Part shown: in pieces, positions 1 through 64,000 of the stretch
Position numbering within the stretch: position 1 is the first letter of the stretch
Layout of the letters: each line of letters begins with the position of its first letter
Assembly: GCF_001187535.1 (NCBI RefSeq)
Contig: NZ_LFIO01000958.1
Coordinates: 62,001-126,000, forward strand
DNA: 64,000 bases
Direction of reading: 5' to 3'
Source of the DNA: Rhizobium ecuadorense
Lineage (GTDB): Bacteria > Pseudomonadota > Alphaproteobacteria > Rhizobiales > Rhizobiaceae
Notes under the pieces: generated by a model
Told to the model about the DNA's origin: nothing
The model's input: only the letters and a program-made list of their open reading frames with translations
The model's database searches: none
Made by a program: the position numbers and the translations under genes

Positions 1-160
1 AATGGTCGCCGGAGACGACGGAATCCTGCACGAACTGCAGCGACCGCAGCATCTTGTACGGCGCGAGATCGTCCGGATCCTGCGCCTTGCCTGCGACCGG
101 CGACAGCATCGCCAGGCCGAGGGCTACAAATCCGACATAGCGATGCTGCCGACGCGCCAT
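1..160 (-). CDS. motC: MotC, periplasmic motility protein (N-terminal part, cut by window edge)
   Basis: Only the first 53 codons are in the window. The start ATG lies 4 nt after the motB stop, with an AGGATAACAGG ribosome site inside the end of motB. The protein opens with a signal peptide: basic MARRQHR, then a hydrophobic stretch ending near AGKA at residue 26. The mature sequence begins QDPDDLAPYKMLRSLQFVQD, which fits rhizobial MotC. In S. meliloti MotC is a periplasmic partner of MotB needed for flagellar rotation, and MotE is its chaperone. The identity rests on this short N-terminus plus its place directly after motB. Confidence 0.8.
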   Translation of the reverse strand, partial: MARRQHRYVGFVALGLAMLSPVAGKAQDPDDLAPYKMLRSLQFVQDSVVSGDH

Positions 161-164
161 CCTG

Positions 165-1502
165 TTATCCTCGATCCGCCTGCACCAGAATCTCGATCCG
201 GCGGTTGGTCGCGTTGAACGGGTCGTCCGGCAGCTTCAGCCGACGGTCGGCAAAGCCAGAGACCTGGGAGATGCGCTTCTCGTCGAGCCCGCCGCGCACA
301 AGCATGTAGTAGGCGCTCTGAGCGCGATCCATCGAAAGCCGCCAGTTCTCGTTCTGCGCGCCCTTATACTGGCGTCCGTCCGTGTGGCCGCGGATGGCGA
401 CCGCGCCACCCCTCTCCTTCAGGATGGCGCCGATCTTTTCCATGGCGAGCACCATCTCCTGGCGCGGAACCGCGGACCCGATATTGAACATCGAATCGTC
501 GCTCTGGTCGGAGATGCTGACCAGCAATCCGCCTTCGGATGCCGTCACGGTCAGGCCTTCGGCAAGCTTGCCGGCAACGCCGCCGATCTGCTGGGCGATC
601 TGCTCCTGCAGCTGTTCGGCTTGCTTCTGCTGCTGCTCGGTCTCGGATGCGTTCTTGTCCGCATCCTTCTGATGAACGGCGTCCTTCTGCGCTTCGGCGT
701 TCTTGTCGCCAGCCTTCTTGTCGCCGGACTTCTTGTCATCCGGCGCCTTGCCGTCCTTGGCCTCGGCCGCGCCCTTGGCTTCCTTGGTTTCCTGGGCAGC
801 GGCCTTCTGATCGGTGGTCAGCGGTATCGGCTTCATGTCCTCTACCTTGGCGACCTCGGTTGTCCCACTCTCGGCCGCTTGCTCGTCGCTCTTGCCGGGA
901 GGCGCGGACTTGCCGGCTGTCGTCACCTCGACCTGCTTCGTCCAGAAATCCGGATCGAAGGGATCACGATACGCCTCACCGCCATCGGCACCGGTGGCCG
1001 GGCCGGAATCGGCAGCACCACCATCGCCCTTGGCGCTGACATTGGCCTGCTGGCCGACTTCCTGGGCAATTTCGGCTAGAACCGAATAGGGATTTTCGAA
1101 GAAATCGGCCTCGGAATAATTGGTCTGGTCGCCTGAGGTCGATGTCTGGTCGTCACCATCAGCCGAGGCCTTACCGTCGTTCGGATTTTCTTCCTTCTGT
1201 TTCGACTTCTCCTGCTTCTCCTCGCCCTCGGCGTTGTCGACGGGCTTCTTCAGACCCTTTTCGGTCGGCTTTTCGTCGGAGAGCTTGATCGGATTGAAAT
1301 AGGTCGCGACCGAGGCCTTGGTCTCCTCGTTGGCGGCATTGACCAGCCACATGACCAGGAAGAACGCCATCATCGCCGTCATGAAGTCGGCATAGGCAAT
1401 TTTCCACGCACCGCCATGGGAGCCATCGTGATCACCGCCGCCATGTCTTTTGACGATGATGATCTCGTTCTTGCCGTGATGGTGGTTTTCGCCTTCGCTC
1501 AT
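165..1502 (-). CDS. motB: MotB, flagellar stator subunit
   Basis: MotB anchors the proton-channel stator to peptidoglycan and forms the channel with MotA. A His/Gly-rich cytoplasmic head (residues 1-33) precedes one membrane helix. The helix holds YADFMTAM, whose Asp (residue 39) is the expected proton-carrying residue. The C-terminal OmpA-like peptidoglycan-binding domain (about 330-445) contains [10 protein letters not shown]. The protein has 445 residues against about 308 in E. coli. The extra length is a low-complexity Lys/Asp/Ala linker (about 85-300), typical of rhizobial MotB, which also binds MotC. The start overlaps the stop of the upstream FliH-like gene by 4 nt, and motC follows. 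motA is about 17 kb away in another operon. Confidence 0.97.
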
Positions 1503-2128
1503 TCGAGAACTTTCTTCAAGCTGGCTGCCCAGGCGGACATGCGGGTGACGATGACGGATTCGCCGATTTCGACGGCAAGATCGATATCGTCAGTCTCAAT
1601 GTGTCGAACGGCCCTGGCATGTTCGCCGAGTTCGGCCGTCAATCGTTCGAAAAGCCGGGTCGGCCCGCGGACGACGATCGGTCCGGCAGCACCCTCGAGG
1701 ATCGCGTCGCGCAGCAGGACGGCGAGGCTTCCGGTGGCCCTGGCAGCGAGCGCTTCGGCCATAACGGGCGCGATCGCCGCGGCGGCGCCGGCACTGACCA
1801 GCTGCGCGACCTCTTCGGCGATATCGCGGATGCGGGAGGCAATGACCGCCGCCGCCTCGACTTCGTAGCGAAGCTTCAGCTCCTCGAGCTCACGCGCATG
1901 GACCTCGGCCACTGTCTGCGCGTCGGCTTCGTATTTCTCGGTCAGATCAGCCGTCGCTGCGGCATGACCTTGTGCATAGGCATCCCGGCGCTCCTGCTCG
2001 ACGTCGATTGCCGGTTCGCTCGGCATTTCGGGAAAACCGTCGCCGCCGAAATCGTCCATCTCGATGATCGGCGCTGATGGTTCCGGTTTACCGAAATCCT
2101 TCAAATACCGGGAAAGCGTAATGCTCAT
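1499..2128 (-). CDS. FliH-like protein upstream of motB
   Basis: This 209-residue protein starts [14 protein letters not shown], after a GGATGG ribosome site. A charged, Ala/Glu-rich helical region (about 45-110) is followed by a compact domain ending [19 protein letters not shown]. The plan of acidic N-terminus, long helix and small C-terminal domain resembles FliH, the regulator of the FliI export ATPase. Otherwise no fliH is visible in this cluster although fliI is present. The gene overlaps motB by 4 nt, so it is co-transcribed with motB and motC. The FliH assignment is an inference from architecture and context; similarity by eye is weak, and an unrelated coiled-coil motility protein remains possible. 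Confidence 0.55.
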
Positions 2129-2329
2129 AAAAAACCATCCAGTATTCGGGAGGCATGCAGCATGTTCACCCCCGCTCAAAACGACCTTGCGCGCCGGCAT
2201 GCCGCTTCGAAACGGGCAAGGGCTTCACCTTGCGCCGGCACGAATTCAGACGATGCCTTCATGCCGGAAACTAGGAAGTCAAACTTGCGCGAGGATGAAT
2301 GGCGCCGCCATCCGCGATCGCGCCCACCT

Positions 2330-3292
2330 TTATTCCAGCAGGATCAGAATCTTGCTCGACGCCGTATTGAGGATCGAAATCGCTTCGACGGCCATCTGCT
2401 TCTGGGTTTCGATCGCCTTCTGCCGGATCGAAGCCTCGTCCATGTCGGTATCGACGAGCGCACCGACGCTCTTGTCGATCGAATCGGAGAGATCGGCCGT
2501 ATAGTCTATCTGATCGTCGATGCGCGTCTTCATCACGCCGATGGATGCGGCTGTCGTCGTCAGCGTGGCGAGCAGCGAGTCAGTCACGTCAAGCATGTCG
2601 GTAAGTTGCGCATCGGTCGTGGTATTGCTGATCGCAATTTCCGTCCCCGTCGCCGGCGTGGTCGAGTTGGCGTTCAGCAGGTAGTAGTTGCGCGCCGTCG
2701 CGCCGCTGTTGTTGATCGCATTGGCATCGACCGCCTTGGTCAACAGGCCGCCGCTGGCATTGTTCTTGTCGATGAGGATGGTCTGCGACGACGGGAAATC
2801 GATGGTTCGGGCCTGATATTCGCCGGTCGGGGCGCGCACGAAGCTTGAGATGACCGACCATGTCGGGGGCGCTGTGGTGTTGCCGTTCAGCAGCCAGTTC
2901 TCACCGGCAAACGAGGTCGATTCGACGATCGTCTGCAGCTGCTGCTTGTATTCGCCGATCTCGGCGTTGATCTTGTCCTTGTCTGTGCCCGGCTCTCTTG
3001 CCGCGACCAGCTTGGCGCGGATCTGGCCCATCAGATCGATCGCCGAATTCATCGCCGTATAGGTCGCGTCCACCTTGGCAGCCCCGAGACCGAGCGCATC
3101 ACCGATCGTCCCGAGATTGGTGCTGTCCGAGCGCATGACGGTCGCGACCGACCAGTAGGACGCATCGTCGGCGGCCGTCTCGATACGGTATCCCGAGGAC
3201 ACCTGCTGCTGGGTCTGGCTGGCTTCTTTGTTGATGCTGCGCAGCACCGCAAGCGCATTCACCGCGGCCGCGCTGGTAATCTTAACGGTCAT
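2330..3292 (-). CDS. flaD: Flagellin (most divergent copy)
   Basis: This 320-residue flagellin has the conserved N-terminal D0/D1 segment (VSSGYRIETAADDASYWSVA) and C-terminal helix (IRQKAIETQKQMAVEAISIL), with a short variable centre typical of rhizobial complex flagella. It is the last of four tandem flagellin genes and clearly the most diverged: it starts MTVKITSAAAV instead of MTSI, ends ILILLE instead of the LTLFR type, and has a longer centre. It may be a minor filament component. The symbol follows the R. leguminosarum gene order and is tentative; in S. meliloti the names of the last two copies are swapped. Its own upstream region carries one GGTTAACT motif (about 3412). Confidence 0.9.
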   Translation of the reverse strand: MTVKITSAAAVNALAVLRSINKEASQTQQQVSSGYRIETAADDASYWSVATVMRSDSTNLGTIGDALGLGAAKVDATYTAMNSAIDLMGQIRAKLVAAREPGTDKDKINAEIGEYKQQLQTIVESTSFAGENWLLNGNTTAPPTWSVISSFVRAPTGEYQARTIDFPSSQTILIDKNNASGGLLTKAVDANAINNSGATARNYYLLNANSTTPATGTEIAISNTTTDAQLTDMLDVTDSLLATLTTTAASIGVMKTRIDDQIDYTADLSDSIDKSVGALVDTDMDEASIRQKAIETQKQMAVEAISILNTASSKILILLE

Positions 3293-3592
3293 CGACAGGG
3301 TCTCGGAATAAGGTCAAGGGGCAGGCCGGAATGCCGGCGGCGACTGAAGTGGCGTCATGCCTCCGGCAGAGTCTCTACCGGCGTGTCGCAAAAGCAAATC
3401 AACTGAAAGCGAGGTTAACTCGATATCAACCAGTTGGGCAAGAGCGCGGCGCTGAACGTGCCGCACCGATCGTGATGGCAGGCAAGCTATTGATATAAAA
3501 GAAAGAACCGCGCCGTTTCGGGCGCGGTCCAGGAGGCTTTCTGCTTGCTGCCGGACGAAGGCGCAAGATTCGGTCCAGCTTCAGTGCCTGGT
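3293..3592. promoter_or_regulatory. Intergenic region: promoter of the fourth flagellin gene and terminator of the third
   Basis: This 300-nt gap holds the leader of the 2330-3292 flagellin gene. On the plus-strand text it includes a CATGCC block, a GAGGTTAACTCG and an ATCAACC element, resembling in part the blocks ahead of the two upstream flagellin genes. Near its right end lies the hairpin terminator of the preceding flagellin gene. No reading frame with coding character was seen. Confidence 0.5.
3497..3528 (-). terminator. Rho-independent terminator after the third flagellin gene
   Basis: On the minus strand ACCGCGCC - 6-nt loop - GGCGCGGT forms a perfect 8-bp G/C stem followed by TCTTTCTTTT. 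It lies about 65 nt past the stop of the 3593-4504 flagellin gene. Confidence 0.85.
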
Positions 3593-4504
3593 TTAGCTGC
3601 GGAACAGCGTGAGGATGTTCTGCGCGCTGGAGTTGGCGATCGACAGCGACTGGATCGCCAGCTGTTGCTGCGTCTGCAACGCCGTCAGCTTACTCGATTC
3701 CTCCTCCATGTCGGCATCGACGAGGCGGCCGACGCCCGAGTCGATCGAGTCGCTGAGCGCTCCGACGAAATTTTCCTGCAGTTCGATGCGCGTGGAAATC
3801 GAGCCGAGCTGCGATGCAGCCTTGGTCATCGCTTCCAGGCCCGCCTCGATCGACGTCAGGGCCATGGAGATCTCAACCGAGCCGAAGGTGCTGATGTCCA
3901 TCGAGTAGATCGAGCCGATCGTGCCGTATGAGGTGCCGATAATGCCGGCGGCCGTGTCGATCGTGCCAGTCGAGGTCATGCCGAAGAGAACGTTGCCCGC
4001 GGAACTCGTGTCCAGGATGTAGTCCGTCGTCTTGACCGAGACATTGCCGTTGCCATCGCGCACGAAGGTGGAAACCACGCTCTTGGTGCCGTCGGCGCCG
4101 GCAACCCAGTTTTCACCGGAGAAGGAGGCCGATTGGGCGATGCTCAGGAGCTGCTGCTGCAGCTGGCCGATTTCTTCCTGGACTTTGGTCTTGTCGACGC
4201 CCTTTTCGGTCGCGGCGACGATCTTCGCCTTGATTTCGCTGATGACGTCGATGGCGCTGTCCATGGCGGAGTAAGCGGTGTCGACCTTGGCGGCGCCGAG
4301 GCCGAGAGCGTCGGAGACAGCGGAGAGCGCCTTGTTGTCCGAACGCATGGTCGTTGCGATCGACCAATAGGCGGCGTTGTCGGACGCTTTTTCGACGCGA
4401 TAACCCGACGATACGCGGTTCTGCGTAGCCTCGAGGCCGTCATTGATTCCGCGGAGTGTCTGAAGAGCGGCCATCGCCGCAACGTTGGTCAAAATGCTGG
4501 TCAT
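3593..4504 (-). CDS. flaC: Flagellin (third copy)
   Basis: A 303-residue flagellin beginning MTSILTNVAAMAALQTLRGI and ending SSAQNILTLFRS. The N-terminal (about 1-140) and C-terminal (about 225-303) helical regions are nearly the same as in the next two copies; the central part is specific to it. It forms the flagellar filament after export through the type III apparatus. It has its own promoter region and its own terminator, so it is probably transcribed alone. The symbol is assigned by position in the tandem array and is tentative. Confidence 0.92.
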   Translation of the reverse strand: MTSILTNVAAMAALQTLRGINDGLEATQNRVSSGYRVEKASDNAAYWSIATTMRSDNKALSAVSDALGLGAAKVDTAYSAMDSAIDVISEIKAKIVAATEKGVDKTKVQEEIGQLQQQLLSIAQSASFSGENWVAGADGTKSVVSTFVRDGNGNVSVKTTDYILDTSSAGNVLFGMTSTGTIDTAAGIIGTSYGTIGSIYSMDISTFGSVEISMALTSIEAGLEAMTKAASQLGSISTRIELQENFVGALSDSIDSGVGRLVDADMEEESSKLTALQTQQQLAIQSLSIANSSAQNILTLFRS

Positions 4505-4577
4505 GAAATGATTGCCCCTTGTCGGCAGTTGATAAAAAGGGACATTCCGGAAAGCTACCGGGAACGGGGACCAGCCT

Positions 4578-4651
4578 CATGCCTGTTAACCGGTTCTTAA
4601 ATCTGGTTAACCCGCCGTCTCGTTGACCTGAGAAAACAGCATTATGGTTAA
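4578..4651 (-). promoter_or_regulatory. Conserved flagellin promoter block
   Basis: This block upstream of the third flagellin gene matches the one at 5736-5807 upstream of the second. Both have, on the plus-strand text, CATGCCTGTTAACC, a second GGTTAAC, a C-rich spacer, and CCT(G)AGAAAACAGC followed by ATGGTTAA. Its conservation outside genes suggests binding by the flagellar class III activator (Rem in S. meliloti) and/or the core promoter. The function is inferred. Confidence 0.5.
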
Positions 4652-4670
4652 TCAACCGTTAACAGACATT

Positions 4671-4700
4671 AAAAAAGCCGCGCTCCATTGAAGCGCGGCT
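4671..4700 (-). terminator. Rho-independent terminator after the second flagellin gene
   Basis: On the minus strand AGCCGCGCT pairs with AGCGCGGCT over a 7-nt loop and is followed by a run of six T residues. It lies 51 nt past the stop of the 4752-5660 gene. Confidence 0.85.
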
Positions 4701-4751
4701 CGTTTCCGACGTGCCCGCCGGAGACCGGCGGGCCGATATTTCCGAGGGTTA

Positions 4752-5660
4752 TTAGCCGCGGAACAGCGTGAGGATGGTCTGCGAAGAGGAGTTCGCAATC
4801 GACAGCGACTGGACGGCCAGCTGCTGCTGGGTCTGCAGAGCGCTGAGCTTGGAAGATTCTTCTTCCATGTCGGCGTCGACGAGACGGCCGACACCAGAGT
4901 CGATCGAGTCGCTGAGAGCCGAGACGAAGTTTTCCTGCAGTTCGATGCGCTTGGAGATCGAGCCGAGGGCAGCGCCGGCGCTGGTCATGGACTTCAGAGC
5001 CGCTTCGACGTTGGTCAGAGCCGACTGGATCTGGCCGAGGGTGAAGTTGGTGATGTCCATCGAGTAGACAGAACCGGTCGCACCATTCGACGTGCCGAGG
5101 ATACCCGTGGAGGTTTCGACCGCGCCGCCGCTCATGCCGAACAGAACGTTGCCTGCGGAGCCGTCGTCGAGAACGTAGTCGGTCATCACGACCGATACGG
5201 CGTTGGAGCCGTCACGGACGAAGGAGGCAACGACGTTCTTGGTGCCGTCAGCGCCGGCAACCCAGTTTTCACCGGAGAAGGAAGCCGACTGAGCGACGCT
5301 CAGGAGCTGCTGCTGCAGCTGGCTGATTTCTTCCTGGACCTTGGCCTTGTCGACGCCGTTTTCAGTCGCGGCAACGAGCTTGGCCTTGATGTCGCCGACG
5401 ACATCGATGGCACTGTCCATGGCGGAGTAAGCGGTGTCGACCTTGGCGGCGCCGAGGCCGAGAGCGTCGGAAACGGCGGAAAGTGCCTTGTTGTCCGAGC
5501 GCATGGTCGTTGCGATCGACCAATATGCCGCGTTGTCGGAAGCCTGGCCGACGCGATAGCCTGAGGAAACGTGAGCCTGGGTTGTCTGGAGACCCTGGTT
5601 GATGCCACGGAGAGTCTGGAGGGCTGCCATCGCAGCGTTATTGGTGTTGATGCTCGTCAT
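4752..5660 (-). CDS. flaB: Flagellin (second copy)
   Basis: A 302-residue flagellin, MTSINTNNAAMAALQTLRGI to SSQTILTLFRG. It is very close to the first copy throughout, including the centre (DITNF, ALTNVEAALKSMTSAGAALG), so the pair looks like a recent duplication or a target of gene conversion. It polymerises into the filament together with the major flagellin. The gene is flanked by its own promoter block and hairpin terminator. The symbol is given by order in the array. Confidence 0.93.
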   Translation of the reverse strand: MTSINTNNAAMAALQTLRGINQGLQTTQAHVSSGYRVGQASDNAAYWSIATTMRSDNKALSAVSDALGLGAAKVDTAYSAMDSAIDVVGDIKAKLVAATENGVDKAKVQEEISQLQQQLLSVAQSASFSGENWVAGADGTKNVVASFVRDGSNAVSVVMTDYVLDDGSAGNVLFGMSGGAVETSTGILGTSNGATGSVYSMDITNFTLGQIQSALTNVEAALKSMTSAGAALGSISKRIELQENFVSALSDSIDSGVGRLVDADMEEESSKLSALQTQQQLAVQSLSIANSSSQTILTLFRG

Positions 5661-5735
5661 AGTTTGTTTGCCCCTTGTTGGCAGATTTTAAAAAGGGACA
5701 TTCCGGATTTTCGGCCGGCCCACAGCGATCAGCAT

Positions 5736-5807
5736 CATGCCTGTTAACCATTCTCGTTAAGGTTAACTCGCCGTTTCGATGGGCCTAGAAAACAGCAAGA
5801 TGGTTAA
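5736..5807 (-). promoter_or_regulatory. Conserved flagellin promoter block
   Basis: Counterpart of the block at 4578-4651. The shared parts are CATGCCTGTTAACC, then GGTTAAC, and CCTAGAAAACAGC followed by ATGGTTAA. The leader nearer the gene also shares GGGACATTCCGG and GCCCCTTGT with the third copy. Both the spacing and the sequence are conserved outside coding DNA. Confidence 0.5.
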
Positions 5808-5879
5808 GGAAAGCTGAATTCAAAATGGAAATAGCGTAAAAATATCTGAGACTTAGAAGGATTTTTATTAACCTTATGT

Positions 5880-5917
5880 TAAAACATTTCGCGGCCGGGG
5901 ATGACCCGGCCGCGAAA
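5880..5917 (-). terminator. Rho-independent terminator after the first flagellin gene
   Basis: A perfect 13-bp stem (5887-5899 with 5905-5917, TTTCGCGGCCGGG against its complement) with a 5-nt loop. On the minus strand it is followed by TGTTTTAAC. It begins about 25 nt past the flagellin stop. Confidence 0.85.
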
Positions 5918-5941
5918 CTAGAAAACCTTTGCCGACCGCTC

Positions 5942-6847
5942 TTAGCGGAAGAGCGACAGGATATTCTGCGAAGAGGAATTCGCGATCGACAGCGACTGGA
6001 TCGCCAGCTGCTGCTGGGTCTGCAGGGCGCTGAGCTTGGAAGATTCTTCTTCCATGTTGGCGTCGACGAGACGGCCGACACCGGAGTCGATCGAGTCGCT
6101 GAGCGCTGACACGAATTCGTCCTGGCTGTCGATACGCTTGGAGAGCGAGCCGAGAGCAGCACCGGCGCTGGTCATGGACTTCAGAGCCGCTTCGACGTTG
6201 GTCAAGGCCGTCTGGATCTGGCCGGCGGTGAAGTTGGTGATGTCCATCGAGTAGACAGAACCGGTCGCACCATTCGAAGTACCGAGGATACCCGTGGAGG
6301 TTTCGACCGAGCCGTTGCTCATGCCGAACAGAACGTTGCCTGCGGAGCCGTCGTCGAGAACGTAGTCGGTCGTGGTGACCGAAACGGCGTTGGAGCCGTC
6401 ACGGACGAAGGACGAAACGACGCTCTTGGTGCCGTCAGCGCCGGCAACCCAGTTTTCACCGTTGAAGGAAGCCGACTGAGCGATGCTCTTCAGTTGCTCC
6501 TGCAGCTGGCTGATTTCTTCCTGGACCTTGGCCTTGTCGACGCCGTTTTCAGTGGCGGCAACCAGCTTGGCCTTGATGTCGCCGACGACGTCGATGGCGC
6601 TGTCCATGGCGGTGTAAGCGGTGTCGACCTTGGCAGCACCCATGCCAAGAGCGTCGGAAACGGCGGAAAGTGCCTTGTTGTCCGAGCGCATGGTCGTTGC
6701 GATCGACCAATATGCCGCGTTGTCAGATGCCTTGCCGACACGATAGCCGGACGAAACGTGAGCCTGGGTTGACTGGAGACCCTGGTTGACGTTGCGCAGC
6801 GTCTGGAGAGCGGCCTGTGCGGAAGTGTTGGTGTTAATGCTTGTCAT
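5942..6847 (-). CDS. flaA: Flagellin (first copy, probably the major one)
   Basis: A 301-residue flagellin starting MTSINTNTSAQAALQTLRNV and ending SSSQNILSLFR. The D0/D1 helices are fully conserved (VSSGYRVGKASDNAAYWSIA near residue 32). The small central domain is shared with the second copy. It is the copy nearest fliP, the position of flaA in S. meliloti, where FlaA is the principal filament subunit. The ribosome site is AGGGGACAG. Its upstream region differs from those of the other copies, suggesting separate control or stronger expression. The symbol is by synteny. Confidence 0.93.
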   Translation of the reverse strand: MTSINTNTSAQAALQTLRNVNQGLQSTQAHVSSGYRVGKASDNAAYWSIATTMRSDNKALSAVSDALGMGAAKVDTAYTAMDSAIDVVGDIKAKLVAATENGVDKAKVQEEISQLQEQLKSIAQSASFNGENWVAGADGTKSVVSSFVRDGSNAVSVTTTDYVLDDGSAGNVLFGMSNGSVETSTGILGTSNGATGSVYSMDITNFTAGQIQTALTNVEAALKSMTSAGAALGSLSKRIDSQDEFVSALSDSIDSGVGRLVDANMEEESSKLSALQTQQQLAIQSLSIANSSSQNILSLFR

Positions 6848-7280
6848 AAATCTGTCCCCTGGAAACTAGATACAAAAAGGAGGACATACCGGACTAAGTA
6901 CCGGCGATGACGGACCAGCTTCATGCTACTCGGCGCCTTTTTTTGTTTGGCCCAAACCCGTCATGTCCAGGGCAATCTCGCAGCCAATGCTTGCCAACTT
7001 CTTAAAAATGGAGGTGCCGTTCCGGCTCCTTACATCGCATAGTTAATGCCGGCTGAATCTATTCCTTCGCATGCTAACATACGGGGAAAGAAACCGTTTT
7101 CTCTCATGAAAGTAAGCGTCTTCATGAGGCGCACCGGTTTCAAGCAAGCTTCACATGACAATGTGGCAGGCGCCGGGATAGCATCATCGGATTCGATCCA
7201 CCCGTTTTCAGGCTGGACGGCTCGTGCGTGTCTCGGCGATCGACAGCCATGCCAGAACATTTCCTTCACGGAGTTGGGTT
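6848..7280. promoter_or_regulatory. Divergent intergenic region between the first flagellin gene and the glycosyltransferase gene
   Basis: 433 nt without a convincing gene. The left part is the leader and promoter of the first flagellin gene. It keeps the GGACATACCGGA leader element of the other flagellin genes but lacks their GGTTAAC blocks; instead it has a T-rich run near 6938-6950. The right part must hold the promoter of the plus-strand glycosyltransferase gene, ending in GGAG at 7270-7273. Confidence 0.45.
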
Positions 7281-9197
7281 TTGAACAGCAAAGTTTCGTT
7301 CTCTGCGGCATCCAGAGATTACCAGGCGGGCCGCTACACACAGTCCTTGGCGACGCTCAACCAGCTCATGGATATCCAGCAGGACGCCAAGACCTACGCG
7401 CTGCTGGCCAAGAACCTCCTGCAGCTCGGCTTCAAGGCCGATGCCGCGAAAGCCTATGGCCTGGCCGGCAACTGCGAAGGGCCGAATGCCTACGAATACC
7501 AGAAACAGGCTGCCAAGCTGCATTATGAGATCGGCAACGAGGATGATGCTCTGCTGATCGCCATGCGAAACCTCGCCAAGGCGCAGGACGACGCGGAACT
7601 CGCCTTCATCATAACCGCGATCTATCTGAAGCGGCAGCAGCGGGATATCATTCGCCCGTTCAAGACGGTGCTGTCACAGAGTGCCAATCCCGATCATATG
7701 CGCCTGGCTGCCCTGCTGCTGAGCGACGATCTGAACGACGCAACCAACCAGAGCCTCTCGCGCAACCTCTTCAAGCGGTTTCCCGGCAATCACGCATTCC
7801 GCTTCCTGCATCTGGTTTTCGCGCGCGAATTCAACGATTTCGAAGAGGCCAGCAAACATCAGGCAGTGATCGACGCGACCCTGGCGAGGGGCGATATCGA
7901 GATCCTGCGCAAGGACAACCCGTTCTATCATCTGCACTGGTGCGGCAACGAGGATTTCAACCGGCATGCGACAATCGGCACCACCCCCCTCAACCCGGAA
8001 CGGGTAGCCGTCCGCCGCAACCAGCCGCACACATGGTCGAACAAGATCCGGATTGGTTACATGTCGTCGGACTTCTGGGATCGCCATGCGACCATGAAGC
8101 TGTTGCAGCGCATCCTGGAACTGCACGACAAGGACCGGTTCGAGGTGACGCTGTTCTGCCATACCGGTCCGGAATACCTGAAGCACAACGTGACCGACCG
8201 CAGCCGCTGGGGCCGGATCGTCGACGTTCACGGCTTCTCCGACCAGGCGGTGCTGGCAGTGGTGCGCGAGCACAATATCGACATCATGGTCGACCTGAAG
8301 GGCCACACCTCCGGCAGCCGCGCGACGGTGTTCAACCAGCCGCTGGCACCGGTCCATGTCGGCTGGCTCGGTTTCCCCGGCAGCACGGTCAATATCGATC
8401 TCGACTATGTTATCGGCGACCATTCGGTATTGCCCGAGGTGGCCAAGCCCTTCTACCATGAGAAATTCTGCCGGCTGCCGGAAAGCTATCAGCCGAACGA
8501 CCCGATGCACCGCCCGAAGCCGCGCCCCGTCACCCGCGAGCAGCTGGGTCTGCCGGAAGAGGCCTTCATCTTCGCCTCGTTCAACGGCAACCGCAAGATC
8601 ACGCCGGAGACCATCGACAGCTGGTGCCGCATTCTCAAGCGGGCGCCGAACAGCGTGCTCTGGCTGATGGCGAACACGCCGCGCAACCAGGCGAACCTGT
8701 TGAAGCAGTTCCAGACGGCGGGCATTTCGCCCAAGCGGATCATTTTCTGCCCGCGCGCGCCCTACGAACAACATATCGACCGTCAGCAGGCTGCCGACCT
8801 CGGCATCGACACCTTCCCGGTCAACGGCCACACGACCACCTCGGAGCAGCTCTGGGGCGGCCTGCCGGTCCTGACCGTCAAGGGCACCAACTTCGCCTCA
8901 CGCGTCAGCGAGAGCCTGCTACGGGCCATCGACCTGCCCGACCTCGTCGCAAGCGACCTGCAGGCCTACGAGGATCTGGCCGTGGAGCTGGCGCAGAATC
9001 CCGGACGGATCGCCGAATACAAGGCGCACTTGAAAGAGAAGCGTTATATCGCGCCGCTCTTCGACGCCGAACGCTTCTGCAATCATCTGGAGCAGGCCTA
9101 CGAAATCATGGCCGAGCGCGCCAAACAGCGTCTCGAACCCGAGCACGTGGACATCGCGGCGCTGCCGCCGCGCACGGCGCCGTTCGCCGCCGAGTGA
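7281..9197 (+). CDS. TPR / SPINDLY-OGT family glycosyltransferase (GT41-like), candidate flagellin glycosyltransferase
   Basis: A 638-residue protein. TTG at 7281 is chosen because GGAG lies 7 nt upstream; the protein then opens MNSKVSFSAASRDYQAGRYT. The first ~230 residues are helical TPR-like repeats. From about residue 250 the sequence matches the catalytic region of O-linked GlcNAc transferase / SPINDLY proteins: RIGYMSSDFWDRHATMKLL, then DLKGHTSGSRATVFNQPLAP with VHVGWLGFPGS, FASFNGNRKITPE, and NGHTTTSEQLWGGLPVLT. These enzymes move a sugar from a nucleotide donor to Ser/Thr of a protein. The gene lies between fliP and four flagellin genes on the opposite strand, so flagellin is the likely acceptor (inference). 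No signal peptide or membrane helix is seen, as expected for a cytoplasmic enzyme acting before export. Confidence 0.85.
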   Translation: MNSKVSFSAASRDYQAGRYTQSLATLNQLMDIQQDAKTYALLAKNLLQLGFKADAAKAYGLAGNCEGPNAYEYQKQAAKLHYEIGNEDDALLIAMRNLAKAQDDAELAFIITAIYLKRQQRDIIRPFKTVLSQSANPDHMRLAALLLSDDLNDATNQSLSRNLFKRFPGNHAFRFLHLVFAREFNDFEEASKHQAVIDATLARGDIEILRKDNPFYHLHWCGNEDFNRHATIGTTPLNPERVAVRRNQPHTWSNKIRIGYMSSDFWDRHATMKLLQRILELHDKDRFEVTLFCHTGPEYLKHNVTDRSRWGRIVDVHGFSDQAVLAVVREHNIDIMVDLKGHTSGSRATVFNQPLAPVHVGWLGFPGSTVNIDLDYVIGDHSVLPEVAKPFYHEKFCRLPESYQPNDPMHRPKPRPVTREQLGLPEEAFIFASFNGNRKITPETIDSWCRILKRAPNSVLWLMANTPRNQANLLKQFQTAGISPKRIIFCPRAPYEQHIDRQQAADLGIDTFPVNGHTTTSEQLWGGLPVLTVKGTNFASRVSESLLRAIDLPDLVASDLQAYEDLAVELAQNPGRIAEYKAHLKEKRYIAPLFDAERFCNHLEQAYEIMAERAKQRLEPEHVDIAALPPRTAPFAAE

Positions 9198-9214
9198 GCT
9201 TTTCAATCGTCAAG

Positions 9215-9246
9215 AAAACCCCGCCGGAGCGATCCGGCGGGGTTTT
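9215..9246. terminator. Bidirectional terminator between the glycosyltransferase gene and fliP
   Basis: A perfect 14-bp inverted repeat, AAAACCCCGCCGGA - GCGA - TCCGGCGGGGTTTT. It lies 18 nt after the plus-strand stop and 43 nt past the end of fliP. The A and T ends let it serve both strands. Confidence 0.92.
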
Positions 9247-9288
9247 CTCGTTGGCGAACACGGAGGCGAAGATAGGAGCGGCGGCCGA

Positions 9289-10026
9289 TCAGTTGAACGA
9301 GCGCACCAGACTGCCGACAAGCAGGTTCCAGCCGTCGATCAGCACGAAGAAGAGGATCTTGAACGGCAGCGAGATCGAGGTCGGCGGCAGCATCATCATG
9401 CCCATCGCCATGGTGATGGTGGCGACGATGAGGTCGATGACGAGGAACGGCAGCACGACGAGGAAGCCGATCTCGAAGCCGCGGCGGATCTCGGAAATCA
9501 TGAAGGCCGGGATCAGCACCCGGTAGTCGATCGGATCGGTCGTCTGGATATTCTGCCCGCGTTCGCGCGCCAGATCGACGAAAAGCGCCAGATCCTTGTC
9601 GCGGGTATTGGCCGCCATGAAGGTGCGGAAAGGTTCGGCGATGCGCTGGACGGCCTCGGTCTCGTTGATCTGATTGGCAAGCAGCGGCTGCACACCGTTC
9701 TGCCAGGCCTGATCGAAGGTCGGCGACATGACGTAGAAGGTCATGAACAGCGACAGCGACAGCAGGATCATGTTGGAGGGCGTCGAGGAGAGGCCCATGC
9801 CCGAACGCAGGATCGAGAAGGCGATGACGAAGCGCGGGAAGCTCGTCACCATGATCAGGATGCCCGGCGCGACCGAAAGAATGGTCAGCAGGCCGAATGT
9901 GCGGATGATCCAGGCAGCGACGGAGCCATCGACCGGCAGGTTCAACAAGTCAGTCGGCAGCTGCTGTGCCACCGCCAGTTCCGGTACCGCCATCATGGCG
10001 GCAAGGAAAACTATAAGACGAATCAT
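9289..10026 (-). CDS. fliP: FliP, flagellar export gate protein
   Basis: A 245-residue inner-membrane component of the flagellar type III export gate. An N-terminal signal-like helix (to about AVAQQ at 22) is followed by a helix pair with TSFPRFVIAFSILRSGMG, a periplasmic segment, then two more helices. Family hallmarks include IPAFMISEIRRGFEIGF and DLIVATITMAMGMMMLPPT. It is the last gene of the flgB-to-fliP operon, and its start overlaps the fliL stop by 4 nt. FliQ, FliR and FlhA are not in the window. Confidence 0.97.
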   Translation of the reverse strand: MIRLIVFLAAMMAVPELAVAQQLPTDLLNLPVDGSVAAWIIRTFGLLTILSVAPGILIMVTSFPRFVIAFSILRSGMGLSSTPSNMILLSLSLFMTFYVMSPTFDQAWQNGVQPLLANQINETEAVQRIAEPFRTFMAANTRDKDLALFVDLARERGQNIQTTDPIDYRVLIPAFMISEIRRGFEIGFLVVLPFLVIDLIVATITMAMGMMMLPPTSISLPFKILFFVLIDGWNLLVGSLVRSFN

Positions 10027-10529
10027 TCGATGACAAATGTCCTGAACATGACCTTCGATACCCGCCCTTGCGAGCGAAGGTCAACACGTTCCTGTATGTC
10101 ATCCTTGAGATATTGAAAGCCCCGCGGCCCCTCGATCTGCTGAAGGGAAACGGTCCTGATATAAGCGAGGATATCCTGGTGAATATCCTCGGAAACCTTG
10201 ACATCCGGCGGCCCGTTGAACAGCAGCGCGACCTCGAGTCGGACCCAGTTTTCCGAGGGATAAGCGAGGTTCGAGGTGATCGGCTCGAGCTGGACGACGT
10301 TGTTGGCCTCGGTCGAGATGTGGGCCAGCCCCTCCTCGGCCTTTTTCTTGGCCTCGGCGTCCTTGGCCTGCTCGGCCTCCTTGGCGCCCTTGACGTTGGG
10401 CGCGACGATCGTACCGACCGCCCAGCCGCCGCCGGCGCCGAGCAGGGTCAGGACGGCGATGCCGATGATCGTCATCAGCGTGGCGGATTTCTTCTTTGAT
10501 TGATCTGCGCTTGCGTCTGGCTCTGCCAT
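10023..10529 (-). CDS. fliL: FliL, basal-body-associated protein
   Basis: 168 residues. A short cytoplasmic tail (AEPDASADQSKKKSA) and one membrane helix (about 18-40, with a GAGGG motif) are followed by a charged Lys/Glu stretch and a periplasmic domain ending KVMFRTFVIE, the usual FliL C-terminus. FliL surrounds or supports the stator and can affect motor output. It is placed 12 nt after flgH and overlaps fliP. Length and order agree with other alphaproteobacteria. Confidence 0.93.
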   Translation of the reverse strand: MAEPDASADQSKKKSATLMTIIGIAVLTLLGAGGGWAVGTIVAPNVKGAKEAEQAKDAEAKKKAEEGLAHISTEANNVVQLEPITSNLAYPSENWVRLEVALLFNGPPDVKVSEDIHQDILAYIRTVSLQQIEGPRGFQYLKDDIQERVDLRSQGRVSKVMFRTFVIE

Positions 10530-10541
10530 CGTCGTTCAGCC

Positions 10542-11258
10542 TCAAAGGGGCGAGAAAAGATCGACGGCCTGCTGGCCGCGCGGAGGCTGCTGCACTTCCA
10601 TCAGGCGGCCGCGGCCACCGTAGGAGATGCGGGCTTCGGCGATCTTGTCGTAGGAGATCTGGTTTTCGGCATTGACGTCCTGCGGACGAACGATACCGGC
10701 GACGTTCAGGATGCGCAGTTCCTGGTTCAACCGGACTTCCTGTGAGCCCGATATGACGAGGTTGCCGTTTTCGAGAATGCCGGTGACGACCGCGGCGACC
10801 AGAAGGGTCAACTTGTCGGTGCGCTCAATCTTGCCCTTGCCGTCGGTGCTGGTGTCGGAGCCATAGGTCAGGTCGGTCTTGGACTCGGGCGTCCAGCCGA
10901 AGATCTGGGCGTTGACGTCCCAGTTCATGCCGCTCGAATTCTTGCGGCTGCGGTTGGTCTCGTTGTCGAAAGAGCCCTTGTCGTTGATCTGAATGTCGAC
11001 GGTCAGGATGTCGCCGACGTTGAGCGCGCGCGCATCCTTGAAGAGTGCAGCCTGCGAATCGCTCCACAGCGAATAACCCTGCGCCACGGCGCGCGGCTGC
11101 TTCGGATAAAGCGCCATCTGCGGCGTCTGGCCATAGGCAAGGCCGCTGCCGATCGGGCTCATGGCGGGCGCGCGGCCGATCTCGCTGACTGCCGTCGGAG
11201 TCTGGCAGCCTGCAAGGAGTGCGAGGGCGGCGATCGCGGCCGGGAAACGCATATTCAT
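10542..11258 (-). CDS. flgH: FlgH, L-ring lipoprotein
   Basis: A 238-residue outer-membrane ring protein. The lipoprotein signal MNMRFPAAIAALALLAGC places the lipidated Cys at residue 18. Family segments include SLWSDSQAALFKDARALNVG, the DILTVDIQINDKGSFDNET region, and the C-terminal GRGRLMEVQQPPRGQQ with DLFSPL. It forms the L ring that carries the rod through the outer membrane, paired with the P ring (FlgI). The start overlaps the motE stop by 4 nt. Confidence 0.97.
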   Translation of the reverse strand: MNMRFPAAIAALALLAGCQTPTAVSEIGRAPAMSPIGSGLAYGQTPQMALYPKQPRAVAQGYSLWSDSQAALFKDARALNVGDILTVDIQINDKGSFDNETNRSRKNSSGMNWDVNAQIFGWTPESKTDLTYGSDTSTDGKGKIERTDKLTLLVAAVVTGILENGNLVISGSQEVRLNQELRILNVAGIVRPQDVNAENQISYDKIAEARISYGGRGRLMEVQQPPRGQQAVDLFSPL

Positions 11259-11794
11259 GAAGGATCCTTCGACGTATTGGGATCGGACGCACTGGCGATG
11301 ACGCTGGCGATGGCCGCGGCCTTCTTCGCGTCCATCTCGTTGAGGATGAGGCTCGACTGACGCGGCCCGAGCCGCATGATCACGGCGGAGGCCACCTCGA
11401 TCTTCATATCCTGCAGCTGCTGGGCGGCCGCATCCGGCTTCATCTTCCTGTAGATCTCGGTGAGGCCGGCTTCCGCCTGCTTCAGGAAATCGTCGCGCCG
11501 CTTCAGCCAGTCCTGGTATTCCGCCTTGCGCTTGTCCATCTCCGCCATGCGGGCGTCGATGTCGGCGCGAAGCTTTTCCAGTTCCTGCTTCTGCAGCAGG
11601 TAACGCTGGTCGCGGGCGGGGTCGGCGATGTTGGTGCAGAACTGCTTGACCTCGTCCTCAGAGGTGATGTCGCCCGCCGGCGCATGCTCTTGTGCAAAGG
11701 CGCTAGGGATCGACAGAAGGACGAGGCTTGCTGCCGGCAGCGCCAGCCGGCGCAGCAATTGCAGGACCGTCATGTCTTTGATGATCTTTATCAT
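11255..11794 (-). CDS. motE: MotE, chaperone for MotC
   Basis: 179 residues with an N-terminal signal peptide ending near SAFAQ, a central coiled coil of Lys/Glu/Arg heptads (about 60-120), and a C-terminal MgtE-N-like segment (LGPRQSSLILNEMDAKKAAA). In S. meliloti MotE is a periplasmic dimer that stabilises MotC. The position between flgI and flgH is the same there. It overlaps both neighbours by 4 nt, suggesting translational coupling. Confidence 0.88.
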   Translation of the reverse strand: MIKIIKDMTVLQLLRRLALPAASLVLLSIPSAFAQEHAPAGDITSEDEVKQFCTNIADPARDQRYLLQKQELEKLRADIDARMAEMDKRKAEYQDWLKRRDDFLKQAEAGLTEIYRKMKPDAAAQQLQDMKIEVASAVIMRLGPRQSSLILNEMDAKKAAAIASVIASASDPNTSKDPS

Positions 11795-12912
11795 TGCAGC
11801 ACAAGCTCCGCCTGCAGGGCGCCCGCCGACTTGATGCCCTGGAGAATGGCGATAATGCCATCCGGTTTCACACCGATATTGTTGAGGCCGGCGACGAGGG
11901 TCCTGAGGTCGGGACCGTCGATGATGGCGACGCGCCCGCCGGTCTGCTCGGCCGCGATGTCGGTCTGCGGCTGGACCGCGGTCCGGCCGCGCGAGAAGGG
12001 TTCGGGCTGGATGATCTGCGGCGTCTCGGTGACCTGCACCGTCAGGGTGCCGTAGCTGACGGCAACCGGCGAGACGCGGACGTCGGAGCCGATGACGATC
12101 GTTCCGGTGCGCTCGTTGATGACAACCTTGGCCGGCGTATCGGTTTCGACGATGAGATTTTCGATGTCGGCCATCAACCGGGTGAGATCGGCCTGGCGCG
12201 GCTTCTGGATCACCACTTCCTGCGAATCCTTGGCTTCGGCCACCGGGCCGCCGAAGCGTGCCGAGGCATAACCGTTGACGATGTCGGCGATGCGGATCGC
12301 CGTCGAGAAGTCGGGGTTGCGCAGCTGCAGCACGAGATTGACCGAGTCCTTGAAACGGGACGGCAGTTCGCGTTCGATGATCGCGCCGCCGGGCACGCGG
12401 CCGGCGGTGGTCACACCTTCGGTCACGGTTGCGGCCTGGCCCTGGGCCTGGAAGCCGGTGACGATGGCCGCGCCCTGCGCGACGGCATAGATCTGGCCGT
12501 CAGCGCCGGAAAGCGAGGTCATGACGAGCGTGCCGCCGCGCAGCGACGTCGCGTCGCCGAGCGAGCTCACCGTTACGTCGATGCGGCTGCCGGGGCTTGC
12601 AAAGGGCGGCAGGTTGGCGGTGACCATCACGGCCGCCGTGTTCTTGGCGTTGGACTGGCCGCCCTGCGTCGAGATGCCGAGATTCTGCAGCATCGCCCGC
12701 ATCGACTGCTCGGTGAAAGGCGAGGCGCGGAAGCCGTCGCCGGTTCCCTGCAGGCCGACGATCAGGCCATAACCGATCAGCTGGTTGTCGCGGCCGGCCT
12801 GAAGGGAGGCGATATCCTTGATGCGGGAGGTCAGCGCCCAGGCGGGCGCGACGTCGACGAGGCTCATGGCGAGAACCGCGACAAGGGTCAAGAACCGGAA
12901 GAACAATTTCAT
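11791..12912 (-). CDS. flgI: FlgI, P-ring protein
   Basis: A 373-residue periplasmic ring subunit. The signal peptide ends near VAPAWAL at about 27. The mature start SRIKDIASLQAGRDNQLIGY with GLIVGLQGTGDG is the FlgI signature. Other family stretches are ITANLPPF-type and INERTGTIVIGSDVRVSPVA. The C-terminal LRTLVAGLNNIGVKPDGIIA is also typical. FlgA assists P-ring assembly and is encoded just upstream with a 4-nt overlap. Confidence 0.97.
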   Translation of the reverse strand: MKLFFRFLTLVAVLAMSLVDVAPAWALTSRIKDIASLQAGRDNQLIGYGLIVGLQGTGDGFRASPFTEQSMRAMLQNLGISTQGGQSNAKNTAAVMVTANLPPFASPGSRIDVTVSSLGDATSLRGGTLVMTSLSGADGQIYAVAQGAAIVTGFQAQGQAATVTEGVTTAGRVPGGAIIERELPSRFKDSVNLVLQLRNPDFSTAIRIADIVNGYASARFGGPVAEAKDSQEVVIQKPRQADLTRLMADIENLIVETDTPAKVVINERTGTIVIGSDVRVSPVAVSYGTLTVQVTETPQIIQPEPFSRGRTAVQPQTDIAAEQTGGRVAIIDGPDLRTLVAGLNNIGVKPDGIIAILQGIKSAGALQAELVLQ

Positions 12913-13391
12913 TTTGCCCTCACATGGACCGTGCCGTCTGCAAGCACCGTGCCGCTGACGATGACGCCGGAATCCATATTGCGCGCGCGGATCAGCTGCC
13001 CGGTGGAGCCGTCTTCGAGCGGCGAGCCGGCGGCTGAAATGGTCATCGCACCGAGCGAGAAGACGAGGCGGATCGAAGATCCGCGTGTCACCGTATAGGG
13101 CTCACGCAGACCTGAAACCGAAATCGTGCGACCCGGCAGCAGGGTGCGCTTGGAGACCAGGCCTTCGACCTGGGAAATGGATTTGGCGAAATCGCCGGCG
13201 AGGTTGGGGTTGGTGACCTCGACCTCCTGAAGCTGGCTGGCCGACAATGTGTCGCCGGGGTAGATGATCGTCGTCGGGACGACGGCATAACCCATGCCGG
13301 CATCCACGTCCGTGGGCGAGAAAACGCCCGCGACTGCGATCGTGGCCGCCGCCACCCATCCTGAGATGTATCCTGCCCGGCAAAACATCAT
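12909..13391 (-). CDS. flgA: FlgA, P-ring assembly chaperone
   Basis: 160 residues with a signal peptide and a SAF-type C-terminal domain. Family features are YVVPTTIIYPGDTLSASQL, LVSKRTLLPGRTISVSGLRE, the hydrophobic VRLVFSLGAMTISAAGSPLE strand region, and RNMDSGVIVSGTVLADGTVH near the end. The protein is shorter than the enterobacterial form, as is usual in rhizobia. It lies between flgG (16-nt gap) and flgI (overlap) in the rod/ring operon. Confidence 0.93.
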   Translation of the reverse strand: MMFCRAGYISGWVAAATIAVAGVFSPTDVDAGMGYAVVPTTIIYPGDTLSASQLQEVEVTNPNLAGDFAKSISQVEGLVSKRTLLPGRTISVSGLREPYTVTRGSSIRLVFSLGAMTISAAGSPLEDGSTGQLIRARNMDSGVIVSGTVLADGTVHVRAK

Positions 13392-13407
13392 GTTTCGGCC
13401 CTTCCCC

Positions 13408-14196
13408 TTACTTCAGGTTCTTGCTGACGATGGAGGCCATTTCGTCAGCCGTGGTGATCACCTTGGAATTCATTTCGTAAGCACGCTGGGCCGAGATCAG
13501 TTCGGTGATTTCCTTCACCGGGTCGACGTTCGAGGCTTCCAGATAACCCTGCTTCATGTAGGCGAAACCTTCCTCATCGGGATTGCCGACGACGGCTTCG
13601 CCGGAGGCTGCCGTTTCCTGGAAGAGATTGTCGCCGATCGGCTGGAGGCCGGCCTCGTTGACGAAATCGGCAAGTGTCAGTTGGCCGAGAACAGTCGCGT
13701 CCGTCGCCCCCGGCAACTTGGCCGAAACCTGGCCCGAGCGGCTGATCGTCAGCTCGGTCGAGCCCGTCGGAATGGTGATGCCGGGCATGACCTCGTAACC
13801 GTCGATGGTGACGAGCTGGCCCTGGTCGTTTTTGTTGAAGGCGCCGGCGCGGCTGTAAAGCGTCGTCCCGTCGGTCGACTGGATCTGGAAGAAGCCCTTG
13901 CCGATCAGCGCCACGTCGAGATCGTTGCCGGTCTGGGTCAGTTCGCCCTGCAGATGCAAGTTGCGGACCGCCGAGGTCTGGACGCCGAGGCCGATATTGG
14001 CGCCTTCGGGAACGACGGCCTGGTTGGCGCGGTTGGCGACACCCTTGGCGCGTTCGGTCTGGTAGAGAAGATCGGAGAATTCGGCGCGCGCGCGCTTGAA
14101 ACCCGTCGTATTGATGTTGGCGATGTTGTTCGCGATGACTTCCAGATTGGTCTGCTGGGCATCCATGCCCGTTGCTGCAATGGCGAGCGCTCTCAT
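13408..14196 (-). CDS. flgG: FlgG, distal rod protein
   Basis: 262 residues starting [20 protein letters not shown] followed by [20 protein letters not shown], the classic rod/hook N-terminus. The C-terminus [20 protein letters not shown] and [15 protein letters not shown] is the matching helix. FlgG forms the distal rod that passes through the P and L rings. The gene lies 19 nt after fliE and 16 nt before flgA. Length is normal for the family. Confidence 0.97.
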
Positions 14197-14215
14197 GTGT
14201 TCGTCCTCAAATCAG

Positions 14216-14557
14216 TTACATCTGCATCTTGGTGACTTCGAGAAAGGCCGAGACGACCTTGTCGCGGATAGCAATCGCCGTCTGCAACGTCTGCTCGGCC
14301 TGGAGCATGGAATCGACGACTTCACGCGTCGTCGCCGTGCCCTTGATCCCGGCGAAGGACATGCTTTCCGCACCCTTCAGGCTGGTGACCGCGTCGTTTG
14401 CCATGTTGCCCATGACGGAGGCGAAGCTCATGCCGTTGGCCGCGCCCGCGGTGCCCGGCAGGGTGGCGGCAGACGACGAGGCGGAATTTTCGGTGTCGAC
14501 GGCGCCGAGCGCGCGGGTCATCGAAAGATTGCTGACATTCTGGACGCTGCTGATCAT
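14216..14557 (-). CDS. fliE: FliE, MS-ring/rod junction protein
   Basis: 113 residues. The C-terminal half (MSFASVMGNMANDAVTSLKG, then REVVDSMLQAEQTLQTAIAI, RDKVVSAFLEVTKMQM) is typical of FliE, which links the MS ring to the rod and is among the first export substrates. The N-terminus is Ser/Ala-rich. It begins 2 nt after the flgC stop. Confidence 0.95.
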   Translation of the reverse strand: MISSVQNVSNLSMTRALGAVDTENSASSSAATLPGTAGAANGMSFASVMGNMANDAVTSLKGAESMSFAGIKGTATTREVVDSMLQAEQTLQTAIAIRDKVVSAFLEVTKMQM

Positions 14558-14559
14558 TA

Positions 14560-14976
14560 TTATTGGCTCTTCAGGAGATCGATCGTGGAGGAGATGAGAT
14601 CGCGGGTCTGCTTGATGGTCTGCAGATTGGCGTCATACGAGCGGTTGGCTTCGCGCATGTCGGCCATCTCGACCAGAATGTTGACGTTCGGCAGCTTGAC
14701 GACGCCCTTCTGGTCCGCAGCCGGATTGCTCGGATCGAATTCGGTGCTGAAGTCGCCTTCGTCGACGCCGACCTTCTTGACATCGACCGTCTCGACGCCG
14801 CTGGCGCGATCCATCTGCTGGCCGAAAGTAATCGTCTTGCGGCGGTAGGGGTCGGCACCCGGTGTGTCGCCGGTCGAGCGGGCGTTGGCGATGTTTTCCG
14901 AAACGATGCGCAGGCGCGTCGACTGCGCCTCGAGCCCGGAACCGGCGATTTTCATTGCTGCTGAAAGCGGATCCAT
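14560..14976 (-). CDS. flgC: FlgC, proximal rod protein
   Basis: 138 residues starting [20 protein letters not shown] and containing [20 protein letters not shown]. The C-terminal helix is [20 protein letters not shown]. This is a normal-length FlgC rod subunit. It follows flgB by 5 nt. Confidence 0.97.
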
Positions 14977-14981
14977 GGCTT

Positions 14982-15374
14982 TTACTTCCTGACGGTCATC
15001 AGCATCATGCGGTTGAAGGAACTGACCAGCGAGGTGTTCAGATCATATTGGCGCTTGATATCGCCAGACTTGGAGAGCTCCTCGGCAAGGCCGACCGTGT
15101 TGCCGGATTCCTGGACGCCGATTTCCTGGTCGAGTGCAGCATCCTTGACGTCGATATCGCCGCTGGCGCTGAAATCATTGCCGCTGAGATGGGCCGGATT
15201 GGTGCGCGCCATGGTGATGTCGGATTTGTCGAGCACGGCGTCGAAGGGCGTGACGTCCTTGGCGCGGAACTTCGGGGTATTGGCATTCGCGATGTTGCCG
15301 GCAACAACCTGCTGACGGATCGTCAGCCATTCCGCCTGTCGCGAAGCCAAGTCGAAAAGTTGGATCGGTTGCAT
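14982..15374 (-). CDS. flgB: FlgB, proximal rod protein
   Basis: 130 residues: N-terminal [20 protein letters not shown], then [19 protein letters not shown], and a C-terminal helix [20 protein letters not shown]. It is the first gene of the ten-gene rod/ring/export operon. The promoter should lie in the gap between it and the terminator at 15477-15503. Confidence 0.97.
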
Positions 15375-15476
15375 GAGACTCTCCGTTTTTACTGTCCCGA
15401 ACCTAGTGCGGTAATCTTGCGTGGGACTTACGGAAAATCAGGTTTCAAGCCGCCTTACGGGGCGCGCGCGCCGCGC

Positions 15477-15503
15477 AAAAAAACCGGGGCCCCGGCCGGT
15501 TTT
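15477..15503 (-). terminator. Rho-independent terminator after the flgF-fliI operon
   Basis: On the minus strand AAAACCGG pairs with CCGGTTTT across an 8-nt loop that is itself G/C-complementary, followed by seven T residues. It lies 40 nt past the stop of the 15543-16085 gene and just upstream of flgB. Confidence 0.8.
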
Positions 15504-15542
15504 CGGCGGAGCCCCTGTTGCCTTCGGCGTCGGCCGGCAGCT

Positions 15543-16085
15543 TCAGTTGTTCTGGTAGGTTTCACCCTTGGAGGTGACGATCATCCACTTGCCCTCGCGC
15601 TGTTCGATTGTCGCAAGGCGGCTCTGATCCGGCAGGATCGAGCCGACGCGCACCACATACATGCCGGAAGTATCCTCGATCAGCGCCCGGCCGTTGGAAA
15701 CGTGCAGCAGCCGGAAGGACGACTTGCCGGGGAAGGGTTGATCCTCCAGGATGGGCCGGCCCTCGCGTTCCTTGCCGAGATCGGAGACCGTCGCCGTCGT
15801 CAGCGGATCGATCGGCGGCGCCTTCTTGTCCGGCTCGTTCTTGTTGACCATGGCAAGCGGCGAGACGCTGAAGACGTTGCGGGCCGGCCAATCCGGCAGT
15901 TCGCGCGAATTGTCGCTGGCGGCGACGTTGATGCCGAATTTGTCTTCGTTGAAGAACACGTACCAGGGAAAGAAGGCGGAGGCGCCGGCCAGCGCCAGGC
16001 CGGCAAAAGTCAGAAACCGATCCAGGCCGGCGGCCTTCCTGCGCTGCTTCGGGGAAGCGATGCGTTCATCGTCGAATTCAGCCAC
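15543..16085 (-). CDS. Membrane-anchored protein of unknown function in the fliI operon
   Basis: 180 residues. GTG at 16085 is chosen because GAGGAG lies just upstream and it sits 2 nt past the fliI stop. The N-terminus is charged (AEFDDERIASPKQRRKAAG), then one membrane helix (about 20-42, ending FFPWYVFF), a Pro/Asp-rich linker, and a small C-terminal domain (about 115-180) with YVVRVGSILPDQSRLATIEQ. That domain recalls the PilP/GspC type of small beta domain that docks on secretion rings (weak resemblance, inference). The steady place between fliI and flgB in rhizobia suggests a flagellar role; none can be named from sequence. Confidence 0.8.
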   Translation of the reverse strand: MAEFDDERIASPKQRRKAAGLDRFLTFAGLALAGASAFFPWYVFFNEDKFGINVAASDNSRELPDWPARNVFSVSPLAMVNKNEPDKKAPPIDPLTTATVSDLGKEREGRPILEDQPFPGKSSFRLLHVSNGRALIEDTSGMYVVRVGSILPDQSRLATIEQREGKWMIVTSKGETYQNN

Positions 16086-16087
16086 GT

Positions 16088-17485
16088 CTATCTCCTCTGG
16101 ATGGCTCCGCCCTGATTGCCGATACCGGCTGCAGCCTTGAGGGCGCCGGCGAGATCGGCAAAGGCATCGGGCGAGTCGCGATCGCCCGGTGACTGTTTCA
16201 GGACGTCGTAAATGATCGGCACCTGCTTGACCGCCATATCGAGATCGGGATCGGCGCCCTGGCGGTAACCGCCGATCAGGCGCAGGTCGCGCGTTTCCTC
16301 GAAACGGTGGATCAGCACCTTCAGCCGCGACACCAGCTTTTCCTGATCCGGCGTCCAGGCCTTGCGGGCAAGACGCGAGATCGAGGCGAGCGGATCGATC
16401 GGCGGATAGCGCCCTTCTTCGGCGAGGCTGCGCTGCAGGACGATATGGCCGTCGAGGATGCCGCGCGTCGAATCGGCGATCGGGTCGTTGTGATTGTCGC
16501 CATCGACGAGGATCGAGATGATCGCCGTGATGGTGCCGGCGCCCTCGGGGCCGGGACCGGCGCGCTCCAACAGGCGCGGCAGCTCGGTGAAGACGGAAGC
16601 CGGGTAGCCGCGGGCGATCGGCGGCTCGCCGGAGGCGGTCGCCACCTCGCGGATCGCATGGGCGAAACGCGTGACGCTGTCGACGATGAACAGGACGTTC
16701 TCGCCCTTGTCGCGGAAATGCTCGGCGATGGTGACCGCCGTCAGCGGCGCCATCTTGCGCAGCATCGGGCTCTCGTCGCTGGTGGCGACGACGGCGATCG
16801 CCTTCTTCATATTGCTGCCGAGCGTATCCTCGATGAATTCGCGCACCTCGCGGCCGCGTTCGCCGACAAGCGCAATGACGACCTTGTCGAAGGCATCGGC
16901 GCGGGCGAGCATGGACAGAAGTGTCGATTTGCCGACGCCGGAGCCGGCGAAGATGCCGAGGCGCTGCCCGAGGCAGAGCGGCGAGAAGATATCGATGGCG
17001 CGCACGCCGGTCTTGAAGCCGGCCTCGACGCGCTTGCGGGTCATCGAGGGCGGAGCGGTATTGGAGATCGAGCGGCGGTCGAGGCCCTCGGCGATCGGCC
17101 CAAGCCCGTCGATCGGCTCGCAGAGCGAATTGACGGTGCGCCCGCACCAGCTGTCCGACGGTGAGATGCGGAAGGCGCCCTTGCGGATGACCGTATCGTG
17201 GATGCCGATCGGCTCGCCCGGCTCGATCGGGCAGACATAGATCAGATCAGGCTCGACGCGAACGACCTCGCCGAGATGGATGCCGGTCGCCGACTTATGG
17301 GCGACGAACTCGCCCAGGCGAACATGGCGGGAGAGACCGCGAACGGTATAGTGGCCGGCGGCGATGGTCTGCACGCGGCCGCCATGGGCAACCGAGAACT
17401 CCGGCGATGCGTATCGATCGACGAGACCTGCCAGATGCGCCAGCTTCGGAGAAAGGCCGTCCTCGGACAGTAGCGTCGTGCTCAT
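16088..17485 (-). CDS. fliI: FliI, flagellar export ATPase
   Basis: 465 residues, F1-beta-like. The Walker A motif is GIFAGSGVGKST at 177-188 and Walker B is VLFIVDSVTRFA near 260-271. Other family marks are ALVGERGREVREFIEDTLG and GYPASVFTELPRLLERAGPG. It powers and orders export of flagellar substrates together with FliH, for which the gene at 1499-2128 is the local candidate. It follows flgF after a 95-nt gap that contains a palindromic repeat. Confidence 0.97.
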   Translation of the reverse strand: MSTTLLSEDGLSPKLAHLAGLVDRYASPEFSVAHGGRVQTIAAGHYTVRGLSRHVRLGEFVAHKSATGIHLGEVVRVEPDLIYVCPIEPGEPIGIHDTVIRKGAFRISPSDSWCGRTVNSLCEPIDGLGPIAEGLDRRSISNTAPPSMTRKRVEAGFKTGVRAIDIFSPLCLGQRLGIFAGSGVGKSTLLSMLARADAFDKVVIALVGERGREVREFIEDTLGSNMKKAIAVVATSDESPMLRKMAPLTAVTIAEHFRDKGENVLFIVDSVTRFAHAIREVATASGEPPIARGYPASVFTELPRLLERAGPGPEGAGTITAIISILVDGDNHNDPIADSTRGILDGHIVLQRSLAEEGRYPPIDPLASISRLARKAWTPDQEKLVSRLKVLIHRFEETRDLRLIGGYRQGADPDLDMAVKQVPIIYDVLKQSPGDRDSPDAFADLAGALKAAAGIGNQGGAIQRR

Positions 17486-17520
17486 GCTTCAATCCCACCC
17501 GAAAATGCGACGCATTTCCG

Positions 17521-17583
17521 GTCTTTGTTTTTATGCATGTCGTCCTCCCAAAACCGCTGCACACTTTTGGGCGACATGCATTA
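17521..17583. repeat. Rhizobial palindromic intergenic element, module B (copy 1)
   Basis: An imperfect palindrome with perfect 9-bp ends TGCATGTCG (17534-17542) and CGACATGCA (17572-17580). Between them are inner complementary CCCAAAA and TTTTGGG with CCGCTGCACAC. It is nearly the same as 22264-22310 and related to 52258-52301. The conserved edge TTAGC beyond the palindrome supplies the flgF stop codon (TAA on the minus strand). It can fold as a strong RNA hairpin between flgF and fliI. Confidence 0.85.
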
Positions 17584-18315
17584 GCGGCTGCCCCCAAGCG
17601 TCTGAACGGCTTCCTTGAAGGAATCCTCGCTATCGCGCATCAGCGACGAGACGCTTTCGAAAGCGCGGTTGACTTCGATCAGCTGGGTGATCTCGCGCAT
17701 GGCGTTGACGTTGGAGTTTTCGAGATAGCCTTGCTCGACACCGACATTGAAGCGATCGACGACGGCGCGCGGCTGGTCGGTGGTCATGATGCCGCTGTTC
17801 TCGTAGCGCAGATAACCTTTGCTGATATCGGCCTCGAACAGGCCGAGCGAAGCGACCTGGCGGTCGCCCTGATAGATGATGCCGTCGGTGCCGACGGCCG
17901 GCTCGCCGCCTTTGGAATTGAGCTGGATGGGCGCGCCGCCGGCGTCGAGAACGGGATATCCGCGGATCGAGACCAGCTCGCCGGTATCCTTGAGCGTGAA
18001 GCGGCCGTCCCTCGTCAGCACGCGGCCGGCCGGCGTATCGAGCGAGAACCAGGCATCCCCCTTGATGGCGAAATCAAGCATGTTGCCGGTGTGCTGCAGC
18101 TCGCCGTTTGACTCGTTCAGATAGTCGTTGCCCTGGGAAACGAAGGCGACCTTGGTGTTCAGCTTGTTCTTGGTCGCCGCCACCATCTCGTCGAACTTCA
18201 CCTCGGTGGCGCGAAAACCGGTCGTGTTCACGTTCGCCATGTTGTCCGCAATGGTGTTCAGGCGCTTTTCGAGGGCCATCTGCGACGACAGAGAAACATA
18301 AAGACCGGATTGCAT
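17581..18315 (-). CDS. flgF: FlgF, proximal rod protein
   Basis: 244 residues starting MQSGLYVSLSSQMALEKRLN followed by TIADNMANVNTTGFRATEVK. The C-terminal helix is YLENSNVNAMREITQLIEVN. The reading frame stays open upstream, but ATG at 18315 gives the normal family N-terminus. It is the first gene of the flgF-fliI operon, divergent from motA. Its stop codon lies in a palindromic repeat. Confidence 0.96.
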   Translation of the reverse strand: MQSGLYVSLSSQMALEKRLNTIADNMANVNTTGFRATEVKFDEMVAATKNKLNTKVAFVSQGNDYLNESNGELQHTGNMLDFAIKGDAWFSLDTPAGRVLTRDGRFTLKDTGELVSIRGYPVLDAGGAPIQLNSKGGEPAVGTDGIIYQGDRQVASLGLFEADISKGYLRYENSGIMTTDQPRAVVDRFNVGVEQGYLENSNVNAMREITQLIEVNRAFESVSSLMRDSEDSFKEAVQTLGGSR

Positions 18316-18568
18316 GTCGGTAGGCTCCAAGCATTGGCGATGAACGGAACGAAAAGCCGGGCCTCGTCTACAGGGTTCGGCCGGGATTTCGCTGAGGCGG
18401 CATCTCAGAAACGGGTGCGGGCACCCATTCGTCTCCTTTAGACTGACGGCAGATGCTTGCGCGAAGCTGGCACGCGGAAATGCCTTGCGCGCGGCCCGTT
18501 CATCAGCCTCACGCAAGGCAGAAACCCTAACCGTCTTAGAGAAAAGTAACGTTCAGATTGGGCTGACG
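18316..18568. promoter_or_regulatory. Divergent promoter region flgF / motA
   Basis: 253 nt between the first genes of two flagellar operons pointing away from each other. Both must be transcribed from here. No clear sigma-54 pair or other known site was recognised. A GTCTTAGAGAAAAGTAACG stretch lies close to motA. Confidence 0.5.
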
Positions 18569-19441
18569 ATGAATATCATTATCGGATTTATAGTGACTTG
18601 CGGCTGTGTCATCGGCAGCTTCATGGCAATGGGCGGCCACGTGGACGCGCTGTTCCAGCCCTTCGAATTCGTGATCATCGGCGGCGCCGGTCTCGGCAGC
18701 TTCATCATGGCGAACCCGATGAAGGTGGTGAAGGATTCCGGCAAGGCGCTCGGCGAAGCCTTCAAGCACGCCGTGCCGAAGGAACGCAATTATCTCGATA
18801 CGCTCGGCGTGCTCTATTCCTTGATGCGCGACCTGCGCACCAAGTCGCGAAACGAAATCGAAGCCCATATCGACAATCCGGCAGAATCGACGATCTTCCA
18901 ACAGGCCCCGACCGTTCTGAAGAACAAGGAACTGACGGCGTTCATCTGCGACTACGTGCGCCTGATCATCATCGGCAATGCCCGCAGCCACGAGATCGAA
19001 GCGCTGATGGACGAAGAGCTCAACACCATCATGCACGACAAGATGAAGCCCTATCACGCGATCCAGATCATGGGCGATTCCTTCCCGGCGATCGGTATCG
19101 TCGCGGCGGTTCTCGGCGTCATCAAGGCGATGGCCCACATCAACGATTCGCCGGAAGTGCTCGGTCATCTGATCGGCTCGGCGCTGGTCGGCACCTTCCT
19201 CGGCATTCTCCTGTCCTACTGCGTCTGCTCGCCGCTGGTCTCCCAGATCAAGATCGTCCGCAACAAGCAGCATCGCCTCTACGTCATCGTCAAGCAGACG
19301 CTGCTTGCCTACATGAACGGCTCGGTGCCGCAGGTCGCTCTCGAATACGGCCGCAAGACGATCTCGGCTTACGAGCGCCCGTCCATCGATGCGGTCGAAC
19401 AGGAAATGATGAACCCAGGCGGCGAGAACAAGGCGGCTTAA
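18569..19441 (+). CDS. motA: MotA, flagellar stator subunit
   Basis: 290 residues. It begins [20 protein letters not shown] and has four membrane helices; the large cytoplasmic loop lies between the second and third. Family marks are [18 protein letters not shown], the [20 protein letters not shown] stretch with key prolines, and [16 protein letters not shown]. It forms the ion channel with MotB and pushes on FliG. ATG at 18569 is chosen for its match to the family start. fliM begins on the next base after its stop. Confidence 0.97.
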
Positions 19442-20392
19442 ATGACCATGAGCAATGCTTCGCACGACAAACCGGCAATGGATCCTGCCCTTCTCGCCAA
19501 GCTGACCGGCGGGCTTGGCGACAGAGGCAGGGTCGCCAAGATCTGCAGCTCCTTCGGGGAAATCTACAGCGAATTCTTTCCCGACGTCATCAAGAGCGAG
19601 ACCGGCCTCGACGTCACGGTCAACTATCTCGGCTGCGAGATCGGCTACAAGAATCATCTGATCGACGACCTGAACTCGAACGTCACGCTCGCCGACGTGA
19701 CGCTGCGCAACTGGTCGCAGAACATCACGCTTGCCTGTGGCAACGGTTTCGTCATCACGCTGATGGAGCACCTGCTCGGCGCCACCGCCGATACGATCGA
19801 GGAGCCGGCCGACCGGCTGCTGTCGATCATCGAAATGGACCTGGCGGTGATGGTTTTCGACAAGATCGCCAAGGTGCTGCGCTCGGCCGTCAACGCGCCC
19901 GGCGGTTTCGAGCCGAGTCTTTCGGTCCCGCACGCCCTTGAGATGCGCGCCCGGCCGCCGGAGGACCGCCCGGACGAATTCGCCGCCGCCATCAACATGT
20001 CGATCACGCTTGCCGGCATCACTTCCGAATTTTCGTTGATGGTTCCGCAGACGGCGCTGCTCAAGACCAAGGTGACGCCGCCGAAGCCGAAGCGCCAGTC
20101 GGGCGGCAGCTCGGCGGAATGGACCGAACAGCTCGGCGACCAGGTTCGCCGTTCGCATGTCACGCTCGAGGCCAAGATCAGGCTGCAGGACCTGACATTG
20201 CGCACGATCTCGAAGCTGATGGTCGGCGACGTCATCCCGTTCCGTGACCATGGCGACGTGCGCGTCGAGGTCTGCGCCAACAGCAAGGAACTGTATGTGT
20301 GCGAGTTCGGGCGTTCAGGCGAAAACTACATGGTCCGCGTCAAGGACACGATGAACTCGGATGACGAACTCATCCGTCATTTAATGAATTAA
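19442..20392 (+). CDS. fliM: FliM, flagellar motor switch protein
   Basis: 316 residues. The middle domain has the CheC-like fold with the [16 protein letters not shown] and [17 protein letters not shown] stretches. The C-terminal part ([30 protein letters not shown]) is the SpoA domain that packs with FliN. The usual N-terminal CheY-binding peptide is not obvious, a feature of the rhizobial form. An alternative start is the Met two codons downstream. It is directly joined to motA. Confidence 0.9.
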
Positions 20393-20457
20393 TCGGTTCT
20401 CTGGCTTTTGGGCTGCAAAGGCAGTTTGAGGCAAGTTTCAACTGGAATAGTGATTTC

Positions 20458-21045
20458 ATGGCTACGAAGAAAACACAGCAGAACAGCGACCTCTCCCTGG
20501 ATATGCCGGGCAGCGAAGCGGATCTCGACCAGGCGATCGACGATCTGCGCGGCGTGCTGAAGCAGGATGCCGATGGCGACCTGCCGCAGTTTGGCGACGA
20601 CCTGCAGAACGACGCCTTCGCAGCCGGAACCGATCTGGCGGCCTTCGGCGGCGAGATTTCGGACAGCCCGTTCGGCGGCGACGATTTCGGCGGCGATTTC
20701 GGTGCTGGCAATGCCGGCTCGGCCGCCGGCATGGATTTCGGCAGCAGCCCTTCCTTCGAGGCGTCGCCGGCTCCGCTCGGCAGCGCCTTGAATTCCAATT
20801 TCGAACTGATCATGGACATCCCGATCGATGTCCAGATCATGCTCGGCACCAGCCGCATGCAGGTCTCCGGCCTGATGAACCTCAATGAAGGGGCGACGAT
20901 CGCCCTTGACAAGAAAATCGGCGAGCCGGTCGAGATCATGGTGAACGGCCGCAGGATTGCCCGCGGCGAGATTACGGTGCTTGATAACGACGACACCCGA
21001 TTCGGTGTGAAACTGATAGAAGTTTTGAGTACGAAAAAAGCCTGA
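20458..21045 (+). CDS. fliN: FliN, flagellar motor switch protein
   Basis: 195 residues, longer than enterobacterial FliN (137) because of an acidic Gly/Phe/Asp-rich N-terminal region (about 30-105, e.g. [11 protein letters not shown]). The C-terminal SpoA domain is canonical: [20 protein letters not shown], then [40 protein letters not shown]. It completes the C ring with FliM and FliG. Confidence 0.95.
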
Positions 21046-21073
21046 TCCCTGTGTGGGACGGAGAGGTTAGACC

Positions 21074-22114
21074 ATGATGGACTTTGACGATTTCGGCGGC
21101 GCGCTAGCCGGGAAACCGTTGACCCAGGCTGAAAAGGCGGCGGCTGTTCTTCTCGCCATGGGAAAGGGCGTCGCCGGCCGGCTGTTGAAATATTTCACCC
21201 AGGCCGAACTGCAGACCATTATCGCATCCGCCCAGTCGCTGCGCGCCATTCCGCCGGACGAACTCCTGATGCTCGTCGGCGAATTCGAAGACCTCTTCAC
21301 CGAGGGCGCCGGACTGATGGACAATGCCAAGGCGATCGAAGCCATTCTGGAAGAGGGCCTGACGCCCGACGAGGTCGACAGCCTGCTCGGCCGCCGCACG
21401 GCGTTCCAGGCCTATGAAACCTCGATCTGGGATCGTCTCAGCGAGGCGGAGCCGACATTCGTCGCCCAGTTCCTGCTGCGCGAACATCCGCAGACCGTTG
21501 CCTATATTCTTTCGATGATGCCTTCCAACTTCGGCGCCAAGGTGCTGCTGCAGCTCCCCGACAACCGCCGCGCCGACATCATGAACCGAACCGTCAACAT
21601 GAAGACCGTCAGCCCGAAGGCTGCGCAGATCATCGAGAACCAGGTGATGACGCTGCTTGCCGAGGTCGAGGCAGAGCGCAATGCCGCCGGCTCGACGAAG
21701 GTTGCCGATCTCATGAACGAACTCGACAAGCCGCAGGTCGACACCCTGCTCACCTCGCTCGAATCGATCAGCCGCGAATCCGTCAACAAGGTCCGCCCGA
21801 AGATCTTCCTGTTCGAGGATCTCATGTACATGCCGCAGCGCAGCCGCGTCATGCTGCTCAACGACATCTCGACGGATGTGCTCACCGTCGCGCTGCGCGG
21901 TTCGCCGCCCGAGATCCGCGAATCGGTTCTCTCCGCCATCAGCCCGCGCCAGCGCCGCATGATCGAATCGGATCTGCAGAGCGGCATGGGCGGCGTCAAT
22001 CCGCGCGAGATTGCAATTGCCCGGCGCGCCGTGGCGCAGGAAGCGATTCGCCTGGCCAATTCAGGCCAGATCGAGCTCAAGGAGAAGGAAGGCGACGCTT
22101 CGGCAGCCGCCTAA
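21074..22114 (+). CDS. fliG: FliG, flagellar motor switch protein
   Basis: 346 residues. The N-terminal domain KAAAVLLAMGKGVAGRLLKY binds the MS ring. The middle domain carries EHPQTVAYILSMM, an EHPQ motif. The C-terminal domain has the charged torque helix region (MLLNDISTDVLTVALRGSPP, then ESVLSAISPRQRRMIESDLQ). It transmits torque from MotA to the rotor. A GGAGAGG ribosome site lies about 8 nt before the ATG. Confidence 0.96.
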   Translation: MMDFDDFGGALAGKPLTQAEKAAAVLLAMGKGVAGRLLKYFTQAELQTIIASAQSLRAIPPDELLMLVGEFEDLFTEGAGLMDNAKAIEAILEEGLTPDEVDSLLGRRTAFQAYETSIWDRLSEAEPTFVAQFLLREHPQTVAYILSMMPSNFGAKVLLQLPDNRRADIMNRTVNMKTVSPKAAQIIENQVMTLLAEVEAERNAAGSTKVADLMNELDKPQVDTLLTSLESISRESVNKVRPKIFLFEDLMYMPQRSRVMLLNDISTDVLTVALRGSPPEIRESVLSAISPRQRRMIESDLQSGMGGVNPREIAIARRAVAQEAIRLANSGQIELKEKEGDASAAA

Positions 22115-22207
22115 TCCTCCGAGACTGTTGACAAATCCGGCGCGCGGCAAAGCGGCCGTTGATCGCCGTGTCGCAGGCGACTACCCTTCAAATGATTGGC
22201 TGCGCTT

Positions 22208-22310
22208 TAAAGCGCGTCGCGGAGAACCTCGGTTCCGGCGACGCGCTTTAGCTCTTGTGTTGATGCATGTCGTCATCCCAAAACCGCTGCACATTTTTGG
22301 GCGACATGCA
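22208..22310. repeat. Rhizobial palindromic intergenic element, modules A+B (copy 2)
   Basis: Two palindromes in a row inside the 233-nt fliG-flhB gap. Module A has perfect 13-bp arms TAAAGCGCGTCGC (22208-22220) and GCGACGCGCTTTA (22238-22250). Module B has 9-bp arms TGCATGTCG (22264-22272) and CGACATGCA (22302-22310) and is nearly identical to 17534-17580. A composite of the same two modules in the other orientation occurs at 52254-52357. Confidence 0.88.
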
Positions 22311-22347
22311 TTAGCTGCGGCCTATAGTTTTGACGGAGGGCCGCGTC

Positions 22348-23427
22348 TTGGCAGACGATGACAAGGACAGCAAAACAGAAGCCCCGACCGCGAAAAAGCA
22401 ATCCGACGCGGCTGAGAAGGGCAACGTGCCGTTTTCGCGCGAGCTGTCGATCTTCGCGACCATCCTTGCCACCTATATCTATCTGGTGTTCTTCCTCCCC
22501 GACAGCGTCGGGCGCATGACTGAAACCCTGCGCGACATCTTCGAGCAGCCCGACCAGTGGAAGATCGAGACGGGGCCCGACGTCCTTTCGCTGTTCGTCA
22601 AGCTCGGCTGGGCCACTGCGGCGCTGCTGGCGCCGGCCTTCATCCTGTTCATGGTGTTCGGCATCGCCTCCTCCGTTTTTCAGAACTTGCCGACGCCGGT
22701 GCTCGAGCGCATCCGGCCGCAGGCCTCGCGCATCTCTCCCGCCAAAGGCTGGGGACGGCTGTTCAGCCTGCCGGGCCTCGTCGAGTTCGGAAAATCGCTG
22801 TTCAAGGTCGTCGTCGTCGGGGTCATCCTGTTTTTCGTGCTGAGGAGCGAATATTTCAGCTCGATCGACGCGATGTTCTCCGACCCGCAGACGATCCTGG
22901 TGCGGATCTCGACGGCGATGCGCAAGATCATCATCGTCGTGCTGATCGCCACCGCGATCGTGGCGATCGCCGATGTCTTCTGGACGCGCCATCACTGGTT
23001 CACCGAGCTGAAGATGACCCGGCACGAGATCAAGGAAGAAAACAAGCAGGCGCAGGGCGACCCCTTCGTCAAGGGCCGGCAGCGCTCGCTGATGCGCGAC
23101 CGCGCGCGCCGGCGGATGATCGCCAACGTGCACCGGGCGACGCTCGTCATCGCCAACCCGACGCACTATGCGGTGGCGCTGCGCTACGCGCGCGAAGAAA
23201 ACGACGCGCCGGTCGTGCTGGCCAAAGGCCAGGACCTCATTGCGCTCAAAATCAGGGAGATTGCCGAGAAAAACGGCATCCCGGTGTTCGAGGATCCGCC
23301 GCTTGCGCGCTCCATGTTTGCGCAAGTCTCGATCGATAGTGTCATACCGTCAGTCTTCTATAAGGCCGTTGCGGAGCTGATCCACCGGGTCTACGCCGCA
23401 GACGCCAAGAACAAACGGGTAAGATAA
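22348..23427 (+). CDS. flhB: FlhB, flagellar export switch protein
   Basis: 359 residues. The chosen start is TTG at 22348 with GGAGGG 7 nt upstream, giving the family N-terminus [14 protein letters not shown]. Another in-frame TTG at 22330 has no ribosome site. Four membrane helices (about 33-210) are followed by a cytoplasmic domain with the self-cleavage site [10 protein letters not shown], Asn 270 / Pro 271. Cleavage there changes export from rod/hook to filament substrates. It sits after the palindromic repeat in the motA operon. Confidence 0.95.
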
Positions 23428-23432
23428 GCCTA

Positions 23433-23876
23433 ATGAAAAAATGCCCCCACTCTACCCAGCGTGAAAAAATCCTCGCAGTCGCGATCAGCCCGGTCGCCAC
23501 GGAACTGCGCCTTCTGGATGCTTCTGACCTTATTTCGCTGCTGCGCTTCGAGTATTACGGCAATCTTTCCGATCTCGTCGCTTCGGCGGCAGAGCTTTTC
23601 TTTCATCCGGGCACGGTGAATTTCGGCCTGGGCGGCAACTATACGCTAGAGTGGGGCGGCAAGCCCGAAGTCGTTCTCGATCTGGAAATCAAGCCGCGCG
23701 GCGTTACCGTCTATGCGCAGCTGACGCTTGCCGAAGATCACGCCGGCATCGAGATCAACCATATCGCGTTCCAGGATGCCTCGGCCGATCCCGATGAGAA
23801 CACCCGTTTCCTCGAAAAGAGCCTTCGGGAATCGCGTTACAACGTCAACCAGCCGCCGCGGGCGCTGGCGAGCTGA
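23433..23876 (+). CDS. Conserved hypothetical protein after flhB
   Basis: 147 residues, 5 nt after flhB, so part of the motA-fliM-fliN-fliG-flhB operon. It has no signal peptide or membrane helix. Visible features are LLRFEYYGNLSDLVASAAEL, FFHPGTVNFGLGGNYTLEWG and the acidic C-terminal RFLEKSLRESRYN. I do not recognise a family with a known activity. A motility role is suggested by position only. The N-terminal MKKCPHSTQREK may not be the true start. Confidence 0.8.
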   Translation: MKKCPHSTQREKILAVAISPVATELRLLDASDLISLLRFEYYGNLSDLVASAAELFFHPGTVNFGLGGNYTLEWGGKPEVVLDLEIKPRGVTVYAQLTLAEDHAGIEINHIAFQDASADPDENTRFLEKSLRESRYNVNQPPRALAS

Positions 23877-23877
23877 C

Positions 23878-23897
23878 CTCTCATCAAGACATGAGAG
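23878..23897 (+). terminator. Possible weak terminator after the flhB operon
   Basis: A perfect 7-bp inverted repeat CTCTCAT - 6 nt - ATGAGAG directly after the last gene, followed by CTTTCATC. The stem is A/T-rich and the T run poor, so termination is uncertain. Confidence 0.4.
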
Positions 23898-23925
23898 CTT
23901 TCATCGCGAGAGCAGATCCATCCGC

Positions 23926-23996
23926 TTCAGCTGAGCTGAGCAGGGCTCAGCTGAAATCGCCGAGCGGGGCTCAGCTGATATAGCCGAGCCGGATCG
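23926..23996. repeat. Inverted and degenerate tandem repeat at the visR 3' end
   Basis: A perfect 10-bp inverted repeat TTCAGCTGAG (23926-23935) / CTCAGCTGAA (23946-23955) overlaps a tandem array. The segment GGCTCAGCTGAAATCGCCGA (starts 23944) is repeated as GGCTCAGCTGATATAGCCGA (starts 23968), and the second copy includes the visR stop and last codons. It lies between convergent transcripts. Confidence 0.7.
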
Positions 23997-24717
23997 CCTT
24001 GGCGATCGCCTGGATGCGATTGACGGAATCGAGCTTGATGGTCGCCGAGCCGAGATAGGCGTTCACGGTGTGCACCGACAGGCCGAGCTTGTCGGCAATC
24101 TCTTCGCTGATGCGGCCGTCGCCGGCAAGCTGGAGACAGGCGATCTCGCGTTCGCTAAGGGCTTCAGCGGCCGCCGTGCGGCGTTCGTCGAGCGAAAGCA
24201 GATCCATCATGATATGGCAGCAGCGACCGTGCAGCTCGACGATGGTATCGCTCGAAGGATCGAGCTCATCGCCGGTGAAAACGATGAAACCGTTGCCGAC
24301 GGCGCCGAGCCGCACCGGAAAGGCAAGGCCGGAAAAAGGCACGATACCGTCCTGCAGCCGCGTCATGAACGGCGCGAAGTCGGCAGGGCCAGGTGCGGCA
24401 CGGTCATAACCGCCGGCCCATGAGAGCGGCAGCAACGACTTGTCGATATGGTCGAGAAGAATATCGCCGTAGGCATCCGTGAAGGCCTTGCCGAAACCGG
24501 CATTGGAAGACCCCCAGTTCTCGAGTTCGCAGACAAGGCGCTGCTTTGCCGGAAGACCGGCGCCGCTGACGCGGAAGATCGCGAAGCCCTGAGCATCGGC
24601 GAGCTTCTGCATCGCAATCAGCCGCGGAAAAAGATCGGACCGGCTGGAAATCCTGTTCACACGCACCATGCGCAGCTGCTCGGCGCTGCTCATCGTCCTG
24701 GCTGATGGATGCGCCAT
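23971..24717 (-). CDS. visR: VisR, LuxR-type motility master regulator
   Basis: 248 residues. The N-terminal two thirds form a LuxR-type ligand-binding-like domain. The C-terminal GerE helix-turn-helix (about 185-248) has LSEREIACLQLAGDGRISEE and LGLSVHTVNAYLGSATIKLD. In S. meliloti VisN and VisR act together, probably as a heterodimer, at the top of the flagellar hierarchy and switch on rem. The start ATG lies 9 nt after the visN stop with a GGGGGA ribosome site. The last codons lie in a small tandem repeat. Confidence 0.92.
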   Translation of the reverse strand: MAHPSARTMSSAEQLRMVRVNRISSRSDLFPRLIAMQKLADAQGFAIFRVSGAGLPAKQRLVCELENWGSSNAGFGKAFTDAYGDILLDHIDKSLLPLSWAGGYDRAAPGPADFAPFMTRLQDGIVPFSGLAFPVRLGAVGNGFIVFTGDELDPSSDTIVELHGRCCHIMMDLLSLDERRTAAAEALSEREIACLQLAGDGRISEEIADKLGLSVHTVNAYLGSATIKLDSVNRIQAIAKAIRLGYIS

Positions 24718-24726
24718 GGATTCCCC

Positions 24727-25473
24727 CTATACGAGATTGTTGCGGACGGCGAAGGCAATGGCCTCGGACCGGGTCTTGGTCGCCGTCTTGCGCATCACGC
24801 TGGTAATGTAGTTGTTGATGGTGTTGCGGGAGATGCCGAGGATCATCGCGATCTCGTCGCTGGTCTTGCCCTCGGCGATCCAGAACAGGCATTCCAGCTC
24901 GCGGTCGGTCAATTCGAAATCGCGATCGACCCTCGTCCCGCCGCAGCGCAGGAAACTCGCGACATAACCGGCGAGCAGGCCCACATCCCGCAGGCGCTCC
25001 GGCGACAGGATGAAGCCCTCGCCGAACAGGAACATCAGAGCCAGCCGCGACCGGCCAACATTGAAGGTTACCGAACAATATTGGCGGCTGGCGCCGTCCG
25101 GCACGTCGGCATTGTCAGGCATAAGAGCAAAATTCGGCTGGAAGACCTGCATGCATTTTTCCAGCTCCGTCGAACGGGCATAGCCGCGAACCAGGTCATT
25201 GGCGATATCCCTGACGAGGTCAAAAGGCCAATCCGACGAAACAATGAAATCGAGGCCGCTTTCCTGGATGAGATCGCAGCGCGCCAGAAGATAATGCGAA
25301 GCGCCGACATACTCCGTCAGTGCACGCAATCCAGACTGCAACCTGCCAGTGTTGGCGACGCCGTGCAGGCGCTGGAGCAGTTGATCACGCGGCAACAGAT
25401 CCGGCACTACCGCGCTCGCGAAATTCGACATTTGCCTCTCGCCTTTGCTCGCCTGAATTACATCCATATCCAT
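24727..25473 (-). CDS. visN: VisN, LuxR-type motility master regulator
   Basis: 248 residues from the ATG at 25473, chosen for an AGGA site 8 nt upstream. In-frame alternatives are TTG 25479, ATG 25467 and ATG 25431, the last with GAGAGG close by. The N-terminal domain is a GAF/LuxR-like sensor. The C-terminal GerE domain shows LTDRELECLFWIAEGKTSDE and ILGISRNTINNYITSVMRKT. It is the partner of VisR. No acyl-homoserine-lactone binding signature was recognised; the signal is unknown. Confidence 0.92.
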   Translation of the reverse strand: MDMDVIQASKGERQMSNFASAVVPDLLPRDQLLQRLHGVANTGRLQSGLRALTEYVGASHYLLARCDLIQESGLDFIVSSDWPFDLVRDIANDLVRGYARSTELEKCMQVFQPNFALMPDNADVPDGASRQYCSVTFNVGRSRLALMFLFGEGFILSPERLRDVGLLAGYVASFLRCGGTRVDRDFELTDRELECLFWIAEGKTSDEIAMILGISRNTINNYITSVMRKTATKTRSEAIAFAVRNNLV

Positions 25474-25789
25474 TGGCAATGTCCTGCGGCTGAGGAACGA
25501 TCAAACTCGGTGCAACAGCAATTTTTCTGCAAGGGATTCAATTCAAGTCCCGCTCGAATCCCATTTCGAATCACCCAAGGGTAAGCCAGCCGATGCAAAT
25601 CACCATCTCCGACTTCTAGGGATTTACTTACGCTGCCGGCCATGCACTGATTCGATGATCATTTCCAGCCCTGAAGCTATTGGGAAGGCTACGGTGATTC
25701 TAGCTGTGTCGCAACTTCATTCGCGTTTTACGCGAGTCCGGGAGACAATAACTTTCCCGTTGGAGAAAAGGACGCTGGATACCGATATG
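25474..25789. promoter_or_regulatory. Upstream region of visN-visR
   Basis: About 316 nt between visN and the fliF terminator. It must hold the visNR promoter. No gene-like reading frame, known operator or strong palindrome was seen. Part of it is A/T-richer than the surroundings. Confidence 0.45.
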
Positions 25790-25814
25790 AAAAAGGCCGG
25801 TTGCCCGGCCTTTT
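25790..25814 (-). terminator. Rho-independent terminator after fliF
   Basis: AAAAGGCCGG - TTGC - CCGGCCTTTT is a perfect 10-bp stem with a tetraloop, immediately after the fliF stop (25818). It separates the che/fliF transcript from visNR. Confidence 0.92.
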
Positions 25815-25817
25815 GTC

Positions 25818-27509
25818 TTACGCTGCTTCGTCGATCGCCCATTTCCGGAGGATTTTCGCGGCGCGTTCCTCGTTGATCTCGACCATGCGGGAGAGCTTGC
25901 GTTCCGGACCTTCCTTGACGCGGCGGTTGAAGTTCCCGTCGTCGTCGCCAAGGCTGAGCAGATCTTCGGTGCTGTCGAAGCCGAAATCGGACCCGAAGCC
26001 GTCCATGAGGGCTCCTCCAGGCGCACCTGCGGAAGGCGCGAAGTCCGGAAGCTCGAGGCCGGCCGCCTCCGGCGTGGCGTCGCCGAGAACCGAAGAGCTG
26101 CCGTTGCCGCTGACGCTGCGCACCAGGGGCCGCAGGCCCATCCAGACCACCACGAAGGCGACGGCGACGAAGGCGAGCGAGTTGATGATGCCGGCAAGGT
26201 TGCGGCTCAGCATGTCCATGACGCGGACACCGCCGGTGGCGTCTTCGAGCAGCTGGTTCTCGAGGAAGTCCATCGCCGTGACGGTGACGACGTCGCCGCG
26301 CTTGGCGTCGATACCGGCCGCCGAAGCGACGATCGTCTTCATTTCGGCAAGATAGGCATCGATCTTGGCCTGGTCCGCAGGCTCGCCGACCATCTTGGCG
26401 ATGCGGCCCTTGTTGACCACCACGGCGATCGAAAGCTTCTCGACCTTGTAGCTGTTGCGGGTCGTCGCGGTCGTCCGGCTGTTGATTTCGTAGTTGGTCT
26501 GCTCTTCGCGCTTGTCGGATTTGTCCTGCGATTCAGGCCCCGCCGAACCGCCGGCCTCGGGCGCCGCCTGCGGAATGTTTTGCTCGACCGTCGTCGCGCT
26601 GTCGGACTGCTTCTGCTGCGACTGCTGGGCTTCCTTGGTCGAGCGGACCGAGCGTTCGACCTTGGATTCGGGATCGTAGGTCGTTTCCTGGATCTGCTGG
26701 GCGTCGGTATTCAGGTCGGCGGTGACGCTGGAGCGGAAGTTGTCCATGCCGAGGAAGGGTGCAAGCGCCTTGTCGACGTTGGATTCGACTTCTTGCTGGA
26801 CGTTCTGGACGATATTGAGCGAGCGGTTCAGCGAGCTGTTGCTGGCTTCGTCGCCGGAGGCGAGCAGCTGACCGGCGGAATCGAGGATCGTCACGTCATC
26901 GACGTCAAGCCCCGGCACGGCCGAGGCGACGAGGTGGCGGATCGAGGTCGCAGCACTCCGCCCGGTGGCCGCACTGGCGCGAATCATGACGGAAGCGGTC
27001 GGCTTCTGCTCCTGCTTGCGGAAGTTTCCGACCTCCGGCATGACGATATGGACGCGCGCGGCCGTGATACCCGAGATCGACTGGATGGTGCGGGCGATTT
27101 CGCCTTCCAGCGCGCGAACCCGCGTCACTTCCTGCATGAAGGACGTCAGGCCCAGCGAGCCGACATTGTCGAAGAGTTCGTAACCGGCATTGGCGCTGTT
27201 CGGCAGGCCGCGCTCGGCAAGCATCAGGCGGGCCTTGCCCGTCATCCCCGCGGGAACGCTGATGCTGGAACCATCCGTGCCGACCTGGAAATTGATGTTG
27301 GCTTCGGCAAGCGCCATGCTGATCTGGTTGAGATCGGGCGAATCCAGACCGACATAGAGCGTTTCCTGTGCCGGCTTGTTGACGAAAAGGGCGGCCGCAA
27401 GGACGATTGCGATGGAGACGGTACCGACGCCTCCAAGAATCATCAGGCGTGTTCGGCCAAGGGAACCGAAGTTCTTAAAGATCTGAACTAATTGATTTAA
27501 CAGATTCAT
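25818..27509 (-). CDS. fliF: FliF, MS-ring protein
   Basis: 563 residues. Two membrane helices, one near 22-45 and one near 440-465, flank a large periplasmic region with ring-building motifs, including VGTDGSSISVPAGMTGKARL and ITAARVHIVMPE. The C-terminal FliG-binding tail ends RAAKILRKWAIDEAA. It is the base on which the switch and export gate assemble. A 110-nt gap separates it from cheT, and a strong terminator follows. Confidence 0.97.
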   Translation of the reverse strand: MNLLNQLVQIFKNFGSLGRTRLMILGGVGTVSIAIVLAAALFVNKPAQETLYVGLDSPDLNQISMALAEANINFQVGTDGSSISVPAGMTGKARLMLAERGLPNSANAGYELFDNVGSLGLTSFMQEVTRVRALEGEIARTIQSISGITAARVHIVMPEVGNFRKQEQKPTASVMIRASAATGRSAATSIRHLVASAVPGLDVDDVTILDSAGQLLASGDEASNSSLNRSLNIVQNVQQEVESNVDKALAPFLGMDNFRSSVTADLNTDAQQIQETTYDPESKVERSVRSTKEAQQSQQKQSDSATTVEQNIPQAAPEAGGSAGPESQDKSDKREEQTNYEINSRTTATTRNSYKVEKLSIAVVVNKGRIAKMVGEPADQAKIDAYLAEMKTIVASAAGIDAKRGDVVTVTAMDFLENQLLEDATGGVRVMDMLSRNLAGIINSLAFVAVAFVVVWMGLRPLVRSVSGNGSSSVLGDATPEAAGLELPDFAPSAGAPGGALMDGFGSDFGFDSTEDLLSLGDDDGNFNRRVKEGPERKLSRMVEINEERAAKILRKWAIDEAA

Positions 27510-27619
27510 TCTGTTCTCGCACGATTCGTCAAAGACAAAGCAGGCTTATTGCCTCATCTGACGAATAATCGGCGAAACTTGCGCGAGCGTTTCGTGAAGG
27601 GGGCGCGGCCCCTAAAGAG

Positions 27620-28009
27620 CTAGAAGAAATCGAAGTCGCCGGCCGCCTTGCTCAGGGGCTGGGAATGGCCGTGGCGTGTGGCGCCGCCCAGCGCCTTCTG
27701 CATCTCCGCCAGCTTGACGAGGCTGAGCGCGGTCGCGACGTCGACTGCCCAGCCGTGCGGGATTTCGCCGGTGATGGTGTCGATGAACTCGGCAAGGCCG
27801 CGCGATTTCTGCACGGCGAGATCGATGCCCTGCATGACTTTCATGGCATCCGGCGAATTGAGGATTTCGGCGCCGCCGAGATCGAGAAGCTGCGGCTCGA
27901 TGCGCTCGATGAGATAGGCGACGTCGTGCAATTCGGAAACGATGCGCATCAGGATGTCGCTCAACGCTTCAACAGGCGCAGGCGGCTCCATCACCGGGTT
28001 AAATGTCAT
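27620..28009 (-). CDS. cheT: CheT, rhizobial chemotaxis protein
   Basis: 129 residues, helical, ending SKAAGDFDFF. The sequence and place at the end of the che operon correspond to the protein named CheT in S. meliloti, which has been linked to signal termination and adaptation. Residues D63-L-A-V-Q67 form a DxxxQ motif like the catalytic motif of CheZ phosphatases (seen directly; its function here is an inference). AGGA lies 7 nt before the ATG. It starts 16 nt after cheD. Confidence 0.8.
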   Translation of the reverse strand: MTFNPVMEPPAPVEALSDILMRIVSELHDVAYLIERIEPQLLDLGGAEILNSPDAMKVMQGIDLAVQKSRGLAEFIDTITGEIPHGWAVDVATALSLVKLAEMQKALGGATRHGHSQPLSKAAGDFDFF

Positions 28010-28025
28010 ATGAAAATCCTCGCCA

Positions 28026-28580
28026 TCAAAAAAATTCGATACTGGTTTCGACGGGCTTCGGCGGAGCGGCGGGGCGTTGCTCGAGAGCGACGGTTCTCTG
28101 CGTTTCGGCGCCGGTCAGCGGATATTGCCGGGCACGACCGGAAACCGGCCAATATTCGAGCTTGCGCCCGTGGTCGCCGCCTGTGGAGGAGCCGACCACC
28201 GGAATGCCTTCATCCCTCAGGAACTGCATGGCGAAGGCCGCGTTCTGCTCACCGACATTGGAGAATGTCGAGATCGTCTTGGCGCCGCCGAAGATCTTGG
28301 CCTCCAGACGGTCGCGCCGGGCGCCCTGCTTCAAGAGACCGTTGATCAGCAGTTCCATCAGATGCACGCCGTAACGCGTGGCATCCCCGCCTGAGGTAGG
28401 CGACGTCGCCGAACCGGGCAGCAAGAAGTGGTTCATGCCGCCGATACCGGCGACAGGGTCTCTGAGGCACGCAGCCACGCAGGAACCGAGAATGGTCGAG
28501 AGGACCGCATTCGGATCGTTCAGAACCTTGTACTCGCCCTGAATGATGTGCACGCGGCGGGCTGCCCCCTCAGTGATCAT
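28026..28580 (-). CDS. cheD: CheD, chemoreceptor glutamine deamidase
   Basis: 184 residues. The catalytic Cys 34 lies in [15 protein letters not shown] and the His 51 in [11 protein letters not shown]. CheD deamidates receptor glutamines and can interact with CheC/CheY-type partners. It ends with an ETSIEFF tail. It overlaps cheY2 by 4 nt. Confidence 0.96.
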
Positions 28581-28966
28581 TTCAGGGCTCCAAACACGGC
28601 TTCGATGGCCGCTTTCATCTTCTCGATCGTGAACGGCTTGGCGAGCACGTTGTTGGCGCCGAGTTGGGCTGCTTTCTGCACCAATGCACGGTCGCCCTGG
28701 GCGGTGAGGATGATGAAGGCCGCCTTCTTGGTGTTCGGGTTGGTGCGCACGGCCTGAAGGAAGCCGATGCCATCCATCTTCGGCATGTTGAAGTCCGAGA
28801 TCACCAGGTGGTGCGGCTGCTCGGCCATGATCTTCATGCCCTGTTCGCCGTCGCCTGCGGACGTGATCTGCTTGAATCCGAGCTGGGTCAGCGCGTCGCT
28901 GAGCAGCAACCGGCTCGTTACCTGATCGTCGACGATCAGAACTTTGATTTTCTCCGCGATCGACAT
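28577..28966 (-). CDS. cheY2: CheY2, motor-binding response regulator
   Basis: A 129-residue single receiver domain. Acidic pair D13-D14, phosphoacceptor D58 ([12 protein letters not shown]), T88 and K110 are all present. In S. meliloti CheY2-P is the regulator that slows the motor, while CheY1 drains phosphate. The gene directly abuts cheB and overlaps cheD. Confidence 0.93.
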
Positions 28967-30010
28967 TTATTCGGTCCCTTCCTTTCGGGCGGCTGTCATT
29001 TTCAATATTTCCTCACCGATGGCAGACAGGGGCAACTGCTGCTCAACGGCGCCAAGTTCATGAGCAACCCTTGGCATTCCGTAAACGACACAGGTTTTTT
29101 CGTTCTGGCCGAGTGTTCTGGCGCCGGCGTGGCGCATTTTCAACAATCCGGCGGCGCCATCGCGGCCCATTCCGGTCAAGATCACGCCGACGGCGTTGCG
29201 GCCCGCCAGCTCGGCGACCGAATCGAACAGCACGTCGACCGATGGGCGGTGACCGTTAACCGGCGCCCGGTCGACGAGACGGCAGCAGGGCGCCGAAGCG
29301 TTGCTGACCTGGAGATGACGCTCGCCGCCCGGCGCCAGATAGATCTTGCCGATTTCGAGACGAGCACCATCGGTCGCTTCCTGCACCACCGGCGCACAGA
29401 GGCGGTTCAGCCGTTCGGCGAAGCTCTTGGTAAAGGTCGGCGGCATATGCTGGGTGATGACGGTCGGCGGGCAATTGGCCGGAAACTTCTGCAGCACGGT
29501 GATCAGCGCCTCGACGCCGCCTGTGGACGAGCCGATTGCGACGATCTTGCGGCCGACGCGGAAATCGGCGACGGAGGGCGGTGGCGCCGGGGCGGCAACC
29601 GGCTGGGAAAACTGGCGCTGCGTGCGCGCGGCTGCCTTGACCTTCTCGGCGAGGTCGCCGAAGGGCCGCAGTTCACCCGGCGCCGGCTTGCCGACGCAGT
29701 CGAACGCGCCGATCTCGAGCGCTGCCAGCGACGCCTCGGCGCCGCGATGGGTCATTGTCGATACCATGATCACAGGCATCGGACGCAGCGTCATGATCTT
29801 TTCGAGGAAATCGAGGCCGTTCATATTCGGCATCTCGATGTCGAGCGTCACGACGTCGGGGTTCAGCCGCTTGATCGCCTCGCGCGCTTCCAGCGCATCG
29901 CCGGCCTGGCCGATCACATTGACCTCGGGGTCGGAACTCAAGACGGCGGTAATCAGCCCCCGCATCGTCGGGGAGTCGTCAACGACGAGAACCCTTGCCG
30001 GAGCGCTCAT
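28967..30010 (-). CDS. cheB: CheB, receptor methylesterase
   Basis: 347 residues. The receiver domain has phosphoacceptor D57 ([13 protein letters not shown]). After a Pro/Ala linker (about 145-160) comes the esterase domain with the catalytic Ser in [12 protein letters not shown], His in [10 protein letters not shown] and Asp in [10 protein letters not shown]. The frame is open upstream, but ATG at 30010, which overlaps the cheR stop by 4 nt, gives the family N-terminus [14 protein letters not shown]. Confidence 0.97.
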
Positions 30011-30915
30011 GCCTTCCTCCCGTGACCTTTGGCGGTGTAGCGATAGGTCGTGATGCCGATGTTGTCGAAGACGTGTTTCGCCTCGCCGGACACACGCTCG
30101 GAATGGCCGATATAGAGATGGCCGCCCTCCGGCAGGAGGCCGGCGAAACGCTGCCAGATCTTCATCTGCGTCGGCTCGTCGAAATAGATGACGACGTTGC
30201 GGCAGAAGATGACGTCGAACTTGCCCTTGAACGGCCATTGCGCCATCAGGTTCAGCTCGTTGTAGGTGATCAGCCGCTTGACGCGGTCGTCGACCTGGAA
30301 CTTCCTGCGGCCCTGCACCTCGACCTCGCTGAACCATTGCTTGCGCATGGCGGGCGAAACGGTTTCGAGCGCGTTTTCGTCATAGGCACCGGCTCGGGCG
30401 ATCGCCAGGATCTTCGGGTCGATGTCGGTTGCCAGGATCTTGAAGTCGTAATCGGCGACATTCGGCATCAGCGACAGAACGGTCAGCGCGATCGAATAGG
30501 GCTCCTGCCCGTCGGAGGAGGCGGCCGACCAGATGCGCACCCTGCCGCCCGATTTCGCCCGCTGCAGAAGCTCCGGCAGGACGTGGTCGCGCAGATGGTC
30601 GAAATGATGGTTTTCGCGGAAGAAGCGGGTAAAATTGGTCGTCAGATGCGACAGCATCTCGCGGCGCGGCGCGGCACCCGCCGGCGAAGCGACGAGGTCG
30701 CAATATTCCCTGAAGCCGGACAAGCCGAGATTGCGGATATGCTTCGACAGGCGCGAATAGACCAGCGACGCCTTCGTCTCGTTGAGGAAGATGCCGGCAT
30801 CCGAATAGATCATAGCGGCGATCTCGGTGAGATCGCGGCGCGTCAGCGGATATTCTCCGCTTGCCAGAACCTCGTCGGGTCCCTGCCTCTGATCTTTTGC
30901 GCCCATAGCGTTCAT
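30007..30915 (-). CDS. cheR: CheR, receptor methyltransferase
   Basis: 302 residues. An N-terminal helical domain is followed by the SAM-binding domain: [40 protein letters not shown], and [20 protein letters not shown]. It methylates receptor glutamates and is the counterpart of CheB. It overlaps cheW and cheB by 4 nt each. Confidence 0.97.
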
Positions 30916-31379
30916 GCGGCTTCGCTTTCGGTCTCGTGAAAGAGGGATTCGAGTTCGATCAGGCAGATCATGCGCTTCTCGATGGCGAGAATGCCGCGGG
31001 CAAATTGGCGCTCGAGTTCGGAGGAGATCTCGGGCGTCGGCTGGATGGTTTCGTCGGTCACCGTCAGGATATCGGACACGGCGTCGACCAGCAGGCCGAC
31101 AACCTTGCGCCGCACCTGGGCAACGATGATGACATGACGGGCAGTCGGATCGGCCGGCTTCATGCCGAGCCGGGCGGCAAGGTCGATGATCGGCAGCACC
31201 GCGCCGCGCAGGTTGATGACACCGAGCATATAGGCAGGCGAGTGCGGCATCGCGGTCGCCGGGGTCCAGCCCCGGATCTCACGAACCGACATGATGTTCA
31301 CGCAAAATTCCTGAGCCCCGATGCGGAACGCGATCAGCTCGCGATCCCCCTCGTTCAGATTTTTTACGGCGTACGACAT
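30912..31379 (-). CDS. cheW: CheW, receptor-kinase coupling protein
   Basis: 155 residues forming one CheW domain: [66 protein letters not shown]. It links chemoreceptors to CheA. It sits 4 nt after cheA and overlaps cheR. Confidence 0.96.
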
Positions 31380-31383
31380 TCCC

Positions 31384-33675
31384 TTACCCTACCGCTGCTA
31401 ACGACATTTCTGCTTTGAGCGACTGGCCGCGCGAGGCGCCGACAACCGCGTCGACATCGAGAATGAGAGCGACGCGCCCGTCACCGAGAATGGTGGCGGC
31501 GGCAATGCCCGGCACATGGGTGTAGTTGGCTTCGAGGCTCTTGATGACCACCTGGCGCTGACCCTGGATGGCGTCGACCATCAGTGCGCGCTGGCCGCCA
31601 CCTTCGGATTCCACCAGAAGCGCCACGCCCTCGACCGGGTTGGCCTGGGTCGCGCGGAAGTTCAGGATGCGGCCGACATCGACCAGCGGGCAGAAAGAGT
31701 TGCGGATCGAGATCAGCCGGTGGTTCGCACCGAAGGAGTGGATCGCGGAGGCTTCCGGCTGCAGGGTTTCGACGATCGCGGTCAGCGGCACGACCAGCGT
31801 CTGGCCGGCGACGGTGACCACCATGCCGTCGAGGACGGCGAGCGTCAGCGGCAGGCTCATGGTGAACACCGAGCCGTGCCCCGGCTTCGAGGTGATGTTG
31901 ATGCGGCCGCCAAGCGCCTGGATCGAACGCTTGACGACGTCCATGCCGACGCCGCGACCCGATATGTCGGAGATCTTGTCGGCCGTCGAGAAGCCCGGCA
32001 GGAAGATCAGGTTGTCGATTTCCTCGTCCGACAGGTTGGAATCGGCCGGGATGAGGTCGTTGTCGATGGCCTTCTGGCGAACCTTCTCGCGGTTGATGCC
32101 GGCGCCGTCATCGGCAAGCTCGATCAGGATGCGTCCCGAACGATGCTTGGCGGTCAGGCGGACCGTGCCTTCGGTGTTCTTGCCGGCGGCTGCGCGCTTT
32201 TCCGGCGTTTCGATGCCGTGGTCGACGGCATTGCGGATCATGTGGGTCAGCGGCTCGGCCAGCTTGTCGATGACCGTCTTGTCGACTTCGGTGTTTTCAC
32301 CTTCGGTGATCAGACGGATCGATTTGCCGGTCATGTCGGCGATTTCGCGGACGATACGCGACATGCGCTGGAACACCGGCTTCACCGGCTGGGCGCGGAT
32401 CGCCATGACCGAGTCCTGGATCTCGCGGGTGAGCTGCTGCAGCTCCTCGAGGCCCATATTGATCGAGGAGGTGCCGGTGGTGTCGTTCTCGATGACGCTC
32501 TGCGACAGCATCGCCTGGTTGATGACCAGTTCGCCGACGAGGTTGATCAGGCGGTCGACACGGTCGAGATCGACGCGGATCGTCTGGCCGGCGCCGGCGG
32601 CATTGTTCTGGGCGGCAGCAGCGCTGGCAGCGGCCGCTGCGGCGGCTGCCGATTCCTTCTTCTCGACGCGGGCGGCGGCTGCAGCCAGCTGCGTGACATT
32701 GGAGGCAGTCTCGGCAGCGGCAACGGCGGCAGCCGTCTCGGCGGCGGCAGTGCCGGAAACGTCTTCGGCTGCGCCCGATTCGTCCAGGATCGACAGATCG
32801 AAGGGAACTGGCACCATCGGCAGTTCGTCGTTGCTGGTCGCCTCAGCCCGTGCTTCCTCGACCGGCTTCACCGTCAGTTCGCAATCCCATTCGGCGAATT
32901 CGAAGACGGTGCGAATGGCATCTTCGCCCTTGTCCGTCTTGAGCGTGACGTTCCAGAAGAAATAAGCGCCTTCCGGATCGAGTTCATCGAGGCCCGGCAG
33001 AGCATCGCTGTTGCAATAGATGGTCATTTCGCCGAGGCGCGAGAGATCGCGCAACAGCAGCGTGGCGTCATTGCCCTTGGAATAGAGTTCGTAGCGCGGC
33101 TTGAAGATGACTTCATAGGCCGGCATGCCGGAACCCGCATCGCCCTCGCCGCCAAAATCGTCGAAGGAAAAGGGGACGGGCTGGAAGCCGCTGTCGTCGG
33201 TCGGCTTGGGGGTCGGCGCGGCAGCGGCCGGAACGGGCTTTGCGGCGGCCTTCGGTGCCGGCGCCTCGGCCAATGCCGAGGGAGACGGCAACTCGCCGTT
33301 GGCCAGCGCCTCAAGTTCCTTGACGAGGCCGCGGCTGCGGCTTTCATCGACGCTGCCGCCGTCGCGCGCAGCATTCGTCAGGTCGGCGAGAACGTCGGCC
33401 GACTTCAGCATCACCTTCAGGACGTCCTGGGTCGGCTCAAGCTTGTTGGATCGAACGCAATCGAGAGTGGTCTCGAAAACATGGGCGAAGGCGACCAGAT
33501 CATCAAGGCCAAAGGCGCCGGCGCCACCCTTGATCGAATGCACGGCACGGAACACCGCGTTGACGGTTTCGGGATCGCGATCGCCATCATTCAATTTCAG
33601 AAGACCGGATTCCAGTTCGGCGAGCTGTTCCTCGCACTCCTGGAAAAAGATCTCTTTGATTTCGTTCATATCCAT
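31384..33675 (-). CDS. cheA: CheA, chemotaxis histidine kinase
   Basis: 763 residues. The P1 domain has phospho-acceptor H46 in [16 protein letters not shown] second domain (about 170-290) replaces the usual P2. An Ala-rich linker (about 310-360) includes long alanine runs. The dimerisation domain is near 370-430. The ATPase has [15 protein letters not shown] (N box) and [20 protein letters not shown] (G box). The C-terminal CheW-like domain spans about 610-755. It phosphorylates CheY1, CheY2 and CheB. It follows cheY1 by 16 nt. Confidence 0.97.
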
Positions 33676-33691
33676 AGGAGAAAATCCTGAT

Positions 33692-34057
33692 TTAAGCGGT
33701 TACGCGCTCAATGGCATCGATCAGCTTGGCCGGGTCGAAGGGCTTGACGATCCAGCCCGTGGCACCGGCCTGGCGGGCGCGGTTCTTCTTTTCCGCGTCG
33801 CTTTCGGTGGTCAGGACCAAGATCGGGATCGCCCGATATTTTTCGTTGCGGCGGACACCTTCGATGAAGCCGAAACCATCGAGGCGCGGCATGTTGATGT
33901 CGGTCACGATGACGTCAGGATTGGACTCTTCGAGAACTTCGAGACCCTCGACGCCGTCTTCCGCCTGAATCGTCTCGAAGCCGGCATTGTTCAGCGTCAC
34001 GAGAAGCATGTTTCGGATGGTGCGGGAATCATCCACGGTAAGAACTTTTTTCTTCAT
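33692..34057 (-). CDS. cheY1: CheY1, phosphate-sink response regulator
   Basis: A 121-residue receiver domain with D9-D10, phosphoacceptor D53 (VIVTDINMPRLDG), T83/T84 and K105. In S. meliloti CheY1 takes phosphate back from CheY2 through CheA and so ends the signal. It overlaps cheS by 4 nt. Confidence 0.94.
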   Translation of the reverse strand: MKKKVLTVDDSRTIRNMLLVTLNNAGFETIQAEDGVEGLEVLEESNPDVIVTDINMPRLDGFGFIEGVRRNEKYRAIPILVLTTESDAEKKNRARQAGATGWIVKPFDPAKLIDAIERVTA

Positions 34058-34350
34058 TGCCGAATCTCCTTGGCAAGCAGGTGATCAATATTGACGCCCA
34101 CCAGCTGCATGGTTTTCTGAAATGCGTCGGACACCTTGGAAAAGGTGAATGGCTGCTTGTCCTGCTCCCAGGTCTTCTCGGCGGACATCAGAACCTGGGC
34201 ACAAAGAGCGCCGATCCGTTCGACGCCGGACGCGTCTATCGACAGACCGCTGCCCCTGAGGGAGAGGAGTTTATCGCGCAAGGCGGAAGCCTCGTTGAGG
34301 TCGAGCACCGCTGTCAAATCCAGCGTCTTGCCACTCTTCTTTGCTGCCAT
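34054..34350 (-). CDS. cheS: CheS, STAS-domain chemotaxis protein
   Basis: 98 residues from ATG 34350 (AAGGA ribosome site). The STAS fold is visible in LDLTAVLDLNEASALRDKLL, LSIDASGVERIGALCAQVLM and FSKVSDAFQKTMQLVGV. In S. meliloti the 97-residue CheS binds CheA and speeds CheY1 dephosphorylation. Same order here: receptor, cheS, cheY1, cheA. The Ser usual in STAS anti-sigma antagonists is present in the DASGVERIG loop, but regulation by phosphorylation is not implied. Confidence 0.88.
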   Translation of the reverse strand: MAAKKSGKTLDLTAVLDLNEASALRDKLLSLRGSGLSIDASGVERIGALCAQVLMSAEKTWEQDKQPFTFSKVSDAFQKTMQLVGVNIDHLLAKEIRQ

Positions 34351-34413
34351 CAGCTTTTCCTTGTCCCCTTGTCCCCGGCTCGAGAAGACGAGCTGAGGCA
34401 ATCATCCGATAGG

Positions 34414-36042
34414 TTAGTAAACATTCCGCCCACCTCCGACGCTTGCGAAGGGCCGCGGAAGGCTAAAATCATCATTTTCATATTCATCTTCGGCCACAGC
34501 CGGACGGGCGGCGGCTTCGATGGCGCGCGGCGGCGTCACACGAACAGGCGCCGGGCGACCGGCATTGGCGTTTTCCCGGGCGATGCGGAATTCGCGAATC
34601 GTCTGGCCGAGCTCGACAATGACGGTATGGAGGTGGTTGGCGCCTTCGGCCGAGCGCTCCGCAAGTCCGGCGCTATCCGCCACCTCACCGCCCAGCCCCC
34701 TGACGTCCGACATCACGCTGTCGAGACTGGCGGCATGTTCGCCGGTCCTTGTGGCGATGCCTGATATGGCGGCGTTGATGTCGGTGACCTGGCGCACGAT
34801 GCTGCCGATCGAATCCTGTGTGCGGCCGACCATCTGCACGCCGGCGTCGACCTGCGCCTTGGTCGTCGTCACCAGCGTCTTGATCTCGCGAGCGGCTTCG
34901 GCGGACCGCTGGGCCAGCGCGCGGACCTCCTGGGCGACGACGGCAAAACCGCGGCCGGAATCGCCGGCGCGGGCGGCCTCGATGCCGGCGTTCAGCGCCA
35001 AGAGATTGGTCTGGAAGGCGATCTCGTCGATCGCACCGATGATCTGGCCGATCTTTTCGGCCGACTGTTCGATATCGGCCATGGCGCTGATCGCGCGGCC
35101 GACGACCTCGCCGCTTTCCTCGACGGCGGCGCGCGTCGAGGCGGCGGCCTGTTCGGCGGCGCGGCTGTCGGCGGCGCCGTCGCGCACACTGCCGGCGATG
35201 CCGGCAAGGGCAGCGGCGGAAAGCTGCAGCCGGTCGGCCTGGCCGGACGCCGTGCCGGCGAACTGCCGGGACAGGCCGGCAAGCGAACCCGTCGCCGCTT
35301 CAGCCTTCAGTGTGCGCTCGGTGATGGCGGTGAACTCGGCCTGGAGCCCATCCAATGCGCCGTTCAGCGCGGCGGCGATCGCGGCATGGGCGCCGTCGAC
35401 GGGGGCGCGCCGCGTCAGGTCGCGGGCGGAAAGGCCTTCGACGACATCGCCAAAGATTCTCACGATCTCGGCCTCGTTGTCGGCGCGCTGTTCGGCGAGC
35501 GCGCGGCTCTCAGCGGCGCGCTGGGCGTTGAAGCGCAGCGAGACGGCGATTTCCACATCGACCATGACGATGCGGATGATCGCCGTCATCAGATCGGAGA
35601 TTTCGCGGGTGCGACGCTTGGCCGACGGCAGCAGCGGACGGCCGGCAATTTCTTCGGCGAGACCGGAAACGACATGCTCGAGCATGACGCCATGGCCGGC
35701 CACGTGCCAGCGCGGGTCGAGGCCGATCTTGCTTTCGGTGTCGGACAAAACCTTGACGCGTTCGGCATAGAGGCTGTCGAACCGCGCATCCGTCAGCACG
35801 TCCCAATGCGAGGACTGCAGATCATGCAGGCGCTCGACCTGGCGCTCGCTGTCGAAATTGCGCGCCGCGTCCGGGAATGACTGGAACCTGTGGAAGAGAT
35901 CGCGCAGACCTGCCTTCAGATGCGCTTCGAGGGCCGGCCGGTTGCGGCGCACCAGCTCGCATTGGTCGGCATCGAGACCGGCAAAGCGCAGACGGTCGCG
36001 CAAGCTGCCTGCCTGCGCTCCACGAGCCTGATCTGATGGCAT
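34414..36042 (-). CDS. icpA: IcpA-type soluble chemoreceptor with globin-like sensor
   Basis: 542 residues, no membrane helix. ATG 36042 has GAGGCAGGAC just upstream. Residues about 15-180 resemble the globin-coupled sensor fold (protoglobin). The C-terminal signalling hairpin includes [20 protein letters not shown] and [20 protein letters not shown]. The motif that in heme-binding relatives carries the proximal His (H-x-x-I-G-L) reads E103-S-K-I-G-L108 here, so heme binding is doubtful. It heads the che operon, as icpA does in S. meliloti. No receptor-tail pentapeptide for CheR/CheB is seen; the protein ends GGGRNVY. Confidence 0.88.
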
Positions 36043-36474
36043 GTCCTGCCTCAACGCTTGTCCCCAACCCACTATCCAGGCGAATGCCTGGTTCAAAACT
36101 TTCGCAGCATCCGGACGAAGCAACGCGTCGAGACGGTCCTCACCACCAGTTGCAACCGGCGGGTCGAAGCCCCCTGATCAGCTATGTTTCGGAGCTGTCT
36201 GAAGAGATGGATACCGGATCAACCCGGTACGGCGGGACGGCGTCATGCCTGGTGGGAACGAGTTCATCTTCCCATTCCGACGTGTAAACCAATGTTTATG
36301 GTTAATTCCTTGCTTGAAGGTTAATAAGCCCTTCGCTGTGCCGGCTTTTGACGCAATTCAAGGCCGCCCACAGCAAATACTGCGGCGGAGTTGCACGGCT
36401 GCTACAAGGCACACGCAAGCTCCGTGTTATAGGCCGGGCGATAACCAAGACATGACGTCGACAAGGACAGAGCA
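36043..36474. promoter_or_regulatory. Upstream region of the chemotaxis operon
   Basis: 432 nt before icpA. No convincing gene is present. On the icpA strand TTAACCATAAACATTGGTTTACA (complement of 36283-36305) resembles the TTAACCATAATGCTGTTTTC element ahead of the flagellin genes, so it may be a shared class III promoter. The right end, around GGACAGAGCA, leads into a small plus-strand gene. Confidence 0.45.
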
Positions 36475-36588
36475 ATGATTGTTCTCGGATTGGGTGCCTG
36501 CTTGATTGCAATGACGCTGCTTGCCGCCGTCGCCCGCCTGGATTTTCTCGCTGCGAACCGCGATCTCCGCGCGCTGCGGGTGTTCTAA
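36475..36588 (+). CDS. Small hydrophobic protein (37 aa)
   Basis: ATG with GGAC 8 nt upstream. The product begins MIVLGLGACLIAMTLLAAVA, one membrane-spanning helix, then a basic tail with RLDFLAANRDLRALR and a stop after VF. The gene is 80 nt before the GT39 glycosyltransferase gene on the same strand. A real single-pass small membrane protein is plausible, but the length is too short to be sure. Confidence 0.45.
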   Translation: MIVLGLGACLIAMTLLAAVARLDFLAANRDLRALRVF

Positions 36589-36668
36589 AACCCTCACCTG
36601 CCCGTTGGCAGCCCGGCACCTTTGGTGTATCGCACTGGCGCCTTTCATGTCAGCGGAACACTTGGTTC

Positions 36669-38090
36669 ATGTCCCCCAGATCCGGTCTCCTCATTGTTCT
36701 CGGCTTCACGCTCTGGCGCGTCGTCACGCTGCTTTTCGATCGGACGGACCTGTTCGTCGATGAGGCGCAGTACTGGTTCTGGGCGCAGAATCTCGATCTC
36801 GGCTATTATTCCAAGCCGCCGATGATCGCCTGGGTGATCCGTGGCGTGACCGAGCTTTCCGGCTCCAACGCCATCTACTGGATCAGGCTCTCCGGACCGC
36901 TGATCCACATGGCGGCGGCACTGGTTTTGATGAAGGTCGCAAAGCGTTTCGTCGGCCCGGCGATCGAAGGCTGGACGGGCGCGACCTATATCACCCTCCC
37001 GGGTGTGGCGCTTTCCTCGGTGTTTTTCTCGACCGACGTGATCCTGCTGTTTTTCATCGCGATCACCTTGCTTGCCTATTTCGGCCTGACACAGCGGCGC
37101 TCGGTCGGGCTGGCGCTGGTCATGGGCCTCGGCGTCGGCCTCGCCTTCCTGACGAAATATGCCGTGCTGTTCGTGGTTCCGGGCGGTGCACTTGCCCTCC
37201 TCCTCATTCCGGCGGCGCGCATCGCCATCCGGGATTTCATCATCGCAGTCGCGGTTGCGGCGGTCGTCGCCCTGCCGAACCTCTGGTGGAACCTGCAGCA
37301 CAACAATACGACGGTGCGGCATACGCAGGACATCGCCCATTGGAGCGACCTCGGCATCAATCTCCGTCGCGGCCTTGAATTCTTCTCCGCGCAATTCGGC
37401 GTCGTCGGACCGATCATCTTCTTTGCAATGCTCTGGGCAGTCTATCGCATGATCAAGGGCAGGAGCGACGATCGGGAAAAGATGCTGGTCTGGCTGTCGA
37501 TGCCGGTGGTCGTGCTGATCACGCTGCAGGCAACGGTCGCCAAGGCCTATGCCAACTGGGCCGTGACCGCCTATGTCGCCGGCACCATCCTTGCCGTCTG
37601 GCTGCTTTATCGGATGTGGCCGAAGGGCCTGAGACTGTCGCTCACCATCAACGGCATCGCCAGCCTGCTCTTTCCGCTGGCGACGATCTTTCCGCAGCAA
37701 TTGCTGCTGCCGAACGGGGACACGTTGATGAAACGCTATCTCGGCCGCGCCGAGGTCAGCCGCGAGGCCGCCGCACTCGCCGCTCAGGCCGGCACCGACA
37801 TCATCGTCACCAACAATCGCGACATGGTCGCCGATCTTTTCTATACGCTGCGCGATGCATCCTACAGGATCTATGCGCGGGCGCCCGCCGGCCTTCCCGA
37901 GAGCTATTACGAACAGGAATTCGCTCTACCCGCCGACATCACCGGCAAGGTGCTTTTCCTGACGGACGGGTCCCTCACCTGCGCCGCCGAGACGCCCGAA
38001 ATGCTGAAGACCTGGCAGCCGACGGAAGGCTATTACCGGGGCAAGTCGCTCTCCGTCTACAGGGTCTCCGCCGCCTGCCTGGCGCCCTGA
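36669..38090 (+). CDS. GT39-family (ArnT/PMT-like) membrane glycosyltransferase
   Basis: 473 residues with about ten membrane helices. The N-terminal loop carries DRTDLFVDEAQYWFWAQNLD followed by YYSKPPMIAW, the Asp-Glu and Lys-Pro-Pro pattern of GT39/ArnT enzymes. These use polyprenyl-phosphate sugars to modify lipid A, proteins or polysaccharide on the periplasmic side. The last ~130 residues form a soluble domain with TDIIVTNNRDMVADLFYTLR. The acceptor cannot be told from sequence. It is not clearly in an operon. Confidence 0.85.
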   Translation: MSPRSGLLIVLGFTLWRVVTLLFDRTDLFVDEAQYWFWAQNLDLGYYSKPPMIAWVIRGVTELSGSNAIYWIRLSGPLIHMAAALVLMKVAKRFVGPAIEGWTGATYITLPGVALSSVFFSTDVILLFFIAITLLAYFGLTQRRSVGLALVMGLGVGLAFLTKYAVLFVVPGGALALLLIPAARIAIRDFIIAVAVAAVVALPNLWWNLQHNNTTVRHTQDIAHWSDLGINLRRGLEFFSAQFGVVGPIIFFAMLWAVYRMIKGRSDDREKMLVWLSMPVVVLITLQATVAKAYANWAVTAYVAGTILAVWLLYRMWPKGLRLSLTINGIASLLFPLATIFPQQLLLPNGDTLMKRYLGRAEVSREAAALAAQAGTDIIVTNNRDMVADLFYTLRDASYRIYARAPAGLPESYYEQEFALPADITGKVLFLTDGSLTCAAETPEMLKTWQPTEGYYRGKSLSVYRVSAACLAP

Positions 38091-38114
38091 GCCAAGCGAT
38101 TCCGGTTCAAAGAA

Positions 38115-38369
38115 CTACCTCATGGGCAGGCAGAGGCCGGTGCCAGCCCCTTCGATCTCGACAAATCTGACGCCGCCTTCCTCGAAGGCGAGGCGCAGCT
38201 GCGCCTCCGTCGCGCGGTGGATGTCGTGGTGGCGTCCCTCATAATCGCGGATGGTGCTGCGCGAGACGGCGGCCCTTTCGGCAAGATCGGTCTGGGTCCA
38301 GTCGAGCAGGCCGCGCGCCGCCCGGCAGAGAGCCGGGGTCAGAATTGTTTCCCTTGCGCCTTGACCCAT
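38115..38369 (-). CDS. Small XRE-family transcription regulator
   Basis: 84 residues from ATG 38369; an ATG at 38405 is a longer in-frame alternative. The helix-turn-helix is LDWTQTDLAERAAVSRSTIR with DYEGRHHDIHRATEAQLRLA. The C-terminal EEGGVRFVEIEGAGTGLCLP is common in short rhizobial XRE proteins. It is divergent from the antiporter gene 79 nt away, with an inverted repeat between them, so local control is likely. Confidence 0.82.
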   Translation of the reverse strand: MGQGARETILTPALCRAARGLLDWTQTDLAERAAVSRSTIRDYEGRHHDIHRATEAQLRLAFEEGGVRFVEIEGAGTGLCLPMR

Positions 38370-38393
38370 GATTACAACTTGCCCATATTGGTC

Positions 38394-38412
38394 GACATAG
38401 ACCATATATGTC
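38394..38412. promoter_or_regulatory. Candidate operator between the XRE gene and the antiporter gene
   Basis: Perfect 6-bp arms GACATA (38394-38399) and TATGTC (38407-38412) with a 7-nt spacer. An overlapping GGTC-GACATA-GACC repeat lies at 38391-38404. It sits 37 nt before the antiporter start and overlaps the upstream ATG option of the XRE gene. A role as binding site for the XRE protein is an inference. Confidence 0.4.
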
Positions 38413-38448
38413 ACATTACAAACAGGATTTCCAGATCGGGAGACAGCA

Positions 38449-40269
38449 ATGCCGCACGATACGCCCTTGATTTCGACAATCGTCGGCGGCCTCGTGCTGG
38501 CTTTCATCTTCGGCGCTTTTGCCCATCGGCTGCGCATGCCGCCGCTGGTGGGCTACCTGATTGCCGGCGTGCTGGTGGGACCGCATACGCCGGGTTACGT
38601 GGCGGATCAGAGCCTGGCACCGGAGCTTGCCGAAATCGGCGTCATCCTGCTGATGTTCGGCGTCGGGCTGCATTTCTCGCTGAAAGACCTGCTGTCGGTG
38701 CGCGGCATTGCCGTGCCCGGCGCGATCGCCCAGATCGCCTTTGCGACCCTGCTCGGCTGGGGGCTTGGCGCCTTCCTGGGCTGGCCGACCGGCGGCAGCC
38801 TGGTGTTCGGCCTGGCGCTTTCGGTCGCTTCGACCGTGGTGCTGTTGAAAGCGCTGCAGGAGCGGCGCCTGGTCGAGACGGAGCGCGGCCGCATCGCCGT
38901 CGGCTGGCTGATCGTCGAGGATCTCGCCATGGTGCTGGCGCTGGTGCTGATCCCGGCCGCAGCCAGCATCGGCGGTGAGGGGCACGCGCCTGTCGAACCG
39001 CTCTCGGCCGGGTTGAACCGGCTGTTCGGCCTCGATCTCGGCATCGGCGGCATGATCGCCATGACGCTGGTGAAGGTGGCGCTGTTCGTGGCGCTGATGC
39101 TGGTCTTCGGCCGCAAGCTCATTCCCTGGACGATGCACCGCATCGCCCATACCGGATCACGCGAACTCTTCCGGCTCGGCGTGCTGGCGATCGCGCTCGG
39201 CGTCGCCTTCGGGGCGGCCAAGCTCTTCGGCGTGTCGCTGGCGCTCGGCGCCTTCTTTGCCGGCATGGTGCTTGCGGAAAGCGAGCTCAGCCATCGCGCC
39301 GCCCAGGAAAGCCTGCCGCTGCGCGACGCTTTCGCCGTGCTGTTCTTCGTCTCGGTCGGCATGCTGTTCGATCCGAACATCCTGATCGACAAGCCGCTGC
39401 TGATCCTCGCCACCATCTTCATCATCGTCATCGGCAAATCCGTCGCCGCCCTGCTGATCGTGCTCGCCTTCAAGAAGCCGCTCGGCACGGCGCTGACGAT
39501 TTCGGCCAGCCTCGGCCAGATCGGCGAATTCTCCTTCATCCTTGCCGCCCTCGGGGTCGAACTCGGGCTGCTGCCGGAGGAAGGCCGCGATCTGATCCTT
39601 GCCGGCGCCATCATCTCGATCATCCTCAATCCGCTGCTGTTTTTCCTCTGCGACCGCATGCGGCCGTTTTTCGAAGGAAAGCGCGAGGAAAGCGCAGCCG
39701 AGCCCGCTGCGCCCTCTGCAGATGCGACCATCACCCAGGAGACCGCGGCGCTCGAGGATGACGACGTGCATCCGACCGCCCTCAGCGGCCATGCCATTCT
39801 CATCGGTTACGGCCGGGTCGGCCGGATCGTCGGGCAGAACCTCAAATCATCAGGCACGCCGTTCCTGGTCATCGAGGATTCCGACAAGCGTATCGGCGAA
39901 CTGAAGGCGCTGGGCATCGAGACGTTCATGGGCAATGCGGTGGCGAGGGAAACGCTCGATCTTGCCAATCTCTCCGGCGCCCGCAGCCTTGCCATCGCCA
40001 TCCCGAACGCCTTCGAAGCATGCCGCATCGCCGAGCAGGCGCGCAGCGTCAATCCGTCGATCCTCATCGTCGCGCGTGCCCATTCCGACGCCGAAGTCGA
40101 TGAATTGAAGCAATATGGCGCCGACACCGTCATCATGGGTGAGCGTGAAATTGCGCTGGGTATGGTTGACCGGCTCGCCCAAGTGCATCATGAGGGTGTG
40201 CCCTATGAAGACGGGCATGGGCCTGATACACTTATTTCGACGGATGAACCTCCGCCGCAAAGACAATGA
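38449..40269 (+). CDS. CPA2-family cation/proton antiporter with TrkA-N domain (YbaL/KefB type)
   Basis: 606 residues. About twelve membrane helices (1-400) with family marks HRLRMPPLVGYLIAGVLVGP, ELAEIGVILLMFGVGLHFSL and GWLIVEDLAMVLALVLIP. The cytoplasmic TrkA-N nucleotide-binding domain (about 440-580) has AILIGYGRVGRIVGQNL. YbaL-like proteins are probable K+ or Na+/H+ antiporters gated by nucleotide or glutathione binding; which ion is not decidable here. The ribosome site is GGGAGA. Confidence 0.9.
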   Translation: MPHDTPLISTIVGGLVLAFIFGAFAHRLRMPPLVGYLIAGVLVGPHTPGYVADQSLAPELAEIGVILLMFGVGLHFSLKDLLSVRGIAVPGAIAQIAFATLLGWGLGAFLGWPTGGSLVFGLALSVASTVVLLKALQERRLVETERGRIAVGWLIVEDLAMVLALVLIPAAASIGGEGHAPVEPLSAGLNRLFGLDLGIGGMIAMTLVKVALFVALMLVFGRKLIPWTMHRIAHTGSRELFRLGVLAIALGVAFGAAKLFGVSLALGAFFAGMVLAESELSHRAAQESLPLRDAFAVLFFVSVGMLFDPNILIDKPLLILATIFIIVIGKSVAALLIVLAFKKPLGTALTISASLGQIGEFSFILAALGVELGLLPEEGRDLILAGAIISIILNPLLFFLCDRMRPFFEGKREESAAEPAAPSADATITQETAALEDDDVHPTALSGHAILIGYGRVGRIVGQNLKSSGTPFLVIEDSDKRIGELKALGIETFMGNAVARETLDLANLSGARSLAIAIPNAFEACRIAEQARSVNPSILIVARAHSDAEVDELKQYGADTVIMGEREIALGMVDRLAQVHHEGVPYEDGHGPDTLISTDEPPPQRQ

Positions 40270-40323
40270 GAGATTGGCGCGCTTTTGAGCCGATACGGGA
40301 GTGACATCGCCGGGACGGAGAAG

Positions 40324-40704
40324 ATGGAGCTGGAGCAGCACCGTCTGACGAACCGTGTCGCCGCCTCCCTCCTCGTCGCCGTCCTTGCCTATATCGGCCT
40401 GCTTTTCGGTGGCAATCTGGTGATCTCGCCGGCCGCCGCCGTCAATACGCTTTCCTCCTCCGGCCGGGATCCGCAACCGCCGCAGCTGACCGCGCGCGAT
40501 GCCGTGCGCGGCGTGCTTTCCACCGAGCGCAGGCTTGCGCCGAAGCAGGCAGCCTATGACGGCGGATCGCCGGCTCTTGCAACTGCCCCGACCCTCGATT
40601 TCGCCGGCTGGACCATTTCAGCCGCCTTTCCGGCATTTGAAGCGCCGTTTCATGCCGCGGTCTCCAGGACCCATCAGCCGCGCGCACCGCCGGCTGCTGC
40701 CTGA
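40324..40704 (+). CDS. Hypothetical protein with one membrane helix
   Basis: 126 residues from ATG 40324 (GGAG close upstream); an in-frame TTG at 40285 lacks a ribosome site. It has one hydrophobic helix (about 15-40, VAASLLVAVLAYIGLLFGGN), then a Pro/Ala-rich soluble part ending HQPRAPPAAA. No known family recognised. It lies between the antiporter gene and secDF, 83 nt before the latter. Confidence 0.6.
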   Translation: MELEQHRLTNRVAASLLVAVLAYIGLLFGGNLVISPAAAVNTLSSSGRDPQPPQLTARDAVRGVLSTERRLAPKQAAYDGGSPALATAPTLDFAGWTISAAFPAFEAPFHAAVSRTHQPRAPPAAA

Positions 40705-40787
40705 CGTTTGCGCCAAGGCGCTTCCGACATCTGACGACATGCCGCCAGCGCCCAGGCGCCGGCCCCCGATTATCTAAGGAATACAAC

Positions 40788-43337
40788 ATGCGTACTTCAC
40801 CATGGCTGGTGTTCACCTATTCGGTGATCATCGTACTCGGCCTATTGATCGCTCTGCCGAACGCCCTGCCGCAATCCGTCCTTCAGCGCGTGCCGGCATG
40901 GCTGCCGCATGAACAGGTGTCGCTCGGCCTCGACCTTCGCGGCGGCTCGCATCTCGTTCTGGAAGTCGACGAAGCCGATCTGACCAAGGAGCGGCTGCAA
41001 TCGCTGCTTCAGGACGCGCGCCGCGTGCTGCGCGAAAAGGGCATCCAGCCGAAGGCCGTCGTCCGCAGCCAGAACCAGATCGTCGTGACGCTCGCCGATG
41101 CCACGCAGAGCGATGCCGCCGTCACCGACCTCAAGACGCTCGCCAACCCGATCAGCACCGGCCTCAGCGCCGGCCAGGCGGATCTTGATGTCACGGCGAA
41201 CGGAGCCACCATCACCGTCGGCTTCTCCAAGGCCGGCATCTCCGCCAATGTCGACAATGCCGTCCAGCAGAGCCTGGAAGTCATCCGCCAGCGCGTCGAC
41301 CAGGTCGGCGTCTCCGAGCCGACGATCCAGCGCATCGGCGCCAACCGGGTGCTCGTGCAGTTGCCCGGCGCACAGGATCCGACACGGCTGCGCCAACTTC
41401 TCGGCTCCACGGCGAAGATGTCGTTCCACATGGTGGCGCCGAACAACCAGCCCGGCCCGGGCATCACCATGATGCAGGATGATGAAGGCCGGTCCTATGC
41501 TGTTCTCGACCGTGTCGAACTCTCCGGCGACCGGCTTTCGGATGCCCGCGTCAGCTTCGATCAGAACACGCATGAGCCGATCGTGAGCTTCCGCTTCGAC
41601 AGCGCCGGCGCCAGCCGCTTTGCCGAAATCACCCGCCAAAATGTCGGCAATCCCTTCGCCATCGTCCTCGACGACAAGGTGCTGAGCGCACCCAATATCC
41701 GCGAGCCGATCACCGGCGGCTCCGGCCAGATCTCCGGCAGCTTCACGGCCGACAGCGCGACGACGCTTGCCGCCATGCTGCGCGCCGGCGCCCTGCCTGC
41801 CAAGCTGACCGTCATCGAGGAACGCACTGTCGGCGCCGACCTTGGCGCCGACGCCATTAAGATGGGCATTTATTCCGGCGTCGTCGGCTTTGCCCTCGTC
41901 GCGCTCTTCATCTTCGTGCTCTACGGCACCTGGGGCATCCTGGCGAATGTGGCGCTGCTGATCCACACGATCCTGACCTTCTCGGCGCTGACGCTGGTCG
42001 GTGCGACGCTGACGCTGCCGGGTATTGCCGGTGTCGTTCTCGGCATCGGCCTTGCGGTCGATGCGAACGTCCTCATCAACGAGCGTATTCGTGAAGAGAC
42101 CCGCAAGGGCAAGGGCGCCTTTGCCGCCATCGATACGGGCTTCAATCGTGCCTATTCGACCATCATCGACGGCAACATGACGGCCCTGATCGCTGCGGCC
42201 ATCCTGTTCTTCTTCGGTTCCGGGCCGGTTCGCGGCTTTGCAGTGACCATGGCGCTCGGCCTGATCATCTCGATGTTCACCTCCGTCGCCTTCGTGCGCG
42301 TCGCGATGATCGAGATCACCCGCCGCCGTAAGTTCAAGGTGCTGAACATCCGGCCGTTGATCCCGTTCAGCCCCTATGACAAGCACATCGAGTTCATGAA
42401 GGCGCGCTTCTTCGGCGTCACCGTTTCGGCGCTGCTTTCGATCGCCTCCGTCGTGCTCTTCATTCACCCCGGTCTCAATTACGGCGTCGATTTCCGCGGC
42501 GGCATCCAGATGTCCGTCAAGACCCAAGGGGTGGCCGATCTTGCGAAGTTCCGCGAAGGTCTTGATAGTCTCGGCCTCGGCGAAATCACCCTGCAGTCCT
42601 TCGGCGACAAAAGCAGCATTCTCGTTCGCGCTCAGCGGCAGGAAGGCGGCGAAGAGGCGCAGACCGCAGCAGTAACCAAGCTTAAGGCCGAAGTTGCCAA
42701 GATCGATCCGACCGCCACCGTCGAAGGCACCGACGTCATCGGCCCGAAGGTCAGCGGCGAGCTTGCCTCGGCCGGCATCCTGTCGGTGGTGATCGCCAGC
42801 CTGGCGATGCTGATCTATATCTGGGTGCGGTTCGAATGGCCGTTTGCCGTCGGCGCCATTGTCACACTGGTGCTCGACGTCACCAAGGCGATCGGCTTCT
42901 TCGCGATCACCGGCCTCGACTTCAACCTGACAGCCATCGCCGCCATCCTGACGCTCGTCGGTTACTCGGTGAACGACAAGGTCGTCGTCTATGACCGCAT
43001 GCGCGAAAATATGCGGCTCTATAAGTCGATGCCGCTGCGCGAAATCATCGACAAGTCGATCAACGAGACCCTGGCGCGAAGCCTCTACACCAATGCGACA
43101 GCCTTCCTCGCTCTGGTGCCGATGGCGATCTGGGGCGGCAGCGCGGTGTCGAGTTTCGCGATCCCGATGGTCTTCGGCATTCTCGTGGCCGGCGCCTCGT
43201 CGATCTTCATCGCAGCCCCGATCCTGCTCTTCCTCGGCGACTGGCGCCGCCGTCACGCCAAGGCGGCATCGGCAACCGAGGGCGCCATCGAAATCATCCC
43301 GCCGGAACAGGGTCGCCCGCGCAAGTCGGCGAGCTAA
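40788..43337 (+). CDS. secDF: SecDF, fused protein-translocation accessory subunit
   Basis: 849 residues. The SecD half (about 1-510) has the D1 signature VSLGLDLRGGSHLVLEV and the GIGLAVDANVLINERIREET stretch. The SecF half (about 520-849) has NYGVDFRGGIQMSVK and LVGYSVNDKVVVYDRMRENM. Together there are twelve membrane helices and two periplasmic domains. The complex uses the proton gradient to finish Sec-dependent export. Both halves on one chain is common in some alphaproteobacteria and firmicutes. Start ATG has AGGAAT upstream; a hairpin terminator follows. Confidence 0.96.
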   Translation: MRTSPWLVFTYSVIIVLGLLIALPNALPQSVLQRVPAWLPHEQVSLGLDLRGGSHLVLEVDEADLTKERLQSLLQDARRVLREKGIQPKAVVRSQNQIVVTLADATQSDAAVTDLKTLANPISTGLSAGQADLDVTANGATITVGFSKAGISANVDNAVQQSLEVIRQRVDQVGVSEPTIQRIGANRVLVQLPGAQDPTRLRQLLGSTAKMSFHMVAPNNQPGPGITMMQDDEGRSYAVLDRVELSGDRLSDARVSFDQNTHEPIVSFRFDSAGASRFAEITRQNVGNPFAIVLDDKVLSAPNIREPITGGSGQISGSFTADSATTLAAMLRAGALPAKLTVIEERTVGADLGADAIKMGIYSGVVGFALVALFIFVLYGTWGILANVALLIHTILTFSALTLVGATLTLPGIAGVVLGIGLAVDANVLINERIREETRKGKGAFAAIDTGFNRAYSTIIDGNMTALIAAAILFFFGSGPVRGFAVTMALGLIISMFTSVAFVRVAMIEITRRRKFKVLNIRPLIPFSPYDKHIEFMKARFFGVTVSALLSIASVVLFIHPGLNYGVDFRGGIQMSVKTQGVADLAKFREGLDSLGLGEITLQSFGDKSSILVRAQRQEGGEEAQTAAVTKLKAEVAKIDPTATVEGTDVIGPKVSGELASAGILSVVIASLAMLIYIWVRFEWPFAVGAIVTLVLDVTKAIGFFAITGLDFNLTAIAAILTLVGYSVNDKVVVYDRMRENMRLYKSMPLREIIDKSINETLARSLYTNATAFLALVPMAIWGGSAVSSFAIPMVFGILVAGASSIFIAAPILLFLGDWRRRHAKAASATEGAIEIIPPEQGRPRKSAS

Positions 43338-43364
43338 AATCCGCGTGTTGACGCATGCTTGAAC

Positions 43365-43398
43365 AGGGCGCCGGTTGCAGAGCCGGCGCCCTCTTTCT
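43365..43398 (+). terminator. Rho-independent terminator after secDF
   Basis: AGGGCGCCGG (43365-43374) pairs with CCGGCGCCCT (43383-43392) over an 8-nt loop and is followed by CTTTCT. It lies 28 nt after the secDF stop. Confidence 0.88.
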
Positions 43399-43510
43399 AT
43401 TGTCGATGACTGCAGAGATAAAATCCTGCAGCGATTCAAAGGATTACAGCGTCGTTGGCGTGTCTGAACAGGATGCGCGGCGCTGTAGCAGAGATCGGGG
43501 GAACCGCCAG

Positions 43511-44221
43511 ATGCCATCAAACCCGACGAGACGACCGGAAGAGAACGATAGCAGTGAGGAGCGCATCAAGCGTTTTCTCGCCACCGCCTCGCACGACCTG
43601 CAATCGCCGCTGCGCCATATCGCCATGTATGCCGAGCTATTGCTCGACGATCTCCAGGAAACGCTCGACGGCGAACAGCTTCAGAGCCTGCGGATGATCA
43701 TGGAAAAGGCGCAAACCGCGCAGCGCCTCACCAAGGCATTGATGAACCTTGCCGGCGGAACACCTCAGGTGACGTCCGAAGAGGTCGATCTGCAGGCGCT
43801 GGCCGAGAAGATCTGGGGCGAGCTGATCGACGAAACCGCGGTCGGCGATGCGACGCTGGAAAGCCAGGGTCAGCCCTCCATCCGGACCGACCCCGCCCTG
43901 CTCGGCCTGGTGCTGCGGCATCTGCTGACCAATGCGCTGACCTGGCGCAGCGAAGCGCCGCTGCATGTGGCTATTGCGGCGGAGCGAATGGGGGCGGATT
44001 GGTTCATCCGGATTTCAGACAACGGGACGGGTATCGATCCGGCTTACCGGGAGCGGATCTTCGAACCGTTCTGGAAATTGCCGAAGGCGGGAACGCTGCC
44101 GGGCGCCGGCCTCGGATTGACGACGGCGCAGGAGTTTCTGACAGCGCTTGGCGGCGATCTCAGCCTCGAACATTCGGATGAAAGCGGCAGCCGCTTCCTC
44201 ATCCGCCTTCCCGTCGCCTGA
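43511..44221 (+). CDS. Sensorless cytoplasmic histidine kinase
   Basis: 236 residues from ATG 43511 (GGGGAA 7 nt upstream). It has only a HisKA domain with H28 in FLATASHDLQSPLRHI and an HATPase domain with RHLLTNALTW (N box), ISDNGTGIDPAYRERIFEPF (G1/F) and LPGAGLGLTTAQEFL (G2). No membrane helix or sensor domain is present, so signal input must come from another protein. The response-regulator gene 44241-44678 lies head to head at its 3' end and is the nearest possible partner. Confidence 0.88.
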   Translation: MPSNPTRRPEENDSSEERIKRFLATASHDLQSPLRHIAMYAELLLDDLQETLDGEQLQSLRMIMEKAQTAQRLTKALMNLAGGTPQVTSEEVDLQALAEKIWGELIDETAVGDATLESQGQPSIRTDPALLGLVLRHLLTNALTWRSEAPLHVAIAAERMGADWFIRISDNGTGIDPAYRERIFEPFWKLPKAGTLPGAGLGLTTAQEFLTALGGDLSLEHSDESGSRFLIRLPVA

Positions 44222-44240
44222 GCTACGGCAAGCGTTCCTT

Positions 44241-44678
44241 TCAGATGCTGTAATCGTCCTTCCAGAAATCCGGGACGTCATAGGTCACATATTCGCGGAT
44301 GATGTGCTGCAGCGTCTGGGCGTCGATTTCGTCCTTGCCGATGCGGAAATCGACGCCGTAATCCGGGAATTCCTGGAAATAGCCGCCCGAGATGTCGGTC
44401 GAGACGACGCCGATCGGGCCGGTGTAGCCGATGCCGCGCAGTTCCGGCACCGTTTCGCGGAAATCGGCGTTCGGCAGAAGGCGATTGTCGAGCAGGATGA
44501 GATCGAAACGCGCCAAGTGGATCTTTTCCAGCGCATCACCGATCGATGGCGAATATTCAACCTCGACGGCCGGCTCGGAGAGATCGGCGATCTTCTTCTT
44601 GAGCGCCCGGAATTCGATGAATTCGTCGTCGACGAAGAGAACCTTCACGGCATTCTTTCGCACAGTTTCGGTGGTCAT
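44241..44678 (-). CDS. Single-domain response regulator
   Basis: 145 residues. The receiver fold is complete: D17-D18 (VLFVDDEFIE), phosphoacceptor D64 (LILLDNRLLP), S93/T94 and K115 (FRIGKDEID). The helix after K115 is extended and ends DVPDFWKDDYSI, unlike the common CheY end. There is no output domain. It is convergent with the sensorless kinase gene and downstream of the LuxR gene on the same strand (31-nt gap). Confidence 0.88.
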   Translation of the reverse strand: MTTETVRKNAVKVLFVDDEFIEFRALKKKIADLSEPAVEVEYSPSIGDALEKIHLARFDLILLDNRLLPNADFRETVPELRGIGYTGPIGVVSTDISGGYFQEFPDYGVDFRIGKDEIDAQTLQHIIREYVTYDVPDFWKDDYSI

Positions 44679-44709
44679 CGACTTAACTTCCCCAATCCCG
44701 AAACCCGCT

Positions 44710-45414
44710 TCACGTGACCAAGCCGTTCCGCAACGCGATCGCCACCATATGAACGCGGTTCACGGCGTCGAGCTTGCGCGCGGCCGCAGTGATATGCGAA
44801 TTGACCGTATGCTCGGAAAGACCGAGGATGATGGCGATCTCAGCCGACGTCTTGCCTTCGCTCGTCCATTTGACGATTTCCTGCTCGCGCTGGGTCAGCC
44901 GTCCGGACATTTCCGGTGTCAGGATTTCCTCATAAAGCTTGTCGAAAATCCGCATGGCGTCGAGAAGCATGTCGGCGATCTCGCTCTGATCCGGCTCCTG
45001 ACGTTCGCCGCTGAGCACGAGGCAATAGCGCCGCCCTTCCGGGGTGAACAGCGGGATGAACAGAAAGACCCCGCTCAGAAACTCGTTGAAAACCAGATCG
45101 GAGCGAAAATCTTCCGGCCGTGCGCTCTTGCCATGAACCGGCGTTGCCAGAAACTGGGCGGACTTTGCCCGGACGGTCCCGAGCGCTTCCTTCAACGACG
45201 TGATGAAAAGGCCGACGCGCCGCTCGGCGACATTGGTGATGACGATATCGCGTTCCCCGAAAGGAGCAGAAGCCTCTGAAATGCGGGCAAGCGCGAAATT
45301 ATCGAAGTTGTAGTGCTGTGCTGCCGACTTCAGCAGCCGGAAAAAATCGGTGCGGTTGATGGCCCGGCTCAGCTCCGGTCCGGCATGAAAGGGAATTGCC
45401 GGGGCGTTGTTCAT
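44710..45414 (-). CDS. LuxR-type regulator (VisN/VisR-like architecture)
   Basis: 234 residues from ATG 45414; GTG 45420 is an alternative. The N-terminal ~165 residues form a LuxR-like ligand domain without the acyl-homoserine-lactone Trp/Tyr/Asp pattern. The C-terminal GerE domain reads LTQREQEIVKWTSEGKTSAE and LGLSEHTVNSHITAAARKLD. Layout and length resemble VisN and VisR. It is probably co-transcribed with the response regulator 44241-44678. The signal and targets are unknown. Confidence 0.85.
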   Translation of the reverse strand: MNNAPAIPFHAGPELSRAINRTDFFRLLKSAAQHYNFDNFALARISEASAPFGERDIVITNVAERRVGLFITSLKEALGTVRAKSAQFLATPVHGKSARPEDFRSDLVFNEFLSGVFLFIPLFTPEGRRYCLVLSGERQEPDQSEIADMLLDAMRIFDKLYEEILTPEMSGRLTQREQEIVKWTSEGKTSAEIAIILGLSEHTVNSHITAAARKLDAVNRVHMVAIALRNGLVT

Positions 45415-45889
45415 TCCCACTCTTCCTCTCCTCGATGCCTCCGATCCCGAAATCTTGGGATATACGTCTTAGACGCGAAGAGCTACAAAAATTGCGAGAC
45501 GGTTGATGACGAATATCGAAACGGGGACTTTCGATAGTCAAAGGCGGAAATCATCAATTATCTCAACTACAGGTGATGCACGGGCAGACTTTACTGAGGG
45601 GCAGTAGCTCTTACCTGGGTATCGTATTCTTCCTGAATTCAACATCCATGAATGCAGGAAGGCAGTGCCAGACGTAAGCGCGAGAGAGCCGACAGACCCA
45701 TTTGGCTAAGGGGTTGGCTGATGTTCGTGGCGGCGAACGCGGGTCGATCGGCTCTCTCAGCGCTTATTCTGCGTATCATTTCCTTCGCTTCGGTTGCATC
45801 TTGTGATGCCTCCTCGACCTTGTCAATTGCGGTTTGTCATATGGTTGGGACAGAGGACGGGGAACAGGCCAGCGGGCTTCCGCTACTTC
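45415..45889. other. Long intergenic region with a distant inverted repeat
   Basis: 475 nt upstream of the LuxR gene and downstream of a response-regulator gene, both on the minus strand. No good gene is seen. AGCGCGAGAGAGCCGA (45677-45692) pairs with TCGGCTCTCTCAGCGCT (45748-45764) with one bulge, enclosing 55 nt. This could be a structured small RNA or the remains of a mobile piece. The left part should hold the luxR-type gene promoter. Confidence 0.45.
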
Positions 45890-46267
45890 CTACATCTCAA
45901 GATTGAGAATAATCCTGGCGAGGTCAAGCGGCTTCTCCAGATAGGCATCGGCGCCGGCCTCAAGCGAGCGCGCACGGTCCTCGGCAGCATCCGAGCCGCT
46001 GCAGATGGTAAGCCGCATCGCCTTGAACCGATCGTCCCGGCGCAGCCTGCTCACCAGGCTGATGCCACTGTCGAGCGGCATGTAGAGATCGGCGATCAGC
46101 AGTTCCGGCAGCGCCCAGCCTTCGGCCGCGCGCTGCTCCAGCGCCGCCAGCGCCGTCTCGGCGGTCGAAAAACAGAATAGATCGACATCTATCTGCTGCT
46201 TCCTGCGGATATAGTCGAGATAGAAGAGATCATCCCTGCTGTCGTCGACGTAAATTATGGTAGGCAT
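45890..46267 (-). CDS. Single-domain response regulator
   Basis: 125 residues. Receiver residues are D8-D9 (IIYVDDSRDD), phosphoacceptor D60 (LLIADLYMPLDSG), S90 (LTICSGSD) and K112 (YLEKPLDLARI). No output domain. It is divergent from the membrane PAS kinase gene 46462-48603, its likely partner. Confidence 0.88.
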   Translation of the reverse strand: MPTIIYVDDSRDDLFYLDYIRRKQQIDVDLFCFSTAETALAALEQRAAEGWALPELLIADLYMPLDSGISLVSRLRRDDRFKAMRLTICSGSDAAEDRARSLEAGADAYLEKPLDLARIILNLEM

Positions 46268-46461
46268 TCACCACCGTGATTTGGATATTGTTCGAATGAG
46301 CCTCGTTGTCCTTCGACCTCACGATATCGCGATTTCGCGAAAATTCGATCCATCTTATCGAAAAATCATTTCGCAAAAAGCGCAGCGCCGCTCTCCCCTG
46401 CCTATTGAGTATTCCTCGATTTCGGAAAAAATGGCCACGCGAACCGAGGAGGACACGACGG

Positions 46462-48603
46462 GTGCAGGATAAGGCCAACGTGGACCTGCAGGACGAGCGG
46501 AGGCGGCAGCGCTACCGTGGCTTTGCCATTGCGGTCGGCTGCCTGATGTTCCTTCTCGGAATGAGCGCCCTTGCCGGCTGGCTGCTGCAGATCGAGGCGA
46601 TCATTTCGCTGGTTCCCGGCTTTCCGTCGATGGCCTTCAACACCGCGCTCTGCTTCGTGCTGTCCGGTCTGGGGCTTGCCGCCTCGACGCTGGCTGCCCG
46701 CCGCTTTCTGCTAGCCGCAACGATCATGACAGGATTTGCGGCGGCAATCGCTGCGGCCCGGCTCGTGGAAATCGTCACCATCGGCCGGACGTTCCACAAT
46801 ATCGACCTGTTGATCAGCCGCTTCGTCATCCCGCCGGATTTCATCGCGCAGATCGGCGGCGGCATGGGCCCGAACACGGCGCTGGTCTTCCTGATCGCCA
46901 ATCTTTCGCTGCTGCTCTCTCTCCACGTCGAGAGGAAAAGCCAGGTGGTGCAGGAACTGACGAGCTACGTCGTCATCACCCTCGGCATGATCGCGCTCGC
47001 CAGCTACGTCACCGACGCCGAGCAGGGATACCGCTGGGGATCCTATGCGGCGATGGCGCTGCATACGGCGGTCGGCATCGTGATCTTCGGCTCGGGACTT
47101 CTCGCACGCTCCTGGTGGATGCAGCCGGCAAACCGGGCGCAGATTCCGCTCTGGATCCCGGCTGCGGTCTGCTTCACCGGCCTTCTCGTCGATCTCTACA
47201 CGCCGCTCGGTGTTGCCAACGGCATTCTCTATGTGCCGCTGGTGCTGACGGCGCTCTGGTTCGGCAATCGGAATGCGCCGCTTTTCTTCGCCTTTGCCTG
47301 CACCGTGCTGTTGATGCTCGGCTTCTTCGCCGTCAGGCACGACGAGGCGGCATTCTGGCAGGAGATCGCCAACCGCACGATTACGGCTGCGACGCTCTGG
47401 CTGATCGCCAGCCTCGTCTTTTATTTCATGCGCAACAACCACAACCTCGAAACCGAGCGCGTCCGCTTCGGCGCGCTGGTGCGCGGCACGCCCGATGCCG
47501 TCATCGTCATCGACGAGAGTGGAGCGATCAGGAGCTTCAACCCGGCGGCCGAAAGCATGTTCGGTTATTCCCCGCAGGAAACGATCGGCCGGAATATCAA
47601 GATGCTGATGCCTGAACCCTACCATTCCGAGCACGACGGCTATCTCGCCCATTACCGGAAGACCGGCGAGGAGCGCATCATCGGCACGACGCGCATGGTC
47701 TCCGGACGACGCAAGAACGGCATCGTCTTTCCGATCGACGTTTCCATCAGCGCCGTCTCCACCGGCGATGCGAAGATCTTCGTCGGCATCGTGCGGGATA
47801 TCAGCGAGCGCGCCCGGCAGGAAGAGCGGATGAAAACGACGCTTGCCCAGCTCGAGGCCTATACGGCCGAACTCGAGCGCAGCAACCACGACCTCGACGA
47901 ATTCGCCTATATCGCCTCGCATGATCTCAAGGAACCGCTGCGCGGCCTGCACAACCACTCGCGTTTTCTCCTCGAAGACTATGAAGACAAGCTCGACGTC
48001 GACGGCGTGCGCCGGCTGAACCGGCTGGTGCGCCTCAGCCAGCGCATGGAAAAACTCGTCAACGACCTGCTTTATTTCTCCCGGCTCGGGCGGCAGCAGC
48101 TGGCGGTCAAGCGCAGCGATATCGGCCTGATCGTCAAGGATGTCGTCGCGACGATGGAACTGCTGCTGGAGGAGCGACATGCCAAGGTCATCATCGACGG
48201 CCAGTTGCCGGATGTGGTCTGCGACGCGCCGCGGCTGACCGAAGTGTTCCGCAATCTCATCACCAATGCGATCAAATACAACGACAAACCGGCGCCGCTG
48301 GTGTCGATCGGCTATCTTGAGCGGTATGTCGGCCAGAACGGCACGGTTGCCCGCAACGTGTTTTTCGTCCGGGATAACGGCAAGGGCATACCCCAGGAAT
48401 TCCATGAGGATATTTTCCGCATTTTCAAACGGCTGGAAAAGTCGCAGGATTCCGACGACGGCACTGGAGCAGGCCTCACCTTCGTCCGCAAGATCATCGC
48501 GCGGCACAATGGCGATATCTGGCTGGAATCCGAGGTCGGCACCGGCACCACATTCTACTTCACTCTGGGAAAAAAGCGCGAGGGGCAGAATGCAGCAGCG
48601 TGA
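46462..48603 (+). CDS. Membrane PAS-domain histidine kinase
   Basis: 713 residues. GTG 46462 is chosen because GAGGAGG lies about 9 nt upstream. Roughly eight membrane helices (about 20-330) form an unknown integral sensor. A PAS domain follows (about 345-455: GALVRGTPDAVIVIDESGAI, SMFGYSPQETIGRNIKMLMP). Then HisKA with H487 in EFAYIASHDLKEPLRGLH, and HATPase with LITNAIKYND and VRDNGKGIPQEFHEDIFRIF. The kinase core resembles that of phytochrome-like kinases, but there is no chromophore domain. Its last codons overlap the start of the next receiver gene. Confidence 0.9.
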   Translation: MQDKANVDLQDERRRQRYRGFAIAVGCLMFLLGMSALAGWLLQIEAIISLVPGFPSMAFNTALCFVLSGLGLAASTLAARRFLLAATIMTGFAAAIAAARLVEIVTIGRTFHNIDLLISRFVIPPDFIAQIGGGMGPNTALVFLIANLSLLLSLHVERKSQVVQELTSYVVITLGMIALASYVTDAEQGYRWGSYAAMALHTAVGIVIFGSGLLARSWWMQPANRAQIPLWIPAAVCFTGLLVDLYTPLGVANGILYVPLVLTALWFGNRNAPLFFAFACTVLLMLGFFAVRHDEAAFWQEIANRTITAATLWLIASLVFYFMRNNHNLETERVRFGALVRGTPDAVIVIDESGAIRSFNPAAESMFGYSPQETIGRNIKMLMPEPYHSEHDGYLAHYRKTGEERIIGTTRMVSGRRKNGIVFPIDVSISAVSTGDAKIFVGIVRDISERARQEERMKTTLAQLEAYTAELERSNHDLDEFAYIASHDLKEPLRGLHNHSRFLLEDYEDKLDVDGVRRLNRLVRLSQRMEKLVNDLLYFSRLGRQQLAVKRSDIGLIVKDVVATMELLLEERHAKVIIDGQLPDVVCDAPRLTEVFRNLITNAIKYNDKPAPLVSIGYLERYVGQNGTVARNVFFVRDNGKGIPQEFHEDIFRIFKRLEKSQDSDDGTGAGLTFVRKIIARHNGDIWLESEVGTGTTFYFTLGKKREGQNAAA

Positions 48604-49015
48604 CACGCAACCGATCCTGATCGTCGAGGACAGCGAAGACGATTTCGAAGCAACGATGCGCGCCTTCAAACGCACCAACCTGCGCAACTCGATCCGCTGG
48701 GCGGCCTCGGGCCAGGAAGCGCTCGACATGCTGACCGCCATGGTGCCGAAACCGGGGCTGATCCTGCTCGATCTCAACATGCCGGGCCTTGACGGCCGCA
48801 AGACACTGGAGGCGATCAAGTCGAACGCCAGCTGGCGCAAGATCCCGGTGGTGATCCTCACCACCTCCGACGACGAGCGCGATATCGAAGGCTGCTATGC
48901 GCTCGGCGCCAATACCTATGTGCAGAAGCCGGTCGATCTCGACGGGCTGTTCGCGGCGATCCAGCGGCTGAAGGAATACTGGTTCGAAATCGCCATCCTG
49001 CCGCTCGAGGACTGA
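48590..49015 (+). CDS. Single-domain response regulator (Rcp1-like)
   Basis: 141 residues. ATG 48590 overlaps the kinase 3' end by 14 nt, with GAGGGG 4 nt upstream inside the kinase gene. Receiver motifs are LIVEDSEDDFEA, phosphoacceptor Asp in LILLDLNMPGLDGRKTLEAI, VVILTTSDDERD, and Lys in YVQKPVDLDGL. It resembles regulators paired with phytochrome-like kinases. Translation overlap suggests stoichiometric production with the PAS kinase. Confidence 0.9.
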   Translation: MQQRDTQPILIVEDSEDDFEATMRAFKRTNLRNSIRWAASGQEALDMLTAMVPKPGLILLDLNMPGLDGRKTLEAIKSNASWRKIPVVILTTSDDERDIEGCYALGANTYVQKPVDLDGLFAAIQRLKEYWFEIAILPLED

Positions 49016-49019
49016 CAGA

Positions 49020-50615
49020 TTGGCGGAAGACTGCAGCATTCTCATCATCGACGACAATATCGACGATCGCGAGGTCTATCGCCGCATATTGAGCCGCGTC
49101 TCCAGCACCGTCTATAACGTCCTGGAGGCGGAGACGGGTGAAGAGGGTCTTGCGCTGAATGGCCGCAAACGGCCGAACTGCATCCTGCTCGACTATTCGC
49201 TGCCGGGCCGCAATGGCCTCGGCGTCCTTGCCGATATCCTGGAGAGCGATCCCGCCGCCAATGTCATCATGCTGACCGGCCAGGGCAGTGAAACCGTCGC
49301 CGTCGAGGTGATGAAGAGCGGCGCGCGCGACTATCTGACGAAGGATTCGCTGTCGCCCGAAACACTGCATCGCTGCATCCAGAACGCCATCATGCACGGC
49401 ATGCTGGAAGCGCAGCTGGAGCAGAAGCGGCAATCGCTCGAGATCTTCACGCGCGCCATGGCCCATGATCTGAAGGAGCCGCTCAGGACGATCAAATCCT
49501 TCAGCCGCATCCTGCACGGTTCCGCAGCGCTTCCGGCCGACGACCGGGAACTGCTCGATTACGTGCTCAGCGCCGCCGACCATATGGAAGACCTGATCGT
49601 CAAGGTCTCCGGCTTCACCAGGCTCGAGGCCTCCGGCGGACCGGAGCTCATGCCGGTCTCGCTCTCTGCCGTGCTCGATCAGGTGGAGGACAATCTGCGC
49701 CAGCAGACCGAAAGCCGCGGCGCCGTCATCATCCGCGGAGCGCTGCCGGAGGTCATGGGCGATGCGACGCTGTTGACCCAGCTCTTGCAGAACCTCGTGT
49801 CCAATGCCATCCGCTATTGCGAGCAGACGGTTCCAGAGGTCACGATCTCGGGCGAAGCCCATGGCGATTTCTGCCGTCTCACCGTGCGCGACAACGGGCC
49901 CGGCATCGATCCCCAGCATCGCGAACTGATCTTCCAACCGTTCAAGCGCCTCGTCGGCCGCGGCATCGAGGGCACCGGGCTCGGCCTGGCCATCTGCCGC
50001 CGCATCGCGCAGCTGCATGGCGGCTCGATCTGGTGTGAGGCGGAAAATGGGCCGGGCGCCACCTTCATTCTCGATGTGCCGCTCGCCGGGACGAGGCCCA
50101 AGCCCCCCGCTGCAGCGGCCGTCCCGCACAGCGGCAAAGCGGCGGAGCAGCCGGGCGAAGGTGCGGGCAGGCTTGCCGAAGTGCTATTGGTGGAGGATAG
50201 CCCGGCCGACATCCAGCTTCTGAAGATCAAGCTGATGCGGCGGGAGAAGGTGGATTTCAATCTGCATGTCGCCACCAACGGGCGCGATGCGATGCGGCTG
50301 CTGGAAGAACGCGCTGAAATCGCCGATGTGCCGCAGATCGACCTGATGCTGCTCGACATCAACATGCCGATCATGGACGGCTTCGAGGTGCTGCGTGCGC
50401 TTTCCGCCGATATCCGCCTCAACCAGATTCCCGTCTGCATTCTCAGCACGTCAAGCGATGAGACCGACAGGCAGCGGGCCAGAAATCTGGGTGCGCGCGC
50501 CTATATGGTCAAGCCGCCGACCCTGCAGCAACTCGAAGAGGCGCTCGAATATGTCGACCATCTGGAATTGCTGCAGCGCGGCGATTCGCTTGCGCTTTGT
50601 GCGGAACAAAACTAA
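49020..50615 (+). CDS. REC-histidine kinase-REC hybrid protein
   Basis: 531 residues, TTG start 4 nt after the previous stop. Receiver 1 (1-125) has phosphoacceptor D58 in CILLDYSLPGRNG and K108. HisKA follows with H149 in TRAMAHDLKEPLRTI. HATPase has LVSNAIRYCE and VRDNGPGIDPQHRELIFQPF and GTGLGLAICRRIAQLHGG. After a Pro/Ala linker (about 360-385), receiver 2 has VLLVEDSPADIQLL and LMLLDINMPIMDGFEVL. Placing a receiver before the kinase lets it act as a phosphorelay node fed by another kinase. It completes a kinase-regulator-hybrid operon. Confidence 0.9.
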   Translation: MAEDCSILIIDDNIDDREVYRRILSRVSSTVYNVLEAETGEEGLALNGRKRPNCILLDYSLPGRNGLGVLADILESDPAANVIMLTGQGSETVAVEVMKSGARDYLTKDSLSPETLHRCIQNAIMHGMLEAQLEQKRQSLEIFTRAMAHDLKEPLRTIKSFSRILHGSAALPADDRELLDYVLSAADHMEDLIVKVSGFTRLEASGGPELMPVSLSAVLDQVEDNLRQQTESRGAVIIRGALPEVMGDATLLTQLLQNLVSNAIRYCEQTVPEVTISGEAHGDFCRLTVRDNGPGIDPQHRELIFQPFKRLVGRGIEGTGLGLAICRRIAQLHGGSIWCEAENGPGATFILDVPLAGTRPKPPAAAAVPHSGKAAEQPGEGAGRLAEVLLVEDSPADIQLLKIKLMRREKVDFNLHVATNGRDAMRLLEERAEIADVPQIDLMLLDINMPIMDGFEVLRALSADIRLNQIPVCILSTSSDETDRQRARNLGARAYMVKPPTLQQLEEALEYVDHLELLQRGDSLALCAEQN

Positions 50616-50699
50616 GCGATGGTCATTGGCAACGGTATGACCTTCGCAGCTTTCATACTCGCGCTCCTGACGACACCGCTTCAATCAGGACAGCTCTCG

Positions 50700-52256
50700 A
50701 TGGTATCAGGCATACATCACGTGACGGCCATCACCCGCAAGGTGCAGGCGAACGTGGACTTTTACGCCGGATTTCTCGGCATGCGGCTGGTCAAGCAGAC
50801 GGCCGGCTACGAGGATGTGACGCAACTTCATCTCCTCTACGGCGATGCGGTGGGAACGCCCGGTTCCCTCCTCACCTTCCTCGTCTGGGAAGACGGCGCG
50901 CCCGGCCGGGCCGGTTACGGCCAGATCAGCGAAGTCTCGCTGTCGATCGACCCCGCCAGCATCGGCTACTGGCTGACGCGCGCCATGAGCTTCGGCCTGC
51001 GCTCGGAAGGACCGGCCGACGAATTCGGCGAGCCTGTGCTGAGGCTGAAGGACCCCGATAACATCATCCTCAAGCTCGCCGGCGCAAAGCAGCTCACATC
51101 GCCAGCGGTCTGGGACGGCGCCTCGATTCCGGCCGAACACGCCATTCAGCGCGTGCGCGGCACAACCATGCTGACGGAGAAGCCGGCTGAGAGCCGCAGC
51201 TTCATCGAGAGCCATTTCGGTTACCGCTTCCTGGCCAATCGCGGCACGATCGACAGGCTGGTGTCGCAGTCCGGCGACGTCATCGACGTGCGCGATGCCC
51301 GCGGCTTCTGGTCCGGCGCGCCGGGCGCCGGCACGATCGATCACGTTGCCTTCCGCGCCGCCGACGAGGAGACGCTGCACTCCGTCCGCAAGGCCCTGGA
51401 AGCCACCGACGCATCGCCGACCAACCTGCATGACCGCAAATATTTCCGCTCGCTTTATGCCCGCGAGCCCGGCGACACGCTGATCGAGCTGGCCACCGAC
51501 AAACCGGGCATGCTCGTTGACGAAGAGCAGGCGGCCCTTGGGACCAAGCTGTTCGCGCCGCCCGAAGCGATCACCAATCTCCACGACCTGAAGGTCGTAC
51601 TGCCGCAGTTTGCAATGCCCGGCCAGCCGCGCATCAATTACCGTGAGCTGCCATTCGTTCATCGCTTCTATACGCCGCCGGATCCCGACGGCAGCGTCTT
51701 CGTGCTGCTGCACGGCTCCGGCGGCAACGAGACGACGCTGATGCCGCTTCTCAACAAGGCGGCACCGCGGGCGACGCTGCTCGGCGTGCGCGGCCGGGCG
51801 ACGGAGGAAGGTTTTCCGCGCTGGTACAAGCGCATTACCCCCTTCTCCTTCGACCAGAACGACATCAAGACCGAGGCGGAGGCCTTCGCGGCTTTTATCG
51901 AGGGCGCGGTCAAATCCTATGGGCTCGATCCACAGAAGGTCGTTTATGTCGGCTATTCCAACGGCGCCAATCTGCTGAACTCGCTGCTCTATCTGCACCC
52001 GAACCTGGTTCACAAGGCGGTGCTGCTGCGCTCCATGCCTGTTCTCAGCGACTTTCCGCATGCCGATCTCAAAGGCACCGACCTCCTCGTCATCAGCGGC
52101 AAGACGGATGCCTACGGCAAATATGCGAGCGAGCTGGAAGAGCGGCTGAAGAGTTCGGGCGCCACGGTCGATTCCGACGTCATTCCCGGCGGCCACGATC
52201 TCGGCGATGCCGATGTGCCGATCATCCAGAAATGGCTGCTGCAGGAAAACCGCTAA
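50700..52256 (+). CDS. Fusion of MhqO-like ring-cleaving dioxygenase and MhqD-like hydrolase
   Basis: 518 residues from ATG 50700 (AGGA 9 nt upstream). Residues 1-310 are two glyoxalase/VOC modules: GIHHVTAITRKVQANVDFYA, then GTIDHVAFRAADEETLHSV and PGDTLIELATDKPG, giving the His-His-Glu metal set. Residues about 320-518 form an alpha/beta hydrolase: VFVLLHGSGGNETTLMP, nucleophile Ser in VGYSNGANLLNSL, Asp in ISGKTDAYG, His in PGGHDLGD. In Bacillus the separate MhqO and MhqD proteins defend against quinones. Here they form one chain. The stop TAA lies in the edge of a palindromic repeat. Confidence 0.88.
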   Translation: MVSGIHHVTAITRKVQANVDFYAGFLGMRLVKQTAGYEDVTQLHLLYGDAVGTPGSLLTFLVWEDGAPGRAGYGQISEVSLSIDPASIGYWLTRAMSFGLRSEGPADEFGEPVLRLKDPDNIILKLAGAKQLTSPAVWDGASIPAEHAIQRVRGTTMLTEKPAESRSFIESHFGYRFLANRGTIDRLVSQSGDVIDVRDARGFWSGAPGAGTIDHVAFRAADEETLHSVRKALEATDASPTNLHDRKYFRSLYAREPGDTLIELATDKPGMLVDEEQAALGTKLFAPPEAITNLHDLKVVLPQFAMPGQPRINYRELPFVHRFYTPPDPDGSVFVLLHGSGGNETTLMPLLNKAAPRATLLGVRGRATEEGFPRWYKRITPFSFDQNDIKTEAEAFAAFIEGAVKSYGLDPQKVVYVGYSNGANLLNSLLYLHPNLVHKAVLLRSMPVLSDFPHADLKGTDLLVISGKTDAYGKYASELEERLKSSGATVDSDVIPGGHDLGDADVPIIQKWLLQENR

Positions 52257-52357
52257 AGCATGTCGCGTAAAAGTGTGCCGCGGTTTTGCGGCACGACATG
52301 CGTAAAAACAAAAGCGAAAGCGCGTCGCATGAATCAAGCTTAACGCGACGCGCTTTA
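52254..52357. repeat. Rhizobial palindromic intergenic element, modules B+A (copy 3)
   Basis: Module B arms are GCATGTCG (52258-52265) and CGACATGC (52294-52301). Module A arms are AAAGCGCGTCGC (52317-52328) and GCGACGCGCTTT (52345-52356). It is the reverse-orientation composite of the element at 22208-22310. Its edge GCTAA supplies the stop codon of the fused dioxygenase-hydrolase gene. It fills almost the whole gap to the convergent exporter gene and may serve as a terminator for both. Confidence 0.88.
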
Positions 52358-52361
52358 ACGA

Positions 52362-53255
52362 TCAGCCTCGGCGGGCGACCATGATGCCGGCAAGCACGAC
52401 GGCGCCGCCGAGCGCCTGCATGGTTCCGATCGCCTCGTTCAGCAGCGCCCAGGCAAGGATTGCCGCGACGACCGGCTGCAGCAGCAGTGTCAGCGAGGAG
52501 AAAGCCGGCGGCAGATAGGCCAGCGCATAGGTGATCGCCACCTGCCCGCCGGCATGGCTGATAAAGGCGAGACCGAAGAGGATCGACCAGCCATAGAGGC
52601 TTGCCGGCAGCATATGGCCCTCATGAATGAGAGCGATCGGGAAGATGAAGACGGCGGCCGACGCCGTGCTCCACAGCATGATGCGGATCGTATCGAACCG
52701 GCTGCGCAACCTGCCGATCGCCAAGATATAGCAGGCATAGAAGAAGGCGGCGATCATCGCGATACCATCACCGGCGAGATCGCCATTGCCGATGGCTGCC
52801 GGTCCGCCCTTCAGAATGACGACGCCCGCCAGCGCCAGGACAAGTCCGAGCATGAAGACGCCGCTCGTCCTCGCGCGGAAAAAGACGAAGGCGATCATCG
52901 TCACGAAGACGGGCGCGAGGTTGGCAAGCAGCGTCGCATTGGCAACCGAGGTCATGGTCAGCGAAAGGTGCCAGGCGGCGAGATCGAGCGACAGCATGAG
53001 GCCGGGAAGGATCAGCATGCCATAGTCGGAAAGGCTCTGCGGCTGCGGGCCTGCATTCTTCTTCATCAACGAGACGATGAAGATCGGGATCAGCGCCAGC
53101 GCCACGCGCCAGAAGGCCGTCGCCATCGGCCCGACCTCGGACAGCCGGACGAAGATCGGCGAGCCGCCGATCGCAGCCCCACCGAGAATGAGGGCTGCAA
53201 GGGCGAGGCGGTTGGAAGGCGAGGCTTCGGAGAGGGTGGAGGCAGCCTGCGACAT
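52362..53255 (-). CDS. EamA/DMT-family transporter
   Basis: 297 residues with ten membrane helices in two EamA repeats (about 15-145 and 160-295). Marks are GGAAIGGSPIFVRLSEVGPM, MLSLDLAAWHLSLTMTSVAN and LQPVVAAILAWALLNEAIGT. The family exports small metabolites; the substrate is unknown. ATG 53255 gives the family start MSQAAST; the frame is open further upstream. It is convergent with the dioxygenase-hydrolase gene. Confidence 0.9.
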   Translation of the reverse strand: MSQAASTLSEASPSNRLALAALILGGAAIGGSPIFVRLSEVGPMATAFWRVALALIPIFIVSLMKKNAGPQPQSLSDYGMLILPGLMLSLDLAAWHLSLTMTSVANATLLANLAPVFVTMIAFVFFRARTSGVFMLGLVLALAGVVILKGGPAAIGNGDLAGDGIAMIAAFFYACYILAIGRLRSRFDTIRIMLWSTASAAVFIFPIALIHEGHMLPASLYGWSILFGLAFISHAGGQVAITYALAYLPPAFSSLTLLLQPVVAAILAWALLNEAIGTMQALGGAVVLAGIMVARRG

Positions 53256-53361
53256 GATCTCGATATTTCTGGTCGCCCAAAGGCGATGCAATGTTGGCTG
53301 CCGTGTGCGTATCAGAAGTCGATCACAAACGACAGCCGACAAGCGACATGGGAGCGCAAAA

Positions 53362-54792
53362 TCAGGCCGGACGCATCTTTGTCGCCAGCAGCTTTTCAGC
53401 AATCTCGGTGGCAACGAAGAAGGCATGCTCGGTCACCTGCGGCAGCCCCATCAGCTCGCCGAAAGTGCCGCGCGCCAGCGGGCCGGAGATCAGCAGCGAC
53501 GGGTCCGCTTCTCCCGACGGGCCGATCGCTTGCGAATGCCCGGTGCAGGCAAGGCCGAGGCCGGTGGGATCGAGCGACAGGTGCCCGTTTGCGGCAAGGG
53601 CTGCGAGCCAGGGCTGGGTATCGAGAATGCCGCCATGGGCCGGGCCGGTGGTGACGATGACGGCGTCATAACTCTGCTCCAAGGGCTGGCGCTGATGACG
53701 CGGCTGCAGGGTGCACAGGATAAGCTCGCCTTCGATACGCGCATCGGCGACCGAGCCGGCAAGGATTTCGAGGCGGCCGGCGGCAACCGCCGCGTCGAGC
53801 ACGGCCTCGACCTGCGGGGCGATGCGGAAACGATGCACGTCCCAATAGGGTCTGAGATGGCGCACGAGGCGGCGGCGTTCGGCAACCGGCAGCGCCTGCC
53901 AGAGTTCATATCCCTGCGCCCGCACCTGATCGATCACGCCGTGCCAGCTTATGCCCTCCGCCTTCGCCGCCTCGATGGCGGCGCGGATCCCTGCCAGCAG
54001 CGAGCCGGCGGAATGGGCCGCATCGGCGAGGAAATCGCCGAAGAGCGGCTGCGGCACCGGCGCATGCCCGCGCGAGCGCAGCCCGCGGCGCGAGATCGCC
54101 GTCACCGGACCGTCGTGGCCGCGCTGGGCAAGCGAGGCGACGACATCGGCGGCCGTCAGGCCGTTGCCGATGACCAGCACCCGGTCATGCGGGCGGATGA
54201 CGTCGAGCGCGCCTGGTTTGGTGGTATCGGCGACAAAACGCGGATGGCCCGCAAGCCGGCTGGCCAGCCGGCCGGGGGCTGCCGGCGGCGGATGGCTGGT
54301 GGCGATCGCGACGATATCGGCTTCCGTCACGCCACCCTTATCGTCGCGGATCGACCAGCGGCCGGAACGGCGCTCGACGCCGGTCACCGCGGCGCGGCAA
54401 TGACGCACGCGACCGTCTTCCAGCAATGGTTTCAGCAGGGAGGCGACATATTCGCCGAACAGCCGGCGCCTGGGGAAGAGCAGGCCTTCCGGCCGTTTTG
54501 CCTCCGGGTCGTCGGCAACGGCGTCGCGGGCTTCGATCCAGGCCTGGAATTCGCCCAGCTCGTCCGGCTGCAGGCTCATCTTGGCGGCTGGGACATTGAT
54601 GCGGTGAGCCGGATCATCGGTGTCATAGGCCAGGCCGCGGCCGAGATCGGCGCGTGGCTCGAAGACCAGGATGACGGGAGGCGCGTCGCGCGTCGCCCGC
54701 GCGAGATGATAGGCGACGCCCGCGCCGGAGACACCGCCGCCGATGATGGCGACGACAGGCGGTTCGGGCATCTGAGAAGACTTGGAATGCAT
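53362..54792 (-). CDS. FAD/NAD(P)-binding protein (COG4529 type)
   Basis: 476 residues from ATG 54792. Other in-frame starts exist and none has a strong ribosome site. The FAD-binding GxGxxG motif is VVAIIGGGVSGAGVAYHLAR near 13-32. Family marks are GRGLAYDTDDPAHRINVPAA and KMSLQPDELGEFQAWIEARD. A second dinucleotide motif is RVLVIGNGLTAADVVASLAQ. Members are flavoproteins of uncertain activity, possibly monooxygenase- or oxidoreductase-like. It is separated from the EamA gene by about 106 nt on the same strand. Confidence 0.85.
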   Translation of the reverse strand: MHSKSSQMPEPPVVAIIGGGVSGAGVAYHLARATRDAPPVILVFEPRADLGRGLAYDTDDPAHRINVPAAKMSLQPDELGEFQAWIEARDAVADDPEAKRPEGLLFPRRRLFGEYVASLLKPLLEDGRVRHCRAAVTGVERRSGRWSIRDDKGGVTEADIVAIATSHPPPAAPGRLASRLAGHPRFVADTTKPGALDVIRPHDRVLVIGNGLTAADVVASLAQRGHDGPVTAISRRGLRSRGHAPVPQPLFGDFLADAAHSAGSLLAGIRAAIEAAKAEGISWHGVIDQVRAQGYELWQALPVAERRRLVRHLRPYWDVHRFRIAPQVEAVLDAAVAAGRLEILAGSVADARIEGELILCTLQPRHQRQPLEQSYDAVIVTTGPAHGGILDTQPWLAALAANGHLSLDPTGLGLACTGHSQAIGPSGEADPSLLISGPLARGTFGELMGLPQVTEHAFFVATEIAEKLLATKMRPA

Positions 54793-54894
54793 GGCGGCCC
54801 GGATATTGCTTGCGATGCCCGAGCATAGAAGCCGGGCATGGGCCGCGCAATCCTCCGCCGGCAATTGTCTATAAATATTATATAGATTCAACCT

Positions 54895-55007
54895 AGAACA
54901 GGATGATTTAGGCCCGGTCGGCCTAAAATCTGAATCCTGTTCTACATTAAAGAGTTAGAGCATGATGTCATGAGAAAACCGCTCACACTTTTCGGCATCA
55001 TGCTCTA
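54895..55007. repeat. Rhizobial palindromic intergenic element, modules D+C (copy 4)
   Basis: Module D has arms AGAACAGGAT (54895-54904) and ATCCTGTTCT (54934-54943) with inner TTTAGGC / GCCTAAA. Module C has perfect 12-bp arms TAGAGCATGATG (54956-54967) and CATCATGCTCTA (54996-55007). Module C shares the AAAACCGCT-CACACTTTT centre with module B, so both belong to one superfamily. The terminal CTA is the stop codon of the OsmC gene on the minus strand. Confidence 0.85.
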
Positions 55008-55433
55008 TGCCGATATCGTCGTCGAAAAATCGGGATTGCCACGGATCGTATTGCTCACCGTGCAGATCTCATCCTCGGCCGCATGGACGATCTTCTGCCG
55101 GGTTGCCTCATCGATATCGCCCTTGATCGAGAAGGCGATGTTGAATCTGGCAACACGCGAAAGGCCCTCGGTCGCCTTCTCACCGGTGACCTCGGCGGTG
55201 ATCTCGCTGATCCTGTCGAGAACGCCCATCTGGCTGGCGGCCATGCGGGCGCTGAGCACGAGGCAGGCAGACAGCGAGGCATAGAGCAGGTCGAGCGGAT
55301 TGAAGCCCGGCTGCGACGGCGCGGTGACGATATCGATCTCGCCCCTGGTGGCGGAGGTGACATGCGGAAAACCGGTGCGGCCAAGAACGGCGGTGGCGCC
55401 GGTCGGGCGAGGGCGAGCCTTGAGATCGACCAT
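55005..55433 (-). CDS. OsmC/Ohr-family protein
   Basis: 142 residues from ATG 55433 (GAGAGG upstream). It has the OsmC fold: PSQPGFNPLDLLYASLSACL with the conserved Cys, preceded by the strand region EIDIVTAPS, and a C-terminal HAAEDEICTVSNTIRGNPDF with the second Cys. Such proteins reduce organic hydroperoxides through a two-Cys mechanism. The exact subfamily (OsmC or YhfA-like) is not settled. The stop codon lies within a palindromic repeat. Confidence 0.88.
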   Translation of the reverse strand: MVDLKARPRPTGATAVLGRTGFPHVTSATRGEIDIVTAPSQPGFNPLDLLYASLSACLVLSARMAASQMGVLDRISEITAEVTGEKATEGLSRVARFNIAFSIKGDIDEATRQKIVHAAEDEICTVSNTIRGNPDFSTTISA

Positions 55434-55578
55434 GATGAAATCCTCTCGTGAACATTCTGCAGATGACAATGTCTGCCCGGCGCCGCACCGGGCAATGGCT
55501 GCCTGTCGGTTTCGGAACCTTTCCATCCGTCAGCAGTTGATTACACCTGAACGAAATCAGTGACAAAGGTGGATTTCG

Positions 55579-55839
55579 ATGGCGCATGTCCGCAGAATGG
55601 ATCGCCAGGGCGGGCGCATGGACGCCCGCGATCGGCTGATCGTCGCGCTCTATGCCCAGCTCAAGGCCGAGCGGGAAACACGCGAGACGCTGGAATGGGC
55701 GATCCGCAACGGCGCCGTCTCGCAGGAGGTGCTGGAGGCGATTGCCACCGATCCGGTTCCCGTCGTCACCAGCGAGGATATCGCTTCGGTGGAAAAAATC
55801 ATCGCCCTCGACGAGGGGCGCAAAACCAATCGAAATTAG
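55579..55839 (+). CDS. Small hypothetical protein upstream of ku
   Basis: 86 residues, ATG 55579 with AAGGTGG 8 nt upstream. Mostly helical and charged: MDARDRLIVALYAQLKAERE, then TLEWAIRNGAVSQEVLEAIA. No family known to me. It is the first of three plus-strand genes leading to a ku gene (49-nt gap to the next). Confidence 0.65.
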   Translation: MAHVRRMDRQGGRMDARDRLIVALYAQLKAERETRETLEWAIRNGAVSQEVLEAIATDPVPVVTSEDIASVEKIIALDEGRKTNRN

Positions 55840-55888
55840 AGTATGATGCCGTCATGCTCCCTATCCAATTGAGAAGAGGAGATCCGAA

Positions 55889-56122
55889 ATGGCCGATATC
55901 ACCTATCAGGTCGTGCCGCATGACAGTGGCTGGGCTTACAAGCTCGGCGATACGCTCTCGGAAACCTATGCCACTGCCGAGGAAGCGATCGTCCATGCCA
56001 GGGACGCCGCGTCGCGCCAGAAGATCGGCGATGGCGATGCGCTGCTCGCCTATCCCGCGCCCGACGGCCGCGGCTGGGCATTCCAGGAACTCGAAACCGA
56101 CAAGAGCAACAGTCGGCTCTGA
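55889..56122 (+). CDS. DUF2188-like small protein
   Basis: 77 residues with a strong ribosome site (AGAGGAGATC). The sequence TYQVVPHDSGWAYKLGDTLS with TYATAEEAIVHARDAASRQK matches the short alpha-beta DUF2188 pattern, whose function is unknown. It lies 18 nt before the ku gene, so the two are probably co-transcribed. Confidence 0.78.
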   Translation: MADITYQVVPHDSGWAYKLGDTLSETYATAEEAIVHARDAASRQKIGDGDALLAYPAPDGRGWAFQELETDKSNSRL

Positions 56123-56140
56123 TTTGCGACGGAGGATGGA

Positions 56141-56992
56141 ATGGCCGCGCGGGCAAGCTGGAAAGGTCATCTGAAAGTCGGCGACCTTGCCTGCGCCGTC
56201 GGGCTTTACACCGCCGTTTCCTCCTCCGACCGCGTCTCCTTCAACATCATCAACCGCAGGACCGGCCACCGGGTGGAACGGCAATTCATCGACAGCGAGA
56301 CGGGCAAACCGGTCGAGCGGGACGATCAGGTCAAGGGCTACCAGATGGAGAACGGCGATTACATCCTCATCGAGGGCGACGAAATCGCAGCCCTCATGCC
56401 GGAAAGCGACAAGGTGCTGAATATCAAGGCTTTCATCGCTTATGACGGTATCGACAAGCTCTATTTCGACCGTCCTTACTATCTCGCGCCCGTAGACGAG
56501 CATGACGAAGAGGCGCTGGCGCTGATTGCCAGGGGCATGCGCGACGGCAAGGTCGCAGCACTCGCCGAAGCCGTGCTTTTCCGGCGCAACCGGACGCTGC
56601 TGATCCGCCCGCATGACGACCATATCATCGCGACGATGCTGAACTTCGACTACGAAGTGCGCTCGGCCGACAGCGTCTTCAACGACATTCCCGATATCAA
56701 GTTCGACAAGGAGATGCTCGAACTCGCAGGCCATATCCTCAAGACCAAGCAAGGCAGCTTCGAGCCGAGCGAATATGAGGATCGTTACGAGGCTGCCCTC
56801 GTCGAACTGGTGAAGGCAAAAATCGAGGGCCGGGCACCGCCAAGGAAGAAACAGCCTCCGGAACGTAAGGTCGTCGACCTGATGGAGGCGCTGCGGCAGA
56901 GCGCTGGGATAAGCGGCAACGATACTGCAAAGAAGGTGCGGGCGAAGAAGGCACCGGCGCGCGGCGACAGCCGCAGCAAGAAGGCGAGCTGA
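56141..56992 (+). CDS. ku: Ku protein, non-homologous end joining (copy A)
   Basis: 283 residues. The Ku core includes RASWKGHLKVGDLACAVGLY, INRRTGHRVERQFIDSETGK, QVKGYQMENGDYILIEGDEI and DRPYYLAPVDEHDEEALAL. Residues after about 230 form a Lys/Arg-rich tail (KKVRAKKAPARGDSRSKKAS) that usually helps bind DNA or LigD. It forms a ring on broken DNA ends. GGAGGATGG lies before the ATG. A second ku gene is convergent 43 nt downstream. No LigD gene is in the window. Confidence 0.95.
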   Translation: MAARASWKGHLKVGDLACAVGLYTAVSSSDRVSFNIINRRTGHRVERQFIDSETGKPVERDDQVKGYQMENGDYILIEGDEIAALMPESDKVLNIKAFIAYDGIDKLYFDRPYYLAPVDEHDEEALALIARGMRDGKVAALAEAVLFRRNRTLLIRPHDDHIIATMLNFDYEVRSADSVFNDIPDIKFDKEMLELAGHILKTKQGSFEPSEYEDRYEAALVELVKAKIEGRAPPRKKQPPERKVVDLMEALRQSAGISGNDTAKKVRAKKAPARGDSRSKKAS

Positions 56993-57035
56993 GCTGGTTC
57001 TCGAACCTGTCGGGTGAAATGCCCCCACGTTTTCG

Positions 57036-57839
57036 CTAACGCGGCTTGCGCCCGTCTTCCGCGGCCAGGCTCTTCTTCAGCGCATCCATGATGTTGATGA
57101 CGTTGCCGGTCGATTTCACCGGTGCGGGCTTTTTCGCGGGCGCGGCCTTCTTCAGGCTCTTCTGCTTGCCGCGGATCATCGACTTCAGGCGCTTCTGGAT
57201 CGGATCCTGCACCATGGCCGGGCTCCAATCCTTGGTCTCTTCCTTCACCAGCTGTTTCATCAGCGCCAAAAGCTTGCTGTCGATCTCGGCCTTACTGTCG
57301 AGTTCGGCCGTCGGTTCACGCACCTCGTCGCCATAGCGCAAGGTCCAGAGAATGATGCCCTTGCCCTGCGGTTCCAGGAGCACGGCACGCTCGCGCCGAT
57401 AGAGCACGAGGCGGGCGATGCCGACGACGTCGTTTGCCTTCATCGCTTCGCGGATGACACAGAAGGCTTCCACCCCGACCTTGTCCTCGGGCGCCAGAAA
57501 ATGCGGCTTGTCGTACCAGATCCAGTCGATCGAGCCGCGCGGCACGAAACTGTCGATATCGATGGTGCGGGTGCTTTCGAGCCCGACCTCCTCGATCTCT
57601 TCGTCTTCGAGCAGGATATAGTCGTCCTCGCCGCGCGGATACCCTTTCACCTGGTCCCTGTCGGGGACCGGTTTATGGGTGACACTGTCGACGTATCGGC
57701 TTTCGACGCGGTTCCTGGTCTGGCGATTGAGAACGTGGAACCGCACCTTGTTGCTTTCGGTCGTCGCCGGCGTCAGCGAGACGGCGGCGGTGACCAGCGA
57801 GAGCTTGAGATAGCCTTTCCAGAATGTCTGACGTGCCAT
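57036..57839 (-). CDS. ku: Ku protein, non-homologous end joining (copy B)
   Basis: 267 residues from ATG 57839 (GGGGAG 6 nt upstream); the frame is open further upstream. Core stretches are RQTFWKGYLKLSLVTAAVSL, VLNRQTRNRVESRYVDSVTH, QVKGYPRGEDDYILLEDEEI and WYDKPHFLAPEDKVGVEAFC. The basic tail KSLKKAAPAKKPAPVKST ends MDALKKSLAAEDGRKPR, similar to the MEALRQS region of copy A. The two copies are clearly paralogous but well diverged. S. meliloti also has several ku genes. Confidence 0.95.
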   Translation of the reverse strand: MARQTFWKGYLKLSLVTAAVSLTPATTESNKVRFHVLNRQTRNRVESRYVDSVTHKPVPDRDQVKGYPRGEDDYILLEDEEIEEVGLESTRTIDIDSFVPRGSIDWIWYDKPHFLAPEDKVGVEAFCVIREAMKANDVVGIARLVLYRRERAVLLEPQGKGIILWTLRYGDEVREPTAELDSKAEIDSKLLALMKQLVKEETKDWSPAMVQDPIQKRLKSMIRGKQKSLKKAAPAKKPAPVKSTGNVINIMDALKKSLAAEDGRKPR

Positions 57840-58286
57840 GTCTGTCTCCCCGGACACGGTTGGACATGCCATCAACGGCGGGTTCGGTGTTTGGTTCCGA
57901 AAATTGGGTTCGCCGTAAAATCGCCTGGGTAGTGCCAATAGTCCAGAGTCGATCGGACGGTTAACGGCGCGACATGATGACATGATTATATCGGCTGGAT
58001 TCGCGGAATGAGTTCGCTTAAAGTCGCGCCGCATGGCGAAGTGAGACGTGCCGCCTCAAGAAGCTTGGGGCCACTGGTCAAATTGCCCTGGCCAAATCGC
58101 CCACCGAAACGGGCAGTTCGGGAAACTAGGACGACGTTATCGAAACCGCCAAAAATGAATTCGTTCTTCGCGAGCGGAAGCCGAGGATGCGCAGATCAGT
58201 TCCCGCCTCCGTTCAATCGAATACCGGCATCGCCTTGATCGCGGCGAACAGCCGGGGTTCTGCAGATTGATTTATATGAGCCTTTG
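57840..58286. other. Intergenic region between ku and the polysaccharide genes
   Basis: 447 nt between divergent genes. It must contain promoters for both. No coding region, clear palindrome or known site was found. A/T content rises toward the right. Confidence 0.4.
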
Positions 58287-59621
58287 ATGACGATAGAAAA
58301 TGCAGCTTTGGCAAGACACCACTATCCGGCGGGCTACCACCGGCAGTCTGTGCCTCGGTGGCGCGTCCGGCGCGATGTGCTGGCAAAGCTGGTCCTTACG
58401 ATAGCATTTTACGCGTCTCTGTGGCGGGCGACAGGCATGTGGTACGGCTTGCCTGCAAACTTCGACGACGGCGCCGCGGTCGACCCGCTGCCGATGAAAA
58501 TATTGCTCTACGGCCTTATCCCTTTGTCAGGATTATATTTTCTGTTGGAACAGAAACAGTTCCTACGGGTCTTTTCAAGGTTTTCGCCGTTCATCGTGGT
58601 TGTCGGCATTTCCTGCCTGACATCGATCGTCTTCTCCATCGACAAGACCGCATCCTTAAAGGGATTGGCTGCGGTCATCGTTCTCGCCGTCCCGCCTCTT
58701 CTGTACCGCGCGCGCTACGGCAATGTCGAAGCCTTCCGAGTCCTTGGGCGTTTTGCGATTGCCGCCGCATTCATCAACGTTCTCTACACGGCAGCTTTCC
58801 CACAATTCGCCATCATGCGCGGCAGCTATGCGGGCATGGTCAAAGGCGCATTTTATCATAAGAACACGTTGGGGCAGTTTTCCTCGATCAGTTTTGTCTG
58901 CCTGCTCTCGACGGAGAAACTCGGCCGGCTTCGTTACAGTACCCTGGTACGCTGGGCTGCAATGCTTTGTCTCCTCGCCTTGATTGTGGCAACGAAGTCC
59001 TCGACGGCTGTCGTCTTGACGATGTTCGGCAGCATGATGCTGTATGGCATTCGCGTTATTCACATTTACCCGAACCGTCTTTTTCGTTCCTTCGTCGTTT
59101 TCCTGTTGTTCGTGATCGTCGGGTTCGGCGCCAGCTTCGTTTACCTCGGCGTGGCTTCAGCGGTTGCAGAAGCATTCGGCAAAGATATTACTTTCTCCGG
59201 TCGCACCAATATCTGGGAACAGCTATTGCCATTGATCTGGGATAGGCCCCTAACAGGTTATGGGTTTGCGATGTTTCGTCAGCCCGATGTCATGGAAGAG
59301 TACGTCAAGGTTACCTTCGATGCACGATCGACCCATAACACCTATCTTGAGCTAGCGCTCAATATCGGCATTCCAGGCGTTACCGCATGGACGTTGTTTG
59401 CGCTGACCCGCGTGTTCCGGAAGATGACAATCGTCGACCCCGATCCGGCAGAATCCGGCGCCAGGCGAAAGGAGATTGTTATCATCATCCTCATCATGCT
59501 TGGAGCCATGACCGAGGCAGGCATGATGCTGGCACCTTTCATTTGCTGGCCACATATGGTCATCGCACTCTCGGAACTGCGTCCCAGGTTGCGAACAAAC
59601 CGGAATCAACGCCAGCCTTGA
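58287..59621 (+). CDS. ExoQ/Wzy-like polysaccharide polymerase or O-antigen ligase
   Basis: 444 residues. ATG 58287 is preceded by an adjacent TTG; neither has a clear ribosome site. About ten to eleven membrane helices with the Wzy-C type loop: MVKGAFYHKNTLGQFSSISF (with the HKN motif), TFSGRTNIWEQLLPLIWDRP and DARSTHNTYLELALNIGIPG (with HN). These loops are typical of ExoQ-type polymerases that join polysaccharide repeat units in the periplasm. Codon use is more A/T-rich than in the motility genes. Confidence 0.85.
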   Translation: MTIENAALARHHYPAGYHRQSVPRWRVRRDVLAKLVLTIAFYASLWRATGMWYGLPANFDDGAAVDPLPMKILLYGLIPLSGLYFLLEQKQFLRVFSRFSPFIVVVGISCLTSIVFSIDKTASLKGLAAVIVLAVPPLLYRARYGNVEAFRVLGRFAIAAAFINVLYTAAFPQFAIMRGSYAGMVKGAFYHKNTLGQFSSISFVCLLSTEKLGRLRYSTLVRWAAMLCLLALIVATKSSTAVVLTMFGSMMLYGIRVIHIYPNRLFRSFVVFLLFVIVGFGASFVYLGVASAVAEAFGKDITFSGRTNIWEQLLPLIWDRPLTGYGFAMFRQPDVMEEYVKVTFDARSTHNTYLELALNIGIPGVTAWTLFALTRVFRKMTIVDPDPAESGARRKEIVIIILIMLGAMTEAGMMLAPFICWPHMVIALSELRPRLRTNRNQRQP

Positions 59622-59722
59622 GGGAAGGTGTGTTCGACGTCTGGCGGTAGAGCGCCTCATTCCGTCGTTCTTGTCGCATCGGTCAAGATCGTCGGCCGCC
59701 GGATGGGCATGCGAGCAGCCGT

Positions 59723-60868
59723 TCAAATCGAGAGATAGCGCTTCTGCCAAGGCAGCATGTTTTCCTGCCACGCACGCGGCGTGAAATCGTCATAAGCAGT
59801 CTCAGCGATCGCCAACATCCAATTCTGCTCCTTGCGGGCCAGCAAGACGCATGACAATTCCATGCCGGCTTCGACCGTAATGGAAGGCCGGTTGGCGCCC
59901 GGTATATCGATCCCCTTGTTACGCCACTGAATGCGGATTTCGTCAGGCTCGGATGTCCATTCGCCTGAGGAAACGGAAGCCTTTCCGTCGGGCTTGACGC
60001 GAAGCGGCGGCGGCGTGACGTTCAGAAAGCTGCCGTCATTGAAATAGTTGCCGTCAACTTCCCCTGCAGTCGCCTCGCCGTTTCCCTTGAGCAGGATGCC
60101 CTGCTTGCACCGCAGGAATATGTTGCGCCGAAAGCTTCCGGACCATGGTCGATTGGCGAAAAAAGCGATCTCACATTCGCTGATGACGTTGTCGTGGATA
60201 TTCATATCTTTGCGAAATGCCAGATTTTGATCCGAATAACCGCTCAAACTCACGCCGCGATTGCTGTTCTCGATCCTGTTGTCATAAACATGGTGGCCGG
60301 CATGGCTGACTTGATCGCCGACTCCGTAGCCGAAGGAATAATCGTTCATCCTGCCATCGCGCATGATGTTGCTGCGCACCACCGCATCGTCGCCGATCGA
60401 TGAAAATGAAAAATTCTTCCCGCCGATGAAATTATATTCGACCAGGTAGTTTCGGGTCCTGCCGCAAACCAGCGCCCCCTTGTTCGAGGCGCTGCTCGGC
60501 CTCTGGAGAAAAAGGTTGCCTCGGACCACCACATTGGAACTTATATAGCTATCTTTGTTTTCGTAGGCGAATTGGCAGCAATCCGCTCCCTGGCCGGGCG
60601 CTGCGCCGACGCGGTTGTTCTCCAGCAAAACATTCGACGTCATCGTCAGGTAAATGCCGTCGCCGTTCACATTTTCTGTTTCGCAGCGCCTGACGACAAG
60701 ATTCTTGCCGTTGTGAAATTTGAAGCCGCGGGGAGAATTCTTGACCACCACGTCTTCGACCACCGTATCGGAAAACACCTGATAGGCGACGCCGATATCC
60801 TCAGCACCGTCGATGACTTGCCCCCGTGTGGATGCTCCATGAATTTTCTTTCGCAAGATGGCGGGCAT
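59723..60868 (-). CDS. Right-handed parallel beta-helix protein
   Basis: 381 residues from ATG 60868 (AAGGAAG 6 nt upstream). Repeated turns rich in Asn and Val run through about residues 30-260: VFSDTVVEDVVVKNSPRGFK, NLVVRRCETENVNGDGIYLT, SNVVVRGNLFLQRP, HHVYDNRIENSNRGVSLSGY. The fold is that of pectate-lyase and polysaccharide lyase/hydrolase relatives. No signal peptide is seen; rhizobial lyases are often exported by type I systems instead. It is convergent with the polymerase gene, so a role on the same polysaccharide is possible but inferred. Confidence 0.82.
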   Translation of the reverse strand: MPAILRKKIHGASTRGQVIDGAEDIGVAYQVFSDTVVEDVVVKNSPRGFKFHNGKNLVVRRCETENVNGDGIYLTMTSNVLLENNRVGAAPGQGADCCQFAYENKDSYISSNVVVRGNLFLQRPSSASNKGALVCGRTRNYLVEYNFIGGKNFSFSSIGDDAVVRSNIMRDGRMNDYSFGYGVGDQVSHAGHHVYDNRIENSNRGVSLSGYSDQNLAFRKDMNIHDNVISECEIAFFANRPWSGSFRRNIFLRCKQGILLKGNGEATAGEVDGNYFNDGSFLNVTPPPLRVKPDGKASVSSGEWTSEPDEIRIQWRNKGIDIPGANRPSITVEAGMELSCVLLARKEQNWMLAIAETAYDDFTPRAWQENMLPWQKRYLSI

Positions 60869-61269
60869 CAGATCTTCCTTCGATACGCTTGCCGCCCACA
60901 ATAGTCAGCGGTGGTGTGGCGGATGTTTGAATATCTGAAAATTATCTTAACCTGAACGGCTGCTGAGAAATCTATGCAAATAGACCAACAGAGACCGTCA
61001 GCCCCGATTGTCACGTTCGGCCAGCCGGTACCGGGCTCGTCACACGTTCGCCCGATTTTTCCTGCATGGCGTTCTGGCAACGCCGCCGCTGCGTTTCAGC
61101 AGCCAATTTTAATCGCCCGTCAGGCCGCCCCTGCGCTCGCTCGCTGGGTGATTACATCTGTGCCGAAAGCGCTTTTAAGGCGAGTAGTTTTCATTTTACC
61201 CTGACTGCGGTTGCATCTTGAGCGGTCTCACGGTACGAAATTCCGGGAGGCCAAACACCGAGGCCGAAA
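60869..61269. other. Divergent intergenic region beta-helix / acyltransferase
   Basis: 401 nt of A/T-richer sequence with the promoters of two divergent genes. No gene, repeat or known regulatory site was recognised. Confidence 0.4.
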
Positions 61270-63114
61270 ATGATTACGCATCGTCAAGATATCGACGGCC
61301 TGCGAGCCGTAGCCGTCATTTTTGTGATTCTTTATCACTGTGGATTTGATCGCATTCTCCCCGGCGGATTTATCGGGGTGGACATTTTCTTCGTGATATC
61401 GGGGTATCTGATTACGAAAATCATTCTCGCTGAAGCGAGCGAAGGTCGATTTTCGATCGGCAACTTCTATAGCCGTCGAGCCAAACGAATTCTTCCCGCT
61501 GTCGTGGTCATGTATGCTGTTGTGATGGCGGTTTCGTATTTTACGATGCTGCCTGACGAAAGCCTGCGGGTCTTTAAATCAGTTACCTCTTCCGCGCTGT
61601 TTGCTTCAAATGCCTACTTCTATCTGACGACGGGATATTTCGACGATTCCGCGGAATTCAATCCGGTCCTGCACACATGGTCGCTGTCGGTCGAAGAGCA
61701 GTTCTACGTCATTTTTCCGCTGATCGTCATGGCAGCGAGCCGGTATGGGCGCAGAGCAACCGGGATCGCCATCGCAGGACTTTTCGCAATCAGCATCATT
61801 GCTTCCATCATCATTGTTCCAATCGATCGCTCTGCAGCTTTCTATCTTGTGCAATATCGTGCCTGGGAACTGCTGGTAGGCTCTCTCATCGCAGCACCGG
61901 CATTGACGAAATTCGCCGATATGCGGATCAACAGCGCGCTTTCGGCAATCGGCGCCTTGGCGATCGGCCTCAGTGCCCTTTTGTTGTCAAAAACCTCCGA
62001 GTTTCCCGGCTTGATGGCCTTGCCCGCAACATTAGGCACGGCGCTGATCATCTGGGCGGGGCCAGGCACGCTTGTCAGCAGGCTTCTGTCATTGAGGGTC
62101 GCCACCTCTATAGGCTCGATCTCGTATTCCCTCTATCTGTGGCACTGGCCGATCTGGGTGTTTTCGAACCAGTACGGGGCGTGGGAGCATGGCTGGCAAT
62201 TGGTGCCGGTCGCTTTGAGTTTTGTCGCCGCATATCTCTCGTGGCGATTTATCGAAACGCCCTTCCGAACGATGCGATACCGGCCTCTGGTGTCCGTCGC
62301 CGCCGGTGCTGCCTCGATTGCTTCAGTAGCAATGCTGGCATTCGTCGGGCAACTCGCCGCCGAACAAATGAAGGACGACAACAAGCTCGTCGAGCACGTG
62401 GCGGAATTTGCCGATTACGACCCCTCGAAAGCCTTCCGCAGCGGCAAATGCTTCCTCACCTCAAACGATGGCATCGAAAAATACGATCGCGATGCCTGCC
62501 TGGCTCTCTCAAATACTCAGCAGAACATAGCGCTCATCGGTGATAGTCACGCCGCCCACCTATATCCCGGCTTGAAGGGGCTGCCCGGGATCAACGTCAT
62601 TCAAGCGAACGCATCAGGATGCCGTCCTACTCTTGAGGCCGAAGGCGAAGAGCGCTGCCTGGAACTCATGAACTACGTATTCAACGAGTTTTTGCCGAGC
62701 CATAAGGTCGATGTTCTCGTATTGGCGGGACGCTGGACGGCAGATGACGCCAAACTCATCAGAAAGACAGTGGACTACCTATCACCCTTTGCCAAAAAGA
62801 TCGTCGTCTTCGGACCGGTGGCAGAGTATAAATCTTCCTTGCCGCGGCTGCTCGCTCACAGTCTCTACGACAGGCAGCCATTTAAGGCCGCTGATCATTT
62901 GGCGCCTCGCCAGCACATCGGTGTGGACATTCGGGACGCATTGGCCGGAAGCGGAGCAACATACATCTCCACCTATAAGACCATGTGCAACCCGGATTGT
63001 GTCGTGTGGACACAAAGCGGGGACCCGGTGCAATTCGACTACGGGCACTTCACCGCTGACGGCTCCCGCCTGCTGATTTCAAAAGTGAAGCAGGACCTCA
63101 CCGTTCAACGGTAA
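61270..63114 (+). CDS. OafA-type O-acyltransferase with SGNH domain
   Basis: 614 residues. Residues 1-370 form the acyltransferase-3 membrane domain with about ten helices: HRQDIDGLRAVAVIFVILYH (catalytic His near 23), GGFIGVDIFFVISGYLITK, RRAKRILPA and TWSLSVEEQFYVIFP. The periplasmic C-terminal SGNH domain has IGDSHAAHLYP (D425-S426-H427) and the D590-Y-G-H593 catalytic pair. Such enzymes acetylate O-antigen, exopolysaccharide or peptidoglycan. Ribosome site GAGG lies 6 nt before the ATG. Confidence 0.93.
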   Translation: MITHRQDIDGLRAVAVIFVILYHCGFDRILPGGFIGVDIFFVISGYLITKIILAEASEGRFSIGNFYSRRAKRILPAVVVMYAVVMAVSYFTMLPDESLRVFKSVTSSALFASNAYFYLTTGYFDDSAEFNPVLHTWSLSVEEQFYVIFPLIVMAASRYGRRATGIAIAGLFAISIIASIIIVPIDRSAAFYLVQYRAWELLVGSLIAAPALTKFADMRINSALSAIGALAIGLSALLLSKTSEFPGLMALPATLGTALIIWAGPGTLVSRLLSLRVATSIGSISYSLYLWHWPIWVFSNQYGAWEHGWQLVPVALSFVAAYLSWRFIETPFRTMRYRPLVSVAAGAASIASVAMLAFVGQLAAEQMKDDNKLVEHVAEFADYDPSKAFRSGKCFLTSNDGIEKYDRDACLALSNTQQNIALIGDSHAAHLYPGLKGLPGINVIQANASGCRPTLEAEGEERCLELMNYVFNEFLPSHKVDVLVLAGRWTADDAKLIRKTVDYLSPFAKKIVVFGPVAEYKSSLPRLLAHSLYDRQPFKAADHLAPRQHIGVDIRDALAGSGATYISTYKTMCNPDCVVWTQSGDPVQFDYGHFTADGSRLLISKVKQDLTVQR

Positions 63115-63167
63115 GGTCCCAGCCGATATTGCGCGTTTTGAAACTGTCTCGATGAGGCCGTCTGTGT

Positions 63168-63818
63168 TCAGGCCATAAACCGCCCATCCCGCAGAAACGA
63201 TAGGGCCTGTTTCCACATGGTCTTGTTGACGGGCAGGAAAGTGTGGTTGGCGGCAATGACGATATGCGCCGCCGCGCCGTCGAGACGCGTGCTCTCCACC
63301 GACACCTTCCCGTCATTCGGAACCCTGAGGCCGATGATGAGGGAAGAGACCGGGTCGATCGTGCGGTTCCCTGCGATGATGCCAAGTTCGTAGTCGACCG
63401 TGCCGAACAGCTCGGTCATTTCGGTTTGATCGGTAATCAGCTGTTGCCCCGCCGGTCCATAGAACTTCCTGTAGAGCGGCCATGTCTTGAGGAAATCGGC
63501 AATCTCGCTGCCGTTGTTCGGCGTTCCGACCATGATCACTCTGCCAAGGTTGGACGGGCGATCGTTCGTGAGAAAAGCGCGGATGATGAGCCCACCCATC
63601 GAATAACCGACAAAATGCACACGGCCGTCGCCTGCCTCCTTGGCGGCCGCGTCGATCTGCGGCCGAACGATATCGACGAGATCGCTGATCGAAAACCTGG
63701 TGGAGGGGTAACCGACATTCACAACGCGATAACCGTTGCCGGACAGGAAGACCGCGAGCTTCTCCATGCTTTTCTTCGTCCGGGCAATGCCGTGAAAAAG
63801 GATGACCGTGTCGTTCAT
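63168..63818 (-). CDS. Alpha/beta hydrolase (lipase/esterase type)
   Basis: 216 residues from ATG 63818; ATG 63842 is another in-frame choice. The oxyanion region is DTVILFHGIARTKKSMEKLA. The nucleophile Ser lies in VHFVGYSMGGLIIRAFL. Later VIMVGTPNNGSEIADFL and a C-terminal His in ANHTFLPVNKTMWKQAL complete a likely triad. No signal peptide. It is convergent with the acyltransferase gene (53-nt gap). The substrate is unknown. Confidence 0.85.
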   Translation of the reverse strand: MNDTVILFHGIARTKKSMEKLAVFLSGNGYRVVNVGYPSTRFSISDLVDIVRPQIDAAAKEAGDGRVHFVGYSMGGLIIRAFLTNDRPSNLGRVIMVGTPNNGSEIADFLKTWPLYRKFYGPAGQQLITDQTEMTELFGTVDYELGIIAGNRTIDPVSSLIIGLRVPNDGKVSVESTRLDGAAAHIVIAANHTFLPVNKTMWKQALSFLRDGRFMA

Positions 63819-63922
63819 CAGACGTCCATGCCGAATAGCCATAGATTCGAAAGCTTGGTTGTGGCGTAGGAATTCCTTAAATCGGAATCGATTTAAGGAT
63901 AAGTTGTGCAGCATTCAAAGTG

Positions 63923-64000
63923 CTACAGCGTCTTTCGGTTGGCGCTGAGCAAAGAAAGAAATGCGGGGCCCGTGACGACCAGCATCAGACATATCGCCAA
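63923..64000 (-). CDS. C-terminal end of a membrane protein (cut by window edge)
   Basis: The last 25 codons of a minus-strand frame that runs off the window. The visible part LAICLMLVVTGPAFLSLLSA is one membrane helix, then NRKTL and a TAG stop. The fragment fits the last helix of a transporter or polysaccharide flippase, but it is too short for a family call. Confidence 0.45.
   Translation of the reverse strand: MAICLMLVVTGPAFLSLLSANRKTL

Follow-up and report, generated by a model that had tools for sequence, protein, structure and literature searches.

The gene at positions 7281–9197 of a 64,000-nucleotide stretch of Rhizobium ecuadorense DNA (the window, that is, the whole stretch analyzed) probably codes for a GT41-family protein O-glycosyltransferase that modifies the adjoining flagellins in the cytoplasm. 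In the mechanism that we propose, the N-terminal TPR-like domain (residues ~7–202) would bind newly made flagellin, and the GT-B domain would move the sugar from a common nucleotide sugar onto Ser/Thr residues in the exposed central part of flagellin. UDP-GlcNAc would be the most likely donor by family precedent, with GDP-fucose or a UDP-hexose possible; glycosylation would occur in the cytoplasm and be followed by export via the flagellar type III system. Flagellin as the substrate, the O-linkage, the donor, the timing, the activity and the sites are what we infer. The reading is supported by the GT41 domain and fold, the invariant catalytic residues, the linkage to flagellin genes, the single clade formed by the linked genes and the presence of the gene genus-wide. 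The locus comprises the following features (window positions):

2330–3292, minus strand: flagellin 4, more divergent and FlaD-like, possible substrate (PF00669/PF00700)
3593–4504, minus strand: flagellin 3, proposed substrate (PF00669/PF00700)
4752–5660, minus strand: flagellin 2, proposed substrate (PF00669/PF00700)
5942–6847, minus strand: flagellin 1, FlaA-like, divergent neighbor, proposed substrate (PF00669/PF00700)
6952–6967, no strand assigned: conserved block in the intergenic region shared with the GT41 gene, towards the flagellin side (from 21 aligned intergenic stretches)
7138–7152, plus strand: conserved block TTTCAAGCAAGCTTC, candidate promoter/operator element ~130 bp 5′ of the GT41 gene
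7270–7273, plus strand: GGAG, Shine–Dalgarno-like, 7 nt 5′ of the TTG start, read from the sequence
7281–9197, plus strand: GT41 glycosyltransferase gene, 638 aa, TTG start (PF13844, 4.8e-71)
9209–9255, plus strand: strong hairpin (−34.3 kcal/mol), likely terminator, between the convergent GT41 and fliP ends
9289–10026, minus strand: fliP, convergent neighbor, context only and outside the proposed function (PF00813, 4.1e-75; TIGR01103 over cut-off)

As the original prediction stated, the GT41 gene is flanked by fliP on one side and four flagellin genes on the other, all of them on the opposite strand, and each of the four flagellins contains both Flagellin_N and Flagellin_C. The gene is part of a large motility cluster; the genome as a whole encodes a single GT41 protein and has seven Flagellin_N matches. 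The open frame reaches back to GTG 7224, and the TTG at 7281 chosen in the original prediction is the better start, with GGAG ahead of it. The homologous start codon is TTG in 55 and GTG in 25 of 80 related loci, and ATG in none, and GGAG, GAGG or AGGA stands within 16 nt 5′ of the start in all 80. The start is inferred from conservation and is unproven, since 30 of the 80 have an in-frame ATG farther 5′ within the open frame. The non-ATG starts of the window gene and its 80 relatives might perhaps hold the level of the enzyme low. The gene is under purifying selection, as indicated by dN/dS values of 0.08–0.14 against seven relatives and 0.25 against an eighth (codons were matched by position without alignment, so that the values for the distant pairs, with L099 and L113, which differ by one codon in length, are rough).

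Conserved blocks in the region shared with flagellin 1 were drawn from an alignment of 20 chosen loci and the window (11 displayed; L118 includes a run of N). The core of the 7138–7152 block is present in 80 of 80 loci, the match in L121 being unlike the others. Weaker matches precede fliN (window 20425), flgF (18452) and flhA (L071:9241); scores similar to these also arise in shuffled sequence, where 1 of 20 shuffled windows outscored the weaker matches, and we rejected the block as a shared flagellar regulatory motif. The 6952–6967 block has one match only within the window. At the other end of the gene, the hairpin has a z-score of −6.7, and none of 200 shuffles was equally stable; a simple scan for terminators found no excess of terminator-like sites over chance and did not list this hairpin as one stem.

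Several lines of evidence place the product in the OGT/SPINDLY type of GT41. PF13844 is the only Pfam model found in it (240 bits, cut-off 25), and the GT41 catalytic motifs quoted in the original prediction are there in the 638-residue protein. Its catalytic residues align with the active site of human OGT: H269, K439, H517, T518 and T519, which we take to correspond to the first His, the UDP-phosphate Lys and the His-Thr-Thr of OGT catalysis, are unchanged in 42 of 42 aligned sequences. An AlphaFold2 model (42 sequences; mean pLDDT 85.1, pTM 0.80) predicts TPR-like helical pairs at residues ~7–202 and a GT-B domain at residues ~250–615. Comparison of this predicted model with known structures by Foldseek and VIA-align 2 puts Xanthomonas XcOGT on top (Z 37.4), with human OGT and Arabidopsis SPINDLY (SPY) at Z ~33 and HMW1C/NGT at Z 25. 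The family model over its cut-off, together with the predicted GT-B fold and the OGT catalytic residues, assigns the protein to GT41, and the predicted helical pairs 7–202, as an N-terminal TPR superhelix, to the OGT/SPY type. No TPR model of Pfam matched at 0.001, so that the repeats are degenerate; the N-terminal part is also less conserved, with a mean identity to the window protein of 45% vs 62% for the catalytic part (11 sequences). Human OGT, XcOGT and SPY have the fold and the catalytic residues in common with the window protein and differ from it in their substrates, and the label ‘SPINDLY-type’ should not be read as implying fucose as the donor.

Within the genus, the gene and its position are almost constant. 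At a threshold of 1e-100, 128 of the 130 genomes sampled gave one match each; six of these matches hold one TGA in the matched stretch, probably near an end, since the open frames there are 642–645 aa. The original prediction named close homologues lying mostly away from flagellar genes as an observation that would tell against it. Of the 309 named loci, the best 80, all of which bear the label Rhizobium or ‘Rhizobiales bacterium’, were examined: flagellin is the next upstream gene of the flagellar query set in all 80, divergently oriented and separated by a gap of 272–442 bp, and the prediction thus stands on this point. fliP is next downstream in 78 of these 80 (it is absent in L124, and L137 ends there), at a distance of 82–1243 bp; the gap is ~1.2 kb in six loci and is occupied by two ORFs in L073, the one inspected. 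The two genus genomes in which no GT41 gene was found, G471 and G502, still have flagellins; their fliP-proximal flagellins are 398–434 aa long (mechanical ORFs), and fliP adjoins flagellin. G471 also carries a three-ORF insert amid its flagellin genes (L207:12441-16782), of which one ORF is a pyridoxal-dependent decarboxylase and two have no Pfam match. The claim that the fliP–flagellin junction is otherwise conserved in relatives was checked in 20 regions, hand-picked mostly from listed flagellin hits and hence non-random, and it holds: in 14 of the 16 that contain both genes and no GT41 gene of the window type, fliP and flagellin are direct neighbors, other mechanical ORFs separating them in L191 and L200. 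The GT41 gene has therefore either entered this conserved junction or disappeared from it, and it travels with the flagellins.

Across the family, the adjacency holds in part. Of 151 genomes sampled, 37 give a match at 1e-20; in 24 of them the best match is almost of full length, starting by query residue 32 (in G107 the best match is partial and the near-full-length matches are weaker). Twelve of the 24 have the gene beside flagellins and 12 do not, within the stretches examined. The flagellin neighbor is kept in all nine linked loci outside the genus, which span six genera, and the fliP neighbor is lost in three of the nine (L036, L037 and L038), which indicates that the gene's association is with the flagellins, not with fliP. 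Among the matches listed for 289 genomes of the class (own genome included; at most four candidates scored per genome), no full-length ortholog outside the family was seen at 1e-60; all listed matches other than that of the window itself start at query residue 85 or later. GT41 paralogues adjoin one another within single genomes at L059, L060, L064 and L066, with up to eight matches in G107.

In a midpoint-rooted tree of 55 rows, the linked genes form a single group (support 100/100) of 22 rows, 21 of which are linked. The sole unlinked row inside this clade, G011, is 56% identical and has leuD- and dnaE-like ORFs in its vicinity (read by eye). The GT41s closest to the clade are located apart from flagellar genes, and several adjoin or lie near a znuA-like gene (by eye); GT41 homologues beside or near such a zinc-transporter gene were noted, by eye from ORF starts, at L044, L046, L048, L050 and L051. 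The flagellin array of G001 contains a distant GT41 gene of unusual letter make-up. In G110, a member of that genus, the end of a further GT41 match is separated by 582 bp from a Flagellin_N match (this stretch, L185, has ambiguous bases, and neither GT41 nor flagellin is annotated there). On the midpoint-rooted tree, the GT41–flagellin linkage therefore arose at least twice in the family.

Flagella of Rhizobium have been studied by Tambalo et al. (2010; PMC2936354). Pro-Q Emerald stains the flagellins of R. leguminosarum 3841 and VF39SM, the 3841 bands run above the sizes predicted for FlaA and FlaB, and the abstract grades these flagellins ‘possibly glycosylated’ (PMC2936354). This agrees with the original prediction, which has flagellin modification as reported for R. 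leguminosarum and the enzyme as perhaps unassigned: the passages available of that paper name none, and ‘glycosyltransferase’ occurs 0 times in its main text (PMC2936354). Strain 3841 carries the GT41 gene beside its flagellins (L087, 93% identical), so that its Pro-Q Emerald-positive flagellins (PMC2936354) support flagellin O-glycosylation. Since flaA of 3841 is RL0718 (PMC2936354), the GT41 gene there would be RL0717. No assignment of the gene to a function was found in the titles, abstract beginnings and passages of the open-licence literature, and a 2021 paper, in the part available, describes flagellar glycosylation in Agrobacterium as unexplored and cites its authors' own unpublished sign of it (PMC8310070). 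Staining suggests a sugar on Rhizobium flagella, and the GT41 gene is the best candidate to encode the enzyme responsible.

Two described systems come close. In Caulobacter crescentus, FlmG, with an N-terminal TPR and a C-terminal GT-B-like domain as in the predicted model of the window protein, is reported to glycosylate flagellin and acts on several flagellins (PMC7591256), as is proposed for the window enzyme; FlmG requires pseudaminic acid (PMC7591256), whereas the window's genome has no NeuB match. The likeness is one of domain layout, and by this analogy FlmG would be the functional parallel. The nearest prediction of the same kind, in the parts of the source available, concerns the enterobacterial flagellin glycosylation islands, where GT41/COG3914 enzymes encoded in flagellar loci are predicted to glycosylate flagellin; these have sugar-modification genes alongside and mostly a methyltransferase domain (PMC4875605), whereas Pfam finds PF13844 only in the window protein. 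No sugar-synthesis or sugar-modification gene stands immediately beside the GT41 gene, its direct neighbors being flagellin and fliP, and none of the 26 window proteins given to Pfam is a nucleotide-sugar synthesis protein. Some 27 kb off, past the chemotaxis genes, the window holds a gene for a PMT_2-type (dolichyl-phosphate-mannose-protein mannosyltransferase-like) membrane protein (36669–38090, plus strand), possibly a second protein or lipid glycosyltransferase.

NeuB is required for nonulosonic acids. It has no match in the window's own genome (G000) and is absent from 11 of the 12 linked genomes, the exception being G128; therefore, the sugar on flagellin is, by these gene contents, probably not a nonulosonic acid, unlike in the FlmG system, and the donor is probably a common nucleotide sugar. 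This lack of NeuB and the distant GT41 in the flagellin array of G001 lend further support to flagellin O-glycosylation. Mutual exclusion of the GT41 gene and NeuB was considered and found too weak (NeuB in 1 of 12 linked and 31 of 139 other genomes): we claim that the GT41 system has no need for the nonulosonic acid pathway, and we do not assert exclusion. In two genomes that have no window-type GT41, G024 (L183) and G125 (L184), a NeuB cluster stands directly beside the flagellins; in G024, Pfam identifies within it a DegT-type aminotransferase and a Polysacc_synt_2 protein, along with a TPR protein of 545 aa. The cluster resembles an alternative of the FlmG/pseudaminic-acid type that occupies this locus; the TPR protein of G024, presumed to be FlmG-like and used as a proxy, shows no similarity to the window protein.

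Listeria GmaR is an O-GlcNAc transferase that also regulates motility; the function proposed here, flagellin O-glycosylation, is common to it and to Maf, and both belong to enzyme families other than GT41. Taken as a precedent, GmaR favors the idea that the window enzyme modifies another flagellar or regulatory protein (hook protein, chaperone or regulator) and that the adjacency to flagellin reflects shared regulation, as do the large motility cluster around the gene and the related clades away from flagellar genes, which may have different substrates. We consider this unlikely, given that the flagellin gene itself is the fixed neighbor, even where other flagellar order has changed. A polysaccharide or other transferase placed in the motility cluster by accident would fit the G011 ortholog, located elsewhere, and the scatter of other GT41 types in the family; it is very unlikely in view of the linkage in 80 of 80 (best of 309) and nine of nine loci, the single clade, the purifying selection and the predicted protein-glycosyltransferase fold. 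Hardly any credence is left for N-glycosylation of flagellin at Asn-X-Ser/Thr sequons in the HMW1C/NGT manner: NGT enzymes also belong to GT41 and give weak matches (9.8e-7 in NCBIfam, ~2e-6 in the PDB search), and Tambalo et al. list flagellin sequons (PMC2936354), but a sequence search of the PDB gave 218, 201 and 149 bits for human OGT, XcOGT and SPY vs ~30 for NGT, the structural Z-scores run in parallel (~33, 37 and 33 vs 25), and the NGT/HMW1C (N-linked) model of NCBIfam scored 27.7 bits against a cut-off of 1000.

As for flagellin O-glycosylation itself, a reading from sequence and a predicted model, its main difficulty is that 12 near-full-length carriers are unlinked, among them G011, whose ortholog belongs to the otherwise linked clade. 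It is also weakened by G471 and G502, which keep flagellins without the gene, and by Tambalo et al. having proposed N-X-S/T sequons, with no glycopeptide found in their study as available (PMC2936354). Two further candidate lines of support were dropped. The mean Ser/Thr content of the flagellin center is 0.273 in 19 loci with the gene and 0.255 in 10 without (p 0.04, ignoring kinship), a small and confounded difference. Positions 142 and 204 of flagellin 1 (301 aa) were tried as acceptor sites in flagellins beginning MTSI: Ser/Thr occurs at 142 in 94% of 51 carrier vs 54% of 26 non-carrier flagellins and at 204 in 86% vs 27%, respectively; comparable differences occur in the C-terminal part, at 250, 255 and 273, and suggest that the pattern reflects kinship rather than function, and both sites were rejected.

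With a candidate beside flaA across nearly the whole genus sample, the glycosylation question becomes testable by a single deletion. The kind of system is known, namely flagellin glycosyltransferases in the GT41/FlmG style, and the interest lies in an assignable gap and a one-gene layout. If the proposal is true, these bacteria, whose flagella come into contact with plants and with flagellum-specific phages, would have a minimal flagellin glycosylation system, which would also serve as a bacterial model of substrate choice by OGT/SPINDLY-type enzymes.

A second GT41 type occurs in other Rhizobiaceae, outside the window. In 15 of 20 short-match GT41 loci (L068, L069, L124, L194 and L209–L219), it lies within ~2.1 kb of long frames with ALTTAQ repeats, which reach ~2,450 codons. 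Six of the 15 had come to light before the test was designed, and nine of 12 loci examined afterwards had the repeats. L058 and L221 denote a single place, and L037 covers the region of L068. The ALTTAQ repeat filter matched no other locus examined, and the term ALTTAQ gave no match in the open-licence literature. This second type is 33–37% identical over the catalytic part, and identity fails to separate the types, since the five short-match loci without repeats (L054, L056, L220, L221 and L222) are 36–40% identical. The second GT41 type and the ALTTAQ-repeat protein are possibly a transferase–substrate pair. More broadly, Rhizobiaceae GT41s may, at close to even odds, have radiated into clades each beside a dedicated exported Ser/Thr-rich substrate: flagellins (a one-gene system using a common nucleotide sugar and no nonulosonic acid), giant ALTTAQ-repeat proteins and, for further clades, other substrates. 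PF20080 was confirmed in all four of the repeat proteins run through Pfam.
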